Of a stretch of 64,000 nucleotides of DNA, positions 1 to 64,000 are shown piece after piece. Each line of letters starts with the position of its first letter. Position 1 is the stretch's first letter. The notes under the pieces were generated by a model. It was not told where the DNA came from. It was given only the letters and a program-made list of their open reading frames with translations, and searched no databases. The stretch is from Eubacteriales bacterium (GTDB lineage Bacteria; Bacillota; Clostridia; Lachnospirales; Lachnospiraceae): NCBI GenBank assembly GCA_030526005.1, contig JAUNDP010000012.1, positions 17,391 to 81,390 of the forward strand, read 5' to 3'. The translations under genes and the position numbers were made by a program.

Positions 1-563
1 ATGGATATTCAGAAGAATGGGTGAAAGAGGCAAAGAGAAGAGGACTTCCAAATATTATTTCTATGGTGGATGCAATTCCGGCGCTTGTGACAGAGGACAC
101 TATTCAGATGTTTGAGCGGTTTAAAGTCTTTAATCGCGCCGAATTAGAGTCCAGAGTAGAGATTCAGTATGAAGCTTATGCAAAGGCAATCAATATAGAG
201 GCGCGCGCAATGATTGACATTGCAAGCAAGCATATCATTCCGGCTGTCATCCGATATACAAGACAGCTGGCTGATACAATCAATGCGGTGACAGCAGCAG
301 GCGGAGATGCAGAGGTTCAGACAGAACTGTTAAAAGAGACGACACAGCTGCTTAAAAAGACGAAAGAGACATTGAAAGATCTGGAGCATGACACAGAGGA
401 AGCTACATATAAGACACCTGGAAGAGAACAGGCAGTATATTTTAGAGATGCAGTATTTGCTGATATGGAAGCGCTGAGAATACCGGTAGATCAGCTGGAG
501 ATGATTGTAGACAAGGAAATCTGGCCGATGCCGTCTTATGGAGATCTGCTCTTTGAAGTATAA
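1..563 (+). CDS. glnN: Type III glutamine synthetase, C-terminal part (5' end outside window)
   Basis: The open frame runs into the window from the left (first complete codon at base 3, reading G-Y-S-E-E-W) and ends at 563, so only about the last 187 residues are present. The GTG at 21 is an internal Val codon, not a start. The long helical tail and the C-terminal W-P-M-P-S-Y-G-D-L-L-F motif are typical of the ~700-residue GSIII (GlnN) family, which makes glutamine from glutamate, ammonia and ATP. The catalytic core lies upstream, outside the window. A strong hairpin terminator follows 27 bp after the stop, so this is the last gene of its transcript. Identification rests on the tail motif. 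Confidence 0.88.
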   Translation, partial: GYSEEWVKEAKRRGLPNIISMVDAIPALVTEDTIQMFERFKVFNRAELESRVEIQYEAYAKAINIEARAMIDIASKHIIPAVIRYTRQLADTINAVTAAGGDAEVQTELLKETTQLLKKTKETLKDLEHDTEEATYKTPGREQAVYFRDAVFADMEALRIPVDQLEMIVDKEIWPMPSYGDLLFEV

Positions 564-589
564 ATAAAAAATAGAAAAGAAAATAAATA

Positions 590-625
590 AAACAGGGTAT
601 CCGTTTGAAGGATACCCTGTTTTGA
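590..625 (+). terminator. Rho-independent terminator of glnN
   Basis: A perfect 13-bp stem (590-602 with 610-622) with a 7-base loop ends in TTTT. It sits directly after glnN. Confidence 0.9.
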
Positions 626-639
626 CAATATGCCAAGAT

Positions 640-1143
640 CAAGAATGATGAACGCAATGTACAAATAAAATCTGAGCATACCGTCCTGAAAGGGAGGATG
701 CCCGACAGGGGGACACAGTCGGGCACTATTATGAAAAAGTTTATCGAAAATTAGAAAACGGTCAACTACAAATAATACTGTAAAAAATTTCTCGATGTTC
801 TGCATAAAGCAAAATATGAAAAAAGAAAGATATATTACAAAAATATATCAAAGCCAAGATTGGAATTTATTCAGAGAAAGAATCAAAAAAGCAGCTTCTT
901 CCATTTTGATCCGCATTGCTTTTTTTGATAAAATAAGTATAGAAAACAGAAATGAAGAAATCGTTAGAAAGCAGTAAAAAAAATTTAAAAGTATCATGAA
1001 TAAAATGTGAATAAATTTTAGAATATGATAAACAAAAAAGGAAGATTTGTTATAAAACAAGGGAAAAGTTGAAAATAAAAAAAAATTATGGTAAAGTGGA
1101 AACAGAAAATCAGATGAGAAAGAATTACTGGGTGGGCGTAATT
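640..1143 (+). other. Long intergenic region with a GC-rich hairpin, no convincing gene
   Basis: About 500 bp between the glnN terminator and the next gene. A locally GC-rich island (about 680-726) contains a 7-bp stem, GCCCGAC at 700-706 with GTCGGGC at 718-724, preceded by CCGTCCTGAAAGGGAGGA, which can also fold. A second weak inverted repeat (885-893 with 917-925) is A/T only. A 60-codon frame at 795-977 has no ribosome-binding site and biased lysine-rich composition, and I do not regard it as a gene. The GC-rich segment could be an uncharacterised structured RNA. Confidence 0.4.
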
Positions 1144-1845
1144 ATGAAAGAAAAAATAGAAATATTAGGCTGTAGAATTCATGATCTGAGCGCTTCGGAA
1201 GCTCTTGAACAGATGGAGGAGCAGATACAGTCAGGCGCGATGTGTTCTGTGGGGATGATCAACAGAAAGATGCTGATGTATGCGGCGAAAGATGAAGAAT
1301 ATCGGCTTCAGATTGAAAAAATGGATGTGACCGTGATCAATGACAAAGAAGTGTTAAAAGCAGTCAATATAAAAGATACGCAGAGAAAAGAGGAAGTAGA
1401 AGAGCATACTTTTTTGAAACTGCTCCTGAAAGATGCGGTGAGAAGAAAAAGAACGGTAGCTCTTTTGACGGAACTGGAGGAGGAGCGGATTACATGCGAA
1501 AAACTGCTTGCAAAGTATTATAAGGAGCTTCAGATTATCGGATCGTTTTCCATTGAGGAAAGTCCGGTGGAGGATGACGATGGCATTGTCAATATGCTGA
1601 ACGCAGTGACGGAGGATATTCTTCTTGTGATGATGCCATGTCCGGATCAGGAGCGTTTTCTGGCAGCAAACAGAGGAAAACTGGGAATCAAAGTCTGGGT
1701 AGGAATCGGGACAGCTATGGTAGATAAATACTCCAGCGATCTGGGGATGGGATTTTTTGAACGTCTGCTCGATAAAAGAAAATTTAAACGACAGGTTTCC
1801 AGATATCAAAGTGAAAAAAGTGAAAAAAAGAGCAGTCCTCAATAG
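1144..1845 (+). CDS. Divergent WecG/TagA/CpsF-type glycosyltransferase-like protein
   Basis: About 233 residues from the ATG at 1144, preceded by GGGTGGG. An upstream TTG (1069) would add 25 unsupported residues. The fold order matches the WecG/TagA (GT26) family, which transfers N-acetylmannosamine onto lipid-linked sugars for teichoic acid or capsule. It opens with I-E-I-L-G-C-R-I-H and closes with V-W-V-G-I-G-T-A and a terminal basic segment. The usual N-terminal Asp-Gly-rich substrate motif is replaced by V-I-N-D-K-E-V-L, and the family's arginine-rich acceptor segment is not recognisable. It may therefore be catalytically altered or inactive. It stands alone between long AT-rich spacers, away from wall-synthesis genes. 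Family assignment is moderate; activity is unknown. Confidence 0.6.
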   Translation: MKEKIEILGCRIHDLSASEALEQMEEQIQSGAMCSVGMINRKMLMYAAKDEEYRLQIEKMDVTVINDKEVLKAVNIKDTQRKEEVEEHTFLKLLLKDAVRRKRTVALLTELEEERITCEKLLAKYYKELQIIGSFSIEESPVEDDDGIVNMLNAVTEDILLVMMPCPDQERFLAANRGKLGIKVWVGIGTAMVDKYSSDLGMGFFERLLDKRKFKRQVSRYQSEKSEKKSSPQ

Positions 1846-2023
1846 GGGGAAAATAGTATTTTATAAATAAATATGCAAATATGAGAAGAAATTTGTGAAA
1901 AGTGCATTGATTTTTCTTTATTTTTTTCCCTGTTTATATTACAATAGTATACAGAGCCTGGCGGACATTTATGGGGAATAGAAAAGTAAAAGCTATAAAA
2001 TAAAGAAAAAGGAGTGGCGTATT

Positions 2024-3112
2024 GTGATTTCAAACCAAATTTTACAGACTACATTAGATGGGCTAAAGGTAATTACGAGAGTAGATTTATGTGTGATGGA
2101 TACGGAAGGGAATATACTGGCTTCTACATTTGCAGATGCAGAACATTTTCGGGATTCCATTATTTCATTTGTACAGTCTCCGGCAGACAGCCAGGAGATC
2201 CAGGGATATCAGTTTTTCAAGGTCTTTGATGACCAGCAGTTAGAATATATCCTTCTGGCAAATGGAAGCAGCGACGATTCTTATATGGTAGGCAAGGTAG
2301 CGGTATTCCAGATACAGAATCTGTTGATTGCATACAAAGAACGTTTTGACAAGGATAATTTTATCAAAAATTTGCTGCTGGATAATCTGCTGTTAGTGGA
2401 TATCTATAACAGAGCAAAAAAACTGCATATTGACATTGCTGTCCGGCGTGTTGTCTTTATTCTGGAGACAAACCATGAAAAAGACAATCATTCCATGGAG
2501 AGCGTCAGAACTTTGTTCAGCGGAAAGACAGCCGATTTTATCACCGCTGTCGATGAAAAGAGCATTATTGTTGTGAAAGAATTAAAAGATGGCGAAGGAT
2601 ATCCGGAGATGGAGAGAACAGCCAACAGCATTCTTGACGTATTGTCACCGGAGCGCAGAGAAAATGCGCATATTGCTTATGGAACAATCGTAGGCGAAAT
2701 CAAGGAGGTCTCCAGATCTTACAAGGAAGCAAGAATGGCATTAGACGTCGGAAAAATTTTCTTCAGTGACCGGGAGGTAATCGCATACAGCTCACTGGGA
2801 ATAGGACGTTTGATTTACCAGCTTCCGATTCCGCTGTGCAAAATGTTTATCCGGGAAATCTTTGATGGAAAGTCTCCGGATGATTTTGACGAGGAGACGC
2901 TTACAACGATCAATAAGTTCTTTGAGAACAGCTTAAATGTCTCAGAGACGTCGCGTCAGCTGTATATTCACAGAAATACGCTTGTCTATCGTCTTGATAA
3001 ACTGCAAAAGAGCACAGGACTGGATCTGCGTGTGTTTGAGGACGCAATCACGTTTAAAATTGCGCTGATGGTTGTGAAATATATGAAATATATGGAATCG
3101 CTGGATTATTAA
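2024..3112 (+). CDS. CdaR/PucR-family transcriptional regulator
   Basis: 362 residues from a GTG preceded by AAAAAGGAG. The first ~130 residues look like a CdaR-type ligand-sensing domain (V-D-L-C-V-M-D-T-E-G-N-I-L-A-S). The middle resembles the GGDEF-like domain of the family. The C-terminus carries the PucR-type helix-turn-helix: N-V-S-E-T-S-R-Q-L-Y-I-H-R-N-T-L-V-Y-R-L, at about 304-323. CdaR itself responds to sugar diacids; the ligand here is unknown. The next gene, a secreted-type protease, lies 139 bp downstream on the same strand and could be a target, but the sequence shows no operator. Confidence 0.8.
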   Translation: MISNQILQTTLDGLKVITRVDLCVMDTEGNILASTFADAEHFRDSIISFVQSPADSQEIQGYQFFKVFDDQQLEYILLANGSSDDSYMVGKVAVFQIQNLLIAYKERFDKDNFIKNLLLDNLLLVDIYNRAKKLHIDIAVRRVVFILETNHEKDNHSMESVRTLFSGKTADFITAVDEKSIIVVKELKDGEGYPEMERTANSILDVLSPERRENAHIAYGTIVGEIKEVSRSYKEARMALDVGKIFFSDREVIAYSSLGIGRLIYQLPIPLCKMFIREIFDGKSPDDFDEETLTTINKFFENSLNVSETSRQLYIHRNTLVYRLDKLQKSTGLDLRVFEDAITFKIALMVVKYMKYMESLDY

Positions 3113-3251
3113 TAAAGAATGGCTGTCGGAGTTTTGGGGATGCAAAATTCGGCAGTCATTTGCTTTATACCGATCAGGAATAAAAAGTTTCATCCAGCGA
3201 TAGGATAGATAAAAGAAGAAAAAGAGTATAAAGATAGAAAGAGGCGTATAA

Positions 3252-4460
3252 ATGAAAAAAAATTATCGTTTTTTTAAAGGTTTTTTAAGCGGCTGGGCAT
3301 TTATGTTGCTGATCGGAGCGGCGGCGCTGGCAATGAGAACGAAAATTCCGGGATCAGCTTCAGATAATACAGATGAGGAGGCTGCTGTCACACAGGAGCA
3401 TGTCAATAAACTGGCTGAGCTGGAGATGATGATTGACGCTTATAATCTGGAGGAAGCAGATAAAAAGAAAATGACCGATTATATGTATAAGGGGCTGATT
3501 GCAGGGTTGGAAGACCCATATGCAGCATACTACACGGAGGAAGAACTAAGCAGTGTGCAGCAGTCTTTAGAGGGAAGCTATAAAGGGATCGGCGTTTTGA
3601 TGACACAGAATTATGAGACAAATGAAATCAAAGTTTTGAGGTGTTATGAAGGTGCGCCGGCAGAGAACTCTGGTCTGATGCCGGATGATATTCTGCTGAA
3701 AATAAACGGACAGGACACGGCAGAGATGAGTCTCAATGAAGTGGTATCAATCATTCAGCAGGGAGAAGAAGATATGATTTCCCTGACTGTCGCACGAGAA
3801 GGGGAAAAGGAACCTTTAACCTTCTCGATGGAGAGGGAGAAAGTGGAAGTTCCGACCGTAAATGCACAGATGCTGGAAGATGAGATCGGATATATTCAGA
3901 TTACGGAATTTGATTCTGTGACGGTCAGTCAGTTTGGAAATGCACTTGAAGAACTGGAAGAAGAAGGAATGGAAAAACTGATTGTGGATGTGCGGAATAA
4001 TCCGGGAGGAATGCTGACGAGCGTATGCGACATTTTGGATCAGATGCTGCCGGAAGGGCTGATGGTCTACACAGAGGACAAAGAAGGCAACCGTTCTGAA
4101 TATTCCTCAGATGAAGAACATCAGTTTACAAAACCGCTGGCTGTTCTTGTCAATGAAAACAGCGCAAGCGCTTCTGAAATTTTTGCAGGGGCAATTCAGG
4201 ATTATGGTCTGGGTACAATCGTAGGCACAACGACATATGGAAAAGGAATCGTCCAGACCACATACAGTCTGGAAGACGGAAGCGCTTTGAAACTGACAAC
4301 AGCCAAGTATTATACGCCGGATGGAAATGACATCCATGAAAAAGGAATTACTCCTGACGTGGCAGTAGAAGCAGCCGAAAGCGTACAGACACCTGGAGCT
4401 ACTGAAAAAGAGACCGATATCCAGCTGGAGAAAGCGATTGAGATATTAAACGAGAACTAG
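3252..4460 (+). CDS. S41-family C-terminal processing protease (CtpA-like)
   Basis: 402 residues. An N-terminal hydrophobic segment (about 10-30) works as signal or anchor, so the enzyme faces outside the membrane. A PDZ domain (about 105-185, including G-S-Y-K-G-I-G-V) is followed by the S41 peptidase domain. The catalytic Ser-Lys pair is visible as S306 in S-A-S-A-S-E-I-F and K331 in T-Y-G-K-G-I-V-Q, with D317 between, at the same spacing as E. coli Prc (S, +11 D, +25 K). Such proteases trim or degrade envelope proteins from the C-terminus. The sigma-like gene begins 12 bp later, suggesting co-transcription. Confidence 0.9.
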   Translation: MKKNYRFFKGFLSGWAFMLLIGAAALAMRTKIPGSASDNTDEEAAVTQEHVNKLAELEMMIDAYNLEEADKKKMTDYMYKGLIAGLEDPYAAYYTEEELSSVQQSLEGSYKGIGVLMTQNYETNEIKVLRCYEGAPAENSGLMPDDILLKINGQDTAEMSLNEVVSIIQQGEEDMISLTVAREGEKEPLTFSMEREKVEVPTVNAQMLEDEIGYIQITEFDSVTVSQFGNALEELEEEGMEKLIVDVRNNPGGMLTSVCDILDQMLPEGLMVYTEDKEGNRSEYSSDEEHQFTKPLAVLVNENSASASEIFAGAIQDYGLGTIVGTTTYGKGIVQTTYSLEDGSALKLTTAKYYTPDGNDIHEKGITPDVAVEAAESVQTPGATEKETDIQLEKAIEILNEN

Positions 4461-4472
4461 AGAGGAAAACAG

Positions 4473-5270
4473 ATGAACGAAAAATTTATTTTCAGAGAAA
4501 TCATAAGAGAGATGCAGGAACTTGCCGATCAAAATGGAAATGTTTTGTCAGAGGAGGAAGTGAGAAAAGCGCTTGAGGATCTGAGACTGGAAGAAGAACA
4601 AATCAAGCTGGTATTTGACTATTTGATTGGACAAGATATTCAGATTGAGGGATACAGACAGAAAGAAAATTTCAAAAAAGAAAAGAAAATAGAGGAAGAA
4701 CCGGAGTGGAGCGGGGAGGAATCGGAATTTCTCAGTTTTTATGAAGAAGATCTGCAGAAAATACAAAGCATTTCAGAGAGGGAGAAAATGCAGCTGATCT
4801 GTGAGGCTGTGGATGGTGATGCTTTGGCAAAAGGACGGCTGATCGAGCTGTATCTTCCTGTTGCAGCGGAGATTGCAAAAGAATATGAAAAAAGAGAGCT
4901 TCCATTGGGGGATCTGATTCAGGAGGGAAATGTAGGACTGATGATCGCAGTGGAATCTCTTGCTGATACAAAAAGAATACTGGATGCAGATACTTTTTTG
5001 AGAGAGCAGATCAGAATGGCAATCGAAGAAGCTATTGAAATTCAAAAAGACAGCCGGCGAGCAGGATCAGAGATCGCAGAGCGTGTCAATTATCTGAATG
5101 AAGCGATTCAAAATCTGGAGGAAGATCTGGAACATAAAGTTTCTATGGAAGAGCTGTCTGCTTATCTGGAAATGCCAAAAGAAGAGATACAGGATATTTT
5201 GAGAATGGCAGGAGATGAGATTGAGATCGAAAATCCTCATTCTCACCATGTACATGACGAGGAAGAATAG
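4473..5270 (+). CDS. Sigma-70-like protein lacking region 4
   Basis: 265 residues, RBS GAGAGGAAA. The N-terminal ~75 residues are acidic and helical. The middle matches sigma region 2 (L-I-E-L-Y-L-P-V-A-A-E-I-A-K-E-Y then G-D-L-I-Q-E-G-N-V-G-L-M, about 127-156), the core-polymerase-binding part. Residues about 205-250 match sigma region 3 (V-S-M-E-E-L-S-A-Y-L-E-M). No region 4 (-35 recognition) follows; the chain ends in a His/Glu-rich tail. Region 2.4 residues that melt the -10 element are also not evident. It may be an RNA-polymerase-binding regulator rather than a working sigma factor. It is paired with the upstream protease gene. Role unknown. Confidence 0.7.
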   Translation: MNEKFIFREIIREMQELADQNGNVLSEEEVRKALEDLRLEEEQIKLVFDYLIGQDIQIEGYRQKENFKKEKKIEEEPEWSGEESEFLSFYEEDLQKIQSISEREKMQLICEAVDGDALAKGRLIELYLPVAAEIAKEYEKRELPLGDLIQEGNVGLMIAVESLADTKRILDADTFLREQIRMAIEEAIEIQKDSRRAGSEIAERVNYLNEAIQNLEEDLEHKVSMEELSAYLEMPKEEIQDILRMAGDEIEIENPHSHHVHDEEE

Positions 5271-5282
5271 AAGAGAAAAAGA

Positions 5283-5323
5283 AAATCCCTCTGTTCCCGA
5301 AAAAGGGAACAAAGGGATTTTTT
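5283..5323. terminator. Bidirectional terminator between convergent genes
   Basis: A 16-bp near-perfect stem (5283-5298 with 5305-5320) has T-rich sequence on both exit sides. It lies between the sigma-like gene and the convergent CBS-domain gene and can serve both. Confidence 0.85.
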
Positions 5324-5325
5324 AT

Positions 5326-6624
5326 TTATGATATTGGTTCCGAATTGTTATCGTTTCCTTCATCAGACGATGCGGAAGGCAGATAGAGATGAATCTTATT
5401 GATTCGATTTTTCACAATCTCATCCACAATCAGGCGGATTCCATCGTCTGAGACGACGGATTCGTGAAGCTCAGGCAGATGATCTAATTTTTCGATCACA
5501 TATCCTCCGATGGAATCATAATCTTCAGAATCAAAATGAAGTCCCAAAGCATCATTGATATCATCCAGCTTCATAGAGCCTTCTACAATATATTCTCTGT
5601 CATTGATCTTTTTGATCAGATCTTCCTCATCTTTGTCATACTCGTCACGGATTTCTCCTACAATCTCTTCCAGCAAATCTTCCAGAGTGATCAGACCGGC
5701 GGTTGCGCCATATTCATCCAGAACGATTGTAAAGTTGATTGAGTACTGGCGCATCTCCATCATGAGTTCAGAAGTCTTTTTGAACTCATAAGTAAAGTGT
5801 GGCTTTCTCATGATATCCTGAATGTTAAATTCATCTGTCGGAGAGTAGAGCAACAGGTCTTTTACATTGATCAGTCCGACTACGTTGTCGGGACTTTTTT
5901 CATATACAGGAAGACGGGTGAATTTTTCACGTTTGAATACTTCGATAATTTCCTGATATGTGCTGTGAATATCAATAGAAACCATGTCAACACGTGGAAT
6001 CATGATATCCTTTGCCTGAGAATCTCCAAAATCAAACACGTTGTAGATCATCTGGCGTTCATCGCTCTCGATTACTCCTTCTTCATGACTGACATCTACA
6101 ATCGTGCGGAGCTCGTGCTCCGTGATGGCATTTCCGGACTGGGAAGAGTCGATACGCAGCAACTTTAAAACACCATTGGCGAGTTTGTTGACGATAAAAA
6201 TAAGTGGTGTCATAATGCGGACCAGAAAATAAATAATACCAGAATAAGCAAGACCCAGCTTTTCGGCGTGAACAGTAGCCATTGTTTTCGGAGTGATTTC
6301 TCCGAAGATCAAAATAATCAAAGTCAGTACTCCTGTCGAAATTCCGACTGCGGCATTGCCGAACAGACCTGTAATCCAGGTGGTAGTCAGAGAAGAAGCA
6401 GAAATATTGACGATGTTATTTCCAATCAAAATGGCGCTGAGCATTTTTCCGGGATCTTCTGTTACTTTCAGCAAAGTAACAGCACGCTTGTCACCCTGAT
6501 CGGCGAGCGTCTTAATTCTGAGTTTGTTTACGGTTGTCAATGCAGTTTCAGCTGATGAAAAAAATGCTGATAAGAGAACCAGCACTGCGATAATAACCAG
6601 CTGTATGGCATCACTGGAATCCAA
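5326..6624 (-). CDS. Hemolysin-family (CNNM/CorC-like) CBS-domain membrane protein
   Basis: About 432 residues. Domain order is a CNNM (DUF21) transmembrane domain with 3-4 helices in the first ~190 residues, including A-F-F-S-S-A-E-T-A-L, then a pair of CBS domains (about 205-330), then a CorC_HlyC C-terminal domain (about 345-430). Members act as Mg2+/divalent-cation exporters or are labelled hemolysins; transport here is inferred. Start choice: AAAGGAG abuts the ATG at 6633 with no spacer, so the TTG at 6624 (8 bases from the Shine-Dalgarno) fits better and gives the usual D-S-S-D-A-I N-terminus. An upstream ATG at 6666 would add a tail with no RBS. Confidence 0.88.
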   Translation of the reverse strand: MDSSDAIQLVIIAVLVLLSAFFSSAETALTTVNKLRIKTLADQGDKRAVTLLKVTEDPGKMLSAILIGNNIVNISASSLTTTWITGLFGNAAVGISTGVLTLIILIFGEITPKTMATVHAEKLGLAYSGIIYFLVRIMTPLIFIVNKLANGVLKLLRIDSSQSGNAITEHELRTIVDVSHEEGVIESDERQMIYNVFDFGDSQAKDIMIPRVDMVSIDIHSTYQEIIEVFKREKFTRLPVYEKSPDNVVGLINVKDLLLYSPTDEFNIQDIMRKPHFTYEFKKTSELMMEMRQYSINFTIVLDEYGATAGLITLEDLLEEIVGEIRDEYDKDEEDLIKKINDREYIVEGSMKLDDINDALGLHFDSEDYDSIGGYVIEKLDHLPELHESVVSDDGIRLIVDEIVKNRINKIHLYLPSASSDEGNDNNSEPIS

Positions 6625-6739
6625 ATAAGTCATCTCCTTTATAAAATAATAAAATATAGTTTTCATTGCAGAAAAGAAAAATTCTGCAATGATTGCAACT
6701 AATAAAAAATATACAATATTTTTTGAATTTTTGCAAGGT

Positions 6740-6824
6740 CAAAAGATAAAAACATAAATTCTTTAGGTCAAAAAACAAGAGATTTTTCACACTTCAGAAG
6801 CAAAAGACAAAAACATAAATTCTT
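6740..6824. repeat. Pair of 24-bp direct repeats in divergent promoter region
   Basis: The segments at 6740-6763 and 6801-6824 differ at one base in 24 (CAAAAGAYAAAAACATAAA then TTCTT) and start 61 bp apart. They lie between the divergent CBS-domain and TIGR04086 genes. They may be an operator or simply a small duplication. Confidence 0.55.
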
Positions 6825-6862
6825 GGGAGGAGTCATAAAATAAAAAAAAGGGGGAAAACGGA

Positions 6863-7243
6863 ATGAATAACGGAAAAGCAGTGCAGACAAAGAAAAAGGG
6901 AGCAGTGTGCATGGCGGCGCTTTTAACTTCGTATTTTATGACCGCAGTAATGCTTTTAATTTTAGCTCTTCTGCTCTATAAAATGAACTTGGATGAAAGT
7001 AAAGTGGCGGCAGGAATACTGATTACTTATATTGTGTCAGGATTTACGGGAGGCTTTGTAGCAGGAAAAGGAATTGCGAGCAAGAAGTATTTATGGGGCC
7101 TGGGCGTTGGAATGCTTTACTTTTTGATTTTAATCTGTGTCTCAGCAGTCTCCGGACGTATTTTACTGCAAGAAGGGCTTCATCTGTTTACAACGATGAT
7201 TTTATGTGCCGGTTCAGGTATGATGGGCGGGATGCTGTCATAA
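6863..7243 (+). CDS. TIGR04086-family membrane protein
   Basis: 126 residues preceded by AAAAAGGGGGAAAACGGA. Four hydrophobic segments (about 14-41, 48-66, 72-95, 105-124) and a glycine-rich middle (S-G-F-T-G-G-F-V-A-G-K) match the small four-helix family TIGR04086 that is common in Clostridia. No function is established for the family. It is followed by an A/T-only hairpin with a T run, so it is probably monocistronic. Confidence 0.75.
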   Translation: MNNGKAVQTKKKGAVCMAALLTSYFMTAVMLLILALLLYKMNLDESKVAAGILITYIVSGFTGGFVAGKGIASKKYLWGLGVGMLYFLILICVSAVSGRILLQEGLHLFTTMILCAGSGMMGGMLS

Positions 7244-7260
7244 AAAAGCCTCTTTTTTTT
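7242..7260 (+). terminator. Short terminator-like hairpin
   Basis: AAAAAAG and CTTTTTT flank a 3-base loop immediately after the TIGR04086 stop and run into T8. The stem is weak because almost all pairs are A-T. Confidence 0.45.
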
Positions 7261-7273
7261 GTTTCCATTTTGT

Positions 7274-7537
7274 GGTATAGTGATATCAGGTCTAAGTAGA
7301 ATTAACGTCATCTCAGACAAAGACTCCTTTAATGGAACACTTCATGAAGGAAGATACAGGTGTTCCTGACTTATTTATAAACAAATCTAAAAAAGCCCTT
7401 TGCGATTGAAATAATGCTCGAAAGCCGCGCTACATGGCAGGAGTGCAGTCGTGTTCTGGCATCAATATACAGAAATCCATAAATAAATTGCACAGAGAAA
7501 GGAGCAGCCTGCTTCATGAAGACAGGCACAAAAATTT
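7274..7537 (+). promoter_or_regulatory. Promoter and long structured leader of rho
   Basis: TGGTATAGT (about 7274-7282) is a good extended -10. About 250 nt then separate it from the rho start. This leader contains GGAACAC (7334-7340) pairing with GTGTTCC (7362-7368), a possible long-range pairing of TTATTTAT near 7370 with ATAAATAA near 7484, and a hairpin GCCTGCTTCATGAAGACAGGC just before the start region. rho genes are often autoregulated by attenuation within their leaders, so this is a plausible control region; no known riboswitch class is recognised. Confidence 0.5.
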
Positions 7538-8953
7538 ATGAATAGAGAAAAATACGAATCTTTATCAGCTGTTGCTTTGCGGGATATTGCGAAAGCGAGA
7601 GGACTGAAACACCTTTCCGCATTGAGAAAAGGCGAATTGATTGAGCTGATGCTGAAAGAAGATGAGAAAGAAAACAGAGAAGAAAAGAAAGAAGCAGTTT
7701 CTCAGGAATCAGATGGAAAAGAAGAAAATCATGCTGGCGGAGAAAGAACTGTGCGGGAAGAAAATCGTTCCAGAGAAGAAAATCACTCCCGTGAGGATAG
7801 AACACCGGGAGAATTATCACAGCTGGACAGCGGTTTGATTGCACATGGTATCCTGGAAGTTCTGCCGGATGGATATGGATTCATTCGATGTGAAAATTAT
7901 ATGCCGGGAGAAAATGATGTCTATGTTTCTCCTTCTCAGATCAGGAAATTCAATTTGAAGACAGGGGATATCATCTCCGGAAACACGAGAATCAAGACAC
8001 AGCAGGAAAAATTTTCCGCGCTGTTATATTTAAAAAGTATCAATGGACTTCCGCCGTTTGTGGCGATGAAGCGATATAATTTTGAAGATATGACGCCAAT
8101 TTTTCCGAATGAACGTCTGAAAATGGAGAGAGGCTCAAGAGAAGTATCCATGCGGATTCTCGATTTGATTTCTCCGATCGGCAAAGGGCAAAGGGGAATG
8201 ATTGTATCTCCGCCCAAGGCAGGAAAGACGACGCTTTTAAAGGATATTGCAAAGTCGATCCAGCTGAATAATCCGCAGATGCACTTGATTATCCTTCTGA
8301 TTGATGAGCGTCCGGAAGAAGTGACAGACATCAAAGAGGCAATCCAGGGAGAAAACGTGGAAGTAATCTATTCTACCTTTGATGAACTGCCTGAACACCA
8401 TAAGCGTGTCTCAGAGATGGTAATCGAACGTGCAAAACGTCTTGTGGAACACCAAAAAGATGTGATTATTCTGCTGGACAGCATCACACGTCTGGCACGC
8501 GCGTACAATCTCATTGTGCCGCCGAGCGGACGAACGCTTTCCGGAGGTCTGGACCCGGCAGCTCTTCATATGCCAAAACGATTTTTCGGGGCGGCCAGAA
8601 ACATGCGAGAGGGAGGCAGCCTGACGATTCTGGCTTCTGCATTGATTGATACAGGAAGCAAGATGGACGATGTTATCTATGAAGAATTTAAGGGAACCGG
8701 AAATATGGAGCTTGTCCTGGATCGAAAGCTGTCAGAAAAACGTGTATTTCCAGCCATCGATATACAAAAATCCAGCACACGAAGAGAAGATCTGCTCTTG
8801 AATCAGGAAGAGATGGAAGCTGTCTATATCATGAGGAAAGCCTTAAATGGAATGAAATCGGACGAAGCAGTGGAAAATATTCTGAATTTGTTTACAAGAA
8901 CAAAGAACAATCAGGAATTTGTTCAGACCGTAAAAAAACAGAAATTCGTTTAA
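7538..8953 (+). CDS. rho: Transcription termination factor Rho
   Basis: 471 residues. A Rho_N domain (about 5-42) is followed by a highly charged, Glu/Arg/Asn-rich insertion (about 43-92). Then come the cold-shock-like RNA-binding domain (about 98-165, with G-Y-G-F-I-R) and the RecA-like ATPase with Walker [12 protein letters not shown] (about 225-235), Walker [10 protein letters not shown], and the C-terminal R-loop region S-G-G-L-D-P-A-A. Rho is a hexameric RNA translocase that ends transcription of untranslated RNA. The insertion near the N-terminus is typical of many Gram-positive Rho proteins. Confidence 0.97.
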
Positions 8954-8962
8954 AAAAGCCAG

Positions 8963-8991
8963 TTGCAATTTTACCATAAATGTGATATGAT
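8963..8991 (+). promoter_or_regulatory. Promoter of rpmE leader
   Basis: TTGCAA (8963-8968), a 17-bp spacer, then TATGAT (8986-8991). The predicted start is near 8998, leaving a ~200-nt leader. Confidence 0.75.
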
Positions 8992-8997
8992 CTAATC

Positions 8998-9195
8998 GCT
9001 ATAAATACGACAGCCCGTATGGCGGGAAGTCAAAGAGAAGGCGGGCTTTAGAAATTCCGCTTGGAACTGCAGGGACTTGCAGGGATAGTCCGGGGAATCT
9101 TGCTGTGGAAATTTGGGAGCAGCATTGACCGGAAACAGACTGTGGATTGTGGATAGATCTGCAGTAAGCAGTTCACAAAATCAGAAGAAGAGGTG
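8998..9195 (+). promoter_or_regulatory. Probable L31 (rpmE) mRNA leader
   Basis: A ~195-nt untranslated, locally GC-rich segment precedes rpmE, containing AGCCCG (near 9011) that can pair with CGGGCT (near 9048) and further short stems. Structured autoregulatory leaders upstream of rpmE are known in Firmicutes; I infer this is one from position and composition, not from a verified consensus. Confidence 0.5.
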
Positions 9196-9201
9196 AAAAT
9201 C

Positions 9202-9405
9202 ATGAAAGAAGGAATCCATCCAACATATCAGCAGGCAACTGTTACATGTAACTGTGGCAACACATTCGTGACAGGATCTACAAAGAAAGAACTTCACGTA
9301 GAAGTATGTTCAAAATGCCATTCATTCTACACAGGACAGCAGAAAACTGCTGCAGCTCGTGGACGTATTGATAAATTCAATAAGAAATATGGTATGAATA
9401 AGTAA
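9202..9405 (+). CDS. rpmE: Ribosomal protein bL31
   Basis: 67 residues from the ATG at 9202, with GAGGTG ending 7 bases before. A GTG at 9193 overlaps that Shine-Dalgarno and is less likely. The four zinc-binding cysteines are present as C16-x-C18 and C36-x-x-C39, so this is the zinc-containing (C+) form. It follows rho, an arrangement seen in many Clostridia. It binds the 50S central protuberance. Confidence 0.97.
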
Positions 9406-9415
9406 GAGAAAGATC

Positions 9416-9447
9416 AGGTTGAGGTTGCGAAATCTCAACCTATTTTT
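9416..9447 (+). terminator. Terminator after rpmE
   Basis: AGGTTGAG (9416-9423) pairs with CTCAACCT (9434-9441), followed by ATTTTTG. Confidence 0.85.
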
Positions 9448-9545
9448 GCTCTATAGGAAAAATTGAGATTTCACAGAAATGCAAAGCAGATGTATGAGAT
9501 GGGGAAATCCTGTGAAATCTGGGAGCAAGGAGGAGGAGCAGACAG

Positions 9546-10535
9546 ATGAAATCATCGAACATTGGCGGACAGGCTGTCATGGAAGGCGTCATGATGAAAA
9601 ACGGCGACCAATATGCAGTGGCAGTCAGAAAGGCGAATCAGGAAATCGAAGTCAAGGTGGATGAGTATAAGGGAATCATCAAAAATAAAAAAATCTATAA
9701 GATACCGATCGTGAGAGGGGTCTTCAATTTTATTGATTCGCTTGTGCTGGGAATGAAAACATTGATGTATTCTTCCAGTTTCTTCCTGGAGGAAGAGGAG
9801 GAAGAAGAGAACAAAAAGGAAAGCAAGAAACCGGAAAAGACAGCGGAGCAGAAAAAGAAATCCGATGATCTGATGATGGGGCTGACTGTTGCATTTTCGA
9901 TTGTGATGGCAGTTGGAATTTTTATGATTCTGCCATATTTTATTTCAAATATTCTGAGAAAATTTACGGATTCTTCCTTTTTGATCAGTTTAGGTGAAGG
10001 CATTATCCGTATTTTGATTTTCCTGGCATATATCCTTTTGATCTCCAGAATGAAAGAGATTCAGAGAGTTTTTATGTACCACGGGGCAGAGCATAAATGT
10101 ATCAACTGTATTGAACATGGATTGGATCTGACTGTGGAGAATGTCAGAAAAAGTTCTAAACACCATAAGAGATGCGGAACAAGCTTTCTGCTCATTGTAA
10201 TGATCATCAGTATCGTGACATTTATGTTTATCCGCACCGACTCACCTGTTTTGCGTGTGGTATATCGTATTTTGTTAGTGCCGGTAATCTCAGGAATTTC
10301 TTATGAATTTATCCGCATTGCCGGAAACAGTGACAGTAAATTTGTTGAGATTTTGAGCAAACCAGGTATGATGCTTCAGAGAGTGACAACAAAAGAGCCG
10401 GATGATTCCATGATTGAGGTCGGAATCGCATCTGTAGAAGCTGTGTTTGACTGGAAAAAATATCTTGCAGAAAATTTTGATAAACATTATGAAGAGCCAG
10501 ATGCAACAGAAGAAAAAGCGGAGGCAAGCGCATGA
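9546..10535 (+). CDS. DUF1385 membrane protein (YqhQ-like)
   Basis: 329 residues, RBS AAGGAGGAGG. It begins with the family signature N-I-G-G-Q-A-V-M-E-G-V-M-M and contains the conserved Y-H-G-A-E-H-K-C-I-N-C-I-E (about 178-190). There are hydrophobic segments around 112-135, 148-165, 215-230 and 235-255, and an acidic Glu-run near 80-100. The biochemical role of DUF1385 is unknown. It overlaps the prmC start by 4 bases (ATGA) and is probably translationally coupled, as in many Clostridia where DUF1385-prmC-prfA form one operon. Confidence 0.9.
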   Translation: MKSSNIGGQAVMEGVMMKNGDQYAVAVRKANQEIEVKVDEYKGIIKNKKIYKIPIVRGVFNFIDSLVLGMKTLMYSSSFFLEEEEEEENKKESKKPEKTAEQKKKSDDLMMGLTVAFSIVMAVGIFMILPYFISNILRKFTDSSFLISLGEGIIRILIFLAYILLISRMKEIQRVFMYHGAEHKCINCIEHGLDLTVENVRKSSKHHKRCGTSFLLIVMIISIVTFMFIRTDSPVLRVVYRILLVPVISGISYEFIRIAGNSDSKFVEILSKPGMMLQRVTTKEPDDSMIEVGIASVEAVFDWKKYLAENFDKHYEEPDATEEKAEASA

Positions 10536-11362
10536 CGTGGCAGAATGCACTTCGGCAAGGAGAAATGCTCCTTGCCGAAAGGCATATTGACAATGCGGCG
10601 GTCGATGCATGGTATCTGTTGGAATACTGCGGAAAGATAGACCGCACCTGGTTTCTTCTGAATAGAGGAGAAGAGATACCTGATGAAGTCTACAGGATGT
10701 ATCAGGAACTTCTGAATAAGCGCAGTCTTCATATTCCTCTCCAACATCTGACAGGAGAACAGGAATTTATGGGACTGCCGTTTCATGTAAACAAATATGT
10801 TCTGATACCAAGACAGGATACAGAGATTCTGGTGGAAGAAGCACTTAAAATTATTAAAAAAGGCGATCGGGTTCTGGATCTGTGTACCGGTTCCGGCTGT
10901 ATTATTATCAGTATTGCAAAACTGGCAGAACAGATAGCAGGAGTTGGCATTGACCTTTCCGAACAGGCGCTTCTGGTGGCGCAGGAAAATGCCAGACAGC
11001 TTCAGGCAGATGTAACTTTTGTAAAAAGCGATCTGTTTGAGCAGGTGACAGGAGTGTTTGACTGCATTGTGTCGAATCCGCCTTATATCGCAACGGAGGA
11101 GATCGACACTTTGATGGAAGAGGTGCGGTGCAATGAGCCGCGGATGGCGCTGGATGGGATGGAAGACGGATTGTTTTTCTATCGGAAAATTATAAAAGAA
11201 AGCGCGACATATTTAAAGAAAGACGGCTGGCTGTGTTTTGAGATCGGATGCGATCAGGCAAAGGACGTATCGGAGATGATGAGAGCAGCCGGCTATCACA
11301 ATAGAAAAGTAATAAAAGATTTAGCGGGACTTGACCGTGTTGTAATGGGACAGAGAGGATAG
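10532..11362 (+). CDS. prmC: Release factor glutamine methyltransferase PrmC
   Basis: 276 residues. The N-terminal helical domain is followed by a Rossmann SAM-binding domain with [11 protein letters not shown] (about 113-123) and the catalytic N-P-P-Y motif (I-V-S-N-P-P-Y-I). PrmC N5-methylates the glutamine of the GGQ motif in RF1 and RF2, and its substrate gene prfA starts 11 bp downstream. Its start codon overlaps the end of the DUF1385 gene. Confidence 0.96.
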
Positions 11363-11373
11363 GAGGAAAAACC

Positions 11374-12450
11374 ATGTTTGATAAATTGGAAGATTTGCTG
11401 ATCCGGTTTGAAGAGATTATGAGTGAATTAAATGAGCCTTCTGTGGTAAACGATCAGGCACGTTTTCAGAAATTGATGAAAGAACAAAGCGATCTGCAGC
11501 CGATTGTGGATGCTTACAGAGAATATAAAAAATGTCAGGAGACAGTAGAAGAAAGTCTGATGATGCTCGATGAGGAATCCGACGAAGAGATGCGCGAGAT
11601 GCTGAAAGAAGAGCTGAACGAGGCAAAAAAACGCATTGAAGAGCTGGAGCATGAGCTGAAAATTTTACTGTTGCCGAAAGATCCGAACGATGAGAAAAAC
11701 GTAATTGTAGAGATCCGTGCCGGCGCCGGCGGAGATGAAGCAGCATTATTTGCAGCCGAAATCTACAGAATGTATGTGAAGTATGCCGATATGCAGCGCT
11801 GGAAGACGGAGATGATGAGCTTAAATGAGAATGGAATCGGCGGATTTAAGGAAGCTGTTTTCATGATCAACGGAAAAGGAGCATACTCTCGTCTGAAATA
11901 TGAGAGCGGCGTTCACCGTGTACAGCGTGTGCCGGAGACAGAGTCCGGCGGAAGAATCCATACCTCCACGATCACAGTTGCCATTATGCCTGAAGCGGAG
12001 GAGATTGATTTCCATCTGGACATGAATGACTGTAAATTTGATGTGTTCCGTGCGTCTGGAAACGGGGGACAGTGTGTCAATACGACGGACTCTGCCGTTC
12101 GTCTGACGCATATTCCGACAGGAATCGTCATCTCCTGTCAGGATGAAAAATCACAGCTGAAGAATAAAGATAAAGCCTTAAAAGTGCTGCGTTCCAGACT
12201 GTATGAGATGGAGCTGGAAAAACGCCACGATGCTGAGGCGGAGGCGAGAAGAAGCCAGGTCGGAACGGGAGACCGCTCAGAAAAGATCAGAACGTACAAC
12301 TTCCCACAGGGACGTGTGACGGATCACCGAATCAAATTGACGCTGCACAGACTGGATGATATCATGAATGGCGATCTGTCTGAAATCATCGACAGCCTGA
12401 TCGCAGCAGACCAGGCAATTCGCTTGAGCAAATTAAATGAGACACCTTGA
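11374..12450 (+). CDS. prfA: Peptide chain release factor 1
   Basis: 358 residues, RBS TAGGAGGAAAAACC. The GGQ catalytic motif lies in [14 protein letters not shown]. The PCRF domain with the [11 protein letters not shown] segment precedes it, and the C-terminal [11 protein letters not shown] motif is intact. RF1 releases peptides at UAA and UAG. It is the last gene of the DUF1385-prmC-prfA operon; a strong hairpin follows. Confidence 0.97.
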
Positions 12451-12486
12451 TCTTCTTTGTAAAAATATAGTAGAGTAAAAAAATAA

Positions 12487-12534
12487 AAAGCTGCTATGAT
12501 ATCTTTTGATATTGTAGTAGCTTTCCTTTTTCTG
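12487..12534 (+). terminator. Terminator after prfA
   Basis: A 17-bp stem with wobble pairs (12487-12503 with 12508-12524) is followed by a CCTTTTT tract. An extended -10 (TGATATAAT, 12543-12551) just beyond suggests the next gene has its own promoter. Confidence 0.75.
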
Positions 12535-12643
12535 CTATGCTGTGATATAATAGCGCATAGCGTGCAGGCTTTTTGGAAGGAGGATGGAAAGACACAGGAA
12601 AGAATGACGCTGGAAAAACGGAAATATTTTTTGGAGGGAATTT

Positions 12644-14368
12644 ATGGAACACAAATGGAAAAAACTGATTGGATATTATAAGCCATATCAGAAATTATTC
12701 TGGACCGATATGCTCTTCGCGCTGACAGGAGCGGCAGTCACATTGATTATTCCACTGATTGTACGCTATATCACAAACGAGGTTGTCTATCTGGAAGGAA
12801 GCGAACCCCTTCATCAGATTATAAAATTAGGAATTTTGATGATGGGACTTGTCGCAGTCGAATTTTTCTGTAATTTTTATATTGCATATTATGGCCATCT
12901 TATGGGAGCCAAAATGGAGCATGATATGAGAAATGAAATTTTCTCGCATTATCAGAAACTGTCCTTTACTTTTTATGACAATCAGAAAGTAGGTCAGCTG
13001 CTGTCACGCGTCACAAGTGATTTGTTTGATATCAGTGAGCTTCTTCACCATGGACCGGAAGATATTGTGATTTCTCTGATTAAATTTATTGGATCTTTTG
13101 TGATTCTGTTCCAGATCAATGGAACGCTGACACTTGTCGCCTATGCCTTCATACCTGTCATGGCTGCGTATGCGTATTACTTCAATAAGAAGATGAAAAG
13201 GGCGTTTAAAGAAAACAGAGCGAAAATTGCAGATATCAACAGCCAGATCGAAGACAGTCTCTCAGGCATCCGCGTCGTCAAATCATTTGCAAACGAGGCG
13301 GAGGAGATGCGAAAATTCCGTCAGGGAAATGAGCGGTTTGTCAGCACAAAAAGAACCAGTTATCGGTATATGGGGTGGTTTCACTCAGGACTTGGAGCGC
13401 TTACGACCATGGTGACGATCGGCGTGCTGATTGCAGGGGCTGTGATGCTGACAAAAGGAAAATTAGTTGTGACTGATTTAATTACATTTTTGCTTTATAT
13501 CAATAATTTCACAGAGCCAGTCAAAAAGCTGATTAATTTTACCGAACAGTTTCAAAATGGGTACAGCGGCTATGAGAGATTCCTGGAAATTCTGGATATC
13601 CAGCCGGATATCAAGGATGCGCCGGATGCTCTGCCCCTTGACCATGTGAAAGGCGATGTGGAATTTGAAGATGTCTCTTTTGGATATGGAGAGAAAAAAG
13701 AATATGTTTTAAACCATATTAATCTAAAGGTGAAAGCCGGAGAATATATTGCGATTGTGGGCGCTTCCGGAGGAGGAAAGACGACGCTTTGCAGCCTGAT
13801 TCCTCGTTTCTATGAGGTGGAAAAAGGAAGAATTTTGCTGGACGGCACCGATATCCGAAAAATAAAACTGAAAGATCTAAGAGATCACATCGGAATTGTG
13901 CAGCAGGACGTGTATTTGTTCATGGAAAATGTGATGGAAAATATCAGATATGGACGCCCAGATGCGACAGATGAAGAAGTAGTGGAAGCGGCAAAACGAG
14001 CGAACGCACATGAATTTATCATGGAACTGCCGGACGGATATCAGACGGATATCGGACAGAGGGGAGTAAAACTGTCAGGAGGACAGAAACAGAGATTATC
14101 GATCGCGCGTGTATTTTTGAAAAATCCGCCGATACTGATCTTTGACGAGGCAACATCAGCGCTGGACAATGAAAGTGAAAAAATTGTGCAGCATTCTCTG
14201 GAAGAGCTGGCGAAAAACAGGACGACATTTGTGATCGCCCATCGCCTGAGTACGATCAGAAATGCAGGAAAAATTCTGGTGCTGACAGAGAATGGCGTTG
14301 AGGAACAGGGAACACATGAGGAATTGTTAAGACAAAATGGCATTTATGCGATGCTATATAATCGCTAG
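12644..14368 (+). CDS. ABC exporter (fused membrane and ATPase domains)
   Basis: 574 residues, RBS TGGAGGGAA. A six-helix exporter domain (about 15-310) precedes the ATPase (about 335-574) with Walker A G-A-S-G-G-G-K-T-T-L, Q-loop V-Q-Q-D-V-Y, signature L-S-G-G-Q-K-Q-R, Walker B I-L-I-F-D-E-A-T-S-A-L-D and H-loop V-I-A-H-R-L-S-T. Half-transporters of this lipid/drug-exporter class dimerise; no partner half is adjacent, so a homodimer is likely. Substrate unknown. Confidence 0.93.
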   Translation: MEHKWKKLIGYYKPYQKLFWTDMLFALTGAAVTLIIPLIVRYITNEVVYLEGSEPLHQIIKLGILMMGLVAVEFFCNFYIAYYGHLMGAKMEHDMRNEIFSHYQKLSFTFYDNQKVGQLLSRVTSDLFDISELLHHGPEDIVISLIKFIGSFVILFQINGTLTLVAYAFIPVMAAYAYYFNKKMKRAFKENRAKIADINSQIEDSLSGIRVVKSFANEAEEMRKFRQGNERFVSTKRTSYRYMGWFHSGLGALTTMVTIGVLIAGAVMLTKGKLVVTDLITFLLYINNFTEPVKKLINFTEQFQNGYSGYERFLEILDIQPDIKDAPDALPLDHVKGDVEFEDVSFGYGEKKEYVLNHINLKVKAGEYIAIVGASGGGKTTLCSLIPRFYEVEKGRILLDGTDIRKIKLKDLRDHIGIVQQDVYLFMENVMENIRYGRPDATDEEVVEAAKRANAHEFIMELPDGYQTDIGQRGVKLSGGQKQRLSIARVFLKNPPILIFDEATSALDNESEKIVQHSLEELAKNRTTFVIAHRLSTIRNAGKILVLTENGVEEQGTHEELLRQNGIYAMLYNR

Positions 14369-14382
14369 AGGTGAAAAGATTG

Positions 14383-15276
14383 ATGGAATTAAATTTTCAA
14401 AAACCAAAACTAGAGGACAGAGACTGGGTAATGCAGTTTCTGTCACTTCAGAAAAGCAGAAGCTGCGAGCAGACGTTTGCAAATTTGTACCTTTGGAGAC
14501 GACAATATCCGGCAGGAATTGCCGTTGTGGGAAAGACGCTGGTCATTAAGACAGAGGGAGAAGTGCAGAGCTTTTCTTTCCCGATCGGAAAAAAGGAAGA
14601 TATAAAAGAAACCGTCGATATTTTGATGGAGTACAGCAAAGAACAGGGCTTTCCATTTCAGATGCACCTGGTGACGCCAGAGCAGTTTGAACTTTTAGAG
14701 GAACTGTATCCTGGAAAATTTACGATTTCCTATGACAGAGACATGGCAGATTATATTTATGAGACAGAAAAGCTTGCAAATTTGCCCGGCAGGAAATATC
14801 ATGGAAAGAAAAACCATATTAATAAATTCAAGCGTATGTATCCGGACTGGAGTTATGAAGCTTTGGATGAACAAAACGTGGAAGCGTGTTTTAAGATGGC
14901 TCTGGAGTGGAGAAGTCAGAATGGATGCAATGATCACGAAGAAAAAAATGCAGAGATGTGCGTTGCGTTAAATTCTCTGCGTCTGTTTCGAGAACTTAAT
15001 CTGACGGGAGGAGTATTGAAAACAGGAGGAAGAGTCGTTGCCTTTTGTATGGGAGAGCCGGCGTGTGATGACACGATGGTTGTGCATATCGAAAAAGCGC
15101 TTGCTGATGTGGAAGGCGCATATCCGATGATCAACCAGCAGTTTGTGCTTCACGAGGCAGAATCGTATCGGTATGTCAACAGAGAGGACGATATGGGAGA
15201 AGAAGGACTGCGTCAGGCAAAGCTTTCCTATCGTCCGGCAATTCTTTTGGAAAAAGGAAGGGTGACACAACGCTGA
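14383..15276 (+). CDS. DUF2156 (phosphatidylglycerol lysyltransferase-type) protein
   Basis: About 297 residues from the ATG at 14383, preceded by AGAGGTG; a GTG at 14371 overlaps this RBS. It is soluble, with two GNAT-like halves as in the C-terminal domain of MprF (DUF2156), e.g. K-Y-H-G-K-K-N-H-I-N-K-F-K and A-Y-P-M-I-N-Q-Q-F. Unlike MprF it has no membrane domain. Stand-alone DUF2156 proteins are thought to be aminoacyl or N-acyl transferases; the substrate here is unknown. It sits 14 bp after the ABC exporter, so it may share its transcript. Confidence 0.8.
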   Translation: MELNFQKPKLEDRDWVMQFLSLQKSRSCEQTFANLYLWRRQYPAGIAVVGKTLVIKTEGEVQSFSFPIGKKEDIKETVDILMEYSKEQGFPFQMHLVTPEQFELLEELYPGKFTISYDRDMADYIYETEKLANLPGRKYHGKKNHINKFKRMYPDWSYEALDEQNVEACFKMALEWRSQNGCNDHEEKNAEMCVALNSLRLFRELNLTGGVLKTGGRVVAFCMGEPACDDTMVVHIEKALADVEGAYPMINQQFVLHEAESYRYVNREDDMGEEGLRQAKLSYRPAILLEKGRVTQR

Positions 15277-15304
15277 GGAAGCTTGAAGAAAGAAGGAATC
15301 AAAG

Positions 15305-16495
15305 ATGATATCAGAAAAAATGAAAGAATATGTAAAAAATGGTTCAGCAATCCGCGCTATGTTTGAGGAGGGAAAACAGATGGCGCGTGAAGTCGGGGCA
15401 GAAAATGTATACGATTTCAGTCTGGGAAATCCGAATGTGGCGGCGCCTGAATCCGTCAGAGAAGCGATCTTGGATATTGTCCGTCAGGAAGATCCCGTTA
15501 TGGTGCATGGCTATATGAGCAATTCCGGATATGAGGATGTGAGAGAGGCGATCGCCGATTCTCTGAACAGACGGTTTGGGACATCATTTGCCGGGAGAAA
15601 TATTGTGATGACAGTCGGAGCGGCAGGCGGGCTGAATGTGATTTTAAAAACACTGCTGAATGCTGGAGATGAAGTTGTCGTGTTTGCTCCTTTTTTCGGC
15701 GAATATCGGTTCTATGTCCAAAATTATGACGGCGTCTTAAAGGTTGTGCCGCCTGACACAGAGACATTCCAGCCAGATCTGGAAGCATTTAAAAAGATTG
15801 TGACGCCGAAGACAAAAGCCGTTATCGTAAATTCTCCAAACAATCCGACTGGCGTTGTATATTCAGAAGAGACGATCCAGAAACTGGCTGATATCCTGCG
15901 GCAGAAGCAAAAAGAATTTGGAACACAGATTTATCTGATTTCAGATGAACCGTACAGAGAACTGGTCTATGGGGATGTGAAGGTTCCTTATCTGACGAAG
16001 TACTATAAAAATACGATTGTGGGATATTCCTACAGTAAATCTCTTTCTCTTCCTGGAGAACGCATCGGATATCTGGTGATTCCGGATGAGGCGGCAGACT
16101 GTCAGGAGATTTTGGATGGAGTAAATGTGGCGACACGAATCTTAGGATTTGTCAATGCGCCGTCTCTCCAGCAGAGAGTTATAAAAAAATGCCTTGAAGA
16201 GCAGTGCGACGTTTCCTATTATAACAGAAACAGAGAACTGCTATATGAGGGCCTGAAAAAGGCCGGATTCTCCTGCATCAAACCAGAAGGAGCATTTTAT
16301 CTGTTTGTAAAATCTCCTGTGGAAGATGAGAAAGCATTTTGTGAAGCCGCAAAAAAATATCACATTCTGATTGTGCCTGGAAGTTCTTTTGCGTGTCCTG
16401 GCTATGTAAGAATTGCCTATTGCGTCGCATATGAGACGATTCAGAGAGCGCTTCCATATTTTGAAAAACTGGCAGAAGATTTTGGATGCAGATAA
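15305..16495 (+). CDS. Class I PLP-dependent aminotransferase
   Basis: 396 residues. The PLP lysine lies in S-Y-S-K-S-L-S-L-P-G-E-R-I-G-Y (lysine at about 242). N-S-P-N-N-P-T-G-V-V and D-E-P-Y-R-E and the C-terminal R-I-A-Y arginine are the expected aspartate-aminotransferase-fold motifs. It most resembles aspartate/aromatic aminotransferases (subgroup I-gamma); the specific amino acid cannot be read from sequence. It sits 24 bp upstream of hisC, a second aminotransferase. Confidence 0.87.
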   Translation: MISEKMKEYVKNGSAIRAMFEEGKQMAREVGAENVYDFSLGNPNVAAPESVREAILDIVRQEDPVMVHGYMSNSGYEDVREAIADSLNRRFGTSFAGRNIVMTVGAAGGLNVILKTLLNAGDEVVVFAPFFGEYRFYVQNYDGVLKVVPPDTETFQPDLEAFKKIVTPKTKAVIVNSPNNPTGVVYSEETIQKLADILRQKQKEFGTQIYLISDEPYRELVYGDVKVPYLTKYYKNTIVGYSYSKSLSLPGERIGYLVIPDEAADCQEILDGVNVATRILGFVNAPSLQQRVIKKCLEEQCDVSYYNRNRELLYEGLKKAGFSCIKPEGAFYLFVKSPVEDEKAFCEAAKKYHILIVPGSSFACPGYVRIAYCVAYETIQRALPYFEKLAEDFGCR

Positions 16496-16519
16496 AAATG
16501 ATGAAGGAGGAGAGCAAAG

Positions 16520-17584
16520 ATGAAAGTCTGGGAAGAAAATATAAGAAAAGTGATTCCTTATATTCCGGGAGAACAGCCGAAACAAAAAGATATCATTAAA
16601 TTAAATACAAATGAAAACCCGTATCCGCCTGCTCCTGGGGTGAGAAAAGCGCTGATCCGTTTTTCAGAGATGGATTATGACTGGCTGCGGAAATATCCAG
16701 ATCCGACCTCGGACGTTCTGGTGGAGAGTCTGGCAAATTATTATCATCTGAAGAAAGATCAGGTCTTTGCAGGCGTTGGATCGGACGACGTTCTGGCGAT
16801 GGCATTTCTGACTTTCTTTAACTCTCAAAAACCGATCTTATTTCCGGACATCACCTATTCTTTTTATGATGTCTGGGCGGATCTGTTTCAGATTCCATAT
16901 GAAAGACAGCCTCTGGATGAAAGATTCCGAATCGTGCCGAGCGATTATTATAAAAAGAATGGCGGCATAATTTTTCCAAATCCAAATGCGCCGACCGGCA
17001 TTCTGATGCCACTCGATGAGATTGAGGATATCATCCGGCATAATCAGGATGTCATTGTAATTATTGACGAGGCATATATTGATTTCGGGGGAATATCGGC
17101 ATTGCCTCTGATTGAAAAATATGATAATGTCCTGATTGTGCAGACATTCTCAAAGTCACGCTCCATGGCTGGAATGAGAGTTGGATATGCGATGGGAAAT
17201 AAGACATTGATCAAATACTTAAACGACGTCAAATATTCATTTAATTCTTATACGATGAATCAGACGGCGCTTGCGGCGGCTCCGGCAGCGCTGGAAGATG
17301 AGGCGTATTTTCAGGGAACGAGAAAGAAAATTATGGAGACGAGAGAGCGTGTCAAAGAAGAATTAAGAGAATTGGGCTTTTCATTTGAGGATTCCATGGC
17401 AAATTTTCTGTTTGTCACACATGAGAATTACTGGGCGCGAGACATTTTTGAGGCTTTAAAGCGATCCGGTATTTATGTCCGGTATTTTAATCAGCCGAGA
17501 ATTGACAATCATCTGCGGATTTCAATCGGGACAGATGAGGAGATGGATCAGCTGATTGCATTTTTAAAAACTTATCTGAAATAA
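16520..17584 (+). CDS. hisC: Histidinol-phosphate aminotransferase
   Basis: 354 residues, RBS GGAGGAG. The N-terminal I-K-L-N-T-N-E-N-P-Y-P-P motif is typical of HisC, as are P-N-A-P-T-G, I-I-D-E-A-Y-I-D-F and the PLP lysine in T-F-S-K-S-R-S-M-A-G-M-R-V-G. HisC converts imidazole-acetol phosphate to histidinol phosphate. It is separate from other his genes in this window apart from hisA at 25.3 kb. HisC homologues can also act in aromatic amino acid synthesis. Confidence 0.9.
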   Translation: MKVWEENIRKVIPYIPGEQPKQKDIIKLNTNENPYPPAPGVRKALIRFSEMDYDWLRKYPDPTSDVLVESLANYYHLKKDQVFAGVGSDDVLAMAFLTFFNSQKPILFPDITYSFYDVWADLFQIPYERQPLDERFRIVPSDYYKKNGGIIFPNPNAPTGILMPLDEIEDIIRHNQDVIVIIDEAYIDFGGISALPLIEKYDNVLIVQTFSKSRSMAGMRVGYAMGNKTLIKYLNDVKYSFNSYTMNQTALAAAPAALEDEAYFQGTRKKIMETRERVKEELRELGFSFEDSMANFLFVTHENYWARDIFEALKRSGIYVRYFNQPRIDNHLRISIGTDEEMDQLIAFLKTYLK

Positions 17585-17596
17585 AAGGAGGAAATA

Positions 17597-18094
17597 ATGG
17601 AAGCATTAGTACAATGGTTTACCACGAATCTGTCGGGAGTTCTGTCAAAAGAACTGATTGCATTTGTTGTCTCTATGGTTCCGATTCTGGAACTGAGAGG
17701 GGGACTTTTGGCTGCATCCTGGATGCACATCGATATGATTCGGGCGATTGTGATCTGTGTGATCGGAAATATCATACCGATTCCGTTCATCTTGCTGCTG
17801 ATCACAAAAATCTTTAACAAACTGAAGCAGACGCGCACATTTAAACCGATGGTGGAGAAACTGGAAAATAAGGCGCTTGGAAAGAAAGAGCAGATCGAGA
17901 AATATGAATTCTGGGGCCTCGTATTATTTGTGGGAATTCCGCTTCCGGGAACAGGAGCATGGACAGGGGCGCTGATCGCATCTCTTCTGGGAATCCGTTT
18001 CCGAAAAGCATTTCCGGCAATCATACTTGGAATTCTGCTTGCGACGTGTATTATGACGATTGTTTCCTACGGAATTTTGGGAAAGGTGTGGTAA
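17597..18094 (+). CDS. Small multi-drug export protein (COG2426)
   Basis: 165 residues, RBS AAAGGAGG. Four to five transmembrane helices; the conserved P-I-L-E-L-R-G-G-L near residue 35 and G-I-P-L-P-G-T-G-A-W-T-G near 120 define this family. Export activity is only a family label. It sits 12 bp after hisC and 3 bp before the methyltransferase, so it is probably in the same operon. Confidence 0.82.
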   Translation: MEALVQWFTTNLSGVLSKELIAFVVSMVPILELRGGLLAASWMHIDMIRAIVICVIGNIIPIPFILLLITKIFNKLKQTRTFKPMVEKLENKALGKKEQIEKYEFWGLVLFVGIPLPGTGAWTGALIASLLGIRFRKAFPAIILGILLATCIMTIVSYGILGKVW

Positions 18095-18097
18095 GCC

Positions 18098-18850
18098 ATG
18101 GAAGCATATACAAGTTTTGCGAGAGTGTATGACACCTTTATGGACAATGTTCCATATGAAGAATGGAGCAGATATGTGACTGCGCTGCTGAGAGAGTATG
18201 GGATAGAAGATGGAATTATTCTGGAACTGGGATGCGGAACGGGCAGTATGACAGAGCGATTGGCAGATGCCGGCTATGATATGATCGGGATTGATCAGTC
18301 GGAAGAAATGCTGGAGATTGCAATGGAAAAGAAAGCAGAGTCGGGGCACGATATCTTATATCTGCAGCAGGATATGCGTGAGTTTGAGCTGTATGGCACC
18401 GTAAGAGCGATTGTGAGCATTTGCGATTCCATGAACTATCTGATGGAAGAAGACGACTTGCTTTCGGTCTTTAAGCTCGTCAACAATTATCTGGACCCAA
18501 AGGGGATTTTTATCTTTGATCTGAATACGATCTACAAATATGAAGAACTGCTGGGTGATGCGACGATCGCAGAAAACCGTGAGGAGAGCAGTTTTATATG
18601 GGAAAATACATATTATGAGGAAGATCGTGTAAATGAGTATGATCTGACACTGTTCATCCGGGAAGAGGACGGCAAATATCAGAAATATGAGGAGACACAC
18701 TACCAGAAAGCGTATGACCTGGATACCGTGAAAAGACTGATTGAGAAGGCAGGGATGGAATATATTGCCTGCTATGAGGCATTTACAAGACAGCAGCCGA
18801 AAAAAGAAAGCGAGAGAGTGTATGTGATTGCCAGAGAAAAGGGAAAATAA
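18098..18850 (+). CDS. Class I SAM-dependent methyltransferase
   Basis: 250 residues. SAM motif I is I-L-E-L-G-C-G-T-G-S-M (about 46-56), followed by the acidic loop G-I-D-Q-S-E-E-M-L. The N-terminal F-A-R-V-Y-D-T-F-M-D is common in small-molecule methyltransferases of Clostridia. The start lies 3 bp after the previous stop, suggesting coupling. The substrate is not identifiable. Confidence 0.85.
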   Translation: MEAYTSFARVYDTFMDNVPYEEWSRYVTALLREYGIEDGIILELGCGTGSMTERLADAGYDMIGIDQSEEMLEIAMEKKAESGHDILYLQQDMREFELYGTVRAIVSICDSMNYLMEEDDLLSVFKLVNNYLDPKGIFIFDLNTIYKYEELLGDATIAENREESSFIWENTYYEEDRVNEYDLTLFIREEDGKYQKYEETHYQKAYDLDTVKRLIEKAGMEYIACYEAFTRQQPKKESERVYVIAREKGK

Positions 18851-18903
18851 AAAATGCGGAATGAAAAAGATTCTGCACAGAAATACAGAATGGAGAGAAT
18901 AAA

Positions 18904-19782
18904 ATGTCTGATTATATTGTAAGAGCCACAGCGGCGGATAACCAGATCCGCGCGTTTGCTGCGACGACGAGAGAATTGACCGAATATGCAAGAAAAGTTC
19001 ACAATTTAAGCCCTGTTGCGACAGCTGCGCTTGGAAGACTGATGACAGCAGGAGCAATGATGGGTTCCATGATGAAAGGCGAAGACGATCTTCTGACACT
19101 TCAGATTCATGGCGGCGGTCCGATCGGAGGAATCACAGTGACGGCCGATTCAAAGGCAAACGTAAAGGGATATGTCAACCACCCTGATGTAATGTTGCCG
19201 CCGAATGCAAAAGGAAAGTTAGACGTTGCAGGGGCAGTGGGAGTCGGAATTTTAAATGTCATAAAAGACATGGGAATGAAAGAACCGTATGTCGGACAGA
19301 CAGCCCTGCAGACAAGTGAGATTGCAGAGGATCTGACTTATTACTTTGCTACTTCTGAGCAGGTTCCATCTTCTGTGGGACTTGGCGTCTTGATGACAAA
19401 GGAAAATGAAGTGGAGGAAGCAGGCGGATTCATTATTCAGCTCATGCCGTTTACAGATGAAAAGGTGATTGATGCGCTTGAAAAAAAATTAAGCCAGATG
19501 ACATCCGTTACTTCTCTGTTAAAAGAAGGAAAGACGCCGGAAATGATTCTGGAAGAACTTTTAGGAGAGTTTGGACTGGAGATCAACGAAAAAATTCCGA
19601 CACAGTTTTACTGCAACTGTTCAAAAGAGCGTGTGGAGAAAGCGATCATCAGCATCGGGAAGAAAGAAATCCGAGAGATGATAGAGGAAGGAAAGCCGAT
19701 AGAGGTAAATTGTCATTTCTGTAATACAAACTATGTATTTTCAGTGGAAGATTTAAAAGAGATTTTAAAGAAAAGCAAATAG
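18904..19782 (+). CDS. hslO: Redox-regulated chaperone Hsp33
   Basis: 292 residues. The N-terminal domain begins D-Y-I-V-R-A-T-A-A, and the C-terminal zinc switch is intact: C-N-C at about 236-238 and C-H-F-C at about 269-272. Oxidation of the four cysteines releases zinc and turns on holdase activity against aggregation. It is cytoplasmic. Confidence 0.95.
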   Translation: MSDYIVRATAADNQIRAFAATTRELTEYARKVHNLSPVATAALGRLMTAGAMMGSMMKGEDDLLTLQIHGGGPIGGITVTADSKANVKGYVNHPDVMLPPNAKGKLDVAGAVGVGILNVIKDMGMKEPYVGQTALQTSEIAEDLTYYFATSEQVPSSVGLGVLMTKENEVEEAGGFIIQLMPFTDEKVIDALEKKLSQMTSVTSLLKEGKTPEMILEELLGEFGLEINEKIPTQFYCNCSKERVEKAIISIGKKEIREMIEEGKPIEVNCHFCNTNYVFSVEDLKEILKKSK

Positions 19783-19812
19783 AAGACGCCTGTGAAAAAG
19801 GAGGAAAAGTCC

Positions 19813-21726
19813 ATGTTTGATGGTTTTTTAAAGGTAGTTGCCATGACGCCGAAGGGACGTGTCGCAGATTGTGAATATAACAGAATACAGATTTGTAAGA
19901 TGATAGATGAAGCAGCAGAAAACGGGGCCAAGATCGTCGTGTTTCCGGAACTTTGCATCACAGGATACACATGTGGGGACTTATTCTGGCAGGAATATCT
20001 TCTGGAGGAGGCAAAGCATGAGCTTCACAAGATTCTTTTTCACTCAAGAGAAAAAGACTGTCTGATTTTTGTGGGATTGCCGTGGGAAAAAGACGGAAAG
20101 CTGTACAATGTTGCCGCGGCAGTGTGCAAGGGAAAACTTCTTGGACTTGTTCCGAAAAAAAATCTCCCTAATTATGCAGAATTTTACGAGGCAAGAAATT
20201 TTACGCCGGGAAATGAGGCGGTAGAATGGATCGAATATGAAGGAAATCCAATTCCATTTGGCATGAAGCAGATTTTTTCTTGCCGTGAGATGGAAGGACT
20301 GCGTGTCGCTGCAGAAATCTGTGAAGATTTGTGGGTGCCAGCCCCGCCTAGTATTTCGCATACGGCGGCAGGCGCGACGGTGATCGTCAATCTGTCGGCA
20401 AGCGATGAGTGTACCGGAAAGAAAGAATACAGAGAAACACTGATTGCAGGACAGTCAGCCAGACTGCTGTGCGCATATATCTATGCAAATGCCGGTGAGG
20501 GCGAATCGACGACAGATCTCGTCTTTGCCGGACAGAATGTGATTGCAGAAAATGGAACGGTGCTGTCAAAGGCAGAAAATTATGAACAGTCCAGCGTTTA
20601 TGCTATTCTGGATCTGAACCGTCTGCGCAGTGAGAGAAGGAGAATTACTACATTTCAGACGGACAACACAGGATATGAAAAGATTGCATTTTCACTGGAG
20701 ATGAAAGAAGAAAAATTAGACCGTTTCTTCGATCCGTCCCCGTTTGTGCCGCACGATCAGAAAATCCGTGACAGACGGTGCGAAGAAATTCTGACGATTC
20801 AGGCGCTGGGTCTGAAGAAAAGACTGGAACATACTCATTGTCAGAGCGCAGTTGTAGGAATTTCCGGTGGGCTGGACTCCACGCTTGCACTTCTTGTGAC
20901 GGCAAAGGCTTTTGATATGCTTGGAATCAGCAGAGATCACATTCTTAGCGTCACGATGCCATGTTTTGGAACAACAGACCGCACCTACACAAATGCGTGC
21001 GAGATGACGCGAAGACTGGGCGCTGTCTTAAAAGAAGTCGATATCAAAAATGCGGTACATCAACATTTTTCAGATATCGGGCAGGATTTTGAAAATCACG
21101 ATGTCACATTTGAAAACAGTCAGGCACGAGAGCGCACCCAGGTGCTGATGGATATTGCAAATCAGACTGGCGGAATGGTGATCGGAACAGGTGATATGTC
21201 AGAGCTTGCGCTTGGATGGGCGACCTATAATGGAGATCATATGTCAATGTATGGGGTGAACGCATCCGTTCCGAAAACGCTTGTCCGTCATCTGGTGCGG
21301 TATTATGCCGATGCCTGCGAGGACAGAGCGCTGGCTGATATTTTATATGATGTGCTGGATACGCCTGTCAGCCCAGAACTGCTTCCTCCAAAAGACGGCG
21401 AGATCGCTCAGAAGACGGAGGATCTTGTTGGACCGTATGAACTGCACGACTTTTTCTTATATTATATTCTGCGCTTTGGATATGAACCGGCAAAGATTTA
21501 CAGAATAGCAAAGAAAGCATTTGAAGGTGTATATGAAAAAGAGACGATCTTAAAATGGCTAAAAACATTTTACCGCAGATTTTTTGCACAGCAGTTCAAA
21601 CGTTCCTGTCTCCCGGACGGACCAAAAGTCGGAACCGTAGCCCTCTCTCCGAGAGGAGATTTAAGAATGCCGAGCGACGCGTGCGCAAGGCTGTGGCTGG
21701 ATCAGCTGGAAGAATTAGAAGAGTAA
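19813..21726 (+). CDS. nadE: Glutamine-dependent NAD+ synthetase
   Basis: 637 residues from the ATG at 19813, placed correctly behind GGAGG at 19800-19804; the GTG at 19792 precedes that RBS. The N-terminal nitrilase-like glutaminase domain has the Glu-Lys-Cys triad region (V-F-P-E-L, K-K-N-L-P-N-Y, A-A-E-I-C-E-D-L). The C-terminal synthetase domain has the P-loop G-I-S-G-G-L-D-S-T and a later G-T-G-D-M-S-E-L-A-L. It amidates deamido-NAD with glutamine-derived ammonia. A strong terminator follows. Confidence 0.95.
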   Translation: MFDGFLKVVAMTPKGRVADCEYNRIQICKMIDEAAENGAKIVVFPELCITGYTCGDLFWQEYLLEEAKHELHKILFHSREKDCLIFVGLPWEKDGKLYNVAAAVCKGKLLGLVPKKNLPNYAEFYEARNFTPGNEAVEWIEYEGNPIPFGMKQIFSCREMEGLRVAAEICEDLWVPAPPSISHTAAGATVIVNLSASDECTGKKEYRETLIAGQSARLLCAYIYANAGEGESTTDLVFAGQNVIAENGTVLSKAENYEQSSVYAILDLNRLRSERRRITTFQTDNTGYEKIAFSLEMKEEKLDRFFDPSPFVPHDQKIRDRRCEEILTIQALGLKKRLEHTHCQSAVVGISGGLDSTLALLVTAKAFDMLGISRDHILSVTMPCFGTTDRTYTNACEMTRRLGAVLKEVDIKNAVHQHFSDIGQDFENHDVTFENSQARERTQVLMDIANQTGGMVIGTGDMSELALGWATYNGDHMSMYGVNASVPKTLVRHLVRYYADACEDRALADILYDVLDTPVSPELLPPKDGEIAQKTEDLVGPYELHDFFLYYILRFGYEPAKIYRIAKKAFEGVYEKETILKWLKTFYRRFFAQQFKRSCLPDGPKVGTVALSPRGDLRMPSDACARLWLDQLEELEE

Positions 21727-21733
21727 ATAGAAC

Positions 21734-21776
21734 AAAAAGGATGGCAAAGAGTGAATTTTTTCTGCCATCCTTTTTT
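21734..21776 (+). terminator. Terminator after nadE
   Basis: AAAAAGGATGGCA (21734-21746) pairs with TGCCATCCTTTTTT (21763-21776). It can also serve the convergent gene to its right. Confidence 0.85.
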
Positions 21777-21836
21777 GTTTTGTATGCGAGGCGTCTGGAT
21801 GCCGGCATTTTGCCTCACCGCCAATATTGCTCTATG

Positions 21837-22283
21837 TCAGATATCGCCTTCCGCCAAAGTGAGCGCCTCGGAGATTGCATCGAGCAGCATTTGGGAAGTG
21901 TATTTACTGTCTGATGGATAAGTAATATTTTCCAGAGACTGACTCTGGCAGACTTGAGAGGCAATCGAGTCAAGTGTAGGGCTGACAAGCGGGTACATCG
22001 CGGAGACGGTATCATTTAGATTGACAAGGCGAATGGAATTAATATGATTTTCGTCTACCACAACTTCTACGTCAACGCTGCTTCCATTTAAGCTGACAGG
22101 AGAAGTGTAGACGCCGGCAATGTATTTTGGCGCGGATGCGCTGCCTTCGTCCGATGTTTCTTCAGCAACTGGAAGAAACATAAAGAACAGCAGAACAAGC
22201 AGAATGATTCCCAGCACTGCAAAGATTGCAGTATAAATGATTTCACGCATCCGAAACACCAGGATTTTCGTTTTTGCACTCAT
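21837..22283 (-). CDS. Membrane-anchored FMN-binding-domain-like protein
   Basis: 148 residues. A single N-terminal transmembrane helix (about 14-37) is followed by a small extracytoplasmic domain with repeated A-G-V-Y-T-S-P-V-S-L and V-D-E-N-H-I-N-S-I-R-L segments, as in NqrC/RnfG-like FMN-binding domains. It ends near I-S-E-A-L. The threonine that would carry covalent FMN is not clear, so cofactor binding is only suggested. AGGGGGC lies upstream of the ATG. Function unknown. Confidence 0.55.
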   Translation of the reverse strand: MSAKTKILVFRMREIIYTAIFAVLGIILLVLLFFMFLPVAEETSDEGSASAPKYIAGVYTSPVSLNGSSVDVEVVVDENHINSIRLVNLNDTVSAMYPLVSPTLDSIASQVCQSQSLENITYPSDSKYTSQMLLDAISEALTLAEGDI

Positions 22284-22532
22284 CTGCGTGCCCCCTTCTT
22301 TTTATTTTCTATATTGTATGTATAAGAAGAAAATATTATTCAATGAAAAGTAAAGCAGAATGGAGCTGTAAGAGAAGTTCCAGGATGACAGGTTAAAATT
22401 TAAGAAAAGTTAAAAAAATAAATTTTGGAACGTGCTGTGATTCTATTAAAAAATATGATAAAATGATTGACATATGAAAGCTGTTTTCATCTTAACATAA
22501 AGATATGACGGAAAATGTGAAAGGAGAAAAAT

Positions 22533-23402
22533 ATGGGAGAGTACTTAATTACAACAGACAACATGAGTGATTTGCCAGAGAAATATCTCAATGAGCATCA
22601 TATCAAGACGTGCTCATTGAGTTATATGTTGGAAGGGGAAATATACACAAGTAAGAATGGGATGGACAGTCATCTGTTTTATGAAAAGATGAGAAATGGT
22701 TCCATGCCTACAACTTCTCAGGTAAATCCGGAGGAAGCGAAATGTGATTTACAGGAATTTTTAAAAGAAGATAAAGATATCATCCACATTGCATTTTCAA
22801 GCGGACTGAGCGGAACATACAACAGTATGCAGATCGCAGCCAGAGAGTTGGAGGAAGAAGGATGCGGTCACAGAATCACAATCATTGATTCTTTAAGCGC
22901 TTCTCTGGGAGAAGGACTGCTTGTTCATAAAGCGCTGGAACAACAGAAAAAAGGATTGAGTTATGATGAAATGATCCAGTGGATTGAAGAGCATAAACGA
23001 AATATATGTCATAATTTTACCGTGGATGATCTATTTCATCTGTACAGAGGAGGAAGAGTCTCAAAGACAACGGCGATTTTAGGAACGATGATTAAAATTA
23101 AGCCAGTGCTTCATGTGGATGATGAAGGTCATCTCATCAATGTGTCAAAGGCGCACGGAAGAAAAAAAGCGCTTGCAGAGCTGGTATCCAGCATGGAGCG
23201 TCAGATAGGAAGCTATCGCGATAAAAATGACGTTGTATTTATCAGTCACGGAGACTGTATAGAAGATGTGAAATATGTGCAAAAGCTGGTGGAGGAGAAA
23301 TTCGGAATCCATAACTTTGTGATCAACTATGTGGGACCGACAATCGGAGCACATTCCGGTCCGGGCACAGTGGCGCTGTTCTATATGGGAGACGTGCGAT
23401 AA
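22533..23402 (+). CDS. DegV-family fatty-acid-binding protein
   Basis: 289 residues, RBS AAAGGAG. The N-terminal I-T-T-D-N-M-S-D-L, the T-S-Q-V-N-P-E-E motif, S-S-G-L-S-G-T-Y-N-S and the later G-P-T-I-G-A-H-S-G-P-G-T-V match the DegV (FakB-like) family. FakB proteins present fatty acids to the kinase FakA; whether this copy does so is unknown, and no fakA is adjacent. A TTGACA element at 22466-22471 lies upstream without a good -10. Confidence 0.88.
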   Translation: MGEYLITTDNMSDLPEKYLNEHHIKTCSLSYMLEGEIYTSKNGMDSHLFYEKMRNGSMPTTSQVNPEEAKCDLQEFLKEDKDIIHIAFSSGLSGTYNSMQIAARELEEEGCGHRITIIDSLSASLGEGLLVHKALEQQKKGLSYDEMIQWIEEHKRNICHNFTVDDLFHLYRGGRVSKTTAILGTMIKIKPVLHVDDEGHLINVSKAHGRKKALAELVSSMERQIGSYRDKNDVVFISHGDCIEDVKYVQKLVEEKFGIHNFVINYVGPTIGAHSGPGTVALFYMGDVR

Positions 23403-23456
23403 AAAATGTGATCTTCAAAAAGCGGCAGAATCGTCAGATGATATTTTGTACAAAAT

Positions 23457-23502
23457 AAAAAACAGAATTGCGGCAGAGAAAAGCGGCAATTCTGTTTTTT
23501 TA
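23457..23502. terminator. Terminator between convergent DegV and PAP2 genes
   Basis: AACAGAATTGC (23461-23471) pairs with GCAATTCTGTT (23486-23496), flanked by an A-run before and T7 after, so it can act on both strands. Confidence 0.85.
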
Positions 23503-23553
23503 TTTTCTGCTTTCAGATATCTGACAGATAAGCAGTGAAAAGTGGATTTTACT

Positions 23554-24468
23554 TTAACTTTGACTCTTTGACGGGAAAGAAAAGAATCCCCAGGAAAATT
23601 TTTTATCAAGCATCGGGAAGAGGCAGATTGCCCAAAATACAATGATAAAGTAGCGCAGAGCGCCGAGAAGAAGTCCATCTCCGATGAGATATTTAAATCC
23701 AAATTCCAGAATGGCTGTCACGCAGATCCCTATAATAAATTTAAGCGTCTGTTTTTTCAATGGAACTTTATTTTCAAAATTCAGGCAGGCGTGTTCCAGA
23801 TACCAGGAAAGCGCAAAACCCATTCCGGCTCCTGCTGCTTTGAGACAGTCAGCGGCATATTCCGCTTCGATCAGCTGACGGTTTAAGAAAACGAAAGCAA
23901 AGACGGCGGTGAAAACGGAACAGAGGGCTAAAATGATTCCAATCAAAGCGGATGACACACGATGCGTTTCCATATAAGAGGCAAGGCGTGAAATTCCAAA
24001 TGCAATCAAAAGAGTCAAAGTCATAGAGACGAGGACATCTTTTGGCGTATGGACACCGAGATACATTCTGGAAAATCCGACTGCCAGAAAAAGAAAAACG
24101 CATACGACTTTCTGCCATGTCTTTTTGAAAAATAGGGCAAGCGTTCCAAATAAAGCAGTCGCCGCCTGCGTGTGACCGCTTGGAAAAGAATAGCCTGTGG
24201 CAGCTGTGACCGCTGAGGCAACTGCCTCAAATTCCGGATCGAGAATCCACGGGCGTGGAATGCGGAAAGCAATTTTTAAAATCTGCATAAGCAGTCCCGA
24301 CGCAAAGAAAGTAAGACCGATCTGGTAGGCAAGTTTTTTATGAAGACACCAGTAAATCAGACATAAGATTAAAATGATCAGAAGTTCCTGACCAAAATAA
24401 GTAAAAAACTGAAAGACCGCTTCACCGGCAGGCGTGCGGTGCTGTGCCAGAAAACGCAAGAAATCCAT
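23554..24468 (-). CDS. PAP2-family membrane phosphatase
   Basis: 304 residues with about eight hydrophobic segments. The three phosphatase motifs are present: K-I-A-F-R-I-P-R-P (near 66-74), P-S-G-H (near 96-99) and S-R-M-Y-L-G-V-H-T-P-K-D (near 133-144). PAP2 enzymes dephosphorylate lipid phosphates such as undecaprenyl pyrophosphate or phosphatidic acid at the membrane. The specific lipid is not known. Confidence 0.88.
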   Translation of the reverse strand: MDFLRFLAQHRTPAGEAVFQFFTYFGQELLIILILCLIYWCLHKKLAYQIGLTFFASGLLMQILKIAFRIPRPWILDPEFEAVASAVTAATGYSFPSGHTQAATALFGTLALFFKKTWQKVVCVFLFLAVGFSRMYLGVHTPKDVLVSMTLTLLIAFGISRLASYMETHRVSSALIGIILALCSVFTAVFAFVFLNRQLIEAEYAADCLKAAGAGMGFALSWYLEHACLNFENKVPLKKQTLKFIIGICVTAILEFGFKYLIGDGLLLGALRYFIIVFWAICLFPMLDKKFSWGFFSFPSKSQS

Positions 24469-24653
24469 AATATTCTTTCTCTCTTTCTAAAAAATTTTTC
24501 TGTCTCAGAAATGAATTCATTATATCATAATCCAGATCAGAAAAAAAGAGTTGCGGAAAAAACAGGTGCATAGAAAAATCAGAATTGTACATATTATTAA
24601 AAAGCGTCTGGATGCTTCTCATATAAAAAAATGAAATAGCAGGAGGAATTTTC

Positions 24654-25151
24654 ATGAAAAAAATAAAACCGTATGCCGCAGGATGTCTGGTTGCATTGTG
24701 CATTTTAGGGCTGACAGGATGTGGAAATGACAATTCTACAAAAGCAACAGAAAAGACAGAACGATCTGTGCCTTCCACAGAGAGAAAACGTACTGCGACA
24801 GAGAAAACGACAGAGAGAGACAGAACAAAGAATGATGATGGCAAAATGGACAATGGTATCATGGATGATATGGATGAGAACAGAAAAAATGATGAAGACA
24901 GAACAGCACAGACAGACAAAAACGGAGATATCAGGAGAGACAGCACAGAAAGAGAGACAGGAGTTCTGGAAGATTTAGGCGAAGGAATCGCAGATGGAGT
25001 GGAAGATATCGGAGAAGGAATTAAAAATGGAGTAGAAGATGTCGGAGACGGGATCAAAGACAGCGCAGAAGATACGAAGAGAGAATGGAACGACAATGAG
25101 ACAGAGACGTACCATATGACGGAAGATGGCATGCAGGAAAGTGCACGATAA
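24654..25151 (+). CDS. Lipoprotein with charged linker and repeated amphipathic C-terminus
   Basis: 165 residues, RBS AGGAGG. A signal peptide ends in lipobox L-T-G-C (C23). A very hydrophilic Thr/Glu/Lys/Arg/Asp-rich linker (about 25-105) follows, then about three 11-residue repeats of the type G-E-G-I-x-(D/N)-G-V-E-D-(I/V)-G in residues 106-145. This could be a wall-spanning stalk with an amphipathic helix. I know no function. A longer antisense frame over the same bases is a reading-frame shadow. A terminator follows. Confidence 0.72.
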   Translation: MKKIKPYAAGCLVALCILGLTGCGNDNSTKATEKTERSVPSTERKRTATEKTTERDRTKNDDGKMDNGIMDDMDENRKNDEDRTAQTDKNGDIRRDSTERETGVLEDLGEGIADGVEDIGEGIKNGVEDVGDGIKDSAEDTKREWNDNETETYHMTEDGMQESAR

Positions 25152-25160
25152 AAATGAAAG

Positions 25161-25204
25161 AGGCAGAAAACTTTTTGAAGCGCGGGAAAAGTTTCCTGCC
25201 TTTT
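25161..25204 (+). terminator. Terminator after lipoprotein gene
   Basis: AGGCAGAAAACTTTT (25161-25175) pairs with AAAAGTTTCCTGCCT (25187-25201) ahead of TTTT. The next gene's -35 overlaps its 3' edge. Confidence 0.75.
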
Positions 25205-25229
25205 CACGGATTGTAAAGTTTGATATAAT
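25201..25229 (+). promoter_or_regulatory. Promoter of hisA-like gene
   Basis: TTTTCA, a 17-bp spacer, then extended -10 TGATATAAT with TATAAT at 25224-25229. Confidence 0.55.
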
Positions 25230-25293
25230 AACCGTACATGGACAGTTTGTATTTCAGAAATAATAAAAAAAGAGCAGAGAGGAGAGAACAACG

Positions 25294-26073
25294 ATGCGGT
25301 TTCGCCCGTGTATTGACATACATAATGGAAAAGTAAAACAGATTGTGGGAGGAAGTTTGAGCGATGAGGGAGATCAGGCAGAGGAAAATTTTGTATCAGA
25401 GCTTGGCGCGGCAGATTTTGCCCGATTTTACCGTCGAGATGATGTGAAAGGCGGTCATATTATTTTGCTGAACCATGCTTCCTCACCATATTATGAGGCG
25501 ACAAAGGCTCAGGCTGTCGCAGCGCTTCAGGAATGGAGGGAGGCAATGCAGATCGGAGGAGGAATTCACAGTGAAAATGCTTCCTTCTATCTGGACGCAG
25601 GCGCATCCCATGTGATCGTGACATCTTTTGTCTTTCAGAATGGACAGATCCAGTATGAAAATCTGGAGAAAATGGAGCGGGAGACGGGAAAAGAGCGGCT
25701 GGTTCTGGATTTAAGCTGCAGGAAAAGGGACGGACAGTATTACATTGTGACAGACAGATGGCAGAAATTTACGGACGTCGTATTGTCAGAAAAGGTACTG
25801 GATGAGCTGGCTGGGCATTGTGCGGAATTTTTGATTCATGCTGTAGATGTGGAAGGAAAAGCATCCGGAATTGAAACGCCGCTTGTGCAGATGCTGGGGA
25901 AATGGGGGAAAATTCCGATTACATATGCAGGGGGAGTAGGAAGCTTTCAGGATTTGGAGGAATTGAGAAAAGCTGGGAAAAACAGATTAGATGTGACGAT
26001 TGGAAGCGCGCTTGATCTTTTTGGCGGTCATATGGAATACGAAAAAGTTTTAAAATTGTGTGAAAAATATTAA
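25294..26073 (+). CDS. hisA: ProFAR isomerase HisA, eukaryotic (HIS6) type
   Basis: 259 residues. It carries the eukaryotic-type HisA signature rather than the usual bacterial one: C-I-D-I-H-N-G-K-V-K-Q-I-V-G-G at the start, V-L-D-L-S-C-R-K in the middle, E-F-L-I-H-A-V-D-V-E-G and T-Y-A-G-G-V, and G-S-A-L-D-L-F-G-G at the end, matching my memory of yeast His6 (TIGR02129). It isomerises ProFAR to PRFAR in histidine synthesis by a TIM-barrel mechanism. It is alone here, not in a his operon, with its own promoter. Confidence 0.88.
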   Translation: MRFRPCIDIHNGKVKQIVGGSLSDEGDQAEENFVSELGAADFARFYRRDDVKGGHIILLNHASSPYYEATKAQAVAALQEWREAMQIGGGIHSENASFYLDAGASHVIVTSFVFQNGQIQYENLEKMERETGKERLVLDLSCRKRDGQYYIVTDRWQKFTDVVLSEKVLDELAGHCAEFLIHAVDVEGKASGIETPLVQMLGKWGKIPITYAGGVGSFQDLEELRKAGKNRLDVTIGSALDLFGGHMEYEKVLKLCEKY

Positions 26074-26110
26074 AAAAATGAAAAAGAATAAAAAAGCTCA
26101 AGAAATTGTA

Positions 26111-26138
26111 TTGAAAAGTACAGAGAATATGGTATAAT
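26111..26138 (+). promoter_or_regulatory. Promoter of hpf
   Basis: TTGAAA (26111-26116), 16-bp spacer, extended -10 TGGTATAAT with TATAAT at 26133-26138. Confidence 0.7.
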
Positions 26139-26192
26139 CAGTTTATAGTAAATCATCTGCTTTACTAAAAACAGGATAAAGGGGTGTGTCAT

Positions 26193-26720
26193 ATGCGTTA
26201 TACAATCAGCGGAAAGAATATTGATATTACCGAAGGCTTAAGAAATGCAGTTACAGAAAAACTTGGAAAGCTGGAACGGTATTTTACTCCTGATACGGAG
26301 ATTATTGTTACACTCAGCGTTGAAAAAGAGAGACAAAAAATAGAAGTTACAATTCCGGTAAAAGGAAATATTATTCGTTCAGAGCAGGTCAGCAATGACA
26401 TGTATGTGTCCATTGATCTTGTGGAAGAAGTGATCGAGAGACAGCTGCGGAAATATAAAAATAAGATTATTGAGAAACACAAAGAAGGCGGAATCTTCCA
26501 GCCGGAATTTATGGAGACAGAAGAGGATGATCCGGAAGAGATCAAGATTATCCGCACAAAACATTTTGGAATGAAACCAATGTATCCGGAAGATGCCTGC
26601 ATCCAGATGGAACTGCTGGGACATAACTTTTTCGTATTCTGTAATGCAGAGACAGAGGAAGTAAACGTAGTCTATAAGAGAAAAGGCAACACATATGGAC
26701 TGATTGAACCAGAATTCTAA
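26193..26720 (+). CDS. hpf: Long-form ribosome hibernation promoting factor
   Basis: 175 residues from the ATG at 26193, after AAAGGGGTGTG; a GTG at 26184 lies inside that RBS. An N-terminal HPF/YfiA domain (about 1-100) and a C-terminal dimerisation domain (about 118-175, I-I-R-T-K-H-F-G-M-K-P-M) mark the long form, which on its own makes inactive 100S ribosome dimers in stationary phase. A clear promoter and terminator frame it as a single-gene unit. Confidence 0.95.
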   Translation: MRYTISGKNIDITEGLRNAVTEKLGKLERYFTPDTEIIVTLSVEKERQKIEVTIPVKGNIIRSEQVSNDMYVSIDLVEEVIERQLRKYKNKIIEKHKEGGIFQPEFMETEEDDPEEIKIIRTKHFGMKPMYPEDACIQMELLGHNFFVFCNAETEEVNVVYKRKGNTYGLIEPEF

Positions 26721-26730
26721 ATAGTGAAAG

Positions 26731-26764
26731 AAAATCCCCGCTTCAAAACAGCGGGGAATTTTTT
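26731..26764 (+). terminator. Terminator after hpf
   Basis: AAAATCCCCGC pairs with GCGGGGAATTTTTT, a strong GC stem with a T-run. Confidence 0.9.
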
Positions 26765-26799
26765 GTTGCGATAAAAAAGTACAAAAGAATGGAGAGTTT

Positions 26800-27399
26800 A
26801 TGACAGGAAAAACGCATTTCGTGGTAGGGGAGGCGGCAGCGCTTGCTGTAATCCTGCCTTCAGGCTGGAAAGAGACGGCGCTTTGTTTTGCCGCCGCCGC
26901 AGTCGGATCGGTGATCTGCGATATTGATGTGGATAGTTCTCATGCCCACAGACAGGCAGAACGTGTGATTTTGTTTTCGATCCTGGCAGTGCTGACAGCA
27001 GGACTGGCTGAGTGGAAATTTGATTTTGGGATCATGCAGAAAATTATATCGCAGCGGGAGCTGTGGCCGATTGCGGCAGGGATTATCGGATTTCTGGCTA
27101 TGTGTGTGATTGGAAAAGAACAGCCGCACCGTTCTTTTATGCACTCGCTTTTAGCAGTGCTGATTTTTTCCGGACTTGTATATCTGGTGATTCCAAAAGC
27201 GGCAGGTTCGTTTGCAGTGGCGATGAGTTCTCATCTCGTGCTGGATATTTTTAATAAAAAAAATATCCGTCTGTGGTATCCGTTTCCAGGCGGCGTATCG
27301 CTGAAATTATGTAAGGCAGATGGATGGGCGGATGAAGCACTTTTTTATATCGGATGCACAGCAGCAGCTGTTTTGACGCTGATCTGTCTGATGCGATAG
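26800..27399 (+). CDS. YdjM-like predicted metal-dependent membrane hydrolase
   Basis: 199 residues, RBS TGGAGAG. The N-terminal M-T-G-K-T-H-F and the D-I-D-V-D-S-S-H-A-H motif (about 46-55), the Q-P-H-R-S-F-M-H-S segment (about 108-116) and H-L-V-L-D-I-F-N match the YdjM/YfhO-like (DUF457) membrane hydrolase family, with several transmembrane helices. His and Asp clusters suggest metal binding. Substrate unknown. Confidence 0.75.
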   Translation: MTGKTHFVVGEAAALAVILPSGWKETALCFAAAAVGSVICDIDVDSSHAHRQAERVILFSILAVLTAGLAEWKFDFGIMQKIISQRELWPIAAGIIGFLAMCVIGKEQPHRSFMHSLLAVLIFSGLVYLVIPKAAGSFAVAMSSHLVLDIFNKKNIRLWYPFPGGVSLKLCKADGWADEALFYIGCTAAAVLTLICLMR

Positions 27400-27463
27400 G
27401 GACAGAAAAAAGAAAATAAAAGAAAAAAGAAGAAATATGTGGGGAGAAGGAAAAAAAATTTTG

Positions 27464-27492
27464 TTGTGTTCATCAATGGAAAGTGCTACAAT
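27464..27492 (+). promoter_or_regulatory. Promoter of secA
   Basis: TTGTGT (27464-27469), 17-bp spacer, TACAAT (27487-27492). The ~130-nt leader contains short hairpins (CCATG-CATGG and the palindrome AGACAGCTGTCT). Confidence 0.6.
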
Positions 27493-27627
27493 AAGAAACA
27501 GAATTATGTTTTCAGCAGAATCTGATTTTGCCATGTCAAACATGGAGACTGAAGACAGCTGTCTGAAAAATCATCGGATAAAAAGACAGAAAAGAAATTT
27601 AATAGAACGGAAATAGGAGAAAGTGAC

Positions 27628-30201
27628 ATGAAGTTTGTTGAAAAAGTATTTGGGACTCATAGCTCCAGAGAGCTGAAAAGAATCATGCCTCTGGTCAAAA
27701 AGATTGAAGATCTGCGCCCGACAATGCAGGCGCTCACGGATGAAGAGCTGAGAGGAAAAACAGAAGAGTATAAGAAGAGACTGCAGCAAGGTGAGACACT
27801 CGATGATCTGCTTCCGGAAGCATTTGCTACCGTGCGCGAAGCGAGCAAGAGAGTTTTGAATATGGAGCATTATCCGGTACAGTTAATCGGAGGGATTATT
27901 CTGCATCAGGGACGTATCGCTGAGATGAGAACAGGTGAAGGTAAGACGCTTGTGTCAACAACGCCGGCATATTTAAATGCGCTGACAGGGAGAGGCGTTC
28001 ACATCGTAACCGTCAACGACTATCTGGCAAAGCGTGACGCTGAGTGGATGGGAAAGGTGCATGAATTTTTAGGCCTGAAAGTCGGCGTTGTTTTAAATGA
28101 TATGGACAACGATGCAAGAAGAGCGGCATATGCGTGCGATATCACTTATGTGACGAACAATGAGCTGGGATTTGATTATCTGAGAGACAACATGGTTATC
28201 TACAAAGAACAGCTGGTACAGAGAGATCTGGCATATGCGATCATCGATGAGGTCGACTCCGTATTGATTGACGAGGCAAGAACACCTCTGATTATTTCCG
28301 GACAGAGCGGAAAGTCAACAAAATTATATGAAGTATGCGATATTCTGGCAAGACAGCTGGAACGCGGCGAGGCAAGCGGCGAAGTGACAAAAATGTCTGC
28401 GATCATGGGAGAAGAGATCACAGAGACCGGAGACTTTATTGTAAATGAAAAAGATAAGATTGTCAGCCTGACGCAGGATGGTATCAAAAAAGTAGAGAAA
28501 TTCTTTAATATTGAAAACCTTGCTGATGCGGAAAATCTGGAAATTCAGCACAATATTGATCTGGCGCTGCGCGCACACAATCTGATGTTCCGCGATAAAG
28601 ACTATGTTGTCAAAGATGATGAAGTATTGATCGTCGATGAGTTTACAGGTCGTATTATGCCGGGAAGAAGATATTCTGACGGTCTGCACCAGGCAATCGA
28701 GGCAAAAGAGCATGTAAAAGTAAAACGAGAGAGCAAGACGCTTGCCACAATCACATTCCAGAACTTCTTTAATAAATACGAAAAGAAGAGTGGTATGACT
28801 GGTACCGCTCTCACAGAAGAAAAAGAATTCCGTGAAATCTATGGCATGGACGTTGTGGAAATTCCGACAAACCGTCCGGTTCAGCGAAAAGATTTAGACG
28901 ATGCTGTTTATATGACGAAAAAGGAAAAATTCCATGCAGTTGTAAGAGCCATCAAAGAAGCGCATGATAAAGGTCAGCCTGTTCTGGTAGGTACGATCAC
29001 AATCGATACATCCGAACTTTTAAGCTCTATGCTGAGAAAAGAGGGAATTCCTCACAAAGTCCTGAATGCGAAATTCCATGAGATGGAAGCTGAGATCGTG
29101 GCAGACGCCGGTATTCACGGAGCAGTCACGATTGCGACAAACATGGCTGGACGTGGTACGGATATCAAGCTGGATGACAAGTCAAAAGAGCTGGGCGGAT
29201 TAAAAATTATCGGTACAGAGCGTCATGAATCAAGACGTATCGACAATCAGCTGCGCGGTCGTTCCGGACGTCAGGGAGATCCGGGAGAATCCAGATTTTA
29301 CATTTCTCTGGAAGACGATCTGATGAGATTGTTCGGATCAGAAAAACTGATGGGAGTATTTAAATCTCTCGGAGTAAAGGAAGACGAACAGATTGAACAT
29401 AAAATGCTCAGCAGCGCAATCGAAAAAGCGCAGATGAAGATTGAGAGCAACAACTATGGAATCCGTAAAAACCTGCTGGAATATGACCAGGTCAACAACG
29501 AACAGCGTGAGATCATTTATAAAGAGAGACGTCGCGTACTTGACGGCGAGAGCATGAGAGATTCTATCTTTAAGATGATCAATGACTGCGTAGACCGCTA
29601 TATCGATCTGTGCATCCCATCCGATCAGGAACGCAGCGAGTGGGATTTAAAAGAACTGGACAGAGTTGTTCTGCGTATTATTCCATTGCAGCCGATCACA
29701 GAGGAAGATATTAAAGATATCAAAAAGAAGGATGAACTGAGACAGTATCTGAAAGAAAAAGCAGTAAAAATGTACGAGGAGAAAGAAGCACAGTTCCCAG
29801 AAGCAGAACAGCTGCGTGAGTTGGAGCGTGTCATTCTCTTAAAGGTAATTGACCGGAAGTGGATGGATCATATCGACGATATGGAACAGCTGCGTCAGGG
29901 AATCGGACTTCAGGCATATGGACAGAAAGATCCAAAAGTAGAATATAAAATGCAGGCATATGACATGTTCAATGAAATGTCAGCTGCCATTCAGGAAGAG
30001 ACGATCCAGCTTCTGTACCATGTAAAACTGGAACAGAAAGTAGAGAGAGAAGAAGTAGCAAAAGTGACAGGAACAAATAAGGATGAAAGTCTTGCAAAAG
30101 CGCCGAAGAAACGCGAAGAAAACAAGGTTTATCCGAATGATCCATGTCCATGCGGAAGCGGCAAAAAATATAAACAGTGCTGCGGAAGAAAAAGAGTATA
30201 A
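27628..30201 (+). CDS. secA: Preprotein translocase ATPase SecA
   Basis: 857 residues. Walker [10 protein letters not shown] (near 98-106), DEVD box I-I-D-E-V-D-S-V-L, helicase motif T-N-M-A-G-R-G-T-D and a C-terminal SEC-C zinc motif [15 protein letters not shown]. SecA drives secretory proteins through SecYEG with ATP, so it is the motor for the signal-peptide proteins in this window. Confidence 0.98.
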
Positions 30202-30222
30202 AAAATAGAATAGAAAAGCAGA

Positions 30223-30268
30223 CAGGAAAAAGGCTTGCCATTTCGACATTCCTTTTTCCTGATTTTTA
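30223..30268 (+). terminator. Terminator between secA and prfB
   Basis: CAGGAAAAAGG (30223-30233) pairs with CCTTTTTCCTG (30251-30261), followed by ATTTTT. It leaves only ~18 bp before the prfB start, so part of prfB expression may come by read-through. Confidence 0.7.
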
Positions 30269-30286
30269 GGAAAGAAGGTGAAGCGA

Positions 30287-31412
30287 ATGGTAGAATTAGA
30301 TCAGTTTAAGTACGTTCTCGGTACATATGAGAAACCATTGGTGGAAGTGAGGGATTCACTTTGACCTGGCTAACAAAGAGCAGCGTATCCAGGAATTAGA
30401 GAGAAAGATGGAAGAACCGGGATTCTGGGATAAACCGGAAGAGTCTCAGGAGTCCATGAAAACCTTAAAGGGACTGAAAGACGATGTGGAGACGTATCGT
30501 CAGCTGAAACAGAAATATGAAGACATTGAAACACTGATTGCAATGGGCTATGAGGAGAATGACGCTTCTTTGATTCCGGAGATTCAGGCTGAATTGGATG
30601 ACTTTATTGAGACCTATGAAGGAATCCGTGTAAAGACACTGCTTTCCGGAGAGTATGACAAGGACAATGCGATTGTGACGCTCCATGCCGGAGCCGGGGG
30701 AACAGAGTCCTGCGACTGGGCGGGAATGCTTTATCGTATGTATACAAGATGGGCAGAGAAGAAAGGATATCAGGTGGAAGTGCTTGATTATCTTGACGGA
30801 GACGAAGCCGGAATCAAGTCTGTGACCTTTCAGGTAAATGGAGAAAACGCGTACGGCTATCTGAAATCAGAAAAAGGCGTTCATCGTCTTGTGCGCATCT
30901 CACCATTTAATGCGGCAGGAAAACGTCAGACTTCTTTTGTCTCATGCGATGTCATGCCGGACATTGAAGAAAATATTGATATTGAAATCCGAGACGAGGA
31001 TATCCGTGTGGACACATACCGTTCCAGCGGCGCCGGCGGTCAGCATATCAATAAGACTTCTTCCGCAGTCCGAATTACACATCTGCCGACGAATATTGTG
31101 GTGCAGTGTCAGAATGAGCGCTCTCAGCATATGAACAAAGACAAGGCAATGCAGATGCTGAAAGCAAAATTATATTTGATGGAACAGCAGAAAAATGCAG
31201 AGAAACTTTCTGATATCCGAGGCGAGGTGTCAGATAACGGATGGGGAAGCCAGATTCGCTCTTACGTTCTCCAGCCGTATACGATGGTGAAAGATCATCG
31301 TACAAATGCCGAAACAGGAAATGCCGAGCAGGTATTGGATGGCGGCATTGATCATTTTATCAATGCCTACCTGAAATGGCTGACACTTGGAAAAAAGAAG
31401 GAAGAAGAATAG
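30287..31412 (+). CDS. prfB: Peptide chain release factor 2, programmed +1 frameshift
   Basis: 374 residues if the ribosome shifts. Translation starts at the ATG at 30287 and after 25 codons meets CTT TGA (30359-30364). Reading shifts +1 (skip T30362) and continues GAC-CTG-GCT at 30363 to the stop at 31412. The SPF stop-recognition tripeptide (R-I-S-P-F-N) and GGQ (S-S-G-A-G-G-Q-H-I-N) identify RF2, which reads UAA and UGA. The in-frame TGA lets RF2 level control its own synthesis. The usual upstream Shine-Dalgarno AGGGGG is here only a weak GAGGGA, 6 bases further from the shift codon than in the classic site. Confidence 0.95.
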
Positions 31413-31418
31413 AATCAG

Positions 31419-31453
31419 CAGACATCAGGCATTGACCCTGGTGTCTGTTTTTT
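31419..31453 (+). terminator. Terminator between prfB and the SPFH gene
   Basis: CAGACATCAGG (31419-31429) pairs with CCTGGTGTCTG (31437-31447), then T7. The next gene starts 16 bp beyond, with no room for a promoter after it. Confidence 0.8.
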
Positions 31454-31468
31454 TAGGAAGGAATTGCG

Positions 31469-32755
31469 ATGGGAATTATTAAATCAATGATAAGCAGTGC
31501 GACAACAGCGATCGGAGAAGGATTACAGGATCAGTTTTTAGAAGTAATTGAGCCGGAAGACATGGGAGAACAGACGGTCATGACAAGAGGCGTTCAAGTG
31601 CGAAGAGGACGCGGCGGAAACCGTCGGGGAAATGAAAATATCATCTCGAATGGTTCTGTCATTCATGTATATGACAGCCAGTTTATGATCGTGACAGACG
31701 GCGGAAGAATCATCGACTATACAGCAGAACCGGGCTATTATACGGTTGATAATTCCTGTATGCCTTCTATGTATAATGGGGAGCTGGGGGATGCGCTGAC
31801 AGAGACATTTGAGAGAATCAAATTTGGAGGAATTACGCCTCAGGAGCAAAGAGTGTATTACATCAATTTACAGGAAATAAGGGGCCTGAAGTTTGGAACA
31901 AAAAACCCAGTCAATTATTTTGACAATTTTTATCAGGCAGAATTGTTTCTTCGGGCACATGGCACATACTCGATTAAAATTACAGATCCGCTGAAGTTTT
32001 ATGAGGAAGTCGTGCCGAGAAACAGAGATCAGATAGAAGCGGAAGAGATCAGCGAACAGTTTCGGAATGAATTTTTAGATGCGCTGCAGTCCAGTATCAA
32101 TCAGATGTCTGTCGATGGCATCCGCATTTCTTTTGTGACATCTAAGAGCAGAGAACTGAGTAAATATATGGCAGATGTGCTGGACGAATTGTGGAGAAAC
32201 AGTAGAGGGGTGGAGATTCAGAATGTCGGAATCGCCAATCTTTCTTATGATGAAGAGTCGAAAGCGCTGATTCAGATGAGAAACAAAGGCGCCATGTTAG
32301 GAGATCCATATGTCAGAGAAGGATATCTTCAGGGAGCGATTGCGCGTGGCATAGAAGCGGCAGGAAACAATCCGTCCGGCAGCATGAATGGGTTTATGGG
32401 CGTCAATATGGGGATGGCATCGTTTGGAGCAGGCAATGCTCTGTTATGGAACCAACAGCAAAATATGAACTCAAAAGAGCACAGAACCAGCGGGGAGAAT
32501 GATTCTGCTTACAGCAAGGGCGCCAGAGAATGGCGATGCGAATGTGGCACTGTGAATGAAGGCAGATTTTGTCAGGGATGTGGAAGACCTCGTATACAGG
32601 ATAACAGATGGCGATGTAGCTGCGGTACGGTCAATGAAGGAAATTTCTGTCAAGGCTGTGGGAAACCACATTTAAAAAATACGAGATGGACATGCAGCTG
32701 CAGCACGGTCAATGAAGGGAATTTTTGCCAGGGATGCGGAAAACCACGCCCATAA
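31469..32755 (+). CDS. SPFH-domain protein with three C-terminal zinc ribbons (YdjI-like)
   Basis: 428 residues, RBS TAGGAAGGAA. Residues about 1-300 form an SPFH/virion-core-like domain (starts G-I-I-K-S-M-I-S). A Gly/Met/Asn-rich linker leads to three near-identical ~23-residue zinc ribbons (first at about 354: W-R-C-E-C-G-T-V-N-E-G-R-F-C-Q-G-C-G). In the third the residue after the second Cys is Ser instead of Gly, but all Cys pairs remain. It resembles B. subtilis YdjI, part of an envelope-stress module. It is cytoplasmic, probably membrane-associated through partners. It heads a three-gene cluster. Confidence 0.85.
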   Translation: MGIIKSMISSATTAIGEGLQDQFLEVIEPEDMGEQTVMTRGVQVRRGRGGNRRGNENIISNGSVIHVYDSQFMIVTDGGRIIDYTAEPGYYTVDNSCMPSMYNGELGDALTETFERIKFGGITPQEQRVYYINLQEIRGLKFGTKNPVNYFDNFYQAELFLRAHGTYSIKITDPLKFYEEVVPRNRDQIEAEEISEQFRNEFLDALQSSINQMSVDGIRISFVTSKSRELSKYMADVLDELWRNSRGVEIQNVGIANLSYDEESKALIQMRNKGAMLGDPYVREGYLQGAIARGIEAAGNNPSGSMNGFMGVNMGMASFGAGNALLWNQQQNMNSKEHRTSGENDSAYSKGAREWRCECGTVNEGRFCQGCGRPRIQDNRWRCSCGTVNEGNFCQGCGKPHLKNTRWTCSCSTVNEGNFCQGCGKPRP

Positions 32756-32793
32756 AAGGATAATGAGAGAAGAAAACGAGAGGAGGGGGTCAG

Positions 32794-33846
32794 ATGGCAG
32801 CGGTCAGCTACCATTGTCCAAACTGTGGAGGAGAGTTACGATTTGATCCAACTATTCAGAGATATAAATGTGATTATTGCGGATCTGATTTTGAAGTGGA
32901 AGAAAAAAAAGAGATGGAAAGAGAGACGGCAGAATCCTATTCTTTTGACGCTGGAGAGGACAAGAGAGAAGAATTTGAAGGAATGGTCTACACCTGTCCT
33001 TCCTGTGGCGCAGAGATTGTGACAGACGAGACGACAGCGGCGACTGTTTGTTATTATTGTCATACGCCTGTCGTCTTATCCGGAAAACTGTCGGGAGAAT
33101 ATATGCCGGATGCGATCCTTCCGTTTGCATTTGACAAAAAAGAGGCAGAGAGACGCTTTTTACAGTTTGTGAAAACGAAAAAATATGTGCCTGCTCGCTT
33201 TTTTCAGAAAAAACAGATTGAGATGCTGAAAGGAGTTTACTTTCCATTCTGGGTCTGTGAATGTAAGGCAGAAGGAAATTTAAGAGGAGAAGGTGTCCGT
33301 ACTCGTGTCTGGAGACAGGGTGATATCGAATTTACAGAGAGAAATACCTACCATGTGGAGAGAGCAGGGCAGGCAGAATTTAAAAATATCGTAAAGAATG
33401 CGCTTGGAAAAGCAAAAAATGATCTGACACAAGGCGTTCATCCATTCGATCTTGCGCAGGCAAAGCCATTTTCCATGGGATATCTTGCAGGGTTTCAGGC
33501 GGAAAAGCGCGATATAGAAAAAAGAGAACTGGAAGATGAGGTCGAAAGAGAAGTCAAAAATCATACGAAAAAGATGCTGGAACAATCCATGGGAGGATAT
33601 AGTGTAAAAAATATAGACAGCTGCTTTGTTCATATGATAGAAGAAAAATGGAAGTATGTGCTGGTCCCTGTCTGGACATTGACCTATAAGGGGAAAAATA
33701 ATGAAGTTTATTACTATGCAATGAATGGACAAGATGGAAAGATATGCGGAAAATTTCCTATCTCTTACAAAAAATTATGGCTTCATTCGGGACTTCTGGC
33801 GGTCGCAGTGATGATACTTTGCATGATAGGAGGATATCTCGCATGA
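32794..33846 (+). CDS. Zinc-ribbon membrane protein (YdjG-like)
   Basis: 350 residues, RBS GAGGAGGGGG. Two zinc ribbons at the N-terminus: C8-x2-C11 with C26-x2-C29, and C68-x2-C71 with C86-x2-C89. A mixed alpha/beta core follows, and a C-terminal hydrophobic anchor (about 327-347). Resembles YdjG of B. subtilis; sometimes mislabelled as PriA-like because of the ribbons. Its last codon overlaps the start of the TPM gene (ATGA), so the two are coupled. In B. subtilis the corresponding proteins help recruit PspA to the membrane; no pspA is present here. Confidence 0.75.
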   Translation: MAAVSYHCPNCGGELRFDPTIQRYKCDYCGSDFEVEEKKEMERETAESYSFDAGEDKREEFEGMVYTCPSCGAEIVTDETTAATVCYYCHTPVVLSGKLSGEYMPDAILPFAFDKKEAERRFLQFVKTKKYVPARFFQKKQIEMLKGVYFPFWVCECKAEGNLRGEGVRTRVWRQGDIEFTERNTYHVERAGQAEFKNIVKNALGKAKNDLTQGVHPFDLAQAKPFSMGYLAGFQAEKRDIEKRELEDEVEREVKNHTKKMLEQSMGGYSVKNIDSCFVHMIEEKWKYVLVPVWTLTYKGKNNEVYYYAMNGQDGKICGKFPISYKKLWLHSGLLAVAVMILCMIGGYLA

Positions 33847-34640
33847 AAAAATGGAAAACAGGGATCGGATGTCTGATTTTTTCTTTCCTTTTCTTTATGC
33901 CATATCATGGTCAGGCACAGACATCCTATGTATACGATCAGGCAGATCTCTTGAGTGAAGCGCAGGAACAAACGCTGCAGGGATGGGCAGAAGAGAAGAA
34001 AGAAACAGAGAAACAAAATTTTGTTTTTCTGACATCAGAAGATACAGGAAATCAAGACACAAAGACGTATGCAGATCAATTTTATGACAGCCATGGATTT
34101 GAAAAACAGGATGGAATTTTATTTTTTATCGACATGGATAACAGACAGCTGACCGTCTCCACAACAGGAAGTATGAGAAACAGCATGACAGATGAGAGAG
34201 TTGATGAAGTACTGGAAGAAGTGAAACCATATGCATCAGATGGAGCATATTATCAGGTATTTACACAACTTGGGGAAAAGACGATTGCTTCTTTGAAAGA
34301 TATGGAACAGATCCCGTCTGGAACGCATGGAGACGAAGCAGAGTTTGAGGAGAAAAAAGAAATCACGGCAAGTGAGGCAGAAGGCGCGTTTTTGACGGCT
34401 TTGCTTGTTGGTGGAATTTTTTTCTTGGTGATTCGCAGAAAGTATCATGCGAACAGAAAGACAGCTGCATACGCATACCGGGAAAATGCTACGCTTGATA
34501 TGACAAAACAGACCGATGATCTCATTCACCATACTGTGACAAGAAGACGGATTGAAAGAGAAGAGACAGAAGCAGATGTGGCAGGAGGAAACGGAAGTCA
34601 AAATCAGGATGATCACGGGGGAGGAAGTATAGGTTTTTGA
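33843..34640 (+). CDS. TPM-domain membrane protein (YdjH-like)
   Basis: 265 residues from the ATG at 33843, inside the previous gene's last codons, preceded by AGGAGG; longer upstream frames have no RBS. A signal peptide (to about A-Q-A at 24-26) is followed by a TPM domain (V-Y-D-Q-A-D-L-L-S-E-A-Q through D-G-I-L-F-F-I-D), one transmembrane helix near 180-196 and a cytoplasmic tail ending in Gly-rich G-G-G-S-I-G-F, a familiar feature of TPM proteins. TPM domains act in envelope maintenance; function here is inferred from the module. Confidence 0.8.
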   Translation: MKKWKTGIGCLIFSFLFFMPYHGQAQTSYVYDQADLLSEAQEQTLQGWAEEKKETEKQNFVFLTSEDTGNQDTKTYADQFYDSHGFEKQDGILFFIDMDNRQLTVSTTGSMRNSMTDERVDEVLEEVKPYASDGAYYQVFTQLGEKTIASLKDMEQIPSGTHGDEAEFEEKKEITASEAEGAFLTALLVGGIFFLVIRRKYHANRKTAAYAYRENATLDMTKQTDDLIHHTVTRRRIEREETEADVAGGNGSQNQDDHGGGSIGF

Positions 34641-34664
34641 ACTTTTTGTGCAGAGAAAAAAGTC

Positions 34665-34693
34665 TTGCATGAAAGCAATAAATGTGGTACGAT
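34665..34693 (+). promoter_or_regulatory. Promoter of the ACT-hom unit
   Basis: TTGCAT (34665-34670), 17-bp spacer, TACGAT (34688-34693). Confidence 0.65.
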
Positions 34694-34750
34694 CTTCCTT
34701 ATGAAAACAGATGTATCTCTGGTGCAAACACGGAGGAGGAATATAGACAG

Positions 34751-35194
34751 ATGGAAGAGAAAAGCAAATATTTTGTTGTAAAACAAAAAGCAGTTCCGGA
34801 AGTTCTCTTAAAAGTGGTCGAGGCGAAACGACTTCTGGAATCGGAAAAGGTAGAGACGGTGCAGGAAGCGACAGAGCGTACCGGAATCAGCCGCAGCTCT
34901 TTTTATAAATATAAGGATGATATTTTCCCTTTTCATCAAAACGCAAAAGGAAAAACGATCACTTTTGTGATACAGATGGATGATGAACCTGGTTTGTTAT
35001 CGGATGTATTAAAGATTGTGGCAGAGTTCAGGGCAAATATTCTGACGATTCATCAGAGTATTCCGATTAACGGGATTGCTTCCCTCACATTAAGTGTGGA
35101 GGTTTTGCCGAACACGGGAGATATTTCGCAGATGATTGAAGAAATTGAAGAGAAATCAGGTGTTCAGTACCTGAAAATTTTAGCTAGGGAGTGA
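34751..35194 (+). CDS. PheB-type ACT-domain protein (UPF0735)
   Basis: 147 residues from the ATG at 34751. GGAGGAGG lies about 13 bases upstream, a long spacing, but no better start exists. The N-terminal half has a helix-turn-helix-like segment (T-G-I-S-R-S-S-F-Y-K-Y), and the C-terminal half an ACT domain (F-V-I-Q-M-D-D-E-P-G-L-L-S-D-V). ACT domains sense amino acids. It lies 7 bp before hom, so it could regulate threonine or methionine synthesis. In B. subtilis a relative is a repressor of threonine genes; this is inferred by family only. Confidence 0.8.
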   Translation: MEEKSKYFVVKQKAVPEVLLKVVEAKRLLESEKVETVQEATERTGISRSSFYKYKDDIFPFHQNAKGKTITFVIQMDDEPGLLSDVLKIVAEFRANILTIHQSIPINGIASLTLSVEVLPNTGDISQMIEEIEEKSGVQYLKILARE

Positions 35195-35201
35195 AAAGAA
35201 A

Positions 35202-36425
35202 ATGGTTCAGATCGCAATATTAGGATATGGCACAGTAGGATCAGGAGTGGTGGAAGTACTCAATACAAATAAAAACAGTATCGCTAAAAAAACAGGTGAA
35301 GAAATTCAGATCAAATATGTGCTAGATTTAAGAGATTTTCCGGGAGACCCGATTCAGGAAAAAATAGTACATGACTTTAATATGATTTTAAATGATCCTG
35401 AAGTGGCGATTGTAGCAGAGGTGATGGGAGGCGTAGAACCGGCTTACACCTTTACAAAAAAAGCTCTGATGGCCGGAAAAAGCGTATGCACATCCAACAA
35501 AGAACTGGTTGCACGGCACGGGGCAGAGCTTTTGCAGACTGCAAAAGAAAACAATGTCAATTATCTGTTTGAGGCGAGCTGCGGCGGAGGAATTCCGATC
35601 ATCCGTCCGTTAAATTCTTCTCTGACAGGAGATCAGATTGATGAGATCACCGGTATCTTAAATGGAACGACAAACTATATTCTGTCTAAAATGATCCAGG
35701 AGGGATCTGAATTTGACGATGTGTTAAAAGAGGCGCAGGAAAAAGGATATGCGGAGAGAAATCCTGAGGCAGATGTGAAAGGATATGATGCCTGCCGTAA
35801 AATTGCGATTTTGTCTTCCCTTGCATTTGGGAAACAGGTAAATTTTGAAGATGTCTATACAGAAGGAATCTCAAAGATTTCTTTAGCTGATATTCAATAT
35901 GCAAAGGCGATGAACTGCTCTATCAAACTGCTGGCGAGCAGCAGACGCGAGGGAGAGGACGTCTATGCGATGGTCTGCCCTGTCCTTGTGGACAAGGAAG
36001 ATCCGCTTTTCAGCGTGAACGGCGTATTTAATGCTATTTTTGTGCATGGAAATATGCTGGGAGACGCCATGTTTTATGGAAGCGGCGCCGGAAAGCTGCC
36101 GACAGCAAGCGCAGTGGTAGGAGATATCGTAGACGAGGCAAAAAACAGAGGCAGAAATGTGATGGCTTCCTGGGGCGAAGAGCGTCTGGCGCTTGCGGAT
36201 GTCAAGACATCTAAAAGTATGTTCTTCGTGCGCGTATGCAAAACAGCAGAGACCGATTTAGAAAAAACAGAAGCAATATTTGGACGTGTGAAACCAGTTG
36301 TGCTGGAGGAATTGCCGGGAGAATTTGGTTTTGTCACAGAAGAAATGACAGAAGCAGAATTTGAAGAAAGAAAAGAAAAATTCGGCAGTGTGATCAGCCG
36401 GATTCGTGTTCGCCGTGCAGAGTAA
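35202..36425 (+). CDS. hom: Homoserine dehydrogenase
   Basis: 407 residues. NAD(P)-binding G-Y-G-T-V-G-S-G-V at the start, catalytic Lys-region and E-A-S-C-G-G-G-I-P-I-I (about 125-135), then N-G-T-T-N-Y-I-L-S. The C-terminal ~60 residues replace the usual full ACT domain with a short variant. It reduces aspartate semialdehyde to homoserine, the branch to threonine and methionine. It lies between the ACT gene and the ApgM-like gene, with lysC beyond. Confidence 0.95.
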   Translation: MVQIAILGYGTVGSGVVEVLNTNKNSIAKKTGEEIQIKYVLDLRDFPGDPIQEKIVHDFNMILNDPEVAIVAEVMGGVEPAYTFTKKALMAGKSVCTSNKELVARHGAELLQTAKENNVNYLFEASCGGGIPIIRPLNSSLTGDQIDEITGILNGTTNYILSKMIQEGSEFDDVLKEAQEKGYAERNPEADVKGYDACRKIAILSSLAFGKQVNFEDVYTEGISKISLADIQYAKAMNCSIKLLASSRREGEDVYAMVCPVLVDKEDPLFSVNGVFNAIFVHGNMLGDAMFYGSGAGKLPTASAVVGDIVDEAKNRGRNVMASWGEERLALADVKTSKSMFFVRVCKTAETDLEKTEAIFGRVKPVVLEELPGEFGFVTEEMTEAEFEERKEKFGSVISRIRVRRAE

Positions 36426-36490
36426 AAGAAAAATGGCGGAATCTTCAAAATATATGAGATAAGATGAATTGAAAAAAGAAAAATCTTTGG

Positions 36491-36531
36491 AGGTTCCCCA
36501 CAAAATATTTTTTTGATTTTGTGGGGAACCT
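36491..36531 (+). promoter_or_regulatory. Large perfect hairpin upstream of ApgM-like gene
   Basis: A perfect 16-bp stem (36491-36506 with 36516-36531) with a 9-base T-rich loop lies between hom and the next start at 36562. No clean T-run follows (TTGAAAATT), so it is a poor simple terminator. It may be a partial terminator, an mRNA-stability or processing element. Confidence 0.6.
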
Positions 36532-36561
36532 TTGAAAATTTATAAAATACAGGAGGAAAAA

Positions 36562-37779
36562 ATGAAATATATCGTAGTTTTGGGAGATGGAATGGCAGAT
36601 GAACCGATTGAATCGCTGGGAGGAAAGACGCCGCTTTCCTATGCAGTCACAAAGACGCTAGACGAGCTGGCTCCTAAGTCTGAGATCGGTTTGGTACATA
36701 CGATACCAGAGGGCATGAAACCGGGAAGCGACACAGCAAATCTGGCTGTTTTAGGATACGATCCGAAAAAGTATTATTCCGGACGGTCTCCGCTGGAAGC
36801 TTTGAGCATCGGAGTTCCGATGAAAGATACGGACGTTGCGCTCAGATGCAACCTTGTGACACTGTCGGAGGAGGAACCGTATGAAGAAAAGACGATGATC
36901 GATCACAGTTCCGATGAGATCAGCACAGAAGACGCTGCGATCTTATTGGATGCAGTGAAAAAAGAGCTGGAAAATGAGCAATACCAGTTTTATGCAGGAA
37001 CGAGCTACCGCCATTGCCTGATCTGGAACAACGGCAGCATCGCAGATCTGGCGCAGCCACATGACATTTTGACACAGAAAATTAAATCCTATCTTCCAAG
37101 CGATCCGATTTTGCGTCAGATGCAGATCAGAAGCTATGAGATTTTAAAGGATCATCCGATCAATCAGGAGCGAAGAAAAAAAGGCTTAAATCCGGCAAAC
37201 AGCTGCTGGTTCTGGGGAGCAGGCACGAAACCGTCTCTGTCTTCCTTTGAGGAAAAAAATCATAAAAAAGGCGCAATGATTTCAGCGGTAGATCTTCTGA
37301 AAGGAATCGCAGTCGGCGCCGGAATGAAAAATATTATTGTGGAAGGTGCGAACGGCGGTCTTCACACAAACTATGAAGGAAAGGCAAAAGCGGCAGTGGA
37401 TGCGGTATTAAATGAAGGATTTGACTTTGCATACATTCATGTGGAAGCGCCGGACGAGATGGGGCATCAGGGAAGCGTGGAGCGAAAGGTTCAGGCGATC
37501 GAGTATCTGGACGAGAGAGTTATCCGATATGTCAAAGAGAAGATGGATGAATCAGGCGAAGCATATCGACTGCTTGTTCTGCCTGACCACCCGACTCCGA
37601 TCCGGGTGCGCACGCACACAGCGGATCCTGTTCCATACCTTTTATATGATAATACAGTTGAAAAACACGAAAATTGGATTTATAATGAAGCAGATGCGAA
37701 AAAAAGTGGAAATTATATTGCAGAGGGCTACAAATTAATCGATCATCTGTTTCAGAATGAAAACGATCATCTCGAATAA
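36562..37779 (+). CDS. ApgM-type (cofactor-independent) phosphoglycerate mutase homologue, candidate homoserine kinase
   Basis: 405 residues from the ATG at 36562 behind AGGAGG; the GTT-adjacent upstream TTG has none. Begins M-K-Y-I-V-V-L-G-D-G-M-A-D, as in archaeal-type iPGM/ApgM enzymes of the alkaline phosphatase superfamily, with metal-binding D9, and later H-V-E-A-P-D-E-M-G-H-Q-G. Placed between hom and lysC, while thrB is missing from this cluster. SEED-type annotation calls such context copies a predicted functional analogue of homoserine kinase. Either role fits; context favours the threonine pathway. Confidence 0.75.
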   Translation: MKYIVVLGDGMADEPIESLGGKTPLSYAVTKTLDELAPKSEIGLVHTIPEGMKPGSDTANLAVLGYDPKKYYSGRSPLEALSIGVPMKDTDVALRCNLVTLSEEEPYEEKTMIDHSSDEISTEDAAILLDAVKKELENEQYQFYAGTSYRHCLIWNNGSIADLAQPHDILTQKIKSYLPSDPILRQMQIRSYEILKDHPINQERRKKGLNPANSCWFWGAGTKPSLSSFEEKNHKKGAMISAVDLLKGIAVGAGMKNIIVEGANGGLHTNYEGKAKAAVDAVLNEGFDFAYIHVEAPDEMGHQGSVERKVQAIEYLDERVIRYVKEKMDESGEAYRLLVLPDHPTPIRVRTHTADPVPYLLYDNTVEKHENWIYNEADAKKSGNYIAEGYKLIDHLFQNENDHLE

Positions 37780-37856
37780 ACGATCATTGAAAAAATAACG
37801 CTTCGCATAAAACAGATGAGAGAGTAGGAAAAGTCTCTGCTTCACAGGAGGAAAAC

Positions 37857-39065
37857 ATGCTGATAGTAAAAAAATTCGGCGGCACATCCGTTGCCAATAA
37901 GGAACGAATTTTTAATGTGGCAAGACGCTGCATTGCAGATTACCAGAAAGGAAACGATGTGGTCGTTGTCCTGTCTGCAATGGGAAAGACAACAGATGAG
38001 CTGCTTGCAAAGGCAAGAGAAATCAATCCGTCTGCTTCCAAGAGAGAACTCGATATGCTCCTGACAACAGGAGAACAGACATCGGTTGCTCTGATGGCAA
38101 TGGCAATGGGGGCTTTAGGCGTTCCGGCAATCTCTCTGAACGCATTTCAGGTTCAGATGCATACGACATCAAAATATGGAAATGCCAGACTGAAAGGAAT
38201 TGACAGCGACCGCATTCAGACGGAGCTGGAAAACAGAAAAATTGTCATTGTGACAGGATTTCAGGGAATGAATAAATATGACGATTATACGACGCTCGGC
38301 AGAGGAGGCTCTGATACGACGGCGGTAGCGCTTGCGGCTGTGCTTCACGCAGATCTGTGTGAAATTTATACAGACGTCGATGGAGTGTATACAGCTGATC
38401 CGAGAATCGTAAAAAATGCGAAAAAATTAAAAGAAATTACATACGATGAAATGCTGGATCTCGCTACGGCCGGAGCAGGCGTTTTACACAACCGCTCAGT
38501 GGAAATGGCGAAAAAGTATGGGGTGCAGCTTGTTGTGCGCTCCAGTCTGAATGAATCAGAAGGTACGGTGGTCAAGGAGGAAGTAGACGTGGAAAGAATG
38601 TTAGTGAGCGGAGTGGCTCTCGATAAAAAAGCGGCAAGAATATCAGTTATGGGCTTAAAGGATGAACCGGGAATTGCATTCCGTCTGTTTCAGATCCTTG
38701 CCAAGAATAATATCAATGTGGATATCATTCTTCAGTCAATCGGACGTGAAAATACGAAAGATATTTCTTTTACAGTAAATGAAGAAGAGGCAGATGAAGT
38801 GGTAGCGCTGATTGAAGAAAATAAAGCCAGAATCACTGCAAAAGAAGTAAACTGCAATAAATCGGTTGCAAAGGTTTCCATCGTCGGCGCCGGCATGATG
38901 TCAAATCCAGGCGTTGCTGCTAAGATGTTCGAGGCGCTGTATGGCAGAGGAATCAACATCAATATGATTTCTACCTCAGAGATCCGTATCACAGTTTTAG
39001 TAGATCTGGAAGACGGCGAGAGAGCAATGAATGCAATCCATGACAGCTTTGGGCTTTCTGAATAA
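37857..39065 (+). CDS. lysC: Aspartate kinase
   Basis: 402 residues, RBS CAGGAGG. N-terminal K-K-F-G-G-T-S-V-A, middle T-L-G-R-G-G-S-D-T-T-A and two C-terminal ACT domains (about 265-400, e.g. I-S-V-M-G-L-K-D-E-P-G and V-S-I-V-G-A-G-M-M). It phosphorylates aspartate, the entry to lysine, threonine and methionine. The ACT domains normally give feedback inhibition. It closes the hom-ApgM-lysC cluster. Confidence 0.96.
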   Translation: MLIVKKFGGTSVANKERIFNVARRCIADYQKGNDVVVVLSAMGKTTDELLAKAREINPSASKRELDMLLTTGEQTSVALMAMAMGALGVPAISLNAFQVQMHTTSKYGNARLKGIDSDRIQTELENRKIVIVTGFQGMNKYDDYTTLGRGGSDTTAVALAAVLHADLCEIYTDVDGVYTADPRIVKNAKKLKEITYDEMLDLATAGAGVLHNRSVEMAKKYGVQLVVRSSLNESEGTVVKEEVDVERMLVSGVALDKKAARISVMGLKDEPGIAFRLFQILAKNNINVDIILQSIGRENTKDISFTVNEEEADEVVALIEENKARITAKEVNCNKSVAKVSIVGAGMMSNPGVAAKMFEALYGRGININMISTSEIRITVLVDLEDGERAMNAIHDSFGLSE

Positions 39066-39356
39066 AAAATACAAATAAAAAGAAAAAATATGCGGCGGAT
39101 GGAAAAGATCCGCACAGAAAAAAGTGTCATAGACAGAAAAGACAGGAATGAAAAGAAATCGATTCATGACTGGACTTCTGCCTGTGACATTTTTTTTGAG
39201 AAAATCCGGAGCGAAAGGGCAGAAAAACGGTGCGAACGGCATATCAGACAAATTGATAAAAAAATATGGGATTTGTATAATAAAAATATCAAAAATCGCA
39301 CAATGTGGATGGGATCTTGTGAAAAGAAATTGAAATGCAGGAAAGGGGAATACAAA
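39066..39356 (+). other. Intergenic region between lysC and GH3 gene
   Basis: 291 bp without a gene. It holds a bulged hairpin near 39091-39114 (TGCGGCGGAT with ATCCGCA), a terminator-like fold ending in T8 at about 39189-39197 (pairing CAGG near 39143 with CCTG near 39181), and the GH3 promoter. No cre-like operator is evident. Confidence 0.45.
39253..39281 (+). promoter_or_regulatory. Promoter of the GH3 gene
   Basis: TTGATA (39253-39258), 17-bp spacer, TATAAT (39276-39281), 75 bp upstream of the start. Confidence 0.75.
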
Positions 39357-42300
39357 ATGAATCGAAACAGAAAAGGATTATCAAAGAAAATAATGGGCGC
39401 TGTTCTGACAGGAACGATGATGTTGTCCGGCATGAGCGTGCTTGCGGAAGGACTTCAGGAAGGTCAGGCAGATGAATATACACAGGCAAATATGGACAAT
39501 GCAAAGAATGGAACAGGGCTTGGAACGGTCTATGAGGAAGGAACATTTGATAGAAATACCGATTATGACGATGACAGTTTTTATAATAATGTAGATTCGG
39601 AAGATACGACATTTCCAGATTGCTATCCAAAGGATAACATGGCTCCGATGGATGACGAGACATTGGAAAAGACGCTGGACGCTCTGATGAGAACGATGAC
39701 ATTTGAAGAAAAGATCAACTTAGTGTCCATGAATACAGATCCGGAGAATCGATCCGGCGTCGGATATATCACAGGTGTTCCGAGGCTCGGCGTTCCGGAG
39801 AGCCGTATGCACGACGGTCCGTCCGGAATCAGCACAGGAACACAGAATGCAGATTCTTACGTTGAGACGACAAATATGCCATTACAGCTGACAACGTCTA
39901 TGACATGGAGCGAAGATCTGGCATATGCGTACGGCGCGGCGCTTGGAAAAGAACATGTATCGACAGGATCTGGCTGGCAGCTGGGAATGCAGATGGATTT
40001 GGCGCGCACGCCTCACTGGGCAAGAGCAAAAGATTCATTTGGCGAAGATTATTATCTGACGTCACGCCTGACGGTGGCGGAGACAAACGGACTTCAGGAA
40101 CACGGCGGACTGGCAATGGCAAAACATATCGGCGCATATTCCACAGACGGCGACACTTCACTTTGGCTGGAAGTGGATGAACAGACACTGCACACTGCTT
40201 ACTTATATCCGTTTGAGACGGCGGCAAAAGAAGCAAGAGTTGCCTCTATCATGGGTACTTACAACCGCCTGAATGGATTTTATACTTCTTCAAACGCCCA
40301 TCTGCAGATTGAAATTTTGCGCGATATGTGGAAATGGCAGGGAGCCATGGTTCCTGACTGGGGCGCAAACAAAGAATTTTCCATGAGTCTTGGAACAACG
40401 ATTTCACAGGAAAATGCAGAAAATATTGAAGCGAAATTCCGTTCCGCGGCCTCTCAGGGAATCATGACAATCAAAGATCTCGATGCGGCAGCCAGAACAA
40501 CGCTGTATGCGTATGGCGTCAGCGGATACTTAAATCTGGTGCAGATTGATGAGAACGGCTATGCAAAAGAAGAACCGGGACGCACAGAGCCGATCCGTTT
40601 TGAGAGAACGTATGAGGCAGACCGTGAAGCAGGTCTGTATGATGAAAATAATGAAGTGGCGAAAGAAATCGCAGAGAAAGGCATCGTACTCCTGAAAAAT
40701 GAAGACCATACGCTTCCTTTGACAAGTGAAGACTATACAGGCGATAATTCTGTAGCTTTGATCGGTTACGGCGCAGTCAATCTGATCGGAGGAACAGGAG
40801 GAGAACGTTCCTTTGGCGTATTAGAATATATGACAACTCCTTATGAATCTTTAAAGAGCATTGCAGGAGAAGATGCAAATATCACAGCAGCTGTTTTAAA
40901 TAATGTTCACGGAACAGACATACCGGCTGAACTTGTATACCAGAGTGAAGATGGAACGGAAAACGGATGGACACGCACAAATGGAATCAAGTCGGAGGAC
41001 GTTGTGGAACGTAAGATGGGATTTGGCGGTCCGGGAGGTCCAGAAGGAGAGCAGAAAGAGACAGAAGAAGCGAAAGCTCCAGATCCAATCGAGAATCCAG
41101 GCACAGAACTTGGAAGCGAAGCAGGAGTGGAAGAAGCCATTCACCTGTCAACAGGAAAGAGAGACTTTAAGAATGCAGAGAATGGAAATGCGATGACAGG
41201 AGAGGAAGCATATACATGGACTGGCTATGTGGAAGCTCCGGAGTCCGGCGAGTATTCTTTTGTAATCCAGACAAACGGTGGAAATGCAAGCGTGAAGATC
41301 AGCGGCGCAGCAGAAGAAGATATCACAGCAACTGCATCTGATGGCGTATCATGGGATTACTATACGACAGAAGGACTGAATTATTCCACCGCATCGGCAA
41401 CTCTGGAAGCTGGAAAACGGTACAAAGTCGTTGTGACAGCACATCATACGTCTGCTTACCGTGATCAGGGTGTCAAACTGAGCTGGATTCTGCCGTCTCA
41501 GGAAGAAACAGACATGGAAAATGCACTTGCAGCGGCAAAAGAAAATGATACTATTGTCATGTTCACAAGAACAGGCGCTACCGGCCATGGACCAGTATTC
41601 CAGACAGACTTTGACATCTCACTGGATGAAGCAGATCAGATCAAAGCGGTGCAGCAGGCAGCAAAAGAGAATGGAAATAAATTTGTCCTTGTTGTATTCG
41701 GACGCTCCGGATTTTCATTTGAGGGAGACTGGTTAGAGGATACAGACGCTCTGTTAGTGCCATTCTATGCCGGACAGTCCGCAGGAACAGCAATCGCAGA
41801 ACTTTTGACAGGCGTTGTCAATCCAAGCGCAAAACTGACGATGACACTGCCGAAGACAAACGCAGATACGCTGCTGACGTATGGATATTATGACAATCCA
41901 GATTCCGAGACAAATTATAATCCGGAACGCGTAGGAGATCAGTCACAGTCCGAATATACAGCGAAATATACAGAAGGACTGAACTTTGGATACCGCTGGT
42001 ATGACGCAGAAGAGGTAGAACCACAGTACGCATTTGGATATGGATTATCTTATACGACATTTGAGTACAGCGATTATGAAGTGACGGTGAATGACGACCA
42101 TACGATTGATGTGAGCGTCAAAGTGACAAACACAGGAGACGTCGCAGGAGATGAGATTGTTCAGGTATATCTGGGAGCAGCAGACGTTCCGGAAGGCGTC
42201 CAGACTGCCAAAAAGCAGCTTGCCGCATTCGCAAGAGTGGAAGATATTCAGCCGGGAGAGAGCAAAACAGCAGAAATGACGATCAATGAAAGAATGCTTT

Positions 42301-42443
42301 CCTACTGGGATGCAAGCCTTGAATTGATTGAGAGAGAAGATGGAACAAAAGATAAGTGGGTACTTGCAGCAGGAGAACGCGACGTGATGATTGGATCTTC
42401 TTCTGATAACCTGCTTTACACAGAAAGTGTGACAATCAAGTAG
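39357..42443 (+). CDS. Secreted glycoside hydrolase family 3 enzyme with PA14-like insert
   Basis: 1028 residues from the ATG at 39357 (RBS AAAGGGG); the frame extends upstream but that part lacks a signal peptide. Signal peptide about 1-30 (cleavage near V-L-A). GH3 N-terminal domain about 95-440, with catalytic nucleophile D334 in V-P-D-W-G-A. A PA14-like domain (about 610-715, W-T-G-Y-V-E-A-P-E-S-G-E-Y) is inserted in the GH3 C-terminal domain. A fibronectin-III-like domain (about 900-1000) closes it. No LPXTG or membrane anchor, so free secretion is likely. Probably beta-glucosidase-like; the exact sugar is unknown. Confidence 0.9.
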   Translation: MNRNRKGLSKKIMGAVLTGTMMLSGMSVLAEGLQEGQADEYTQANMDNAKNGTGLGTVYEEGTFDRNTDYDDDSFYNNVDSEDTTFPDCYPKDNMAPMDDETLEKTLDALMRTMTFEEKINLVSMNTDPENRSGVGYITGVPRLGVPESRMHDGPSGISTGTQNADSYVETTNMPLQLTTSMTWSEDLAYAYGAALGKEHVSTGSGWQLGMQMDLARTPHWARAKDSFGEDYYLTSRLTVAETNGLQEHGGLAMAKHIGAYSTDGDTSLWLEVDEQTLHTAYLYPFETAAKEARVASIMGTYNRLNGFYTSSNAHLQIEILRDMWKWQGAMVPDWGANKEFSMSLGTTISQENAENIEAKFRSAASQGIMTIKDLDAAARTTLYAYGVSGYLNLVQIDENGYAKEEPGRTEPIRFERTYEADREAGLYDENNEVAKEIAEKGIVLLKNEDHTLPLTSEDYTGDNSVALIGYGAVNLIGGTGGERSFGVLEYMTTPYESLKSIAGEDANITAAVLNNVHGTDIPAELVYQSEDGTENGWTRTNGIKSEDVVERKMGFGGPGGPEGEQKETEEAKAPDPIENPGTELGSEAGVEEAIHLSTGKRDFKNAENGNAMTGEEAYTWTGYVEAPESGEYSFVIQTNGGNASVKISGAAEEDITATASDGVSWDYYTTEGLNYSTASATLEAGKRYKVVVTAHHTSAYRDQGVKLSWILPSQEETDMENALAAAKENDTIVMFTRTGATGHGPVFQTDFDISLDEADQIKAVQQAAKENGNKFVLVVFGRSGFSFEGDWLEDTDALLVPFYAGQSAGTAIAELLTGVVNPSAKLTMTLPKTNADTLLTYGYYDNPDSETNYNPERVGDQSQSEYTAKYTEGLNFGYRWYDAEEVEPQYAFGYGLSYTTFEYSDYEVTVNDDHTIDVSVKVTNTGDVAGDEIVQVYLGAADVPEGVQTAKKQLAAFARVEDIQPGESKTAEMTINERMLSYWDASLELIEREDGTKDKWVLAAGERDVMIGSSSDNLLYTESVTIK

Positions 42444-42548
42444 TAAAGAACAATTCAGGAAATTCTTGAATCACAGGATATGAATTATCCCGTCTAAAGT
42501 CAGGGGTTTTGCCATTAGGCGGGGATTCCTTTAAATAGAGTTAAAAAA

Positions 42549-42598
42549 AAGAAACGGTTTTTTCGATCAGCAGAGATTGAGAAGACCGCTTCTTTTTT
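42549..42598 (+). terminator. Terminator after GH3 gene
   Basis: AAGAAACGGT (42549-42558) pairs with ACCGCTTCTT (42585-42594; one mismatch) and runs into TTTT. A second stem just upstream (42488-42497 with 42515-42524) may add to it. Confidence 0.65.
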
Positions 42599-42809
42599 GG
42601 GAAAATTTTATAAAATAATAGCCAGAAAGTCCAGCGCCTTTAAGTACTGGGGAGTTTGCAGAAAAAAAGGGATTAGAAAAAATATATTGCGAATATTCAG
42701 ATAAAAATGATATAATAAGATAAAATAAAAAATATTTTTATATGGATCAGATAGAAGATGCCTTTCAAATGTTTAAAAAGATCGGACAGATGGAGTAGCG
42801 GATGGAAGG
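42599..42809 (+). other. AT-rich intergenic region between GH3 and LytTR regulator
   Basis: About 210 bp with no conserved gene recognised. It contains an apparent + strand promoter, TTGCGA (42687-42692), 18-bp spacer, TGATATAAT with TATAAT at 42711-42716, and an 18-codon frame at 42742-42798 (M-D-Q-I-E-D-A-F-Q-M-F-K-K-I-G-Q-M-E) with no RBS. Transcription from this promoter would run antisense into the regulator gene. Confidence 0.35.
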
Positions 42810-43571
42810 TCATTTTGTAATGAGGACATTGTGATAAGAAGAAATCCATCGTAAAATCTCATTTTTTTTCCGAGAAGAAAACATAATTTCTTGTCCGTCT
42901 GACATCGTAATCGTTTTTTTACTTAAATGGATGAAACGGACGAAATCCGCATTGATAATATAAGAACGGTGACAGCGGTAAAAACGGGAATCCAGCTTTG
43001 AAAGAACATTGTTTAAGTTACTGTTAAATTCAAGCTGCATATTTATGGTATATAAAGTCACTTTATGGGGCTGGGTATTTGTCTCAAAATATAAAATTTC
43101 ATCGAGAGAAACAAAAGAAACGCAATCTCCGATTTTCACTGAAAATGTTTTTTGACGAGAATCTCTGATACAGGCATGTTTTTTCAAAGCATTTGAGAGA
43201 CATTGAAAAATCTGATCGGAAAGAGTCTCTGGATGATCTTTTATAATATAGTCAAGCACTTCTAACTTCATCTGAAAGGTAAGCGATGCCATTTCAGAAT
43301 GAGAGGTGATAAAGACGATAAAACCTCTTGGATCTATTTCGCGGATTTTCTGTGCAAGTTCCAGTCCATCTATATCTGCATTCAGATTAATATCCAAAAA
43401 ATAAATACCAGTATGCTGGGAAGAGCCGGTAGCATCTAAAATAGTATGCGGATCTGTGGAAGCGGCCGCAATAGACAGATCAAGGTTATAGATCAAGATG
43501 TATTTTTGAATAGATTCTTTGATATATGTTAATTGAGGAATTTCATCCTCACAGATATAGATGTAAAGCAT
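42810..43571 (-). CDS. LytTR-type response regulator (AgrA-like)
   Basis: 253 residues, RBS GAGGGAG. A receiver domain (about 1-120) has acidic pair E8/D9, phospho-acceptor D60 in Y-F-L-D-I-N-L and T88. The C-terminal LytTR DNA-binding domain (about 140-245) includes R-F-Y-R-C-H-R-S-Y-I-I-N. It is the expected output regulator for the AgrC-like kinase at 44.2-45.5 kb. It is transcribed away from agrB with a TGATATAAT promoter on the minus strand near 43613-43618. Probably binds 21-bp-spaced repeats upstream of agrD (45602-45631). Confidence 0.9.
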   Translation of the reverse strand: MLYIYICEDEIPQLTYIKESIQKYILIYNLDLSIAAASTDPHTILDATGSSQHTGIYFLDINLNADIDGLELAQKIREIDPRGFIVFITSHSEMASLTFQMKLEVLDYIIKDHPETLSDQIFQCLSNALKKHACIRDSRQKTFSVKIGDCVSFVSLDEILYFETNTQPHKVTLYTINMQLEFNSNLNNVLSKLDSRFYRCHRSYIINADFVRFIHLSKKTITMSDGQEIMFSSRKKNEILRWISSYHNVLITK

Positions 43572-43646
43572 AAAGTCTCTCCCTCATAAAAAATAAAAAA
43601 ATATACAGCTTCATTATATCAAAAGAAAGAAAGGGAAAAAAGAGTT

Positions 43647-44195
43647 TTGAGAAAATATTTTAGCTTCAGTTCTGACAGAAGTGAATTGGAAAAGGCACAG
43701 ATTTTATATGGAATACAGGTACTGTGGCATAATATAAAAACGACAGTGATTATTTTTGCAGTAGCATTACTTCTCGATATATTCTGCGGCACATTTTGGA
43801 CATTTTTATCTTTTGGGATGTTTCGGATGTTTGCCGGAGGTCTGCATTTAAATACGACTGTGGGATGTCTGCTCACAACAGGAAGCGTCGCGATTGGCGG
43901 AGGAATTTTAGGAAATCATCTTATATTTCATCCGTGGCTGCTGTTTTTTATCTATTGTCTGATCTTTACAGGCGTTGTACTGTTTGCACCGCAGGGAACA
44001 GTGAACAATCCTTTTTCAGAAGATAATCAGAAAAAAATGAAAAAACGTTCCATGATTCTTGTCTTGATCTACGCAGTCATTTCCGTATCCGGAATAGAAA
44101 AGATCAGCTCTTGGATTACGATAGGAGCAATTGCAGAGCTGATCACAGTTATTATTTTATATGTTCAGAAGAAATCCGTCAGGAAAAAGGGATAG
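43647..44195 (+). CDS. agrB: AgrB-type peptide-processing membrane protease
   Basis: 182 residues from a TTG start (AAAGGGA about 10 bases upstream). Four to six transmembrane helices. The catalytic pair of AgrB cysteine proteases is present as H67 and C74 in G-G-L-H-L-N-T-T-V-G-C, the same 7-residue spacing as S. aureus H77/C84. AgrB cuts the C-terminal tail from AgrD and cyclises the signal peptide. It runs opposite to the kinase gene and their 3' ends overlap by 17 bp. Its own promoter is not obvious. Confidence 0.9.
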   Translation: MRKYFSFSSDRSELEKAQILYGIQVLWHNIKTTVIIFAVALLLDIFCGTFWTFLSFGMFRMFAGGLHLNTTVGCLLTTGSVAIGGGILGNHLIFHPWLLFFIYCLIFTGVVLFAPQGTVNNPFSEDNQKKMKKRSMILVLIYAVISVSGIEKISSWITIGAIAELITVIILYVQKKSVRKKG

Positions 44196-45492
44196 TCAAA
44201 CGCTGCTCAAAGATATGATCTTTCATCGCGGTTTGATGTAAAACGTGTGGATATTGCGATAAAATTTTTTCAGCGTTATAAAGTCCCAGACCGCGAAGCG
44301 CTCCTTTTGTAGAAAATGCAGGGTCTTTCAACTGACTGTATGGAATCTCATCACCGCTGTAAGTGTTTTTGACAGAAATAACAATGGTATTTGGAAAAGT
44401 TACAATGGCAAACCAGATCTGACGCGATTCTGATTGGAGTGCAGCCTCGACAGCATTATCGAGATAGATGCCAAGAAGGCGCGCCAGATCCAGCGTCTCC
44501 ATACTAATTTGTTCCAAAGGATCTAAAATTTCAATGGAAACAAAGAGCCCCATTTCGTGTGCATAGATTAGTTTCGCAGAGATCATACCTTTTAATTCAG
44601 GAATTTTTAGATTGCTTAAAGTCCCAAGCCGATAGGTTTCATTCGTATATTGCTTGCCAAAAGGCAATACTTTATCATAAAAGTACACTTCTAATTTATC
44701 AAATTGTTTCATTTCAAAATATTCCGTCATAGAAAGCATAATATTTGCATAGTCATGCTTGAAGGTACGCAGTTCAAGATTCATATCTTCAATTTTTTCT
44801 GTGTACTGCTGTAAAGTTTCATATAACTTTTCTTTTTCTTTCTGCTTTTCAACAGCAATTAATGTCTTCACAGAATGAAAAGCAGAGAAAAGTGTCCATA
44901 AAGTACAGCAGATAACAAGAAAAAAATTAAAATATACGATAGGGTCTGTGTAACCTAATTTTTCGCCTGCAATGAAATTCAGAAGAACTATCAGCAGACA
45001 GATAAAAAGAGTAGGAAAGACCAGTTTTAATACTTCATTCAATTCTAAAACAGATTGAAATTTTTTCTTCAAAAAAGGCAGCAGGAAATGTGAGAGCAGG
45101 AAACAAATAACCAATTCCACAGTAAGACCGGCAAGACAGCTCACAGTCATCAGAGAATAATCTGTATGTGTTGAGGCAACACCATAGTCAAGTCCAGTTA
45201 AAACGATACTTATAAGCTGATCAATCAGAACAAGCAAAAAATAAGCGACAATAACAGAACAAACAGTGGGCAGGTTTTTATTTGTTATTTTACATAAGTA
45301 AATAGAGACAACGACCAAGAGAAAAATAACAGCCGCATTGCTTGTGGTGGCAATAAGAATCAGAGAGAAAAATAAAAGGAAATATAAAGTTAAATATTGT
45401 TTTATCGAAAGCCGATAAGGCAAAAAAGTAATAATAGGGAAAAAATAAAGGAAACTTGATAAAAAAATAGAAAAAATAAACATAAAAATCAC
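44179..45492 (-). CDS. AgrC-like sensor histidine kinase (GHKL, HPK10-type)
   Basis: 437 residues. Six or seven transmembrane segments in the first ~205 residues form the peptide-sensing part. A coiled region (about 210-240) leads to the kinase domain with phospho-accepting H246 in F-K-H-D-Y-A-N-I, N-box N346 in L-D-N-A-V-E-A-A and G-L-G-L-Y-N-A-E-K near 405. As in AgrC, no separate HAMP or PAS domain is present. It would sense the extracellular cyclic peptide and phosphorylate the LytTR regulator. It is transcribed convergent with agrB and divergent from agrD. Confidence 0.9.
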   Translation of the reverse strand: MIFMFIFSIFLSSFLYFFPIITFLPYRLSIKQYLTLYFLLFFSLILIATTSNAAVIFLLVVVSIYLCKITNKNLPTVCSVIVAYFLLVLIDQLISIVLTGLDYGVASTHTDYSLMTVSCLAGLTVELVICFLLSHFLLPFLKKKFQSVLELNEVLKLVFPTLFICLLIVLLNFIAGEKLGYTDPIVYFNFFLVICCTLWTLFSAFHSVKTLIAVEKQKEKEKLYETLQQYTEKIEDMNLELRTFKHDYANIMLSMTEYFEMKQFDKLEVYFYDKVLPFGKQYTNETYRLGTLSNLKIPELKGMISAKLIYAHEMGLFVSIEILDPLEQISMETLDLARLLGIYLDNAVEAALQSESRQIWFAIVTFPNTIVISVKNTYSGDEIPYSQLKDPAFSTKGALRGLGLYNAEKILSQYPHVLHQTAMKDHIFEQRLTIPFS

Positions 45493-45601
45493 CCTTCTAA
45501 AAATATTTATAGAAAAATTATAAAATTCTATAAAATATATGTCAAGAAACTTAAATCGACAATATTTTCTAAAAAATAAAAATAAAAATGTAAAAATATA
45601 G

Positions 45602-45631
45602 CATTCAGGACTGAAAAACGATCATTTAGGA
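45602..45631 (+). promoter_or_regulatory. Candidate LytTR (Agr-box-like) operator pair upstream of agrD
   Basis: CATTCAGGA (45602-45610) and CATTTAGGA (45623-45631) match at 8 of 9 bases and start exactly 21 bp (two helical turns) apart. TCATTTAGGAAA resembles the S. aureus AgrA site ACAGTTAGGCAA at 9 of 12. The pair lies just ahead of a promoter with good -10 TGATATAAT (TATAAT at 45661-45666) and a poor -35, as expected for an activator-dependent promoter. Confidence 0.65.
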
Positions 45632-45657
45632 AAAAAACGTAGAATTTCAGAAAGAAG

Positions 45658-45666
45658 TGATATAAT
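45658..45666 (+). promoter_or_regulatory. Extended -10 of agrD promoter
   Basis: TGATATAAT with the -10 at 45661-45666; the -35 position (45638-45643, CGTAGA) has no consensus. Start predicted near 45673, 21 bp before the agrD ATG. Confidence 0.6.
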
Positions 45667-45693
45667 AATGATACATAAAAGGGGGAAAGAAAA

Positions 45694-45834
45694 ATGGGAA
45701 TGAAACGAAGAACAGAAGAACTTTTAATATGGCTGGGAAAGCACAGTGTTGGAAAATCTATATTTTGGGGCGTGTATGAACCGCCTGTTCCACAGGTTCT
45801 GAAACAGCAAGAAGAAAAGAAAAAATGCCAGTGA
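45694..45834 (+). CDS. agrD: AgrD-like cyclic peptide signal precursor (short ORF)
   Basis: 46 residues, RBS AAAGGGGGAAAG. The N-terminal ~20 residues form a positively charged amphipathic helix (M-G-M-K-R-R-T-E-E-L-L-I-W-L-G). The putative signal core follows (K-S-I-F-W-G-V-Y), then the acidic/proline recognition tail E-P-P-V-P-Q-V-L and a Lys/Gln-rich end. Such E-P-x-x-P tails are characteristic of AgrD. The core has no cysteine; S22 could close a lactone. The only Cys (C45) is in the tail. It is too short for a long-ORF scan and stands alone after the kinase gene. Confidence 0.8.
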   Translation: MGMKRRTEELLIWLGKHSVGKSIFWGVYEPPVPQVLKQQEEKKKCQ

Positions 45835-45953
45835 TGCTGTAATCCAGAAGAAATGGTAGATGCAGAGAAAAATAGTATCATGGAAGAGAACGTGAAAATA
45901 AAACAATAGAGCGTACGGCTATTGTAAACTTAAAGAAAAAGGAGAGGATTCCG

Positions 45954-45977
45954 ATGGAGAAAGAAAAAAAGACCTAA
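45954..45977 (+). other. Seven-codon ORF with strong RBS
   Basis: M-E-K-E-K-K-T is preceded by AAAAAGGAGAGG at ideal spacing and ends 31 bp before the secreted-protein start. It could be a translated leader or chance. Confidence 0.3.
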
Positions 45978-46008
45978 ACACAAATCTAATTTGAGAGGAG
46001 TAATAGGT

Positions 46009-46404
46009 ATGAAGCGGATGTTAAAAACATCGGCAGCGATAGCAGGAAGCGTTGGACTGCTGGCGGGAGCGTGCTATGCGAATAATAGTGTGGATGAATA
46101 TTTTGAATATTATGTATCCAGAGTGAGATGTGTTACAAGACTAAGAGAGAAAACAGATACTTCTTCATGTTACATGATTTATACTGGTGGGGATCCAGAA
46201 TATATTTATGGAAGTGTATATGCTTCAGATCAGGTGACAAATATGACAGTAGGAGCCTTTTCCTATGCTTGCTATCGAGGACAGTCTATCTATATACCAT
46301 CAAATACATATGAATATGGATACAGAAGTTGTTGTCTGTCTATCTTAGGACCAAGCTATACTCCACAACATGCATATGGATATTGGAGCCCAGACAGTGT
46401 ATAA
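46009..46404 (+). CDS. Small secreted cysteine-rich protein (DUF2712-like)
   Basis: 131 residues from the ATG at 46009 (RBS GAGAGGAG). A signal sequence (about 1-24) fits both SPase I cleavage after C-Y-A and, weakly, a lipobox ending at C22. The mature part is rich in Tyr and Gly and has five or six Cys (22, 41, 54, 88, 108, 109). It ends G-Y-W-S-P-D-S-V, and Y-E-Y-G-Y-R-S is present; these match my memory of DUF2712 proteins, which occur with ABC exporters in bacteriocin-like loci. It follows agrD by 174 bp with no terminator between, so it is probably agr-controlled. Function unproven. Confidence 0.65.
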   Translation: MKRMLKTSAAIAGSVGLLAGACYANNSVDEYFEYYVSRVRCVTRLREKTDTSSCYMIYTGGDPEYIYGSVYASDQVTNMTVGAFSYACYRGQSIYIPSNTYEYGYRSCCLSILGPSYTPQHAYGYWSPDSV

Positions 46405-46510
46405 ATATAGAAAAAATTATACCTGATGTGATAAAAAATAATAGAAGGAACTGGAAAGACACTTAGTAAAAATATATATAACGTTCCTTAATATTATTAT
46501 TAAAAACAGG

Positions 46511-46580
46511 AAAGGTATCTCAAAAGTAAGTTGTGATGTAACGATTTATCATAACATATAATAATTGAGATACCTTTTTT
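46511..46580 (+). terminator. Long inverted repeat, terminator or MITE-like
   Basis: AAAGGTATCTCAA (46511-46523) pairs perfectly with TTGAGATACCTTT (46565-46577) around an inner stem (46530-46537 with 46547-46554) and ends in TTTTTT. It can end the agrD-46009 transcript. Its 67-bp symmetry would also suit a small miniature element. Confidence 0.6.
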
Positions 46581-46612
46581 ATTCACCATGTTTTATTTAG
46601 TTTATGATCTAT

Positions 46613-46641
46613 TTGTTATTATCTATCAAAATAATTATGAT
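46613..46641 (+). promoter_or_regulatory. Promoter of lipoprotein pair
   Basis: TTGTTA (46613-46618), 17-bp spacer, TATGAT (46636-46641). Confidence 0.6.
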
Positions 46642-46688
46642 ATAGGATTATTCAGATAATCTTTGGTTGTATGAAGAGGAGAGAGAAC

Positions 46689-47354
46689 ATGAAAAAGTTG
46701 AAGAAAAAAGTGATAATGATTCTATGCTGTTGCCTTTTTTTGACAGGGTGCAGTATAGACAGCGAATATCTAATTTTAAAGAAATCAGAAATATTAGATA
46801 CAAGACGGTTTGACAAAGAATATGAAAAAAAGATGAAAAAAGCTCTAGAGAATGGAACAGCACAAAAACGTCATTTCAGGTTTGAATGGGTGAGTAAAAG
46901 TGTACAAGATAAACTGCCGGAGTATGTAGAAAAAGAACGCTATGTGAAATTGGAAGATGGACAAGTATATGAGCGTTATGCAGAATTGAAGGAAGGACAG
47001 GTGTATTTAGAAATTGTTTTAAATATTACGAATGATATGGAAACAGATCAGGAATGGAATATTGGAAATAGTAAACTACTTATTCCGGGAAGTTGGGAAG
47101 AATTTCATCCATACTATGAAATTAGATATTTTAGTAAGCATCGTCCAATCGTAAGTAAAGAAGCAATGAAACAATATAATACATGGACTTTGGAAGCAAA
47201 AAAGACGTATCAAGTAAAATTAGGATATTGTGTAGGTGAGAAGGATGTAAATGATCCTAATTTGTTATTACAAATTTCGCCGTATTATTTTTCAAATAAC
47301 GATCCTTATTTAGGCGGAATGATCGCTTATTACCGTGTAAATGAAGAAGAATAA
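46689..47354 (+). CDS. Lipoprotein, first of a tandem pair
   Basis: 221 residues from the ATG at 46689 (RBS GAGGAGAGAG). A lipobox L-T-G-C gives a membrane anchor at C22. The body has a conserved W-V-S-K-S-V-Q-D-K-L-P segment and an Ig-like part with L-N-I-T-N-D-M-E-T-D-Q-E-W-N-I-G. It is a close paralogue of the next gene with equal length. Ig-like lipoproteins in such clusters (DUF4352/DUF5028-like) are of unknown function; immunity against the secreted peptide is a guess. AT-rich composition sets it apart from flanking housekeeping genes. Confidence 0.7.
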   Translation: MKKLKKKVIMILCCCLFLTGCSIDSEYLILKKSEILDTRRFDKEYEKKMKKALENGTAQKRHFRFEWVSKSVQDKLPEYVEKERYVKLEDGQVYERYAELKEGQVYLEIVLNITNDMETDQEWNIGNSKLLIPGSWEEFHPYYEIRYFSKHRPIVSKEAMKQYNTWTLEAKKTYQVKLGYCVGEKDVNDPNLLLQISPYYFSNNDPYLGGMIAYYRVNEEE

Positions 47355-47501
47355 ACGAAAGTGTATTCAGAAAAGATATAAAATTTACATATTTTTATAT
47401 CCATGAAACTAATCATTAAATTTTTCTGTCTAATAGATAAGAAGAAAATAAAAAGCAACTTATCAAAGAAACATGTTCGTGAAGCAGAGAGGAGAGAGAG
47501 C

Positions 47502-48167
47502 ATGAAAAACTTAGGACAGAAAGTAATAATAATTCTATGCTGTTGCCTTTTTCTAACAGGGTGCGGTATAGATAGTGAATATCTAATTTTAAAGAAATCA
47601 GAAATATTAGATACAAAACGATTTGATAAGGAAATAGAAAAGAAAAGGAAAAAAGAATTAGAAAATGGTTCTTTTCAAAAACGTCATTTCAGATTTGAAT
47701 GGGTGAGTAAAAGTGTACAAGATAAACTGCCGGAGTATGTAGAAAAAGAACGCTATGTGAAATTTGAAGATGGACAAGTATATGAGCTTTTTACAGAATT
47801 AAAAGAAGATCAGTTGTATCTGGAAATTATCCTTAATATTACGAATGATATGGAAACAGATCAGGAATGGAATATAGGAAATAGTAGTTTATTTATTCCG
47901 GGAAGTTGGGAAGAATTCCGAGCAGGATATCAGATTATATACTTTAGTAAGCATCGTCCAATCGTAAGTAAAGAAACAATGAAACAATATTATACATGGA
48001 CTTTAGAAGCGAAAAAAACATATCAGGTAACATTGGGATATGCGGTAGACAAGGAGGATATAAATGATCCAAATTTATTGCTTCAGCTTTCTTCCTATTA
48101 CTTTCAAAGAACCGATCCTTATTTAGGGGGAATGATCGCTTATTACCGCGTGAATGAAGAGGAATAA
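47502..48167 (+). CDS. Lipoprotein, second of a tandem pair
   Basis: 221 residues from the ATG at 47502 (RBS GAGAGGAGAG); a longer upstream frame lacks an RBS and a signal peptide. Lipobox L-T-G-C at C22. Most of its length aligns with the first copy, and a stretch of ~80 bp of DNA around 47680-47765 is nearly identical to 46865-46950, so the duplication is recent. Differences cluster near the C-terminal half (e.g. F-R-A-G-Y-Q-I versus F-H-P-Y-Y-E-I), suggesting diverging binding surfaces. Confidence 0.7.
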   Translation: MKNLGQKVIIILCCCLFLTGCGIDSEYLILKKSEILDTKRFDKEIEKKRKKELENGSFQKRHFRFEWVSKSVQDKLPEYVEKERYVKFEDGQVYELFTELKEDQLYLEIILNITNDMETDQEWNIGNSSLFIPGSWEEFRAGYQIIYFSKHRPIVSKETMKQYYTWTLEAKKTYQVTLGYAVDKEDINDPNLLLQLSSYYFQRTDPYLGGMIAYYRVNEEE

Positions 48168-48236
48168 AAGGGGGGCTTATCAGAAAAATAAAAAAACAAA
48201 AGGTGGATTTTGACAATATGAAAGGGGGAAAAGAAA

Positions 48237-49058
48237 GTGAGGAATGCGTGTAAAGTAGAGATAAAACGTGCATTTCAAAGCACGGCAATGAAAATAATAA
48301 TAATCATAGGAGCTTTGCTGGCGGTATGGCATACAGTGGATACATATAAGAGCTGGCAAGAGTATCTGCAGATACGGGAGCAGTATACATCGCCGCTGTT
48401 TTCAATGAGATCTTTGTATACAGAATTAATGATGATGAATGGAAATGAAATACAGTATGTACTATTTCATAATTTGCTTCCGCTGTTTGCTGCTTTTCCG
48501 TTTGCTGTTTCCTATTATACAGACCGAAAAAACGGATATCAGAAAAATCTTTATGTGAGAGAGACACGCAAAGAATATTTTTGCGGAAAGATCAGCGCTG
48601 TATTTTTGTCAGGGGGAACGGCGGCAGTGACGCCAGCCATTTTAGATTTTGTTTTCCTATCAACATTTATGCCGGCTGTAAAACCGGATTCCTGCGTGAT
48701 GAATGGAACGCTTTCACCGGCGGGCAACTGGCAGAATTTATTTTATGAACAGCCTTTTGTATACTTTATAATTTACATCGCAATTTATTTTGTCGGAGGA
48801 GGAATTTTAGCTCTGTTTGCACTGGCGGTTTCAAGATGGATGAAAAAGTCGCTTCTTGCTTTTATGAGTCCTTTTCTTTTATGTATCGTAATGCAGCTTT
48901 TGCTGAAAGACAACCGAGGCTTTGTGCCATATACCTTTTTGAATATGAAACAGGAAAATCGTTTTCAGATCTGGCAGATGATCGTCACTTTGGGAGCGAT
49001 AGCCGGAGTTTCCATATGGGGATTTTTGAGGAAAAATAAAAAGGAAGAAATTTTATAA
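48237..49058 (+). CDS. ABC-2-type membrane protein
   Basis: 273 residues from a GTG (RBS AAGGGGGAAAAG). An amphipathic start (C-K-V-E-I-K-R-A-F), a first transmembrane helix, a large outer loop and five more helices match ABC-2 permeases of peptide export/immunity systems. It opens the five-gene unit with the ATPase next to it. Resembles the first permease of bacteriocin-immunity transporters such as those with DUF2705; exact family unverified. Confidence 0.75.
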   Translation: MRNACKVEIKRAFQSTAMKIIIIIGALLAVWHTVDTYKSWQEYLQIREQYTSPLFSMRSLYTELMMMNGNEIQYVLFHNLLPLFAAFPFAVSYYTDRKNGYQKNLYVRETRKEYFCGKISAVFLSGGTAAVTPAILDFVFLSTFMPAVKPDSCVMNGTLSPAGNWQNLFYEQPFVYFIIYIAIYFVGGGILALFALAVSRWMKKSLLAFMSPFLLCIVMQLLLKDNRGFVPYTFLNMKQENRFQIWQMIVTLGAIAGVSIWGFLRKNKKEEIL

Positions 49059-49123
49059 ATAAGAGATAGGAATCGATGCGATTTTAATCGGGAGAGGTTC
49101 AAGAGATGAGAGGGGGCGACAAA

Positions 49124-49756
49124 ATGGACATTAAGATTCGCAATGTGACAAAAAAAATAAAAGATGCGATCGTTTTAGACCGTGTGAATATGGAGCTGAA
49201 AAGCGGAACGGTATATGGATTGCAAGGAAAAAACGGATCCGGAAAGACAATGCTGCTTCGTCTGCTGTGCGGTTTTATTCTGCCTTCAGAGGGAGAAGTG
49301 GAAATTAATGGAAAGGTATTAGGAAAGGAAATTTCATTTCCTGAAAATACAGGGGTTCTCATTGAAAACCCAGCATTTTTAGATTATTTTACAGGATATG
49401 ACAATCTAAAAATATTGTCTGAGATCAGAAATAAGATGACAGAAAAAGAGATTGAAGAAATTTTAGAAAAAGTAGGATTAGATCCAAATAATAAGAGAAA
49501 ATATCGGAAGTATTCGCTTGGAATGAAGCAAAGACTTGGCATAGCATGTGCATTTATGGAAAAACCGGATCTGATTTTGCTGGATGAGCCTACGAATGCG
49601 CTGGACCCGGAAGGGATTGAGTGTCTGCATCGCCTTGTGGAGGAGGCAAAAGAAAGAAAAGCATTGATTATTTTGGCTTGTCATGACGCAGAGGAACTGC
49701 ATCAGATGGCAGACGTCGTGATACAGATGGAACGAGGGAGAGTGATGGGAGGATGA
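49124..49756 (+). CDS. ABC transporter ATP-binding protein
   Basis: 210 residues from the ATG at 49124; an ATG at 49106 overlaps the GAGGGGGC ribosome site. Walker A G-K-N-G-S-G-K-T-M, signature Y-S-L-G-M-K-Q-R-L-G (a G in place of the usual S-G-G-Q, as in many drug/bacteriocin ABC proteins), Walker B L-I-L-L-D-E-P-T-N-A-L-D, H-loop A-C-H-D. It energises the flanking permeases. Its last codon overlaps the next gene's start. Confidence 0.92.
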   Translation: MDIKIRNVTKKIKDAIVLDRVNMELKSGTVYGLQGKNGSGKTMLLRLLCGFILPSEGEVEINGKVLGKEISFPENTGVLIENPAFLDYFTGYDNLKILSEIRNKMTEKEIEEILEKVGLDPNNKRKYRKYSLGMKQRLGIACAFMEKPDLILLDEPTNALDPEGIECLHRLVEEAKERKALIILACHDAEELHQMADVVIQMERGRVMGG

Positions 49757-50304
49757 AAGAAAAAAAGAGAAGAAAAAAGATTTTCGCAGCAGGAATCGCT
49801 CTTATATTGATTGTTGTATATGCAGTCAGAGTGATAGCAGTAAATAATTCCTGCAAAAAAGAAGAATATGCTGTTCAGCAGGGGGAGAGCATCGAGGTTC
49901 AGGGGATGCGGATTTCTGTTCTGGATGCGGAGATGAAAAAAATGTCAGCGGAATCAAAGTGGGCTAATTTGCAAGATGAATCGGAAGAGGGATATGATAT
50001 GATTTTAACTGTACAATATGAAAATATCTCAGATCAACCGATCAGCAGATGTATCGTGACAGAGACGATGCTGCAAAGCGGAGGATGGACAAATGGAATG
50101 AACGGTATGCACTTTATGGAAATCAATGAAGAGTCGGGAGACACATCGCTGAAAGTGGGAGAAAAAAAGATACTGAAGGTGCCATTTGCCATGTATTCTT
50201 ATCAGTTTCAGCCGAAAGACTGGGAAAAAATAGAGGAAAGAGAATTTGTTTGGGTTTTGACAGGCGCTCCTGTAAAAAATATGATTTTGCTGAACGGAGA
50301 GTGA
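49753..50304 (+). CDS. Membrane-anchored Ig-like protein (DUF4352/DUF5028-like)
   Basis: 183 residues starting within the ATPase stop (ATGA overlap). One N-terminal transmembrane helix (about 9-28), then an extracellular beta-rich domain with V-Q-G-M-R-I-S-V-L-D-A-E and V-Q-Y-E-N-I-S-D-Q-P-I. It shares the general Ig-like design of the two lipoproteins upstream, so it may be an accessory or immunity protein of the transporter. Family assignment from memory and not certain. Confidence 0.6.
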   Translation: MKEKKRRKKIFAAGIALILIVVYAVRVIAVNNSCKKEEYAVQQGESIEVQGMRISVLDAEMKKMSAESKWANLQDESEEGYDMILTVQYENISDQPISRCIVTETMLQSGGWTNGMNGMHFMEINEESGDTSLKVGEKKILKVPFAMYSYQFQPKDWEKIEEREFVWVLTGAPVKNMILLNGE

Positions 50305-50311
50305 AGAAAGA

Positions 50312-51100
50312 GTGAGAAAATATTTGATTTATCCAATAAAGCAGTACATTTTTAAATTTTTTATTTTCTTATGTTGCGGAGTTGGGTGTATTTATTATAT
50401 CACTCAAATAGAAGAGGCGCTGCAGGTTGGATTCTGGGATGTGCTATTCTTTTTATTTCGGGGACAAAGAGAATACAATCCGGTATCGAGACAACCGTTT
50501 ATTCCGCCGTTTTTCTGGATTATCGTTCAGAGCGCTCTGATTTATTGCTCTGTCTCTTTCTTGTCAGGAAAGTTAAGTCCATATGAGACACAGATTTTAA
50601 TTCGGATGAGAAAGAGAAAAAAATGGTGGAGAGAAAAAATAGCTGCTGCCATTTTGTATACAAGTACGACATATCTCATACTTTGGGCGGGAATCGCAGC
50701 AAGCTGCCTTGTGAGCGGACAAAAACTGGGAAATCAAGGGCTGGCATCTCTGTATGGCATGGGAAATCTAAGCGTGAGCCAGAATATTCTGGTTTTGATG
50801 GTGCAACCGTTTTTGACAACACTGTCATTTGCTTTTTTATTTACGACGTTGCATCTGATTTTGGAAGAAAAAACAGTATGGATTTTGATGGAGGCGATTT
50901 TGTTTTTTTCAGCATTTCTGACGTCTGTTTTGCTGATCGGAAATCATGCGATGGCTTTGAGAAGCAGCATAGCGATGCCTGGGGGAATAGAAACGTGGCA
51001 GGCGGCTGTCACAGATGTCATAGTAATTTTATTGTGTTGGATCACAGGGGAGCGATATGTAAATAGAATGGACTGGCTGGGAAAACAGAAAGAAAATTAA
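50312..51100 (+). CDS. ABC-2-type membrane protein, second permease
   Basis: 262 residues from a GTG (RBS GAAAGA, weak). Six predicted helices; the N-terminal Y-P-I-K-Q-Y-I-F-K-F-F and a conserved K-R-K-K-W-W-R-E-K-I segment (about 104-113) recur in the next permease as N-R-K-V-W-W-E-V-K. These basic W-W motifs mark it as a paralogue of the next gene. It acts with the ATPase in peptide transport. Confidence 0.7.
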   Translation: MRKYLIYPIKQYIFKFFIFLCCGVGCIYYITQIEEALQVGFWDVLFFLFRGQREYNPVSRQPFIPPFFWIIVQSALIYCSVSFLSGKLSPYETQILIRMRKRKKWWREKIAAAILYTSTTYLILWAGIAASCLVSGQKLGNQGLASLYGMGNLSVSQNILVLMVQPFLTTLSFAFLFTTLHLILEEKTVWILMEAILFFSAFLTSVLLIGNHAMALRSSIAMPGGIETWQAAVTDVIVILLCWITGERYVNRMDWLGKQKEN

Positions 51101-51141
51101 GATTTGCACATTAAGATCTGGGATACTGGAGAGGAGGGAAT

Positions 51142-51963
51142 ATGAGCGGACAAAGGCAAAACTTTTGGTCTCTGCTGAAAATAGAGTGGAAAAGAAGCCT
51201 TTGGGAGGAAAGAAAAAAATATATCTTTGTCTTTGCTTTGGGGATTCTTTATTTTCTGTGGGGATTGAGAAATACATATTTTATAAAAAATTCGACTGGC
51301 ACGTTTCGGATGATAGGATTTTTCGATTATATGTCAGGACTGTTTGGAGGAGTAGCCGATCCGATGCCTGACCCTTTCTGGATTTTGACGATGGTGATCT
51401 TTTGCTATACAATCAGCGCACATTTTTCAGATAAGGTGAAAAATTATGAAAATCAGGTTCAGATAAGAGCAGGAAACAGAAAAGTGTGGTGGGAGGTAAA
51501 ATGCGCGTGGAGCATTTTGAATGCGCTGCTCTTTTATGGGATTTTGGCAGGGGAGAGCGCCATATTCAGCCTGCTCACGAAATCAGGTCTGTATCTGAGC
51601 CATGCAGGAAATGAGGGAATGTATGGATGGCTGATTCCAATAGAAAAATTGGCGGCGCAGGAACAATGGATTGTCTGTTGTCTGGCGCCTCTTACTGCTT
51701 TGATCTGTATTGGTCTGATTCAGACTTTTCTTCATTTGATTTTTCAGGACAGAATGGTGATGGGGATTATGATTGTATGGATGTTTCTGTCCTGTTTTAT
51801 AAAATCACTCTTGATGATCGGCAACTGGGGAATGATTGCCAGAAATAGTTTCGTGGTGCAGAATGGCTTTCGAATGGAAGGAATTTTTTTGACAGAAATG
51901 GCAGTCTGTGTCGTAGTGGTTTGGGTTGGAAGAAAAATAGCAAAGGAAGATTTGAGGCTGTAA
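51142..51963 (+). CDS. ABC-2-type membrane protein, third permease
   Basis: 273 residues, RBS GAGAGGAGGG. N-terminal L-L-K-I-E-W-K-R-S-L-W-E-E-R-K and the A-G-N-R-K-V-W-W-E-V-K segment match the second permease. Six helices. It ends the five-gene unit; hairpins follow (52021-52074). Confidence 0.72.
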   Translation: MSGQRQNFWSLLKIEWKRSLWEERKKYIFVFALGILYFLWGLRNTYFIKNSTGTFRMIGFFDYMSGLFGGVADPMPDPFWILTMVIFCYTISAHFSDKVKNYENQVQIRAGNRKVWWEVKCAWSILNALLFYGILAGESAIFSLLTKSGLYLSHAGNEGMYGWLIPIEKLAAQEQWIVCCLAPLTALICIGLIQTFLHLIFQDRMVMGIMIVWMFLSCFIKSLLMIGNWGMIARNSFVVQNGFRMEGIFLTEMAVCVVVVWVGRKIAKEDLRL

Positions 51964-52020
51964 AAATAAGATCAATAGGAAAAGAAATTTTTGGAATAAA
52001 AAAGAGCGGATAATGAAAAA

Positions 52021-52074
52021 GAACCGATTTCCCGAAATCAGATTTAAAATCTAATATCTGGGAGGTCGGTTCCA
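52021..52074. terminator. Terminator-like inverted repeat between convergent units
   Basis: GAACCGATTTCCC (52021-52033) pairs with GGGAGGTCGGTTC (52062-52074) around a smaller inner stem. The T-run comes only further on, so its strength is uncertain. Confidence 0.5.
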
Positions 52075-52113
52075 TTTAAAATAAAGCGTTTTTTTGTTTT
52101 CTGTTTTTTACAA

Positions 52114-52860
52114 TTAGAAATTCCCATTCTCTGTCTTAGGAGGCAATTCACGGTTTAAATCCTGATAAAATGCTGCCGTAGTCGAAGAAATATAAGGCAG
52201 AACCCATAACAGTCCGATAAAGCAGGTGATCATGGATAACAGGATCAGTCCTAAAAAACTGATATTTAAATAAAAGAAGCGCATTTTATTTCCGCGCATC
52301 ATCCGAAAACTCAATTTTATAATCTGAGTAGCCCGCAGATCGGGATGATCAATATAGATGTAATAGCACATAGAAAGATTGATCCACAAAATGATGCTTA
52401 ATATAAAGCAGGCAATAACCGTAAATAAAATTACCAGTGTAAAAAATACATGATTGCTAAAATAGCTTTCCGACAATAGAGAAAGAGAATAGACTATATT
52501 GAGGGGAAGCTGAATCAGCGAGGAAGCCATCATATAAAAAAGAGAAATACATAAAGCTTTATCGGAGTGGTAACGGAATGCCAGAAAGAGATCAGAAAGA
52601 CGAACTTGCCAACCACGGTTTAAAGCGAGAAAGCAGTAGGAAACTCCGACACTGAGCATAGACATTAAAATGGAAAGAACCATATTTCCGATGATATCAA
52701 TAAATCCAAAGTTTAAACCGAAAGGAAAAAACAGCAGACCAATCCAATTAAGAAAAAAACTCAAAGCAAAATAAGAAAGCACAAGTTCCACTGCGATGGT
52801 GTAATGGCCTTGCAGGCGACTTCGCGCAAATGACTTTAATTCGGCGGAAGAACGTTTCAT
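52114..52860 (-). CDS. DUF975-family membrane protein
   Basis: 248 residues from the ATG at 52860; a GTG at 52872 sits directly on the GGAGT ribosome site. The N-terminal R-S-S-A-E-L-K-S-F-A-R-S-R-L-Q-G-H-Y and six hydrophobic segments match DUF975, common in Clostridia and Lactobacillales. The family's function is unknown. Confidence 0.8.
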   Translation of the reverse strand: MKRSSAELKSFARSRLQGHYTIAVELVLSYFALSFFLNWIGLLFFPFGLNFGFIDIIGNMVLSILMSMLSVGVSYCFLALNRGWQVRLSDLFLAFRYHSDKALCISLFYMMASSLIQLPLNIVYSLSLLSESYFSNHVFFTLVILFTVIACFILSIILWINLSMCYYIYIDHPDLRATQIIKLSFRMMRGNKMRFFYLNISFLGLILLSMITCFIGLLWVLPYISSTTAAFYQDLNRELPPKTENGNF

Positions 52861-52940
52861 ATTGAAATTCACACTCCATTTCTGTTATTTAAGCTCCTGC
52901 TTCCAGACATTTGCTGGAGAAGAGGCAGTTGACGATACCG

Positions 52941-53468
52941 TTAGACCACATCATGTGGCTGTTCCGGCAGGGAATCAGGCGAAGGCATCTGTTCATAAGG
53001 TGTTCCGCCATAGAGATCATCAATGAGATCGCTGTAATCATCATATCCATAAAAGTTACCAAACGGATCGGAAGAGTAAGGATCGTATCCATATTCTTCA
53101 TAGTATGCTTCCGGATCTTCCAGAATCTGATAAGCGCGCTCCATGATTTCGTTCACATCTCTGACAATGATATCCCAATTTTGATAGAGAAAAGAAACGG
53201 TAGAATACGTTCCGATTGAAAATGAGACAGCGCTGATGATGATACTGCATTTGGCAAACTGACTGATTTTCATTTTACCGCCTTTTGAGAGAAGGGCAAA
53301 TAAGATGGAAAGTCCAATCAGCGCTAAAGTAAATGGGAAGAAGGATAAAAACAATATAGAGAGAATGGATAACACAAAGGCAACTGTTTCCATACCGGAT
53401 CTGCGCGGAGGTTTCTGCTCAAAATGATCGGAAAAATTTGGATCTCCCTGGTACTGCTGATAATCCAT
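52941..53468 (-). CDS. Small membrane protein of unknown function
   Basis: 175 residues, RBS AAAGGAG. A Pro/Gln-rich N-terminus, two or three transmembrane helices between about 27 and 110, and an acidic Tyr/Asp/Gly-rich C-terminal tail (G-Y-D-D-Y-S-D-L-I-D-D-L). Resembles DUF4190-type proteins in layout. It lies just upstream of the DUF975 gene on the same strand, so the two may be co-expressed. Confidence 0.6.
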   Translation of the reverse strand: MDYQQYQGDPNFSDHFEQKPPRRSGMETVAFVLSILSILFLSFFPFTLALIGLSILFALLSKGGKMKISQFAKCSIIISAVSFSIGTYSTVSFLYQNWDIIVRDVNEIMERAYQILEDPEAYYEEYGYDPYSSDPFGNFYGYDDYSDLIDDLYGGTPYEQMPSPDSLPEQPHDVV

Positions 53469-53706
53469 AGGACAAAACTCCTTTCAAATAAGAATGTCTG
53501 TTGTAGCTATTCAAGATGATATCATAGAAAAAGCGGAAAAACAAGAAAATCATCGAGTCAGAGAGAATTTTGAGAGATGATGATGAAAAAAGGGAAAACA
53601 CGGTGAAGGCATAATTTTCGGAATAGTGTTGTAAATAAGAGCAAGATGAGATATCATGGAGAACAGAAAAAGGAAAATAAAAAAGAAAATAAAAAAGGAG
53701 AAACAA

Positions 53707-56001
53707 ATGGATATTAATAAACGACTGAAAGAAGAACTAAGCGCAGAACTTTGGCAAATCGAAGCAGCAGTAAAATTGATCGATGAGGGATACACAATTC
53801 CTTTTATTTCGCGTTATAGAAAAGAAGCAACAGGAGCGCTCAATGATGAAGTACTTCGTAAATTATATGAGCGTCTGAATTATCTGAGAAATCTGGAAGA
53901 AAAGAAAAAACAGGTTCTCTCCAGCATCGAGGAACAGGGCAAACTGACAGAAGAGCTGAAAAAACAGATTTTAGAGGCAGAGACACTGGTTGTCGTGGAA
54001 GATCTGTATCGTCCATATCGTCCAAAGAGAAGAACAAGAGCTACAATCGCAAAAGAGAAAGGGCTGGAACCACTGGCAAATCTGATTTTGCAGCAGACGG
54101 CACAGAGACCGCTTTTAGAAGAAGCAGAAGCTTTTCTATCAGAAGAAAAAGAAGTAAAGACAGCGGCTGAAGCAGTCGCAGGCGCATGTGATATTCTGGC
54201 GGAAATGATTTCAGATAAAGCAGATTATCGTATCTACATCAGAAAAATCACAGAGCAGGAGGGAATGATCTGTTCGACGGCAAAAGATGAAAAAGCAGAG
54301 TCTGTATATGATAAATATTACAGCTACGAAGAACCTGTTTCCAAGATTGCAGGACATCGCGTTTTGGCTTTAAACAGAGGAGAAAAAGAGAAATTTCTGA
54401 CCGTCAAAATTAATGCGCCGGAAGAGCGGATTTTGCGTTATCTGGAGAAACAGATTATTATAAATGAAAATGAAAATACACAGAGCGCGCTGAAAGAGGT
54501 GATTGATGACAGCTATCACCGCCTGATTCAGCCTGCGATAGAAAGAGAAATCCGCAGTGAACTGACCGAAAAAGCGGAAGACAGCTCGATTGATGTGTTT
54601 GGAGAAAACTTAAAACAGCTCCTTATGCAGCCGCCGATTGCCGGAAAAGTTGTACTTGGATGGGACCCGGCTTTCAGGACGGGATGTAAGCTGGCTGTGG
54701 TAGATGAGACGGGAAAAGTACTTGACACAACCGTGATTTACCCGACTGCTCCGACAAATGAAACAAAAATCCGTGCAGCGAAAGAGACAATCGCAAAATT
54801 GATTGAAAAATATCACATCGATCTGATTTCTCTTGGAAACGGTACGGCATCGAGAGAATCTGAGATGGTGATTGCGGAATTTTTAAAAGAAAACAAATTG
54901 AATGTTCAATATGTGATTGTAAATGAAGCCGGTGCGTCCGTCTATTCTGCAAGTAAACTGGCGACAGAGGAATTTCCAAACTTTGATGTAGGACAGAGAA
55001 GCGCCGCATCTATTGCGCGAAGACTTCAGGACCCGCTTGCAGAGCTTGTAAAAATCGAGCCAAAGTCGATCGGTGTCGGACAGTATCAGCATGATATGAA
55101 TCAGAAAAAATTAGGGGAAGCGCTCTCAGGCGTTGTGGAAGACTGCGTCAATAAAGTGGGAGTAGATTTAAATACGGCAAGCGCATCTTTACTGGAATAT
55201 ATCTCTGGAATTTCAAAGACAGTTGCCAAAAATATCGTCACATACAGGGAAGAAAACGGACGTTTTTCAAACCGCAGACAGCTTTTAAAAGTGGCAAAAT
55301 TAGGACCGAAAGCATTTGAACAGTGCGCAGGATTTTTGCGGATTTCAGCAGGAGAAAATCCGCTCGATGCGACAAGCGTTCATCCGGAAAGCTATGCAGC
55401 GGCAGAAAAACTGCTGGAGAAGATGGGATACGAGGCTTCCGATATTACAGCAGGAAAACTGGCAGGAATCTCGAAAAAAATTCATGATTATGAGGGTCTG
55501 GCACAGGAACTGAATGTAGGAGAGATGACGCTGAGAGATATCGTGAAAGAACTGGAAAAGCCGGGACGTGACCCACGAGAGGAAATGCCGAAACCGATTT
55601 TAAGAAGCGATGTCTTAGATATGAAAGATTTGAAAGAAGGAATGATTTTAAAAGGAACCGTGCGAAATGTCATTGACTTTGGCGCTTTTGTCGATATTGG
55701 CGTTCATCAGGACGGACTCGTTCATATCTCAGAAATGTCAGACAGCCGATTTGTGAAACATCCTCTCGATGCAGTAAGCGTGGGAGATATTGTTAATGTA
55801 CGGATTTTAAGCGTCGATCAGCAGAAAAAAAGAATTTCTCTCAGTATGAAACTGGATGGCTCAGACAAGGCGCAGCCAAAAGAGAAAAAAGAAGAGAAGA
55901 AGCCGGCAAAGAGAGATAAAAAAGATCAGAGAAGAAGACCAAAAGAGAAAAAAGAACTCGATTTCAGCAAGCTGGCGAAAAACTGGAATATCAGACAGTG
56001 A
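53707..56001 (+). CDS. tex: Tex-family RNA-binding transcription accessory protein
   Basis: 764 residues from the ATG at 53707 (RBS AAAGGAG); an upstream frame starting at 53656 adds only lysine-rich leader. Contains the Tex N-terminal helical part, a YqgF-like domain (L-G-W-D-P-A-F-R-T-G-C-K), HhH repeats (I-S-G-I-S-K-T-V-A-K-N) and a C-terminal S1 domain (about 645-715, G-M-I-L-K-G-T-V-R-N-V-I-D-F-G-A-F-V). Tex binds nucleic acid and influences transcription; precise role in Firmicutes is unclear. Confidence 0.95.
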   Translation: MDINKRLKEELSAELWQIEAAVKLIDEGYTIPFISRYRKEATGALNDEVLRKLYERLNYLRNLEEKKKQVLSSIEEQGKLTEELKKQILEAETLVVVEDLYRPYRPKRRTRATIAKEKGLEPLANLILQQTAQRPLLEEAEAFLSEEKEVKTAAEAVAGACDILAEMISDKADYRIYIRKITEQEGMICSTAKDEKAESVYDKYYSYEEPVSKIAGHRVLALNRGEKEKFLTVKINAPEERILRYLEKQIIINENENTQSALKEVIDDSYHRLIQPAIEREIRSELTEKAEDSSIDVFGENLKQLLMQPPIAGKVVLGWDPAFRTGCKLAVVDETGKVLDTTVIYPTAPTNETKIRAAKETIAKLIEKYHIDLISLGNGTASRESEMVIAEFLKENKLNVQYVIVNEAGASVYSASKLATEEFPNFDVGQRSAASIARRLQDPLAELVKIEPKSIGVGQYQHDMNQKKLGEALSGVVEDCVNKVGVDLNTASASLLEYISGISKTVAKNIVTYREENGRFSNRRQLLKVAKLGPKAFEQCAGFLRISAGENPLDATSVHPESYAAAEKLLEKMGYEASDITAGKLAGISKKIHDYEGLAQELNVGEMTLRDIVKELEKPGRDPREEMPKPILRSDVLDMKDLKEGMILKGTVRNVIDFGAFVDIGVHQDGLVHISEMSDSRFVKHPLDAVSVGDIVNVRILSVDQQKKRISLSMKLDGSDKAQPKEKKEEKKPAKRDKKDQRRRPKEKKELDFSKLAKNWNIRQ

Positions 56002-56073
56002 GACAGAGAAAGCACAAAGTAGTGCAGACTGAGAAAAAGAGCAAGATAAGCGGCAAGCGCTCTGAAAAAATAC

Positions 56074-56102
56074 TTGAATCCTGAAAGCAAAAAGAGTATA
56101 AT
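56074..56102 (+). promoter_or_regulatory. Promoter of FMN riboswitch / ribU
   Basis: TTGAAT (56074-56079), 17-bp spacer, TATAAT (56097-56102). Confidence 0.75.
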
Positions 56103-56119
56103 AAGAACAAATAAAGAAA

Positions 56120-56254
56120 ATTCTTCGGGGCAGGGTGCGATTCCCTACCGGCGGTATAGTCCGCGACCCGCGAAAGCGGCTGATTTGGTGACTTCCCGGT
56201 TGAAAGAGACAGGGGAGAATTCCAAAACCGACAGTATAGTCTGGATGAGAGAAG
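56120..56254 (+). promoter_or_regulatory. FMN riboswitch (RFN element)
   Basis: The conserved RFN blocks are visible: TTCTTCGGGGCAGGGTG, ATTCCCTACCGGCGGT, GTCCGCGACCCG, TTGGTGACTTCCCGG and CCGACAGTATAGTCTGGATGAGAGAAGA. It precedes an intrinsic terminator and ribU, so FMN is expected to stop expression of the riboflavin importer. Confidence 0.97.
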
Positions 56255-56287
56255 AAAAAGGCATGATTTTAAATATGCAGCTGATGG

Positions 56288-56316
56288 CCTCCGCAGAATT
56301 TCTGCGGAGGTTTTTT
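56288..56316 (+). terminator. Riboswitch-controlled terminator
   Basis: CCTCCGCAGA (56288-56297) pairs with TCTGCGGAGG (56301-56310) followed by T6; it is the expression platform of the FMN riboswitch. Confidence 0.9.
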
Positions 56317-56545
56317 GTTTCATGGAAATATATCGCTGATGTGACACGCAAACCTCCGTGCAGGATCAATGTGGGGAATATGTCTTTTAACCAAAGAAGT
56401 ATTTTCTGAATTTCAAATGAATATTTTTCTCTGATATATATCAGAGGAAGGAGGCTGTCTGTATAAAAACAGGAAAGAAAAAATGTTTTTTGGGGATATA
56501 CAGAAAAGCGGAAACTGTTTAATCAAGAAAAGAAAAGGAGAAAAG

Positions 56546-57169
56546 ATGATGAGCAGCAACACACAGACAGCGAGACGTTCTGCGATGAATGTCCGCATAA
56601 TGGCACAGATTGGAATGTTAGGTGCAGTGGCGATGGTTTTGATGTTTTTTGAGATCCCGCTCTGGTTTGCACCGCCGTTTTATAAGATTGATTTGAGTGA
56701 ACTTCCTGTTTTAATCGGATGCTTTGCGATGGGACCAGTCGCAGGAGCTGTGATTGAACTGGTCAAAATTTTACTGTATGTGGTTGTACATGGAACGACA
56801 ACAGCAGGCGTAGGAGACATTGCCAACTTTTTGATTGGCTGCGCTTTTATTGTTCCGGCAGGTTTGATTTACAGGAGAATGACGACAAAAAAAGGCGCTC
56901 TGATCGGGATGACGGTTGGAACTGTTGTAATGACCGTGTTGGGATGCGTATTGAACGCATATGTTCTGCTTCCATTCTATGCAGCCGCATTTGGAATGCC
57001 GATGGATGCGCTGGTACAGATGGGAACGGCGGTCAATGCCGGTATTCAGGATGTATTTGGCTTTGTCCTGCTTGCCGTTGCACCGTTTAATATTTTAAAA
57101 GGAGTGCTTGTCTCGGCGCTGACTTTAGCATTATATAAAAATATCCGTCCGATTTTGAGAAGATCGTGA
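56546..57169 (+). CDS. ribU: Riboflavin ECF transporter S component
   Basis: 207 residues from the ATG at 56546 (RBS AAAGGAG); the frame opens upstream but without an RBS. Six membrane segments; F-Y-K-I-D-L-S-E-L-P-V-L and G-P-V-A-G-A are characteristic of RibU. It captures riboflavin for import with the shared ECF energising module, which is elsewhere. The upstream FMN riboswitch confirms its role. Confidence 0.94.
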   Translation: MMSSNTQTARRSAMNVRIMAQIGMLGAVAMVLMFFEIPLWFAPPFYKIDLSELPVLIGCFAMGPVAGAVIELVKILLYVVVHGTTTAGVGDIANFLIGCAFIVPAGLIYRRMTTKKGALIGMTVGTVVMTVLGCVLNAYVLLPFYAAAFGMPMDALVQMGTAVNAGIQDVFGFVLLAVAPFNILKGVLVSALTLALYKNIRPILRRS

Positions 57170-57192
57170 CGAAGCGGTAAGGAGGAAAGAAG

Positions 57193-57801
57193 ATGCCGAC
57201 GATAAAAAAGATTTCTAAACTGACAGAGAATAACCATTTAAATTTATATCAGCTGGATGCGGTCAATAAGGTAGGAAAAGAATTTCCATACTTTGTGGCT
57301 TCAAGAGCAAAAGAGACAGAAAAACTGAAGATTAAAACAAAAAATAATAAGCCGGATGGGGTGATTATCTACAGTATATGCGGAGAAAATCGCGACAAAG
57401 TCGTTCTGGTGCGCCAGTACCGCTACAGCTTAGATGATTATATCTATGAATTTCCGGCAGGTTTAGTGGAAGAAGATGAAGATTTCAAAGAGGCTGCTGT
57501 GAGAGAATTAAAGGAGGAGACGGGGCTGGATCTGCAGCCGATAGAGACGGATTCGATGTATGAAAAACCATATTTTACAACGATCGGCATGACAGATGAG
57601 TGCTGTGCTACCGTTTATGGATATGCCTCTGGCGAGGTGTCGAAGCAGGGGCAGGAGGACAGTGAAGAGATCGAGATTGTGTTGGCAGACCGTAAAGAAG
57701 TAAAGCGTATTTTGAAAGAAGAGCGTGTGGCGATCATGTGCGCTTATATGCTGATGCACTTCTTAAAGGAAGAAAAAGATCCGTTTTCTTTTTTAAATTA
57801 A
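57193..57801 (+). CDS. NUDIX hydrolase
   Basis: 202 residues, RBS AAGGAGG. The Nudix box is intact: G-L-V-E-E-D-E-D-F-K-E-A-A-V-R-E-L-K-E-E (about 96-115) then T-G-L. The preceding E-F-P-A-G and the overall length suit ADP-ribose/nucleotide-sugar pyrophosphatases, but the substrate is not proven. It follows ribU by 23 bp, so it may be in the same FMN-controlled transcript. Confidence 0.85.
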   Translation: MPTIKKISKLTENNHLNLYQLDAVNKVGKEFPYFVASRAKETEKLKIKTKNNKPDGVIIYSICGENRDKVVLVRQYRYSLDDYIYEFPAGLVEEDEDFKEAAVRELKEETGLDLQPIETDSMYEKPYFTTIGMTDECCATVYGYASGEVSKQGQEDSEEIEIVLADRKEVKRILKEERVAIMCAYMLMHFLKEEKDPFSFLN

Positions 57802-57831
57802 AATAGAAAATAGAGAGCTGAAAAAACATTT

Positions 57832-57870
57832 GGAGATTCTGTGCAAAAAATAGATTGCGCAGGATCTCTA
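57832..57870 (+). terminator. Terminator-like hairpin after NUDIX gene
   Basis: GAGATTCTGTGC (57833-57844) pairs with GCGCAGGATCTC (57857-57868) with two wobble pairs; the tail TAAAATTTT is a weak T-tract. Confidence 0.5.
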
Positions 57871-57946
57871 AAATTTTATCGTATTTCAGATTCCGGCAGA
57901 TAGCTGTCATCTAGAGAAAATTCAGAGATAAGAATCGTTTCCCTGG

Positions 57947-57975
57947 TTGTAACACAAAATACAGTGTGCTATAAT
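57947..57975 (+). promoter_or_regulatory. Promoter of the YcxB-tsa operon
   Basis: TTGTAA (57947-57952), 17-bp spacer, TATAAT (57970-57975). Confidence 0.75.
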
Positions 57976-58012
57976 GAGCCCATGCGCAGAAAACTTGAAG
58001 GAGGTGCAAGGG

Positions 58013-58594
58013 ATGGAAGTAAAGTTTGAAGTCAGGATGAACACAAAGAAAATGTTTCACTTTTTAATGTATCATATTTATCACAGTTTTCAGGGACCTT
58101 TATCTTTGTTATTTGCAGCAGCAGGAATTGGAGTCTGTATCTGGACATACGGGGATGTAGCGATGAACTGGACCGTTCTGTATGGTTTTTTTGGCATTTT
58201 ATTTTTGATCTATGAGCCAGTCAGTCTGTATTTAAAAGCAGCAACGCAGGTGAAACTAAATCCGGTTTTTAAAAAGCCGCTTACATATGTAATGAATGAT
58301 AAAGGAATTGTGACCATGCAGGGAGAGCAGAAAGCAGAGATCAAATGGGAAGATTTAAGAGCTATCAAAGAATCAAGATCTTATTTTTTCTGTTATACAT
58401 CAGGACAGAATGCTTTTATTTTTCCAAAGAAAGATTTTCAGGATCAGAGCGGCGAGGCACAACAGCTTTTGCATGAGAAAAAGGAAATTCTAAAAACAAA
58501 GAAATACGATGGGAAGACAATGGATCACGAGCAGGAACCAGAGAATGAAGAACAGACGATTACCGGAGGAAAGATAGAGAAAAATGATCATTGA
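58013..58594 (+). CDS. YcxB-like membrane protein
   Basis: 193 residues from the ATG at 58013 behind GGAGG; an ATG-less upstream extension has no RBS. Two transmembrane helices (about 30-75) split an N-terminal strand and a cytoplasmic PH-like YcxB domain (Y-V-M-N-D-K-G-I-V-T-M then I-K-W-E-D-L). The C-terminal ~40 residues are acidic and disordered and overlap the tsaE start by 11 bp. Function unknown; its coupling to tsaE suggests shared expression only. Confidence 0.75.
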   Translation: MEVKFEVRMNTKKMFHFLMYHIYHSFQGPLSLLFAAAGIGVCIWTYGDVAMNWTVLYGFFGILFLIYEPVSLYLKAATQVKLNPVFKKPLTYVMNDKGIVTMQGEQKAEIKWEDLRAIKESRSYFFCYTSGQNAFIFPKKDFQDQSGEAQQLLHEKKEILKTKKYDGKTMDHEQEPENEEQTITGGKIEKNDH

Positions 58595-59009
58595 GACGAG
58601 AAGCGAGAAAGAGACATTTGAGCTGGGCAGAAAAATTGGAGAGAAGGCAAAACCGGGACAGATCTACAGGCTGGATGGGGATCTGGGAGTAGGAAAGACG
58701 ATCTTTACAAAAGGAGTGGCGGCAGGACTTGGGATTTTAGAACCTGTCAGCAGTCCTACCTTTACGATTGTGCAGGTGTATGACGAAGGACGAATGCCAT
58801 TTTATCATTTTGATGTATATCGAATCGGAGATCCGGAAGAGATGGAAGAGATCGGATATGAGGATTACTTTTTTGGAAAAGGGATCTGTATCATTGAATG
58901 GGCAAGCCTGATTGAAGAATTGCTGCCGGATCATATCATACGAGTGACGATTGAGAAAGATCTGGACTATGGTTTTGAATACAGAAGAATTTCCATTGAG
59001 GAGGAGTAA
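58584..59009 (+). CDS. tsaE: tRNA t6A synthesis ATPase TsaE
   Basis: 141 residues. P-loop G-D-L-G-V-G-K-T (about 32-39) and the I-I-E-W-A-S-L motif (about 105-111) define TsaE, the ATPase that resets the TsaB-TsaD complex making t6A at position 37 of ANN-decoding tRNAs. tsaB begins 2 bp downstream. tsaD is in the neighbouring unit at 61.6 kb. Confidence 0.94.
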   Translation: MIIETRSEKETFELGRKIGEKAKPGQIYRLDGDLGVGKTIFTKGVAAGLGILEPVSSPTFTIVQVYDEGRMPFYHFDVYRIGDPEEMEEIGYEDYFFGKGICIIEWASLIEELLPDHIIRVTIEKDLDYGFEYRRISIEEE

Positions 59010-59011
59010 AG

Positions 59012-59725
59012 ATGAAAATATTAGCGCTTGACAGTTCAGGACTTGTCGCTTCTGTGGCAGTGGCAGAGGATGACAATCTGATTGCTGAATATACAGTAAA
59101 TTATAAAAAGACGCATTCTCAGACACTGCTTCCGATGCTGGATGAGATTGCGAAGATGACAGAGCTGGATTTAAATACGATCGATGCGATTGCAGTAGCG
59201 GCAGGTCCAGGCTCTTTTACGGGACTGCGGATCGGATCAGCAACAGCAAAAGGCTTGGGACTTGCGCTGAAAAAACCATTGATACCGATTCCGACAGTAG
59301 AAGGACTTGCCTATAATTTGTATGGAACAAAAGCATTGATCTGTCCTTTGATGGATGCCAGAAGAAATCAGGTTTACACAGGAATTTATGAATTTTTGGG
59401 AGACGATTTTAGAAAAGTAGAAGATCAGATGGCTGTGCCGATTGAGGAGATCATCAGAAAACTGAATGAGACGGGCAGGGAAGTGATCTTTTTGGGAGAC
59501 GGCGTATCCGTCTATAAAAAGGTGATTGAACAGCAGTGCAGCGTGCCATATTCTTTTGCGCCGGCACATGTAAACAAACAGAGAGCAGGGGCATTGGCGG
59601 CGCTTGCCCAGCAGTATTTCCGCGAAGGAAAAACAGAAGATGCGGCCGACCATAAACCGGACTATCTGCGTTTGTCACAGGCGGAGAGAGAACGGATGGA
59701 AAAAGAAAAAAGACAAGAGGCGTAA
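59012..59725 (+). CDS. tsaB: tRNA t6A synthesis protein TsaB
   Basis: 237 residues, RBS GAGGAG overlapping the tsaE end. It begins I-L-A-L-D-S-S-G-L and has A-G-P-G-S-F-T-G-L-R (about 68-77), typical of TsaB (YeaZ), a non-catalytic homologue of TsaD that dimerises with it. rimI starts one base after its stop. Confidence 0.93.
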   Translation: MKILALDSSGLVASVAVAEDDNLIAEYTVNYKKTHSQTLLPMLDEIAKMTELDLNTIDAIAVAAGPGSFTGLRIGSATAKGLGLALKKPLIPIPTVEGLAYNLYGTKALICPLMDARRNQVYTGIYEFLGDDFRKVEDQMAVPIEEIIRKLNETGREVIFLGDGVSVYKKVIEQQCSVPYSFAPAHVNKQRAGALAALAQQYFREGKTEDAADHKPDYLRLSQAERERMEKEKRQEA

Positions 59726-59726
59726 A

Positions 59727-60161
59727 ATGGTACAGATCAGAAAAATGACAGCCAAAGATCTTGATCAGGTGGCAGAGATTGAAAAAGAAACGTTCTCCAT
59801 GCCGTGGTCAAAGGAAAGCCTGATGGATTTTTTAAAGCGGGAAGACGTGGTATTTCTGACAGCAGAAGAAAATGGAGAGATTTTAGGCTACTGCGGATAT
59901 TTAAAGATCATGGATGAGGCGGATATTTTGAATGTGGCTGTAAAAGAGGGACACAGAGGAAAACACATCGGCAGCGACATGATTCAAAAATTATTAGAAG
60001 AAGGAAACAGACAGGGGATTTTTCGCTTTACACTGGAAGTTCGACAGAGCAATCTGGCTGCCATTCATATTTATGAAAAGGCAGGATTCGTATCAGCAGG
60101 AATCCGGAAAAATTTTTATGAAAAGCCGACGGAAAATGGAATTATTATGTGGAAACAATGA
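59727..60161 (+). CDS. rimI: Ribosomal protein S18 alanine N-acetyltransferase
   Basis: 144 residues from the ATG at 59727 (RBS AGAGG); a longer frame overlaps tsaB. GNAT fold: F-S-M-P-W-S at the start, the acetyl-CoA loop E-G-H-R-G-K-H-I-G-S (about 75-84), then N-L-A-A-I-H-I-Y-E-K-A-G-F near 108-120. It acetylates the S18 N-terminus. tsaE-tsaB-rimI order is common in Firmicutes. A hairpin follows. Confidence 0.92.
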   Translation: MVQIRKMTAKDLDQVAEIEKETFSMPWSKESLMDFLKREDVVFLTAEENGEILGYCGYLKIMDEADILNVAVKEGHRGKHIGSDMIQKLLEEGNRQGIFRFTLEVRQSNLAAIHIYEKAGFVSAGIRKNFYEKPTENGIIMWKQ

Positions 60162-60166
60162 AAAGA

Positions 60167-60220
60167 AGGGGAATCCTGTGAAACCTTATGGCGTCACAGG
60201 ACTCCCTTTCTATTATTTCC
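60167..60220 (+). terminator. Terminator after rimI
   Basis: AGGGGAATCCTGTGA (60167-60181) pairs with TCACAGGACTCCCT (60194-60207) with one bulge, then a T-rich tail. Confidence 0.7.
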
Positions 60221-60318
60221 CACTGTTTTTTTCTCTGAAATTCGGTATAATGAAGGCAAATGACAGAAAATGAAGGGCAGTAGATTTTTGCCTGTGGCAG
60301 ACGAAAGGGTTTTTTATT

Positions 60319-60564
60319 ATGAAAAAATATGAGAAAGATATGCTGACAGAAGTGATCTGCAATGGATGCGGCAAAAAAATTGCGGTAAAACATGGGATGA
60401 CGGAAGAAGAAGTATTTCATGTAGAAAAAAGATGGGGATATTTTTCAAAAAGAGATATGCAGCAGGAACGATTTGATCTGTGTGAGGAATGCTATGAAAA
60501 GATGATTTCTGGATTTGTGATTCCAGCGGAAAAAAAAGAAGAGACAGAATTTTTTCCATGCTGA
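60319..60564 (+). CDS. Small zinc-ribbon-like protein
   Basis: 81 residues. Two CxxC pairs (C14-x2-C17 and C55-x2-C58) flank a charged middle, suggesting one zinc site; a last Cys ends the chain. TATAAT at 60246-60251 lies upstream with a weak -35. Only a poor RBS (weak AAAGG) is seen. I know no function. It lies between rimI and rnz. Confidence 0.65.
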   Translation: MKKYEKDMLTEVICNGCGKKIAVKHGMTEEEVFHVEKRWGYFSKRDMQQERFDLCEECYEKMISGFVIPAEKKEETEFFPC

Positions 60565-60585
60565 TGGGGAAGCGCCATACCTGAC

Positions 60586-60614
60586 TTGTAGGAAGACAGA
60601 AACTGTGCTAGAAT
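60586..60614 (+). promoter_or_regulatory. Promoter of rnz with structured leader
   Basis: TTGTAG (60586-60591), 17-bp spacer, TAGAAT (60609-60614). The ~100-nt leader has two hairpins: GACAGC with GCTGTC (near 60624-60646) and CGGG with CCCG just after. Confidence 0.6.
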
Positions 60615-60721
60615 AAAAAAACGGACAGCAAGCGTACAGGCTGTCGGGAAGAGATCCCGTGAATGGATGATCGGGAGCGCCAGAGACAGAAAAGATCAAT
60701 GGAAAGTATGAGGAAAAAAAG

Positions 60722-61633
60722 ATGTTAGATGTTTGCTTACTAGGAACGGGAGGCATGATGCCTTTGCCCAGACGATGGCTGACTGCGCTGATGATGCGGT
60801 TTAACGGCAGCAGTCTGCTGATCGACTGCGGAGAAGGAACACAGGTGGCAGTTAAGGAAAAAGGATGGAGTTTTAAACCGATTGATACGATTTGTTTTAC
60901 CCATTATCATGGAGATCACATCAGCGGTCTTCCGGGACTTCTGCTGACAATGGGAAACGCAGACCGGACAGAACCATTGACATTGATCGGACCAAAGGGG
61001 CTGGAGAGAGTAGTAAACGCCCTTCGAGTCATTGCACCGGAACTTCCTTTTCCGATTTATTTTCAGGAGATTCAGGGACCGGAACAGACATTTGAGAGAA
61101 ACGGATATCGCATCAAGGCCTTTAAAGTGAACCATAACGTGCTCTGCTACGGATATACAATCGAGATTGACCGTGCAGGAAAGTTTGATGTCAGCCGCGC
61201 CAGAGAGAAAAATATTCCTTTGAAATACTGGAACCCTCTGCAGAAGGGGATGACGATCGAGGAAGACGGAATGATCTTTACACCGGATATGGTTCTGGGA
61301 GCGCCGCGAAAAGGAATTAAAGTGACATACTGTACAGATACAAGACCGGTGAAATCCATTGTTGAAAATGCGAGAAAATCCGATCTGTTTATCTGTGAAG
61401 GGATGTACGGAGAAGCAGGAAAAGAAGAAAAAGCGATGGGCTATAAGCATATGACATTTAAAGAAGCTGCAAATCTTGCAAGGGAAGCGCAGGTAAAAGA
61501 AATGTGGCTGACACATTACAGTCCGTCTCTGATCAGACCGGAAGAATTTATGGATGGAGTGCAGAAGATTTTTCCGAACAGTTTTCCGGGAAAAGACGGA
61601 AAAACAGTGGAACTTGATTTTGAAGAGGAATAG
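60722..61633 (+). CDS. rnz: Ribonuclease Z
   Basis: 303 residues. The metallo-beta-lactamase motif H-Y-H-G-D-H (about 61-66) follows F-T-H; T-D-T-R-P and later L-T-H-Y-S-P-S complete the zinc ligands. It cuts the 3' trailer of tRNA precursors that lack an encoded CCA, such as the two tRNA-Ser genes in this window. tsaD starts 3 bp after it, linking tRNA maturation and modification. Confidence 0.95.
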   Translation: MLDVCLLGTGGMMPLPRRWLTALMMRFNGSSLLIDCGEGTQVAVKEKGWSFKPIDTICFTHYHGDHISGLPGLLLTMGNADRTEPLTLIGPKGLERVVNALRVIAPELPFPIYFQEIQGPEQTFERNGYRIKAFKVNHNVLCYGYTIEIDRAGKFDVSRAREKNIPLKYWNPLQKGMTIEEDGMIFTPDMVLGAPRKGIKVTYCTDTRPVKSIVENARKSDLFICEGMYGEAGKEEKAMGYKHMTFKEAANLAREAQVKEMWLTHYSPSLIRPEEFMDGVQKIFPNSFPGKDGKTVELDFEEE

Positions 61634-61636
61634 ACG

Positions 61637-62662
61637 ATGGAGAAAAAAGATATTTTAATATTAGGAATAGAGAGTTCTTGCGATGAGACGGCGGCGGCAG
61701 TCGTAAAAAATGGAAGAGAAGTTTTGTCAAATGTCATATCTTCTCAGATCGAACTGCACAAATTGTATGGAGGAGTAGTGCCTGAGATCGCATCGAGAAA
61801 GCATATTGAAAAGATTAACCAAGTGGTGGAAGAAGCGTTAAAAGATGCAGATGTGACACTGGATGATCTGGATGCGATAGGAGTGACATACGGGCCAGGG
61901 CTCGTAGGAGCGCTTCTTGTTGGAGTTTCAGCGGCAAAGGCGATCAGCTACGCAAAGAAAATTCCGCTTGTCGGAGTGCATCACATCGAGGGACATATTT
62001 CGGCAAACTATATTGAAAATAAAGATTTAGAACCGCCATTTGTATGTCTTGTCGTGTCAGGCGGTCACACCCATCTTGTCATTGTCCGCGATTATGGAAA
62101 ATATGAAATTATCGGCAAGACGAGGGACGATGCGGCAGGCGAAGCGTATGACAAAGTGGCAAGAGCAATCGGTCTTGGCTATCCGGGCGGTCCGAAGATC
62201 GACAAGCTTTCAAAAGAGGGCAATCCGGATGCAATTAAATTTCCAAGAGCAAAAATGGAAGACGCTCCGTATGATTTTAGCTTCAGCGGTCTGAAATCAG
62301 CCGTTTTAAATTACTTAAACGCAGCGAAGATGAAAGGGGAAACCGTCAACGACGCAGATCTTGCGGCCTCATTTCAGAAAGCAGTGTGCGACGTGCTGGT
62401 GGAACATGCTGTCAGAGCAGCAAAAGAATATGGCTTTGATAAACTGGCAATCGCAGGCGGTGTTGCATCAAATTCTACGCTGCGTGCGTCCATGGAAAAA
62501 GCGTGCGCAGAAAACCAGATTCAGTTTTACCATCCATCCCCTGTTTTCTGTACAGACAATGCAGCGATGATCGGGGCAGCAGCATACTATGAATTTTTGG
62601 CTGGAACACGCCACGGCTGGGATCTGAATGCAGTGCCGAATCTGAAACTGGGAGAAAGATAA
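61637..62662 (+). CDS. tsaD: tRNA N6-adenosine threonylcarbamoyltransferase TsaD
   Basis: 341 residues. N-terminal [12 protein letters not shown], the metal-binding H-x3-H in H-I-E-G-H (about 117-121), V-S-G-G-H-T-H and C-terminal C-T-D-N-A-A-M-I are all intact. It transfers the threonylcarbamoyl group to A37, with TsaB and TsaE encoded 2-3 kb upstream. The first codons sit in the rnz RBS region. Confidence 0.97.
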
Positions 62663-62774
62663 AAAAATTTAGCCAGGCGCTTCGGTATCCTGCATCACAG
62701 ATTTTTGCCATAGGTTGGATATGGGCGTCTGGTATATAAAAGATAAAACAGACAAGAAAGAGAGAAGATGAAAA

Positions 62775-63467
62775 ATGGGGGAAAAGCATACGGCGATTGT
62801 GCTGGCAGCCGGAAAAGGAAAAAGAATGAACAGTGCAGTTCAGAAGCAATATCTGTTGATTCATGGAAAACCTGTCCTTTTTTATTCTTTGAATGTATTT
62901 GAACAGTGTCCGTTTACAGATGAAATTATTCTTGTGACAGGAAAAGGAGAAGAATCCTACTGCCGAAAAGAAATCGTAGAGGAATACGGATTTCGGAAAG
63001 TAAAACAGATTGTGCCAGGAGGGGCAGAGCGGTACCATTCCGTATATGAAGGAATAAAGGCGGCGGCAGACTGCGCTTATGTCTACATACACGACGGGGC
63101 AAGACCGTTTCTTACCCAGGAAATCTTAGAGAGAGGACGGCAGGCAGTAGAACAGTATGGAAGTTGCGCTGTCGGAATGCCAGTCAAAGATACGATAAAA
63201 GTGGTTGACCAGGATTTATTTGCAGTTGAGACGCCGACGAGAGAAAAGCTGTGGCTTGTCCAGACACCGCAGATTTTTTCATATGAATTGATAAGAGAGG
63301 CATATGAAAAATTGATGAGATCAGATCAGAGCGGAATCACGGACGATGCAATGGTTGCAGAAAGAATGATGCAGAAAAAAGTAAAGATGGTGGAGGGAAG
63401 CTATAAAAATATTAAAATCACAACACCGGAAGATTTGGCGATTGCGGAGCTATTTTCAGAAAAATAA
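62775..63467 (+). CDS. ispD: 2-C-methyl-D-erythritol 4-phosphate cytidylyltransferase
   Basis: 230 residues. Nucleotide-binding A-I-V-L-A-A-G-K-G-K-R-M (about 7-18), the substrate motif H-D-G-A-R-P-F (about 106-112) and D-D-A-M-V-A-E near 193-199 identify IspD. It makes CDP-ME in the MEP isoprenoid pathway. RBS is a weak AAGATGAAAAATGG context. It stands alone, 112 bp after tsaD; ispF is not adjacent. Confidence 0.94.
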   Translation: MGEKHTAIVLAAGKGKRMNSAVQKQYLLIHGKPVLFYSLNVFEQCPFTDEIILVTGKGEESYCRKEIVEEYGFRKVKQIVPGGAERYHSVYEGIKAAADCAYVYIHDGARPFLTQEILERGRQAVEQYGSCAVGMPVKDTIKVVDQDLFAVETPTREKLWLVQTPQIFSYELIREAYEKLMRSDQSGITDDAMVAERMMQKKVKMVEGSYKNIKITTPEDLAIAELFSEK

Positions 63468-63495
63468 AAAAATTGAAAAAATTTGAAAAAAAGTG

Positions 63496-63524
63496 TTGAC
63501 AGAATGAAAATGCGATGGTATTAT
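63496..63524 (+). promoter_or_regulatory. Promoter of tRNA-Ser genes
   Basis: TTGACA (63496-63501), 17-bp spacer, TATTAT (63519-63524), with A-tracts upstream that resemble an UP element. Confidence 0.85.
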
Positions 63525-63566
63525 AATCCTTGCATTGAGCAAGTAACATAAGAAAACAGCTCATAT

Positions 63567-63652
63567 GGAGAGGTATCGAAGCGGTCATAACGAGGCGGTC
63601 TTGAAAACCGTTTGTCCGAAAGGGCGCGTGGGTTCGAATCCCACCCTCTCCG
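63567..63652 (+). tRNA. tRNA-Ser (UGA)
   Basis: 86 nt. Acceptor stem GGAGAGG (63567-63573) pairs with CCTCTCC (63645-63651), discriminator G. Anticodon loop CTTGAAA with UGA at 63602-63604, a serine-type long variable arm, T-loop TTCGAAT. No CCA is encoded. Confidence 0.95.
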
Positions 63653-63708
63653 TTTTGAAAATGAAATATTTTCAAAAAACTGAATATTTAAATCAATTCA
63701 GGCATTGT

Positions 63709-63797
63709 GGAGAAGTACCCAAGTGGTTGAAGGGGCTCCCCTGGAAAGGGAGTAGGTCGTTAATAGCGGCGCGAGGGTTCAAATCCCTCCTTCTCCG
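63709..63797 (+). tRNA. tRNA-Ser (GGA)
   Basis: 89 nt. Acceptor GGAGAAG (63709-63715) pairs with CTTCTCC (63790-63796), discriminator G. Anticodon loop CTGGAAA (GGA), long variable arm, T-loop TTCAAAT. No CCA is encoded. Confidence 0.95.
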
Positions 63798-63824
63798 TTT
63801 GATCTAAAAAAGATCAAAAAAGTG

Positions 63825-63853
63825 TTGACAAGTCGAAAAACTTGTGATAAAAT
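63825..63853 (+). promoter_or_regulatory. rRNA operon promoter P1 (probable)
   Basis: TTGACA (63825-63830), 17-bp spacer, TAAAAT (63848-63853) preceded by TGA. It lies behind an A-tract. Confidence 0.8.
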
Positions 63854-63914
63854 TCAGAAAGTTGTGAAAAGAACAAGAAAGATTCAAAAAACTTAAAAAA
63901 TTTGAAAAAAGTTC

Positions 63915-63943
63915 TTGACAAACACAACAGAGTATGATAAAAT
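63915..63943 (+). promoter_or_regulatory. rRNA operon promoter P2 (probable)
   Basis: TTGACA (63915-63920), 17-bp spacer, TAAAAT (63938-63943), same -35, spacer and -10 as P1, 90 bp downstream. The following sequence to the window end (CCTTGATAACTGAACAGTGA) resembles Lachnospiraceae 16S leader sequence, so the rRNA genes probably start just outside. Confidence 0.8.
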
Positions 63944-64000
63944 ACAAAAGCTGTCACAGAGAACAGCAAAGAACCTTGATAACTGAACAGTGAAACAACC

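Follow-up and report, generated by a model that had tools for sequence, protein, structure and literature searches.

How can an agr quorum-sensing system work when its four genes face in both directions, and does a set arranged in this way still make and sense a signal? The locus that raises these questions lies in a 64,000-nucleotide stretch of genomic DNA from a member of the Lachnospiraceae, the whole of which we call the window. Our answer, to which we give a probability of roughly 70%, is that it is a working Agr-type system belonging to a distinct Lachnospiraceae subfamily, with steady sensing, an autoinduced signal and bacteriocin-like output. The genes, their catalytic residues, the recurrence of their layout, the position of the Ser or Cys in the signal precursor and the promoter sequences are established; the steps that join them are proposed below, each beside its evidence.

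Four Genes on Alternating Strands

A Pfam and open reading frame check placed the regulator (-), agrB (+), the kinase (-) and agrD (+) on alternating strands, just as an earlier note on this DNA had claimed in describing a complete agr set spread over both strands. The AgrA-like response regulator (42810..43571, minus strand) joins a REC domain (Response_reg, PF00072, 43.2 bits) to a LytTR domain (PF04397, 69.1 bits), both above cut-off, and has D60 as its phospho-acceptor. The AgrB peptidase/cyclase (43647..44195, plus strand) begins at a TTG, carries H67 and C74 and scores 101.9 bits against PF04647, for which the cut-off is 23. The AgrC-like sensor kinase (44179..45492, minus strand), with H246 and N346, has a GHKL ATPase domain (HATPase_c_5, PF14501; 58.2 bits, cut-off 22), and its 3' end shares 17 bp with that of agrB (44179-44195). 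All of these residues had been named correctly before, and they are invariant in alignments that include the window's own proteins (AgrB, n = 10; kinase, n = 11; regulator, n = 9).

Is this, then, the Agr of the staphylococci? The four protein parts that define the family are all present: an AgrB peptidase, an AgrC-type kinase, an AgrA-type regulator and an AgrD with a ring nucleophile and tail. The staphylococcal equivalogs are not, since the regulator reaches 182.1 bits against quorum_RR_AgrA (NCBIfam NF046049; equivalog cut-off 400) and the kinase 185.6 bits against HisKinAgrCStaph (NF046015; cut-off 500). Nor is there an agrBDCA operon, with all four genes on one strand. In Staphylococcus aureus, agrBDCA is described as four co-transcribed genes that yield a five-member thiolactone (PMC7300355); the window shares with it the H/C peptidase, the AgrD tail, the AgrC-type kinase and the LytTR AgrA, whereas its own four genes alternate, its ring residue is Ser and its predicted ring has six members.

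A Short agrD That Is Real

The smallest of the four genes, agrD (45694..45834, plus strand), encodes 46 amino acids ending in KS-IFWGV-YEPPVP, with a predicted ring residue at Ser22. That a 46-codon agrD lies here, too short for a long-ORF scan, had been proposed earlier, and it holds. Standard models miss it: the protein has no Pfam match, and an HMM search does find TIGR04223, over the C-terminal part only, yet at 14.3 bits (E 0.034) it falls below the cut-off of 19. The same model matches 5/9 subfamily AgrDs at E<=10. In a relative of the same genus, G001, which keeps the same gene order, a 48-aa AgrD stands at the equivalent place, with 58% identity over query residues 3-42 (E 4e-14). Between the two genes, substitutions at codon positions 1/2/3 number 8/2/14 over 26 core codons (dN 0.19; dS 4.4, which is saturated) and 16/9/24 over 44 codons, for which dS is not computable.

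One might still suppose that the locus has decayed, or that this reading frame is not a gene at all and the signal is encoded somewhere else, and the score below the curated cut-off would fit, as would another congener, G002, in which no AgrB match was found. We regard this as highly improbable. Against it stand the conservation of AgrD in the congener with mostly third-position substitutions, the intact catalytic residues, AgrD equivalents that each of the 12 other distinct interleaved loci carries at the matching position, and the single AgrB found in the genome. The 2.51-Mb draft (68 contigs, 95% complete) yielded no second AgrB, so the refuting case named earlier, an agrB next to a different agrD, does not arise as far as that draft shows. 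A search of plasmids for AgrD gave no match, and a second AgrD-like match in G001 (E 0.17) was rejected as lying antisense within a 653-aa ORF.

A Ring Closed by Serine?

In the mechanism that we propose, AgrB would cleave AgrD before YEPPVP, and the carboxyl end of IFWGV would join Ser22 to make a six-residue serine-lactone pheromone; the window's signal is thus predicted to be closed by serine and not by the usual cysteine. How general is that position? Of the 48 distinct AgrDs from loci drawn by the kinase subfamily, found with a search profile seeded with 9 subfamily members and therefore biased toward similar ones, 39 carry Ser or Cys at -6 from the cut-site motif; 36 carry it at -6 only, and 24 of those 36 have Ser. 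Among the remaining AgrDs surveyed, -6 is occupied in 8/67 and is the only such place in 1/67, with Ser or Cys at -5 only in 57/67 (Ser in 16 of the 57). These counts use a single anchoring rule for both sets, the motif anchor [YFH][ED] being aligned with the HQP/YQP anchors, and they misanchor L122, L320 and L339, all three of which have Ser at -6 by eye. Ring position was also looked at, separately, in 33 chosen AgrDs. Two earlier versions were discarded: a count of 39/48 against 0/67 that used different patterns for each set and so was unfair to the second, and a first anchoring that misplaced L108, L134 and L227. One AgrD outside the subfamily set, that of L145, has Cys at -6 only.

The nucleophile's place at -6 in the subfamily is the reason why a six-residue ring is predicted. 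The same Agr system could instead make a five-residue ring (SIFWG, cut before V27) or a linear peptide, with nothing special about a serine that is common in the family: Ser occurs in 16 of the 57 AgrDs just mentioned, and five-member rings are reported for the AIPs of S. aureus and C. perfringens (PMC7300355). We consider this unlikely, given that the subfamily nucleophile lies one residue further out in those 39 of 48 AgrDs once anchors are aligned, that some members carry Cys at that very place (e.g., L125, L276, L279, L280 and L285), and that six-membered rings are predicted for systems of the Clostridium acetobutylicum type (PMC10301443).

The serine-closed six-residue ring that we favor has partial precedents. 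As described in PMC10301443, C. acetobutylicum has agrBD together and agrCA, a Cys ring and a six-membered AIP; it resembles the window in its predicted ring size and in having more than one transcription unit, and differs in that the window has Ser, and its kinase gene lies between agrB and agrD. Serine-closed lactones are described in the Staphylococcus intermedius group, whose AIP, a nonamer, has Ser at its center (PMC3673130), and in Enterococcus faecalis, where FsrD/GBAP, from the fsrABDC operon, is a Ser3-Met11 lactone (PMC7028047); both have ring sizes and gene orders other than the window's. The subfamily signature, mostly [KR]-[SC]-x5-[YFH]-[ED], describes AgrDs of which at least the window's falls under the current model's cut-off, and, with Ser and Cys naturally interchanged at a single site, lactone signaling would be open to direct comparison with its thiolactone counterpart.

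Promoters and a LytTR-Type Repeat

The kinase is preceded by TTGACA-17-TATAAT (45517..45545, minus strand), a match at 12/12 consensus positions that 0/200 shuffles equaled; among 12 other loci tested, four reach 11/12 and the remaining eight at most 10/12. Strong promoters (12/12 and 11/12) also precede two regulators. Before agrD, no sigma-70 promoter above chance was found (160/200 shuffles were as good), and there stands a LytTR/AgrA-type direct repeat, CATTCAGGA-N12-CATTTAGGA (45602..45631, plus strand; 18/18 match), with a 21-bp period, a weak third half-site that extends it to 45652, and a -10 element, TATAAT (45661..45666, plus strand), 29 bp past the repeat. Elsewhere in the genome, a near-identical repeat occurs once, before a membrane-protein gene on contig C50, and the likeness of the two sites continues through the -10 element; the repeat-to-TATAAT spacing is similar, 28-30 bp, there and in G001, G011 and G093. 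Autoregulated LytTR promoters of Streptococcus mutans and others are described as having 9-bp direct repeats, mostly with a 12-bp spacer, just upstream of -35 (PMC6193735). The window's box shares the repeat length, that spacer and that position; those promoters differ in their repeat sequences and in serving LytTR-membrane protein pairs, where the window has a two-component system.

Scored with a consensus derived from the same sites, a box of at least 15/18 precedes agrD in 5 of 14 interleaved loci (two of them near-identical), where shuffles predict 0.04; it precedes agrB in 2/14, the kinase in 0/14 and the regulator in 2/16. Both regulator-side boxes belong to L273, which has two regulators, so that an absence of the box from all kinases and regulators could no longer be claimed. 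Counting is restricted to the stricter match, because at 2 mismatches the 18-position box shows no excess in the window's genome (4 sites vs 7 for the reversed control); a first, looser repeat pattern had given 2 sites vs 9 in its control, the 2 being the near-identical pair.

From these sequences, we propose that the kinase is made steadily from its consensus promoter and would sense the pheromone, that it would phosphorylate the LytTR regulator, and that the phosphorylated regulator would bind the 21-bp-period repeat and turn on agrD, giving positive feedback. The earlier suggestion that processing, sensing and the making of the signal are controlled separately gains some indirect support: the window's kinase promoter and agrD repeat fit it, but the pattern is not general, given the box counts for agrD, agrB and the regulator.

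An Order That Recurs

The same four-gene order, sought in relatives, recurs in 13 distinct loci, including those of Coprococcus catus, Catenibacillus scindens and Claveliimonas, and so the "shuffled orientation" of the earlier note is no local, one-off shuffle. A scan of genome contigs with a single AgrB protein gave no match; searching with a kinase alignment worked.

Could the interleaving be without regulatory meaning, an inherited order spread vertically or horizontally and kept for compactness? The six full or partly interleaved AgrBs then known in the survey form one clade (98/82), and the box is absent before agrD in 9/14 loci, as such a history might leave them. In a quick kinase tree, the six interleaved kinases are not a clade (2 changes; L121 outside). 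Against mere inheritance, the window's kinase and agrD have promoters of different kinds (less sharply so in G001), and five related loci of another order (L101, L108, L122, L133 and L148) nevertheless keep kinase and regulator opposite agrB; in the first four they are opposite agrD too, and in L148, which a contig end cuts, no AgrD was seen. We find mere inheritance somewhat doubtful. A broader proposal, to which we would give slightly less than even odds, is that these loci form a widespread, so far unnamed Lachnospiraceae agr subfamily, with alternating strands, a steady sensor, autoinduction of the signal only and a six-residue serine-lactone (with Ser/Cys swaps), which turns on lanthipeptides and various secreted antimicrobial proteins. 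Species with strain records that carry the loci are C. catus, C. scindens, Schaedlerella arabinosiphila, Claveliimonas monacensis and Anaerosacchariphilus polymeriproducens.

What the Signal May Control

Behind agrD lies a probable output gene (46009..46404, plus strand) for a secreted-type DUF2712 protein with a signal peptide by eye; the longer ORF from 45991 scores 36.8 bits against PF10916. No paper naming this family turned up in the literature searched, and an AlphaFold model built from six sequences was poor (pLDDT 59). On the same strand follow two similar lipoprotein-like genes, judged by eye (46671-47354, with a below-cut-off DUF5027 match, and 47403-48167), a membrane protein (48237-49058) with no Pfam match over cut-off that we take as an ABC permease by position, and an ABC ATPase (49106-49756) whose best NCBIfam match is the lantibiotic-protection ATPase TIGR03740 (181.6 bits, cut-off 309.75). 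The most likely output would be a bacteriocin-like protein that is secreted, accompanied by immunity or export functions of the ABC type; agrD and the DUF2712 gene are probably co-transcribed, and the regulator would also switch on the latter together with the second box-bearing promoter, on C50. The ring serine, its shifted position, the box and this bacteriocin-like context are additions to the earlier note.

Whether the box accompanies bacteriocin genes was looked at in the window, where it precedes agrD-DUF2712, at C50 and in G011, where boxes precede a gene for a 71-aa peptide without an NCBIfam match and a membrane-protein gene. C. catus likewise has a DUF2712 gene (L134:7165-7587, 32.1 bits) behind its agrD, and in Anaerosacchariphilus that place is taken by a salivaricin M-family precursor. 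Taken with the window, these genes suggest that quorum sensing may lead to bacteriocin-like outputs in gut-type Firmicutes. In G011, LanM flanks the agr locus on both sides, and a LanM-like gene likewise adjoins that of C. acetobutylicum.

Gene Order

The window carries a complete Agr system with a distinct and recurrent layout, of which the gene order and the position of the AgrD nucleophile are the best-supported parts and the ring size, the cut site and the output function the least supported. An earlier note had claimed an agr set in shuffled orientation with an agrD of 46 codons, and our ORF check places all four genes where it had put them: the regulator at 42810-43571 (-), AgrB at 43647-44195 (+), the kinase at 44179-45492 (-) and AgrD at 45694-45834 (+). 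The first three lie well over their Pfam cut-offs, AgrD scores 14.3 bits against an NCBIfam cut-off of 19, and AgrB was detected as a single copy in the genome. The best NCBIfam matches of regulator and kinase are AgrA and AgrC, whose staphylococcal equivalog cut-offs neither protein reaches.

How often does this order recur? Within the genus, represented by three genomes, the same four genes recur in the same order in G001, with an AgrB 56% identical to the window's and an AgrD of 48 aa, and no AgrB was found in G002. Of 250 family genomes, 98 contain PF04647. From the 96 besides the window's own and G001, we took one AgrB locus from each of 79, leaving out the 17 with the weakest best matches (G093 included); a second locus from G027 made 80, and G001 and the window brought the survey to 82. 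The complete interleaved order, regulator (-), agrB (+), kinase (-), agrD (+), stands in four: the window, G001, Coprococcus catus (G027) and, as a mirror image, G167. Two more are partly interleaved, namely G011, without a regulator nearby, and G227 (L135 / L281), where kinase, AgrB and regulator keep the order, an assembly gap lies at the locus and no AgrD was found within it; there, a secreted-type protein, its frame broken by the gap, takes agrD's place.

A kinase profile built from 11 sequences and run on 397 family and 391 class genomes (a few in both) matched 56 and 44 of them, respectively, at E<=1e-40, and 36 of the stronger matches, taken with flanking DNA, added Catenibacillus scindens and Anaerosacchariphilus polymeriproducens as interleaved cases. 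A scan of named genomes gave 454 matching stretches, from which the 79 best loci were retained; 13 of these were completely interleaved, some being contigs already in the set. Removal of 14 loci as the same contigs left 127 with AgrB, of which 14 are completely interleaved, or 13 distinct, L125 and L289 being near-identical; the set was partly drawn by kinase similarity, and 13/127 is no unbiased rate. In one of the 13 (L278), the AgrB frame is merely a fragment. AgrB and kinase converge without the full order in 10 more of the 127, and the two commonest arrangements are single-strand orders, with 17 loci each. Across the 14 interleaved loci, the 3' ends of AgrB and kinase overlap by 8-30 bp in six, abut in one and are separated by 3-13 bp in six and by 110 bp in one.

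In an AgrB tree of the 82 loci, midpoint rooted and with many long branches, the six interleaved or partly interleaved loci group as a single clade with support of 98/82, present in 98% of bootstrap trees. A quick tree of 74 kinases sets apart, on a long stem (SH-aLRT 100), a group of 11 made up of the same six and five differently ordered loci; inside this group, the six form no clade. The kinase subfamily is thus distinct, and interleaving may have had one origin within it.

AgrD and the Predicted Ring

Under one anchoring rule, we compared 48 distinct AgrDs from kinase-subfamily loci with 67 from the rest of the survey. In the subfamily, Ser or Cys stands six residues before the cut-site anchor in 39 of 48, solely there in 36 (24 Ser) and at five too in 3; it stands at five only in 6 and at neither place in 3, although three of these nine exceptions are misanchored and, by eye, have the residue at six as well. 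In the rest, it stands at five only in 57 of 67, at both places in 7, at neither in 2 and at six only in 1 (L145). Serine is also frequent at the ring position of other AgrDs in the family, with 16 of those 57 carrying it (survey loci L070-L149). Of the 13 distinct interleaved loci, 8 have Ser at six and 5 have Cys, the exchange at a single site that a macrocycle nucleophile would show.

In our numbering, the Cys of the S. aureus and C. perfringens AIPs falls at -5, and because these known AIPs have five residues, a six-residue ring is predicted for the kinase-subfamily AgrDs. Five-residue AIPs are described for both species (PMC7300355). Neither serine nor the larger ring is new by itself, because the AIP of the S. 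intermedius group and GBAP are serine lactones (PMC3673130, PMC7028047) and AIPs of the C. acetobutylicum type are predicted to be six-membered, with Cys (PMC10301443). The combination of serine, six-residue ring and interleaved order was not met in the literature searched, mostly records without full texts.

In Lachnospiraceae bacterium 28-4 (L283:4402-4755), an AgrD-like start (GEHSVGKSQILGI) leads on to a 117-aa protein containing a membrane stretch, resembling AgrD fused to a secreted product; a sequence error is possible.

Regulatory Sites

Upstream of agrD, at 45602-45631, lies a LytTR-type repeat, CATTCAGGA-N12-CATTTAGGA, followed after 29 bp by TATAAT. Repeats of 9 bp, in most cases separated by a 12-bp spacer, are the binding sites of LytTR regulators and lie ~10 bp upstream of the -35 (PMC6193735), a layout that the element fits. 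A loose form of the pattern finds two sites in the whole genome, this one and C50:61526, against nine in a reversed control; a sharper form, derived from the same sites that it finds, gives two in this genome, one in G001 (before agrD), none in G002 and none in controls. The plain 18-position box with two mismatches allowed shows no excess in the window's genome (4 vs 7 in the reversed control). On contig C50, the second site (61525-61554; L065:4526-4555) is near-identical to the agrD element through the -10 and stands before the gene of a 154-aa membrane protein without a Pfam or NCBIfam match; a divergent gene for a 147-aa secreted-type protein adjoins it. At interleaved loci, boxes of at least 15/18 precede agrD in 5/14, agrB in 2/14, the kinase in 0/14 and the regulator in 2/16, where shuffles give 0.04, 0.00, 0.08 and 0.08.

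The window's kinase has the promoter TTGACA-17-TATAAT, equalled in 0 of 200 shuffles; at the 12 other distinct loci, the kinase promoter scores 11/12 in four and 10/12 or less in eight, and two regulators have strong promoters (12/12 and 11/12). A sigma-70 promoter sought upstream of the window's agrD did not rise above chance.

Output Genes

What might the system control? A secreted-type DUF2712 protein (Pfam; 46009-46404) is encoded 3' of agrD, with no terminator called between them. In C. catus, a DUF2712 gene likewise comes after agrD, along with genes judged by eye to encode a lipoprotein, membrane proteins and an ABC ATPase, an arrangement like that of the window, whose ATPase best matches, under cut-off, the lantibiotic-protection ATPases of NCBIfam. 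In A. polymeriproducens, four tandem, similar lantibiotic-precursor-like genes lie 3' of agrD (L208:7410-8380), and the one peptide tested belongs to the salivaricin M family (102.8 bits against a cut-off of 60). The G011 locus is flanked on both sides by LanM genes (654 and 556 bits against 304) and has two further boxes, before a membrane-protein gene and before the gene of a 71-aa peptide without an NCBIfam match. Several other loci have ABC-like genes and small proteins that, by eye, carry signal peptides; most of these proteins that were tested lack a Pfam match, and the Schaedlerella locus has a radical SAM enzyme. From the DUF2712, salivaricin M, LanM and ABC neighbours, we consider a bacteriocin-like output most likely, on gene context in the case of the window. 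At 46671-48167, the window also has a tandem pair of lipoprotein-like genes that closely resemble each other and seem to have arisen by duplication.
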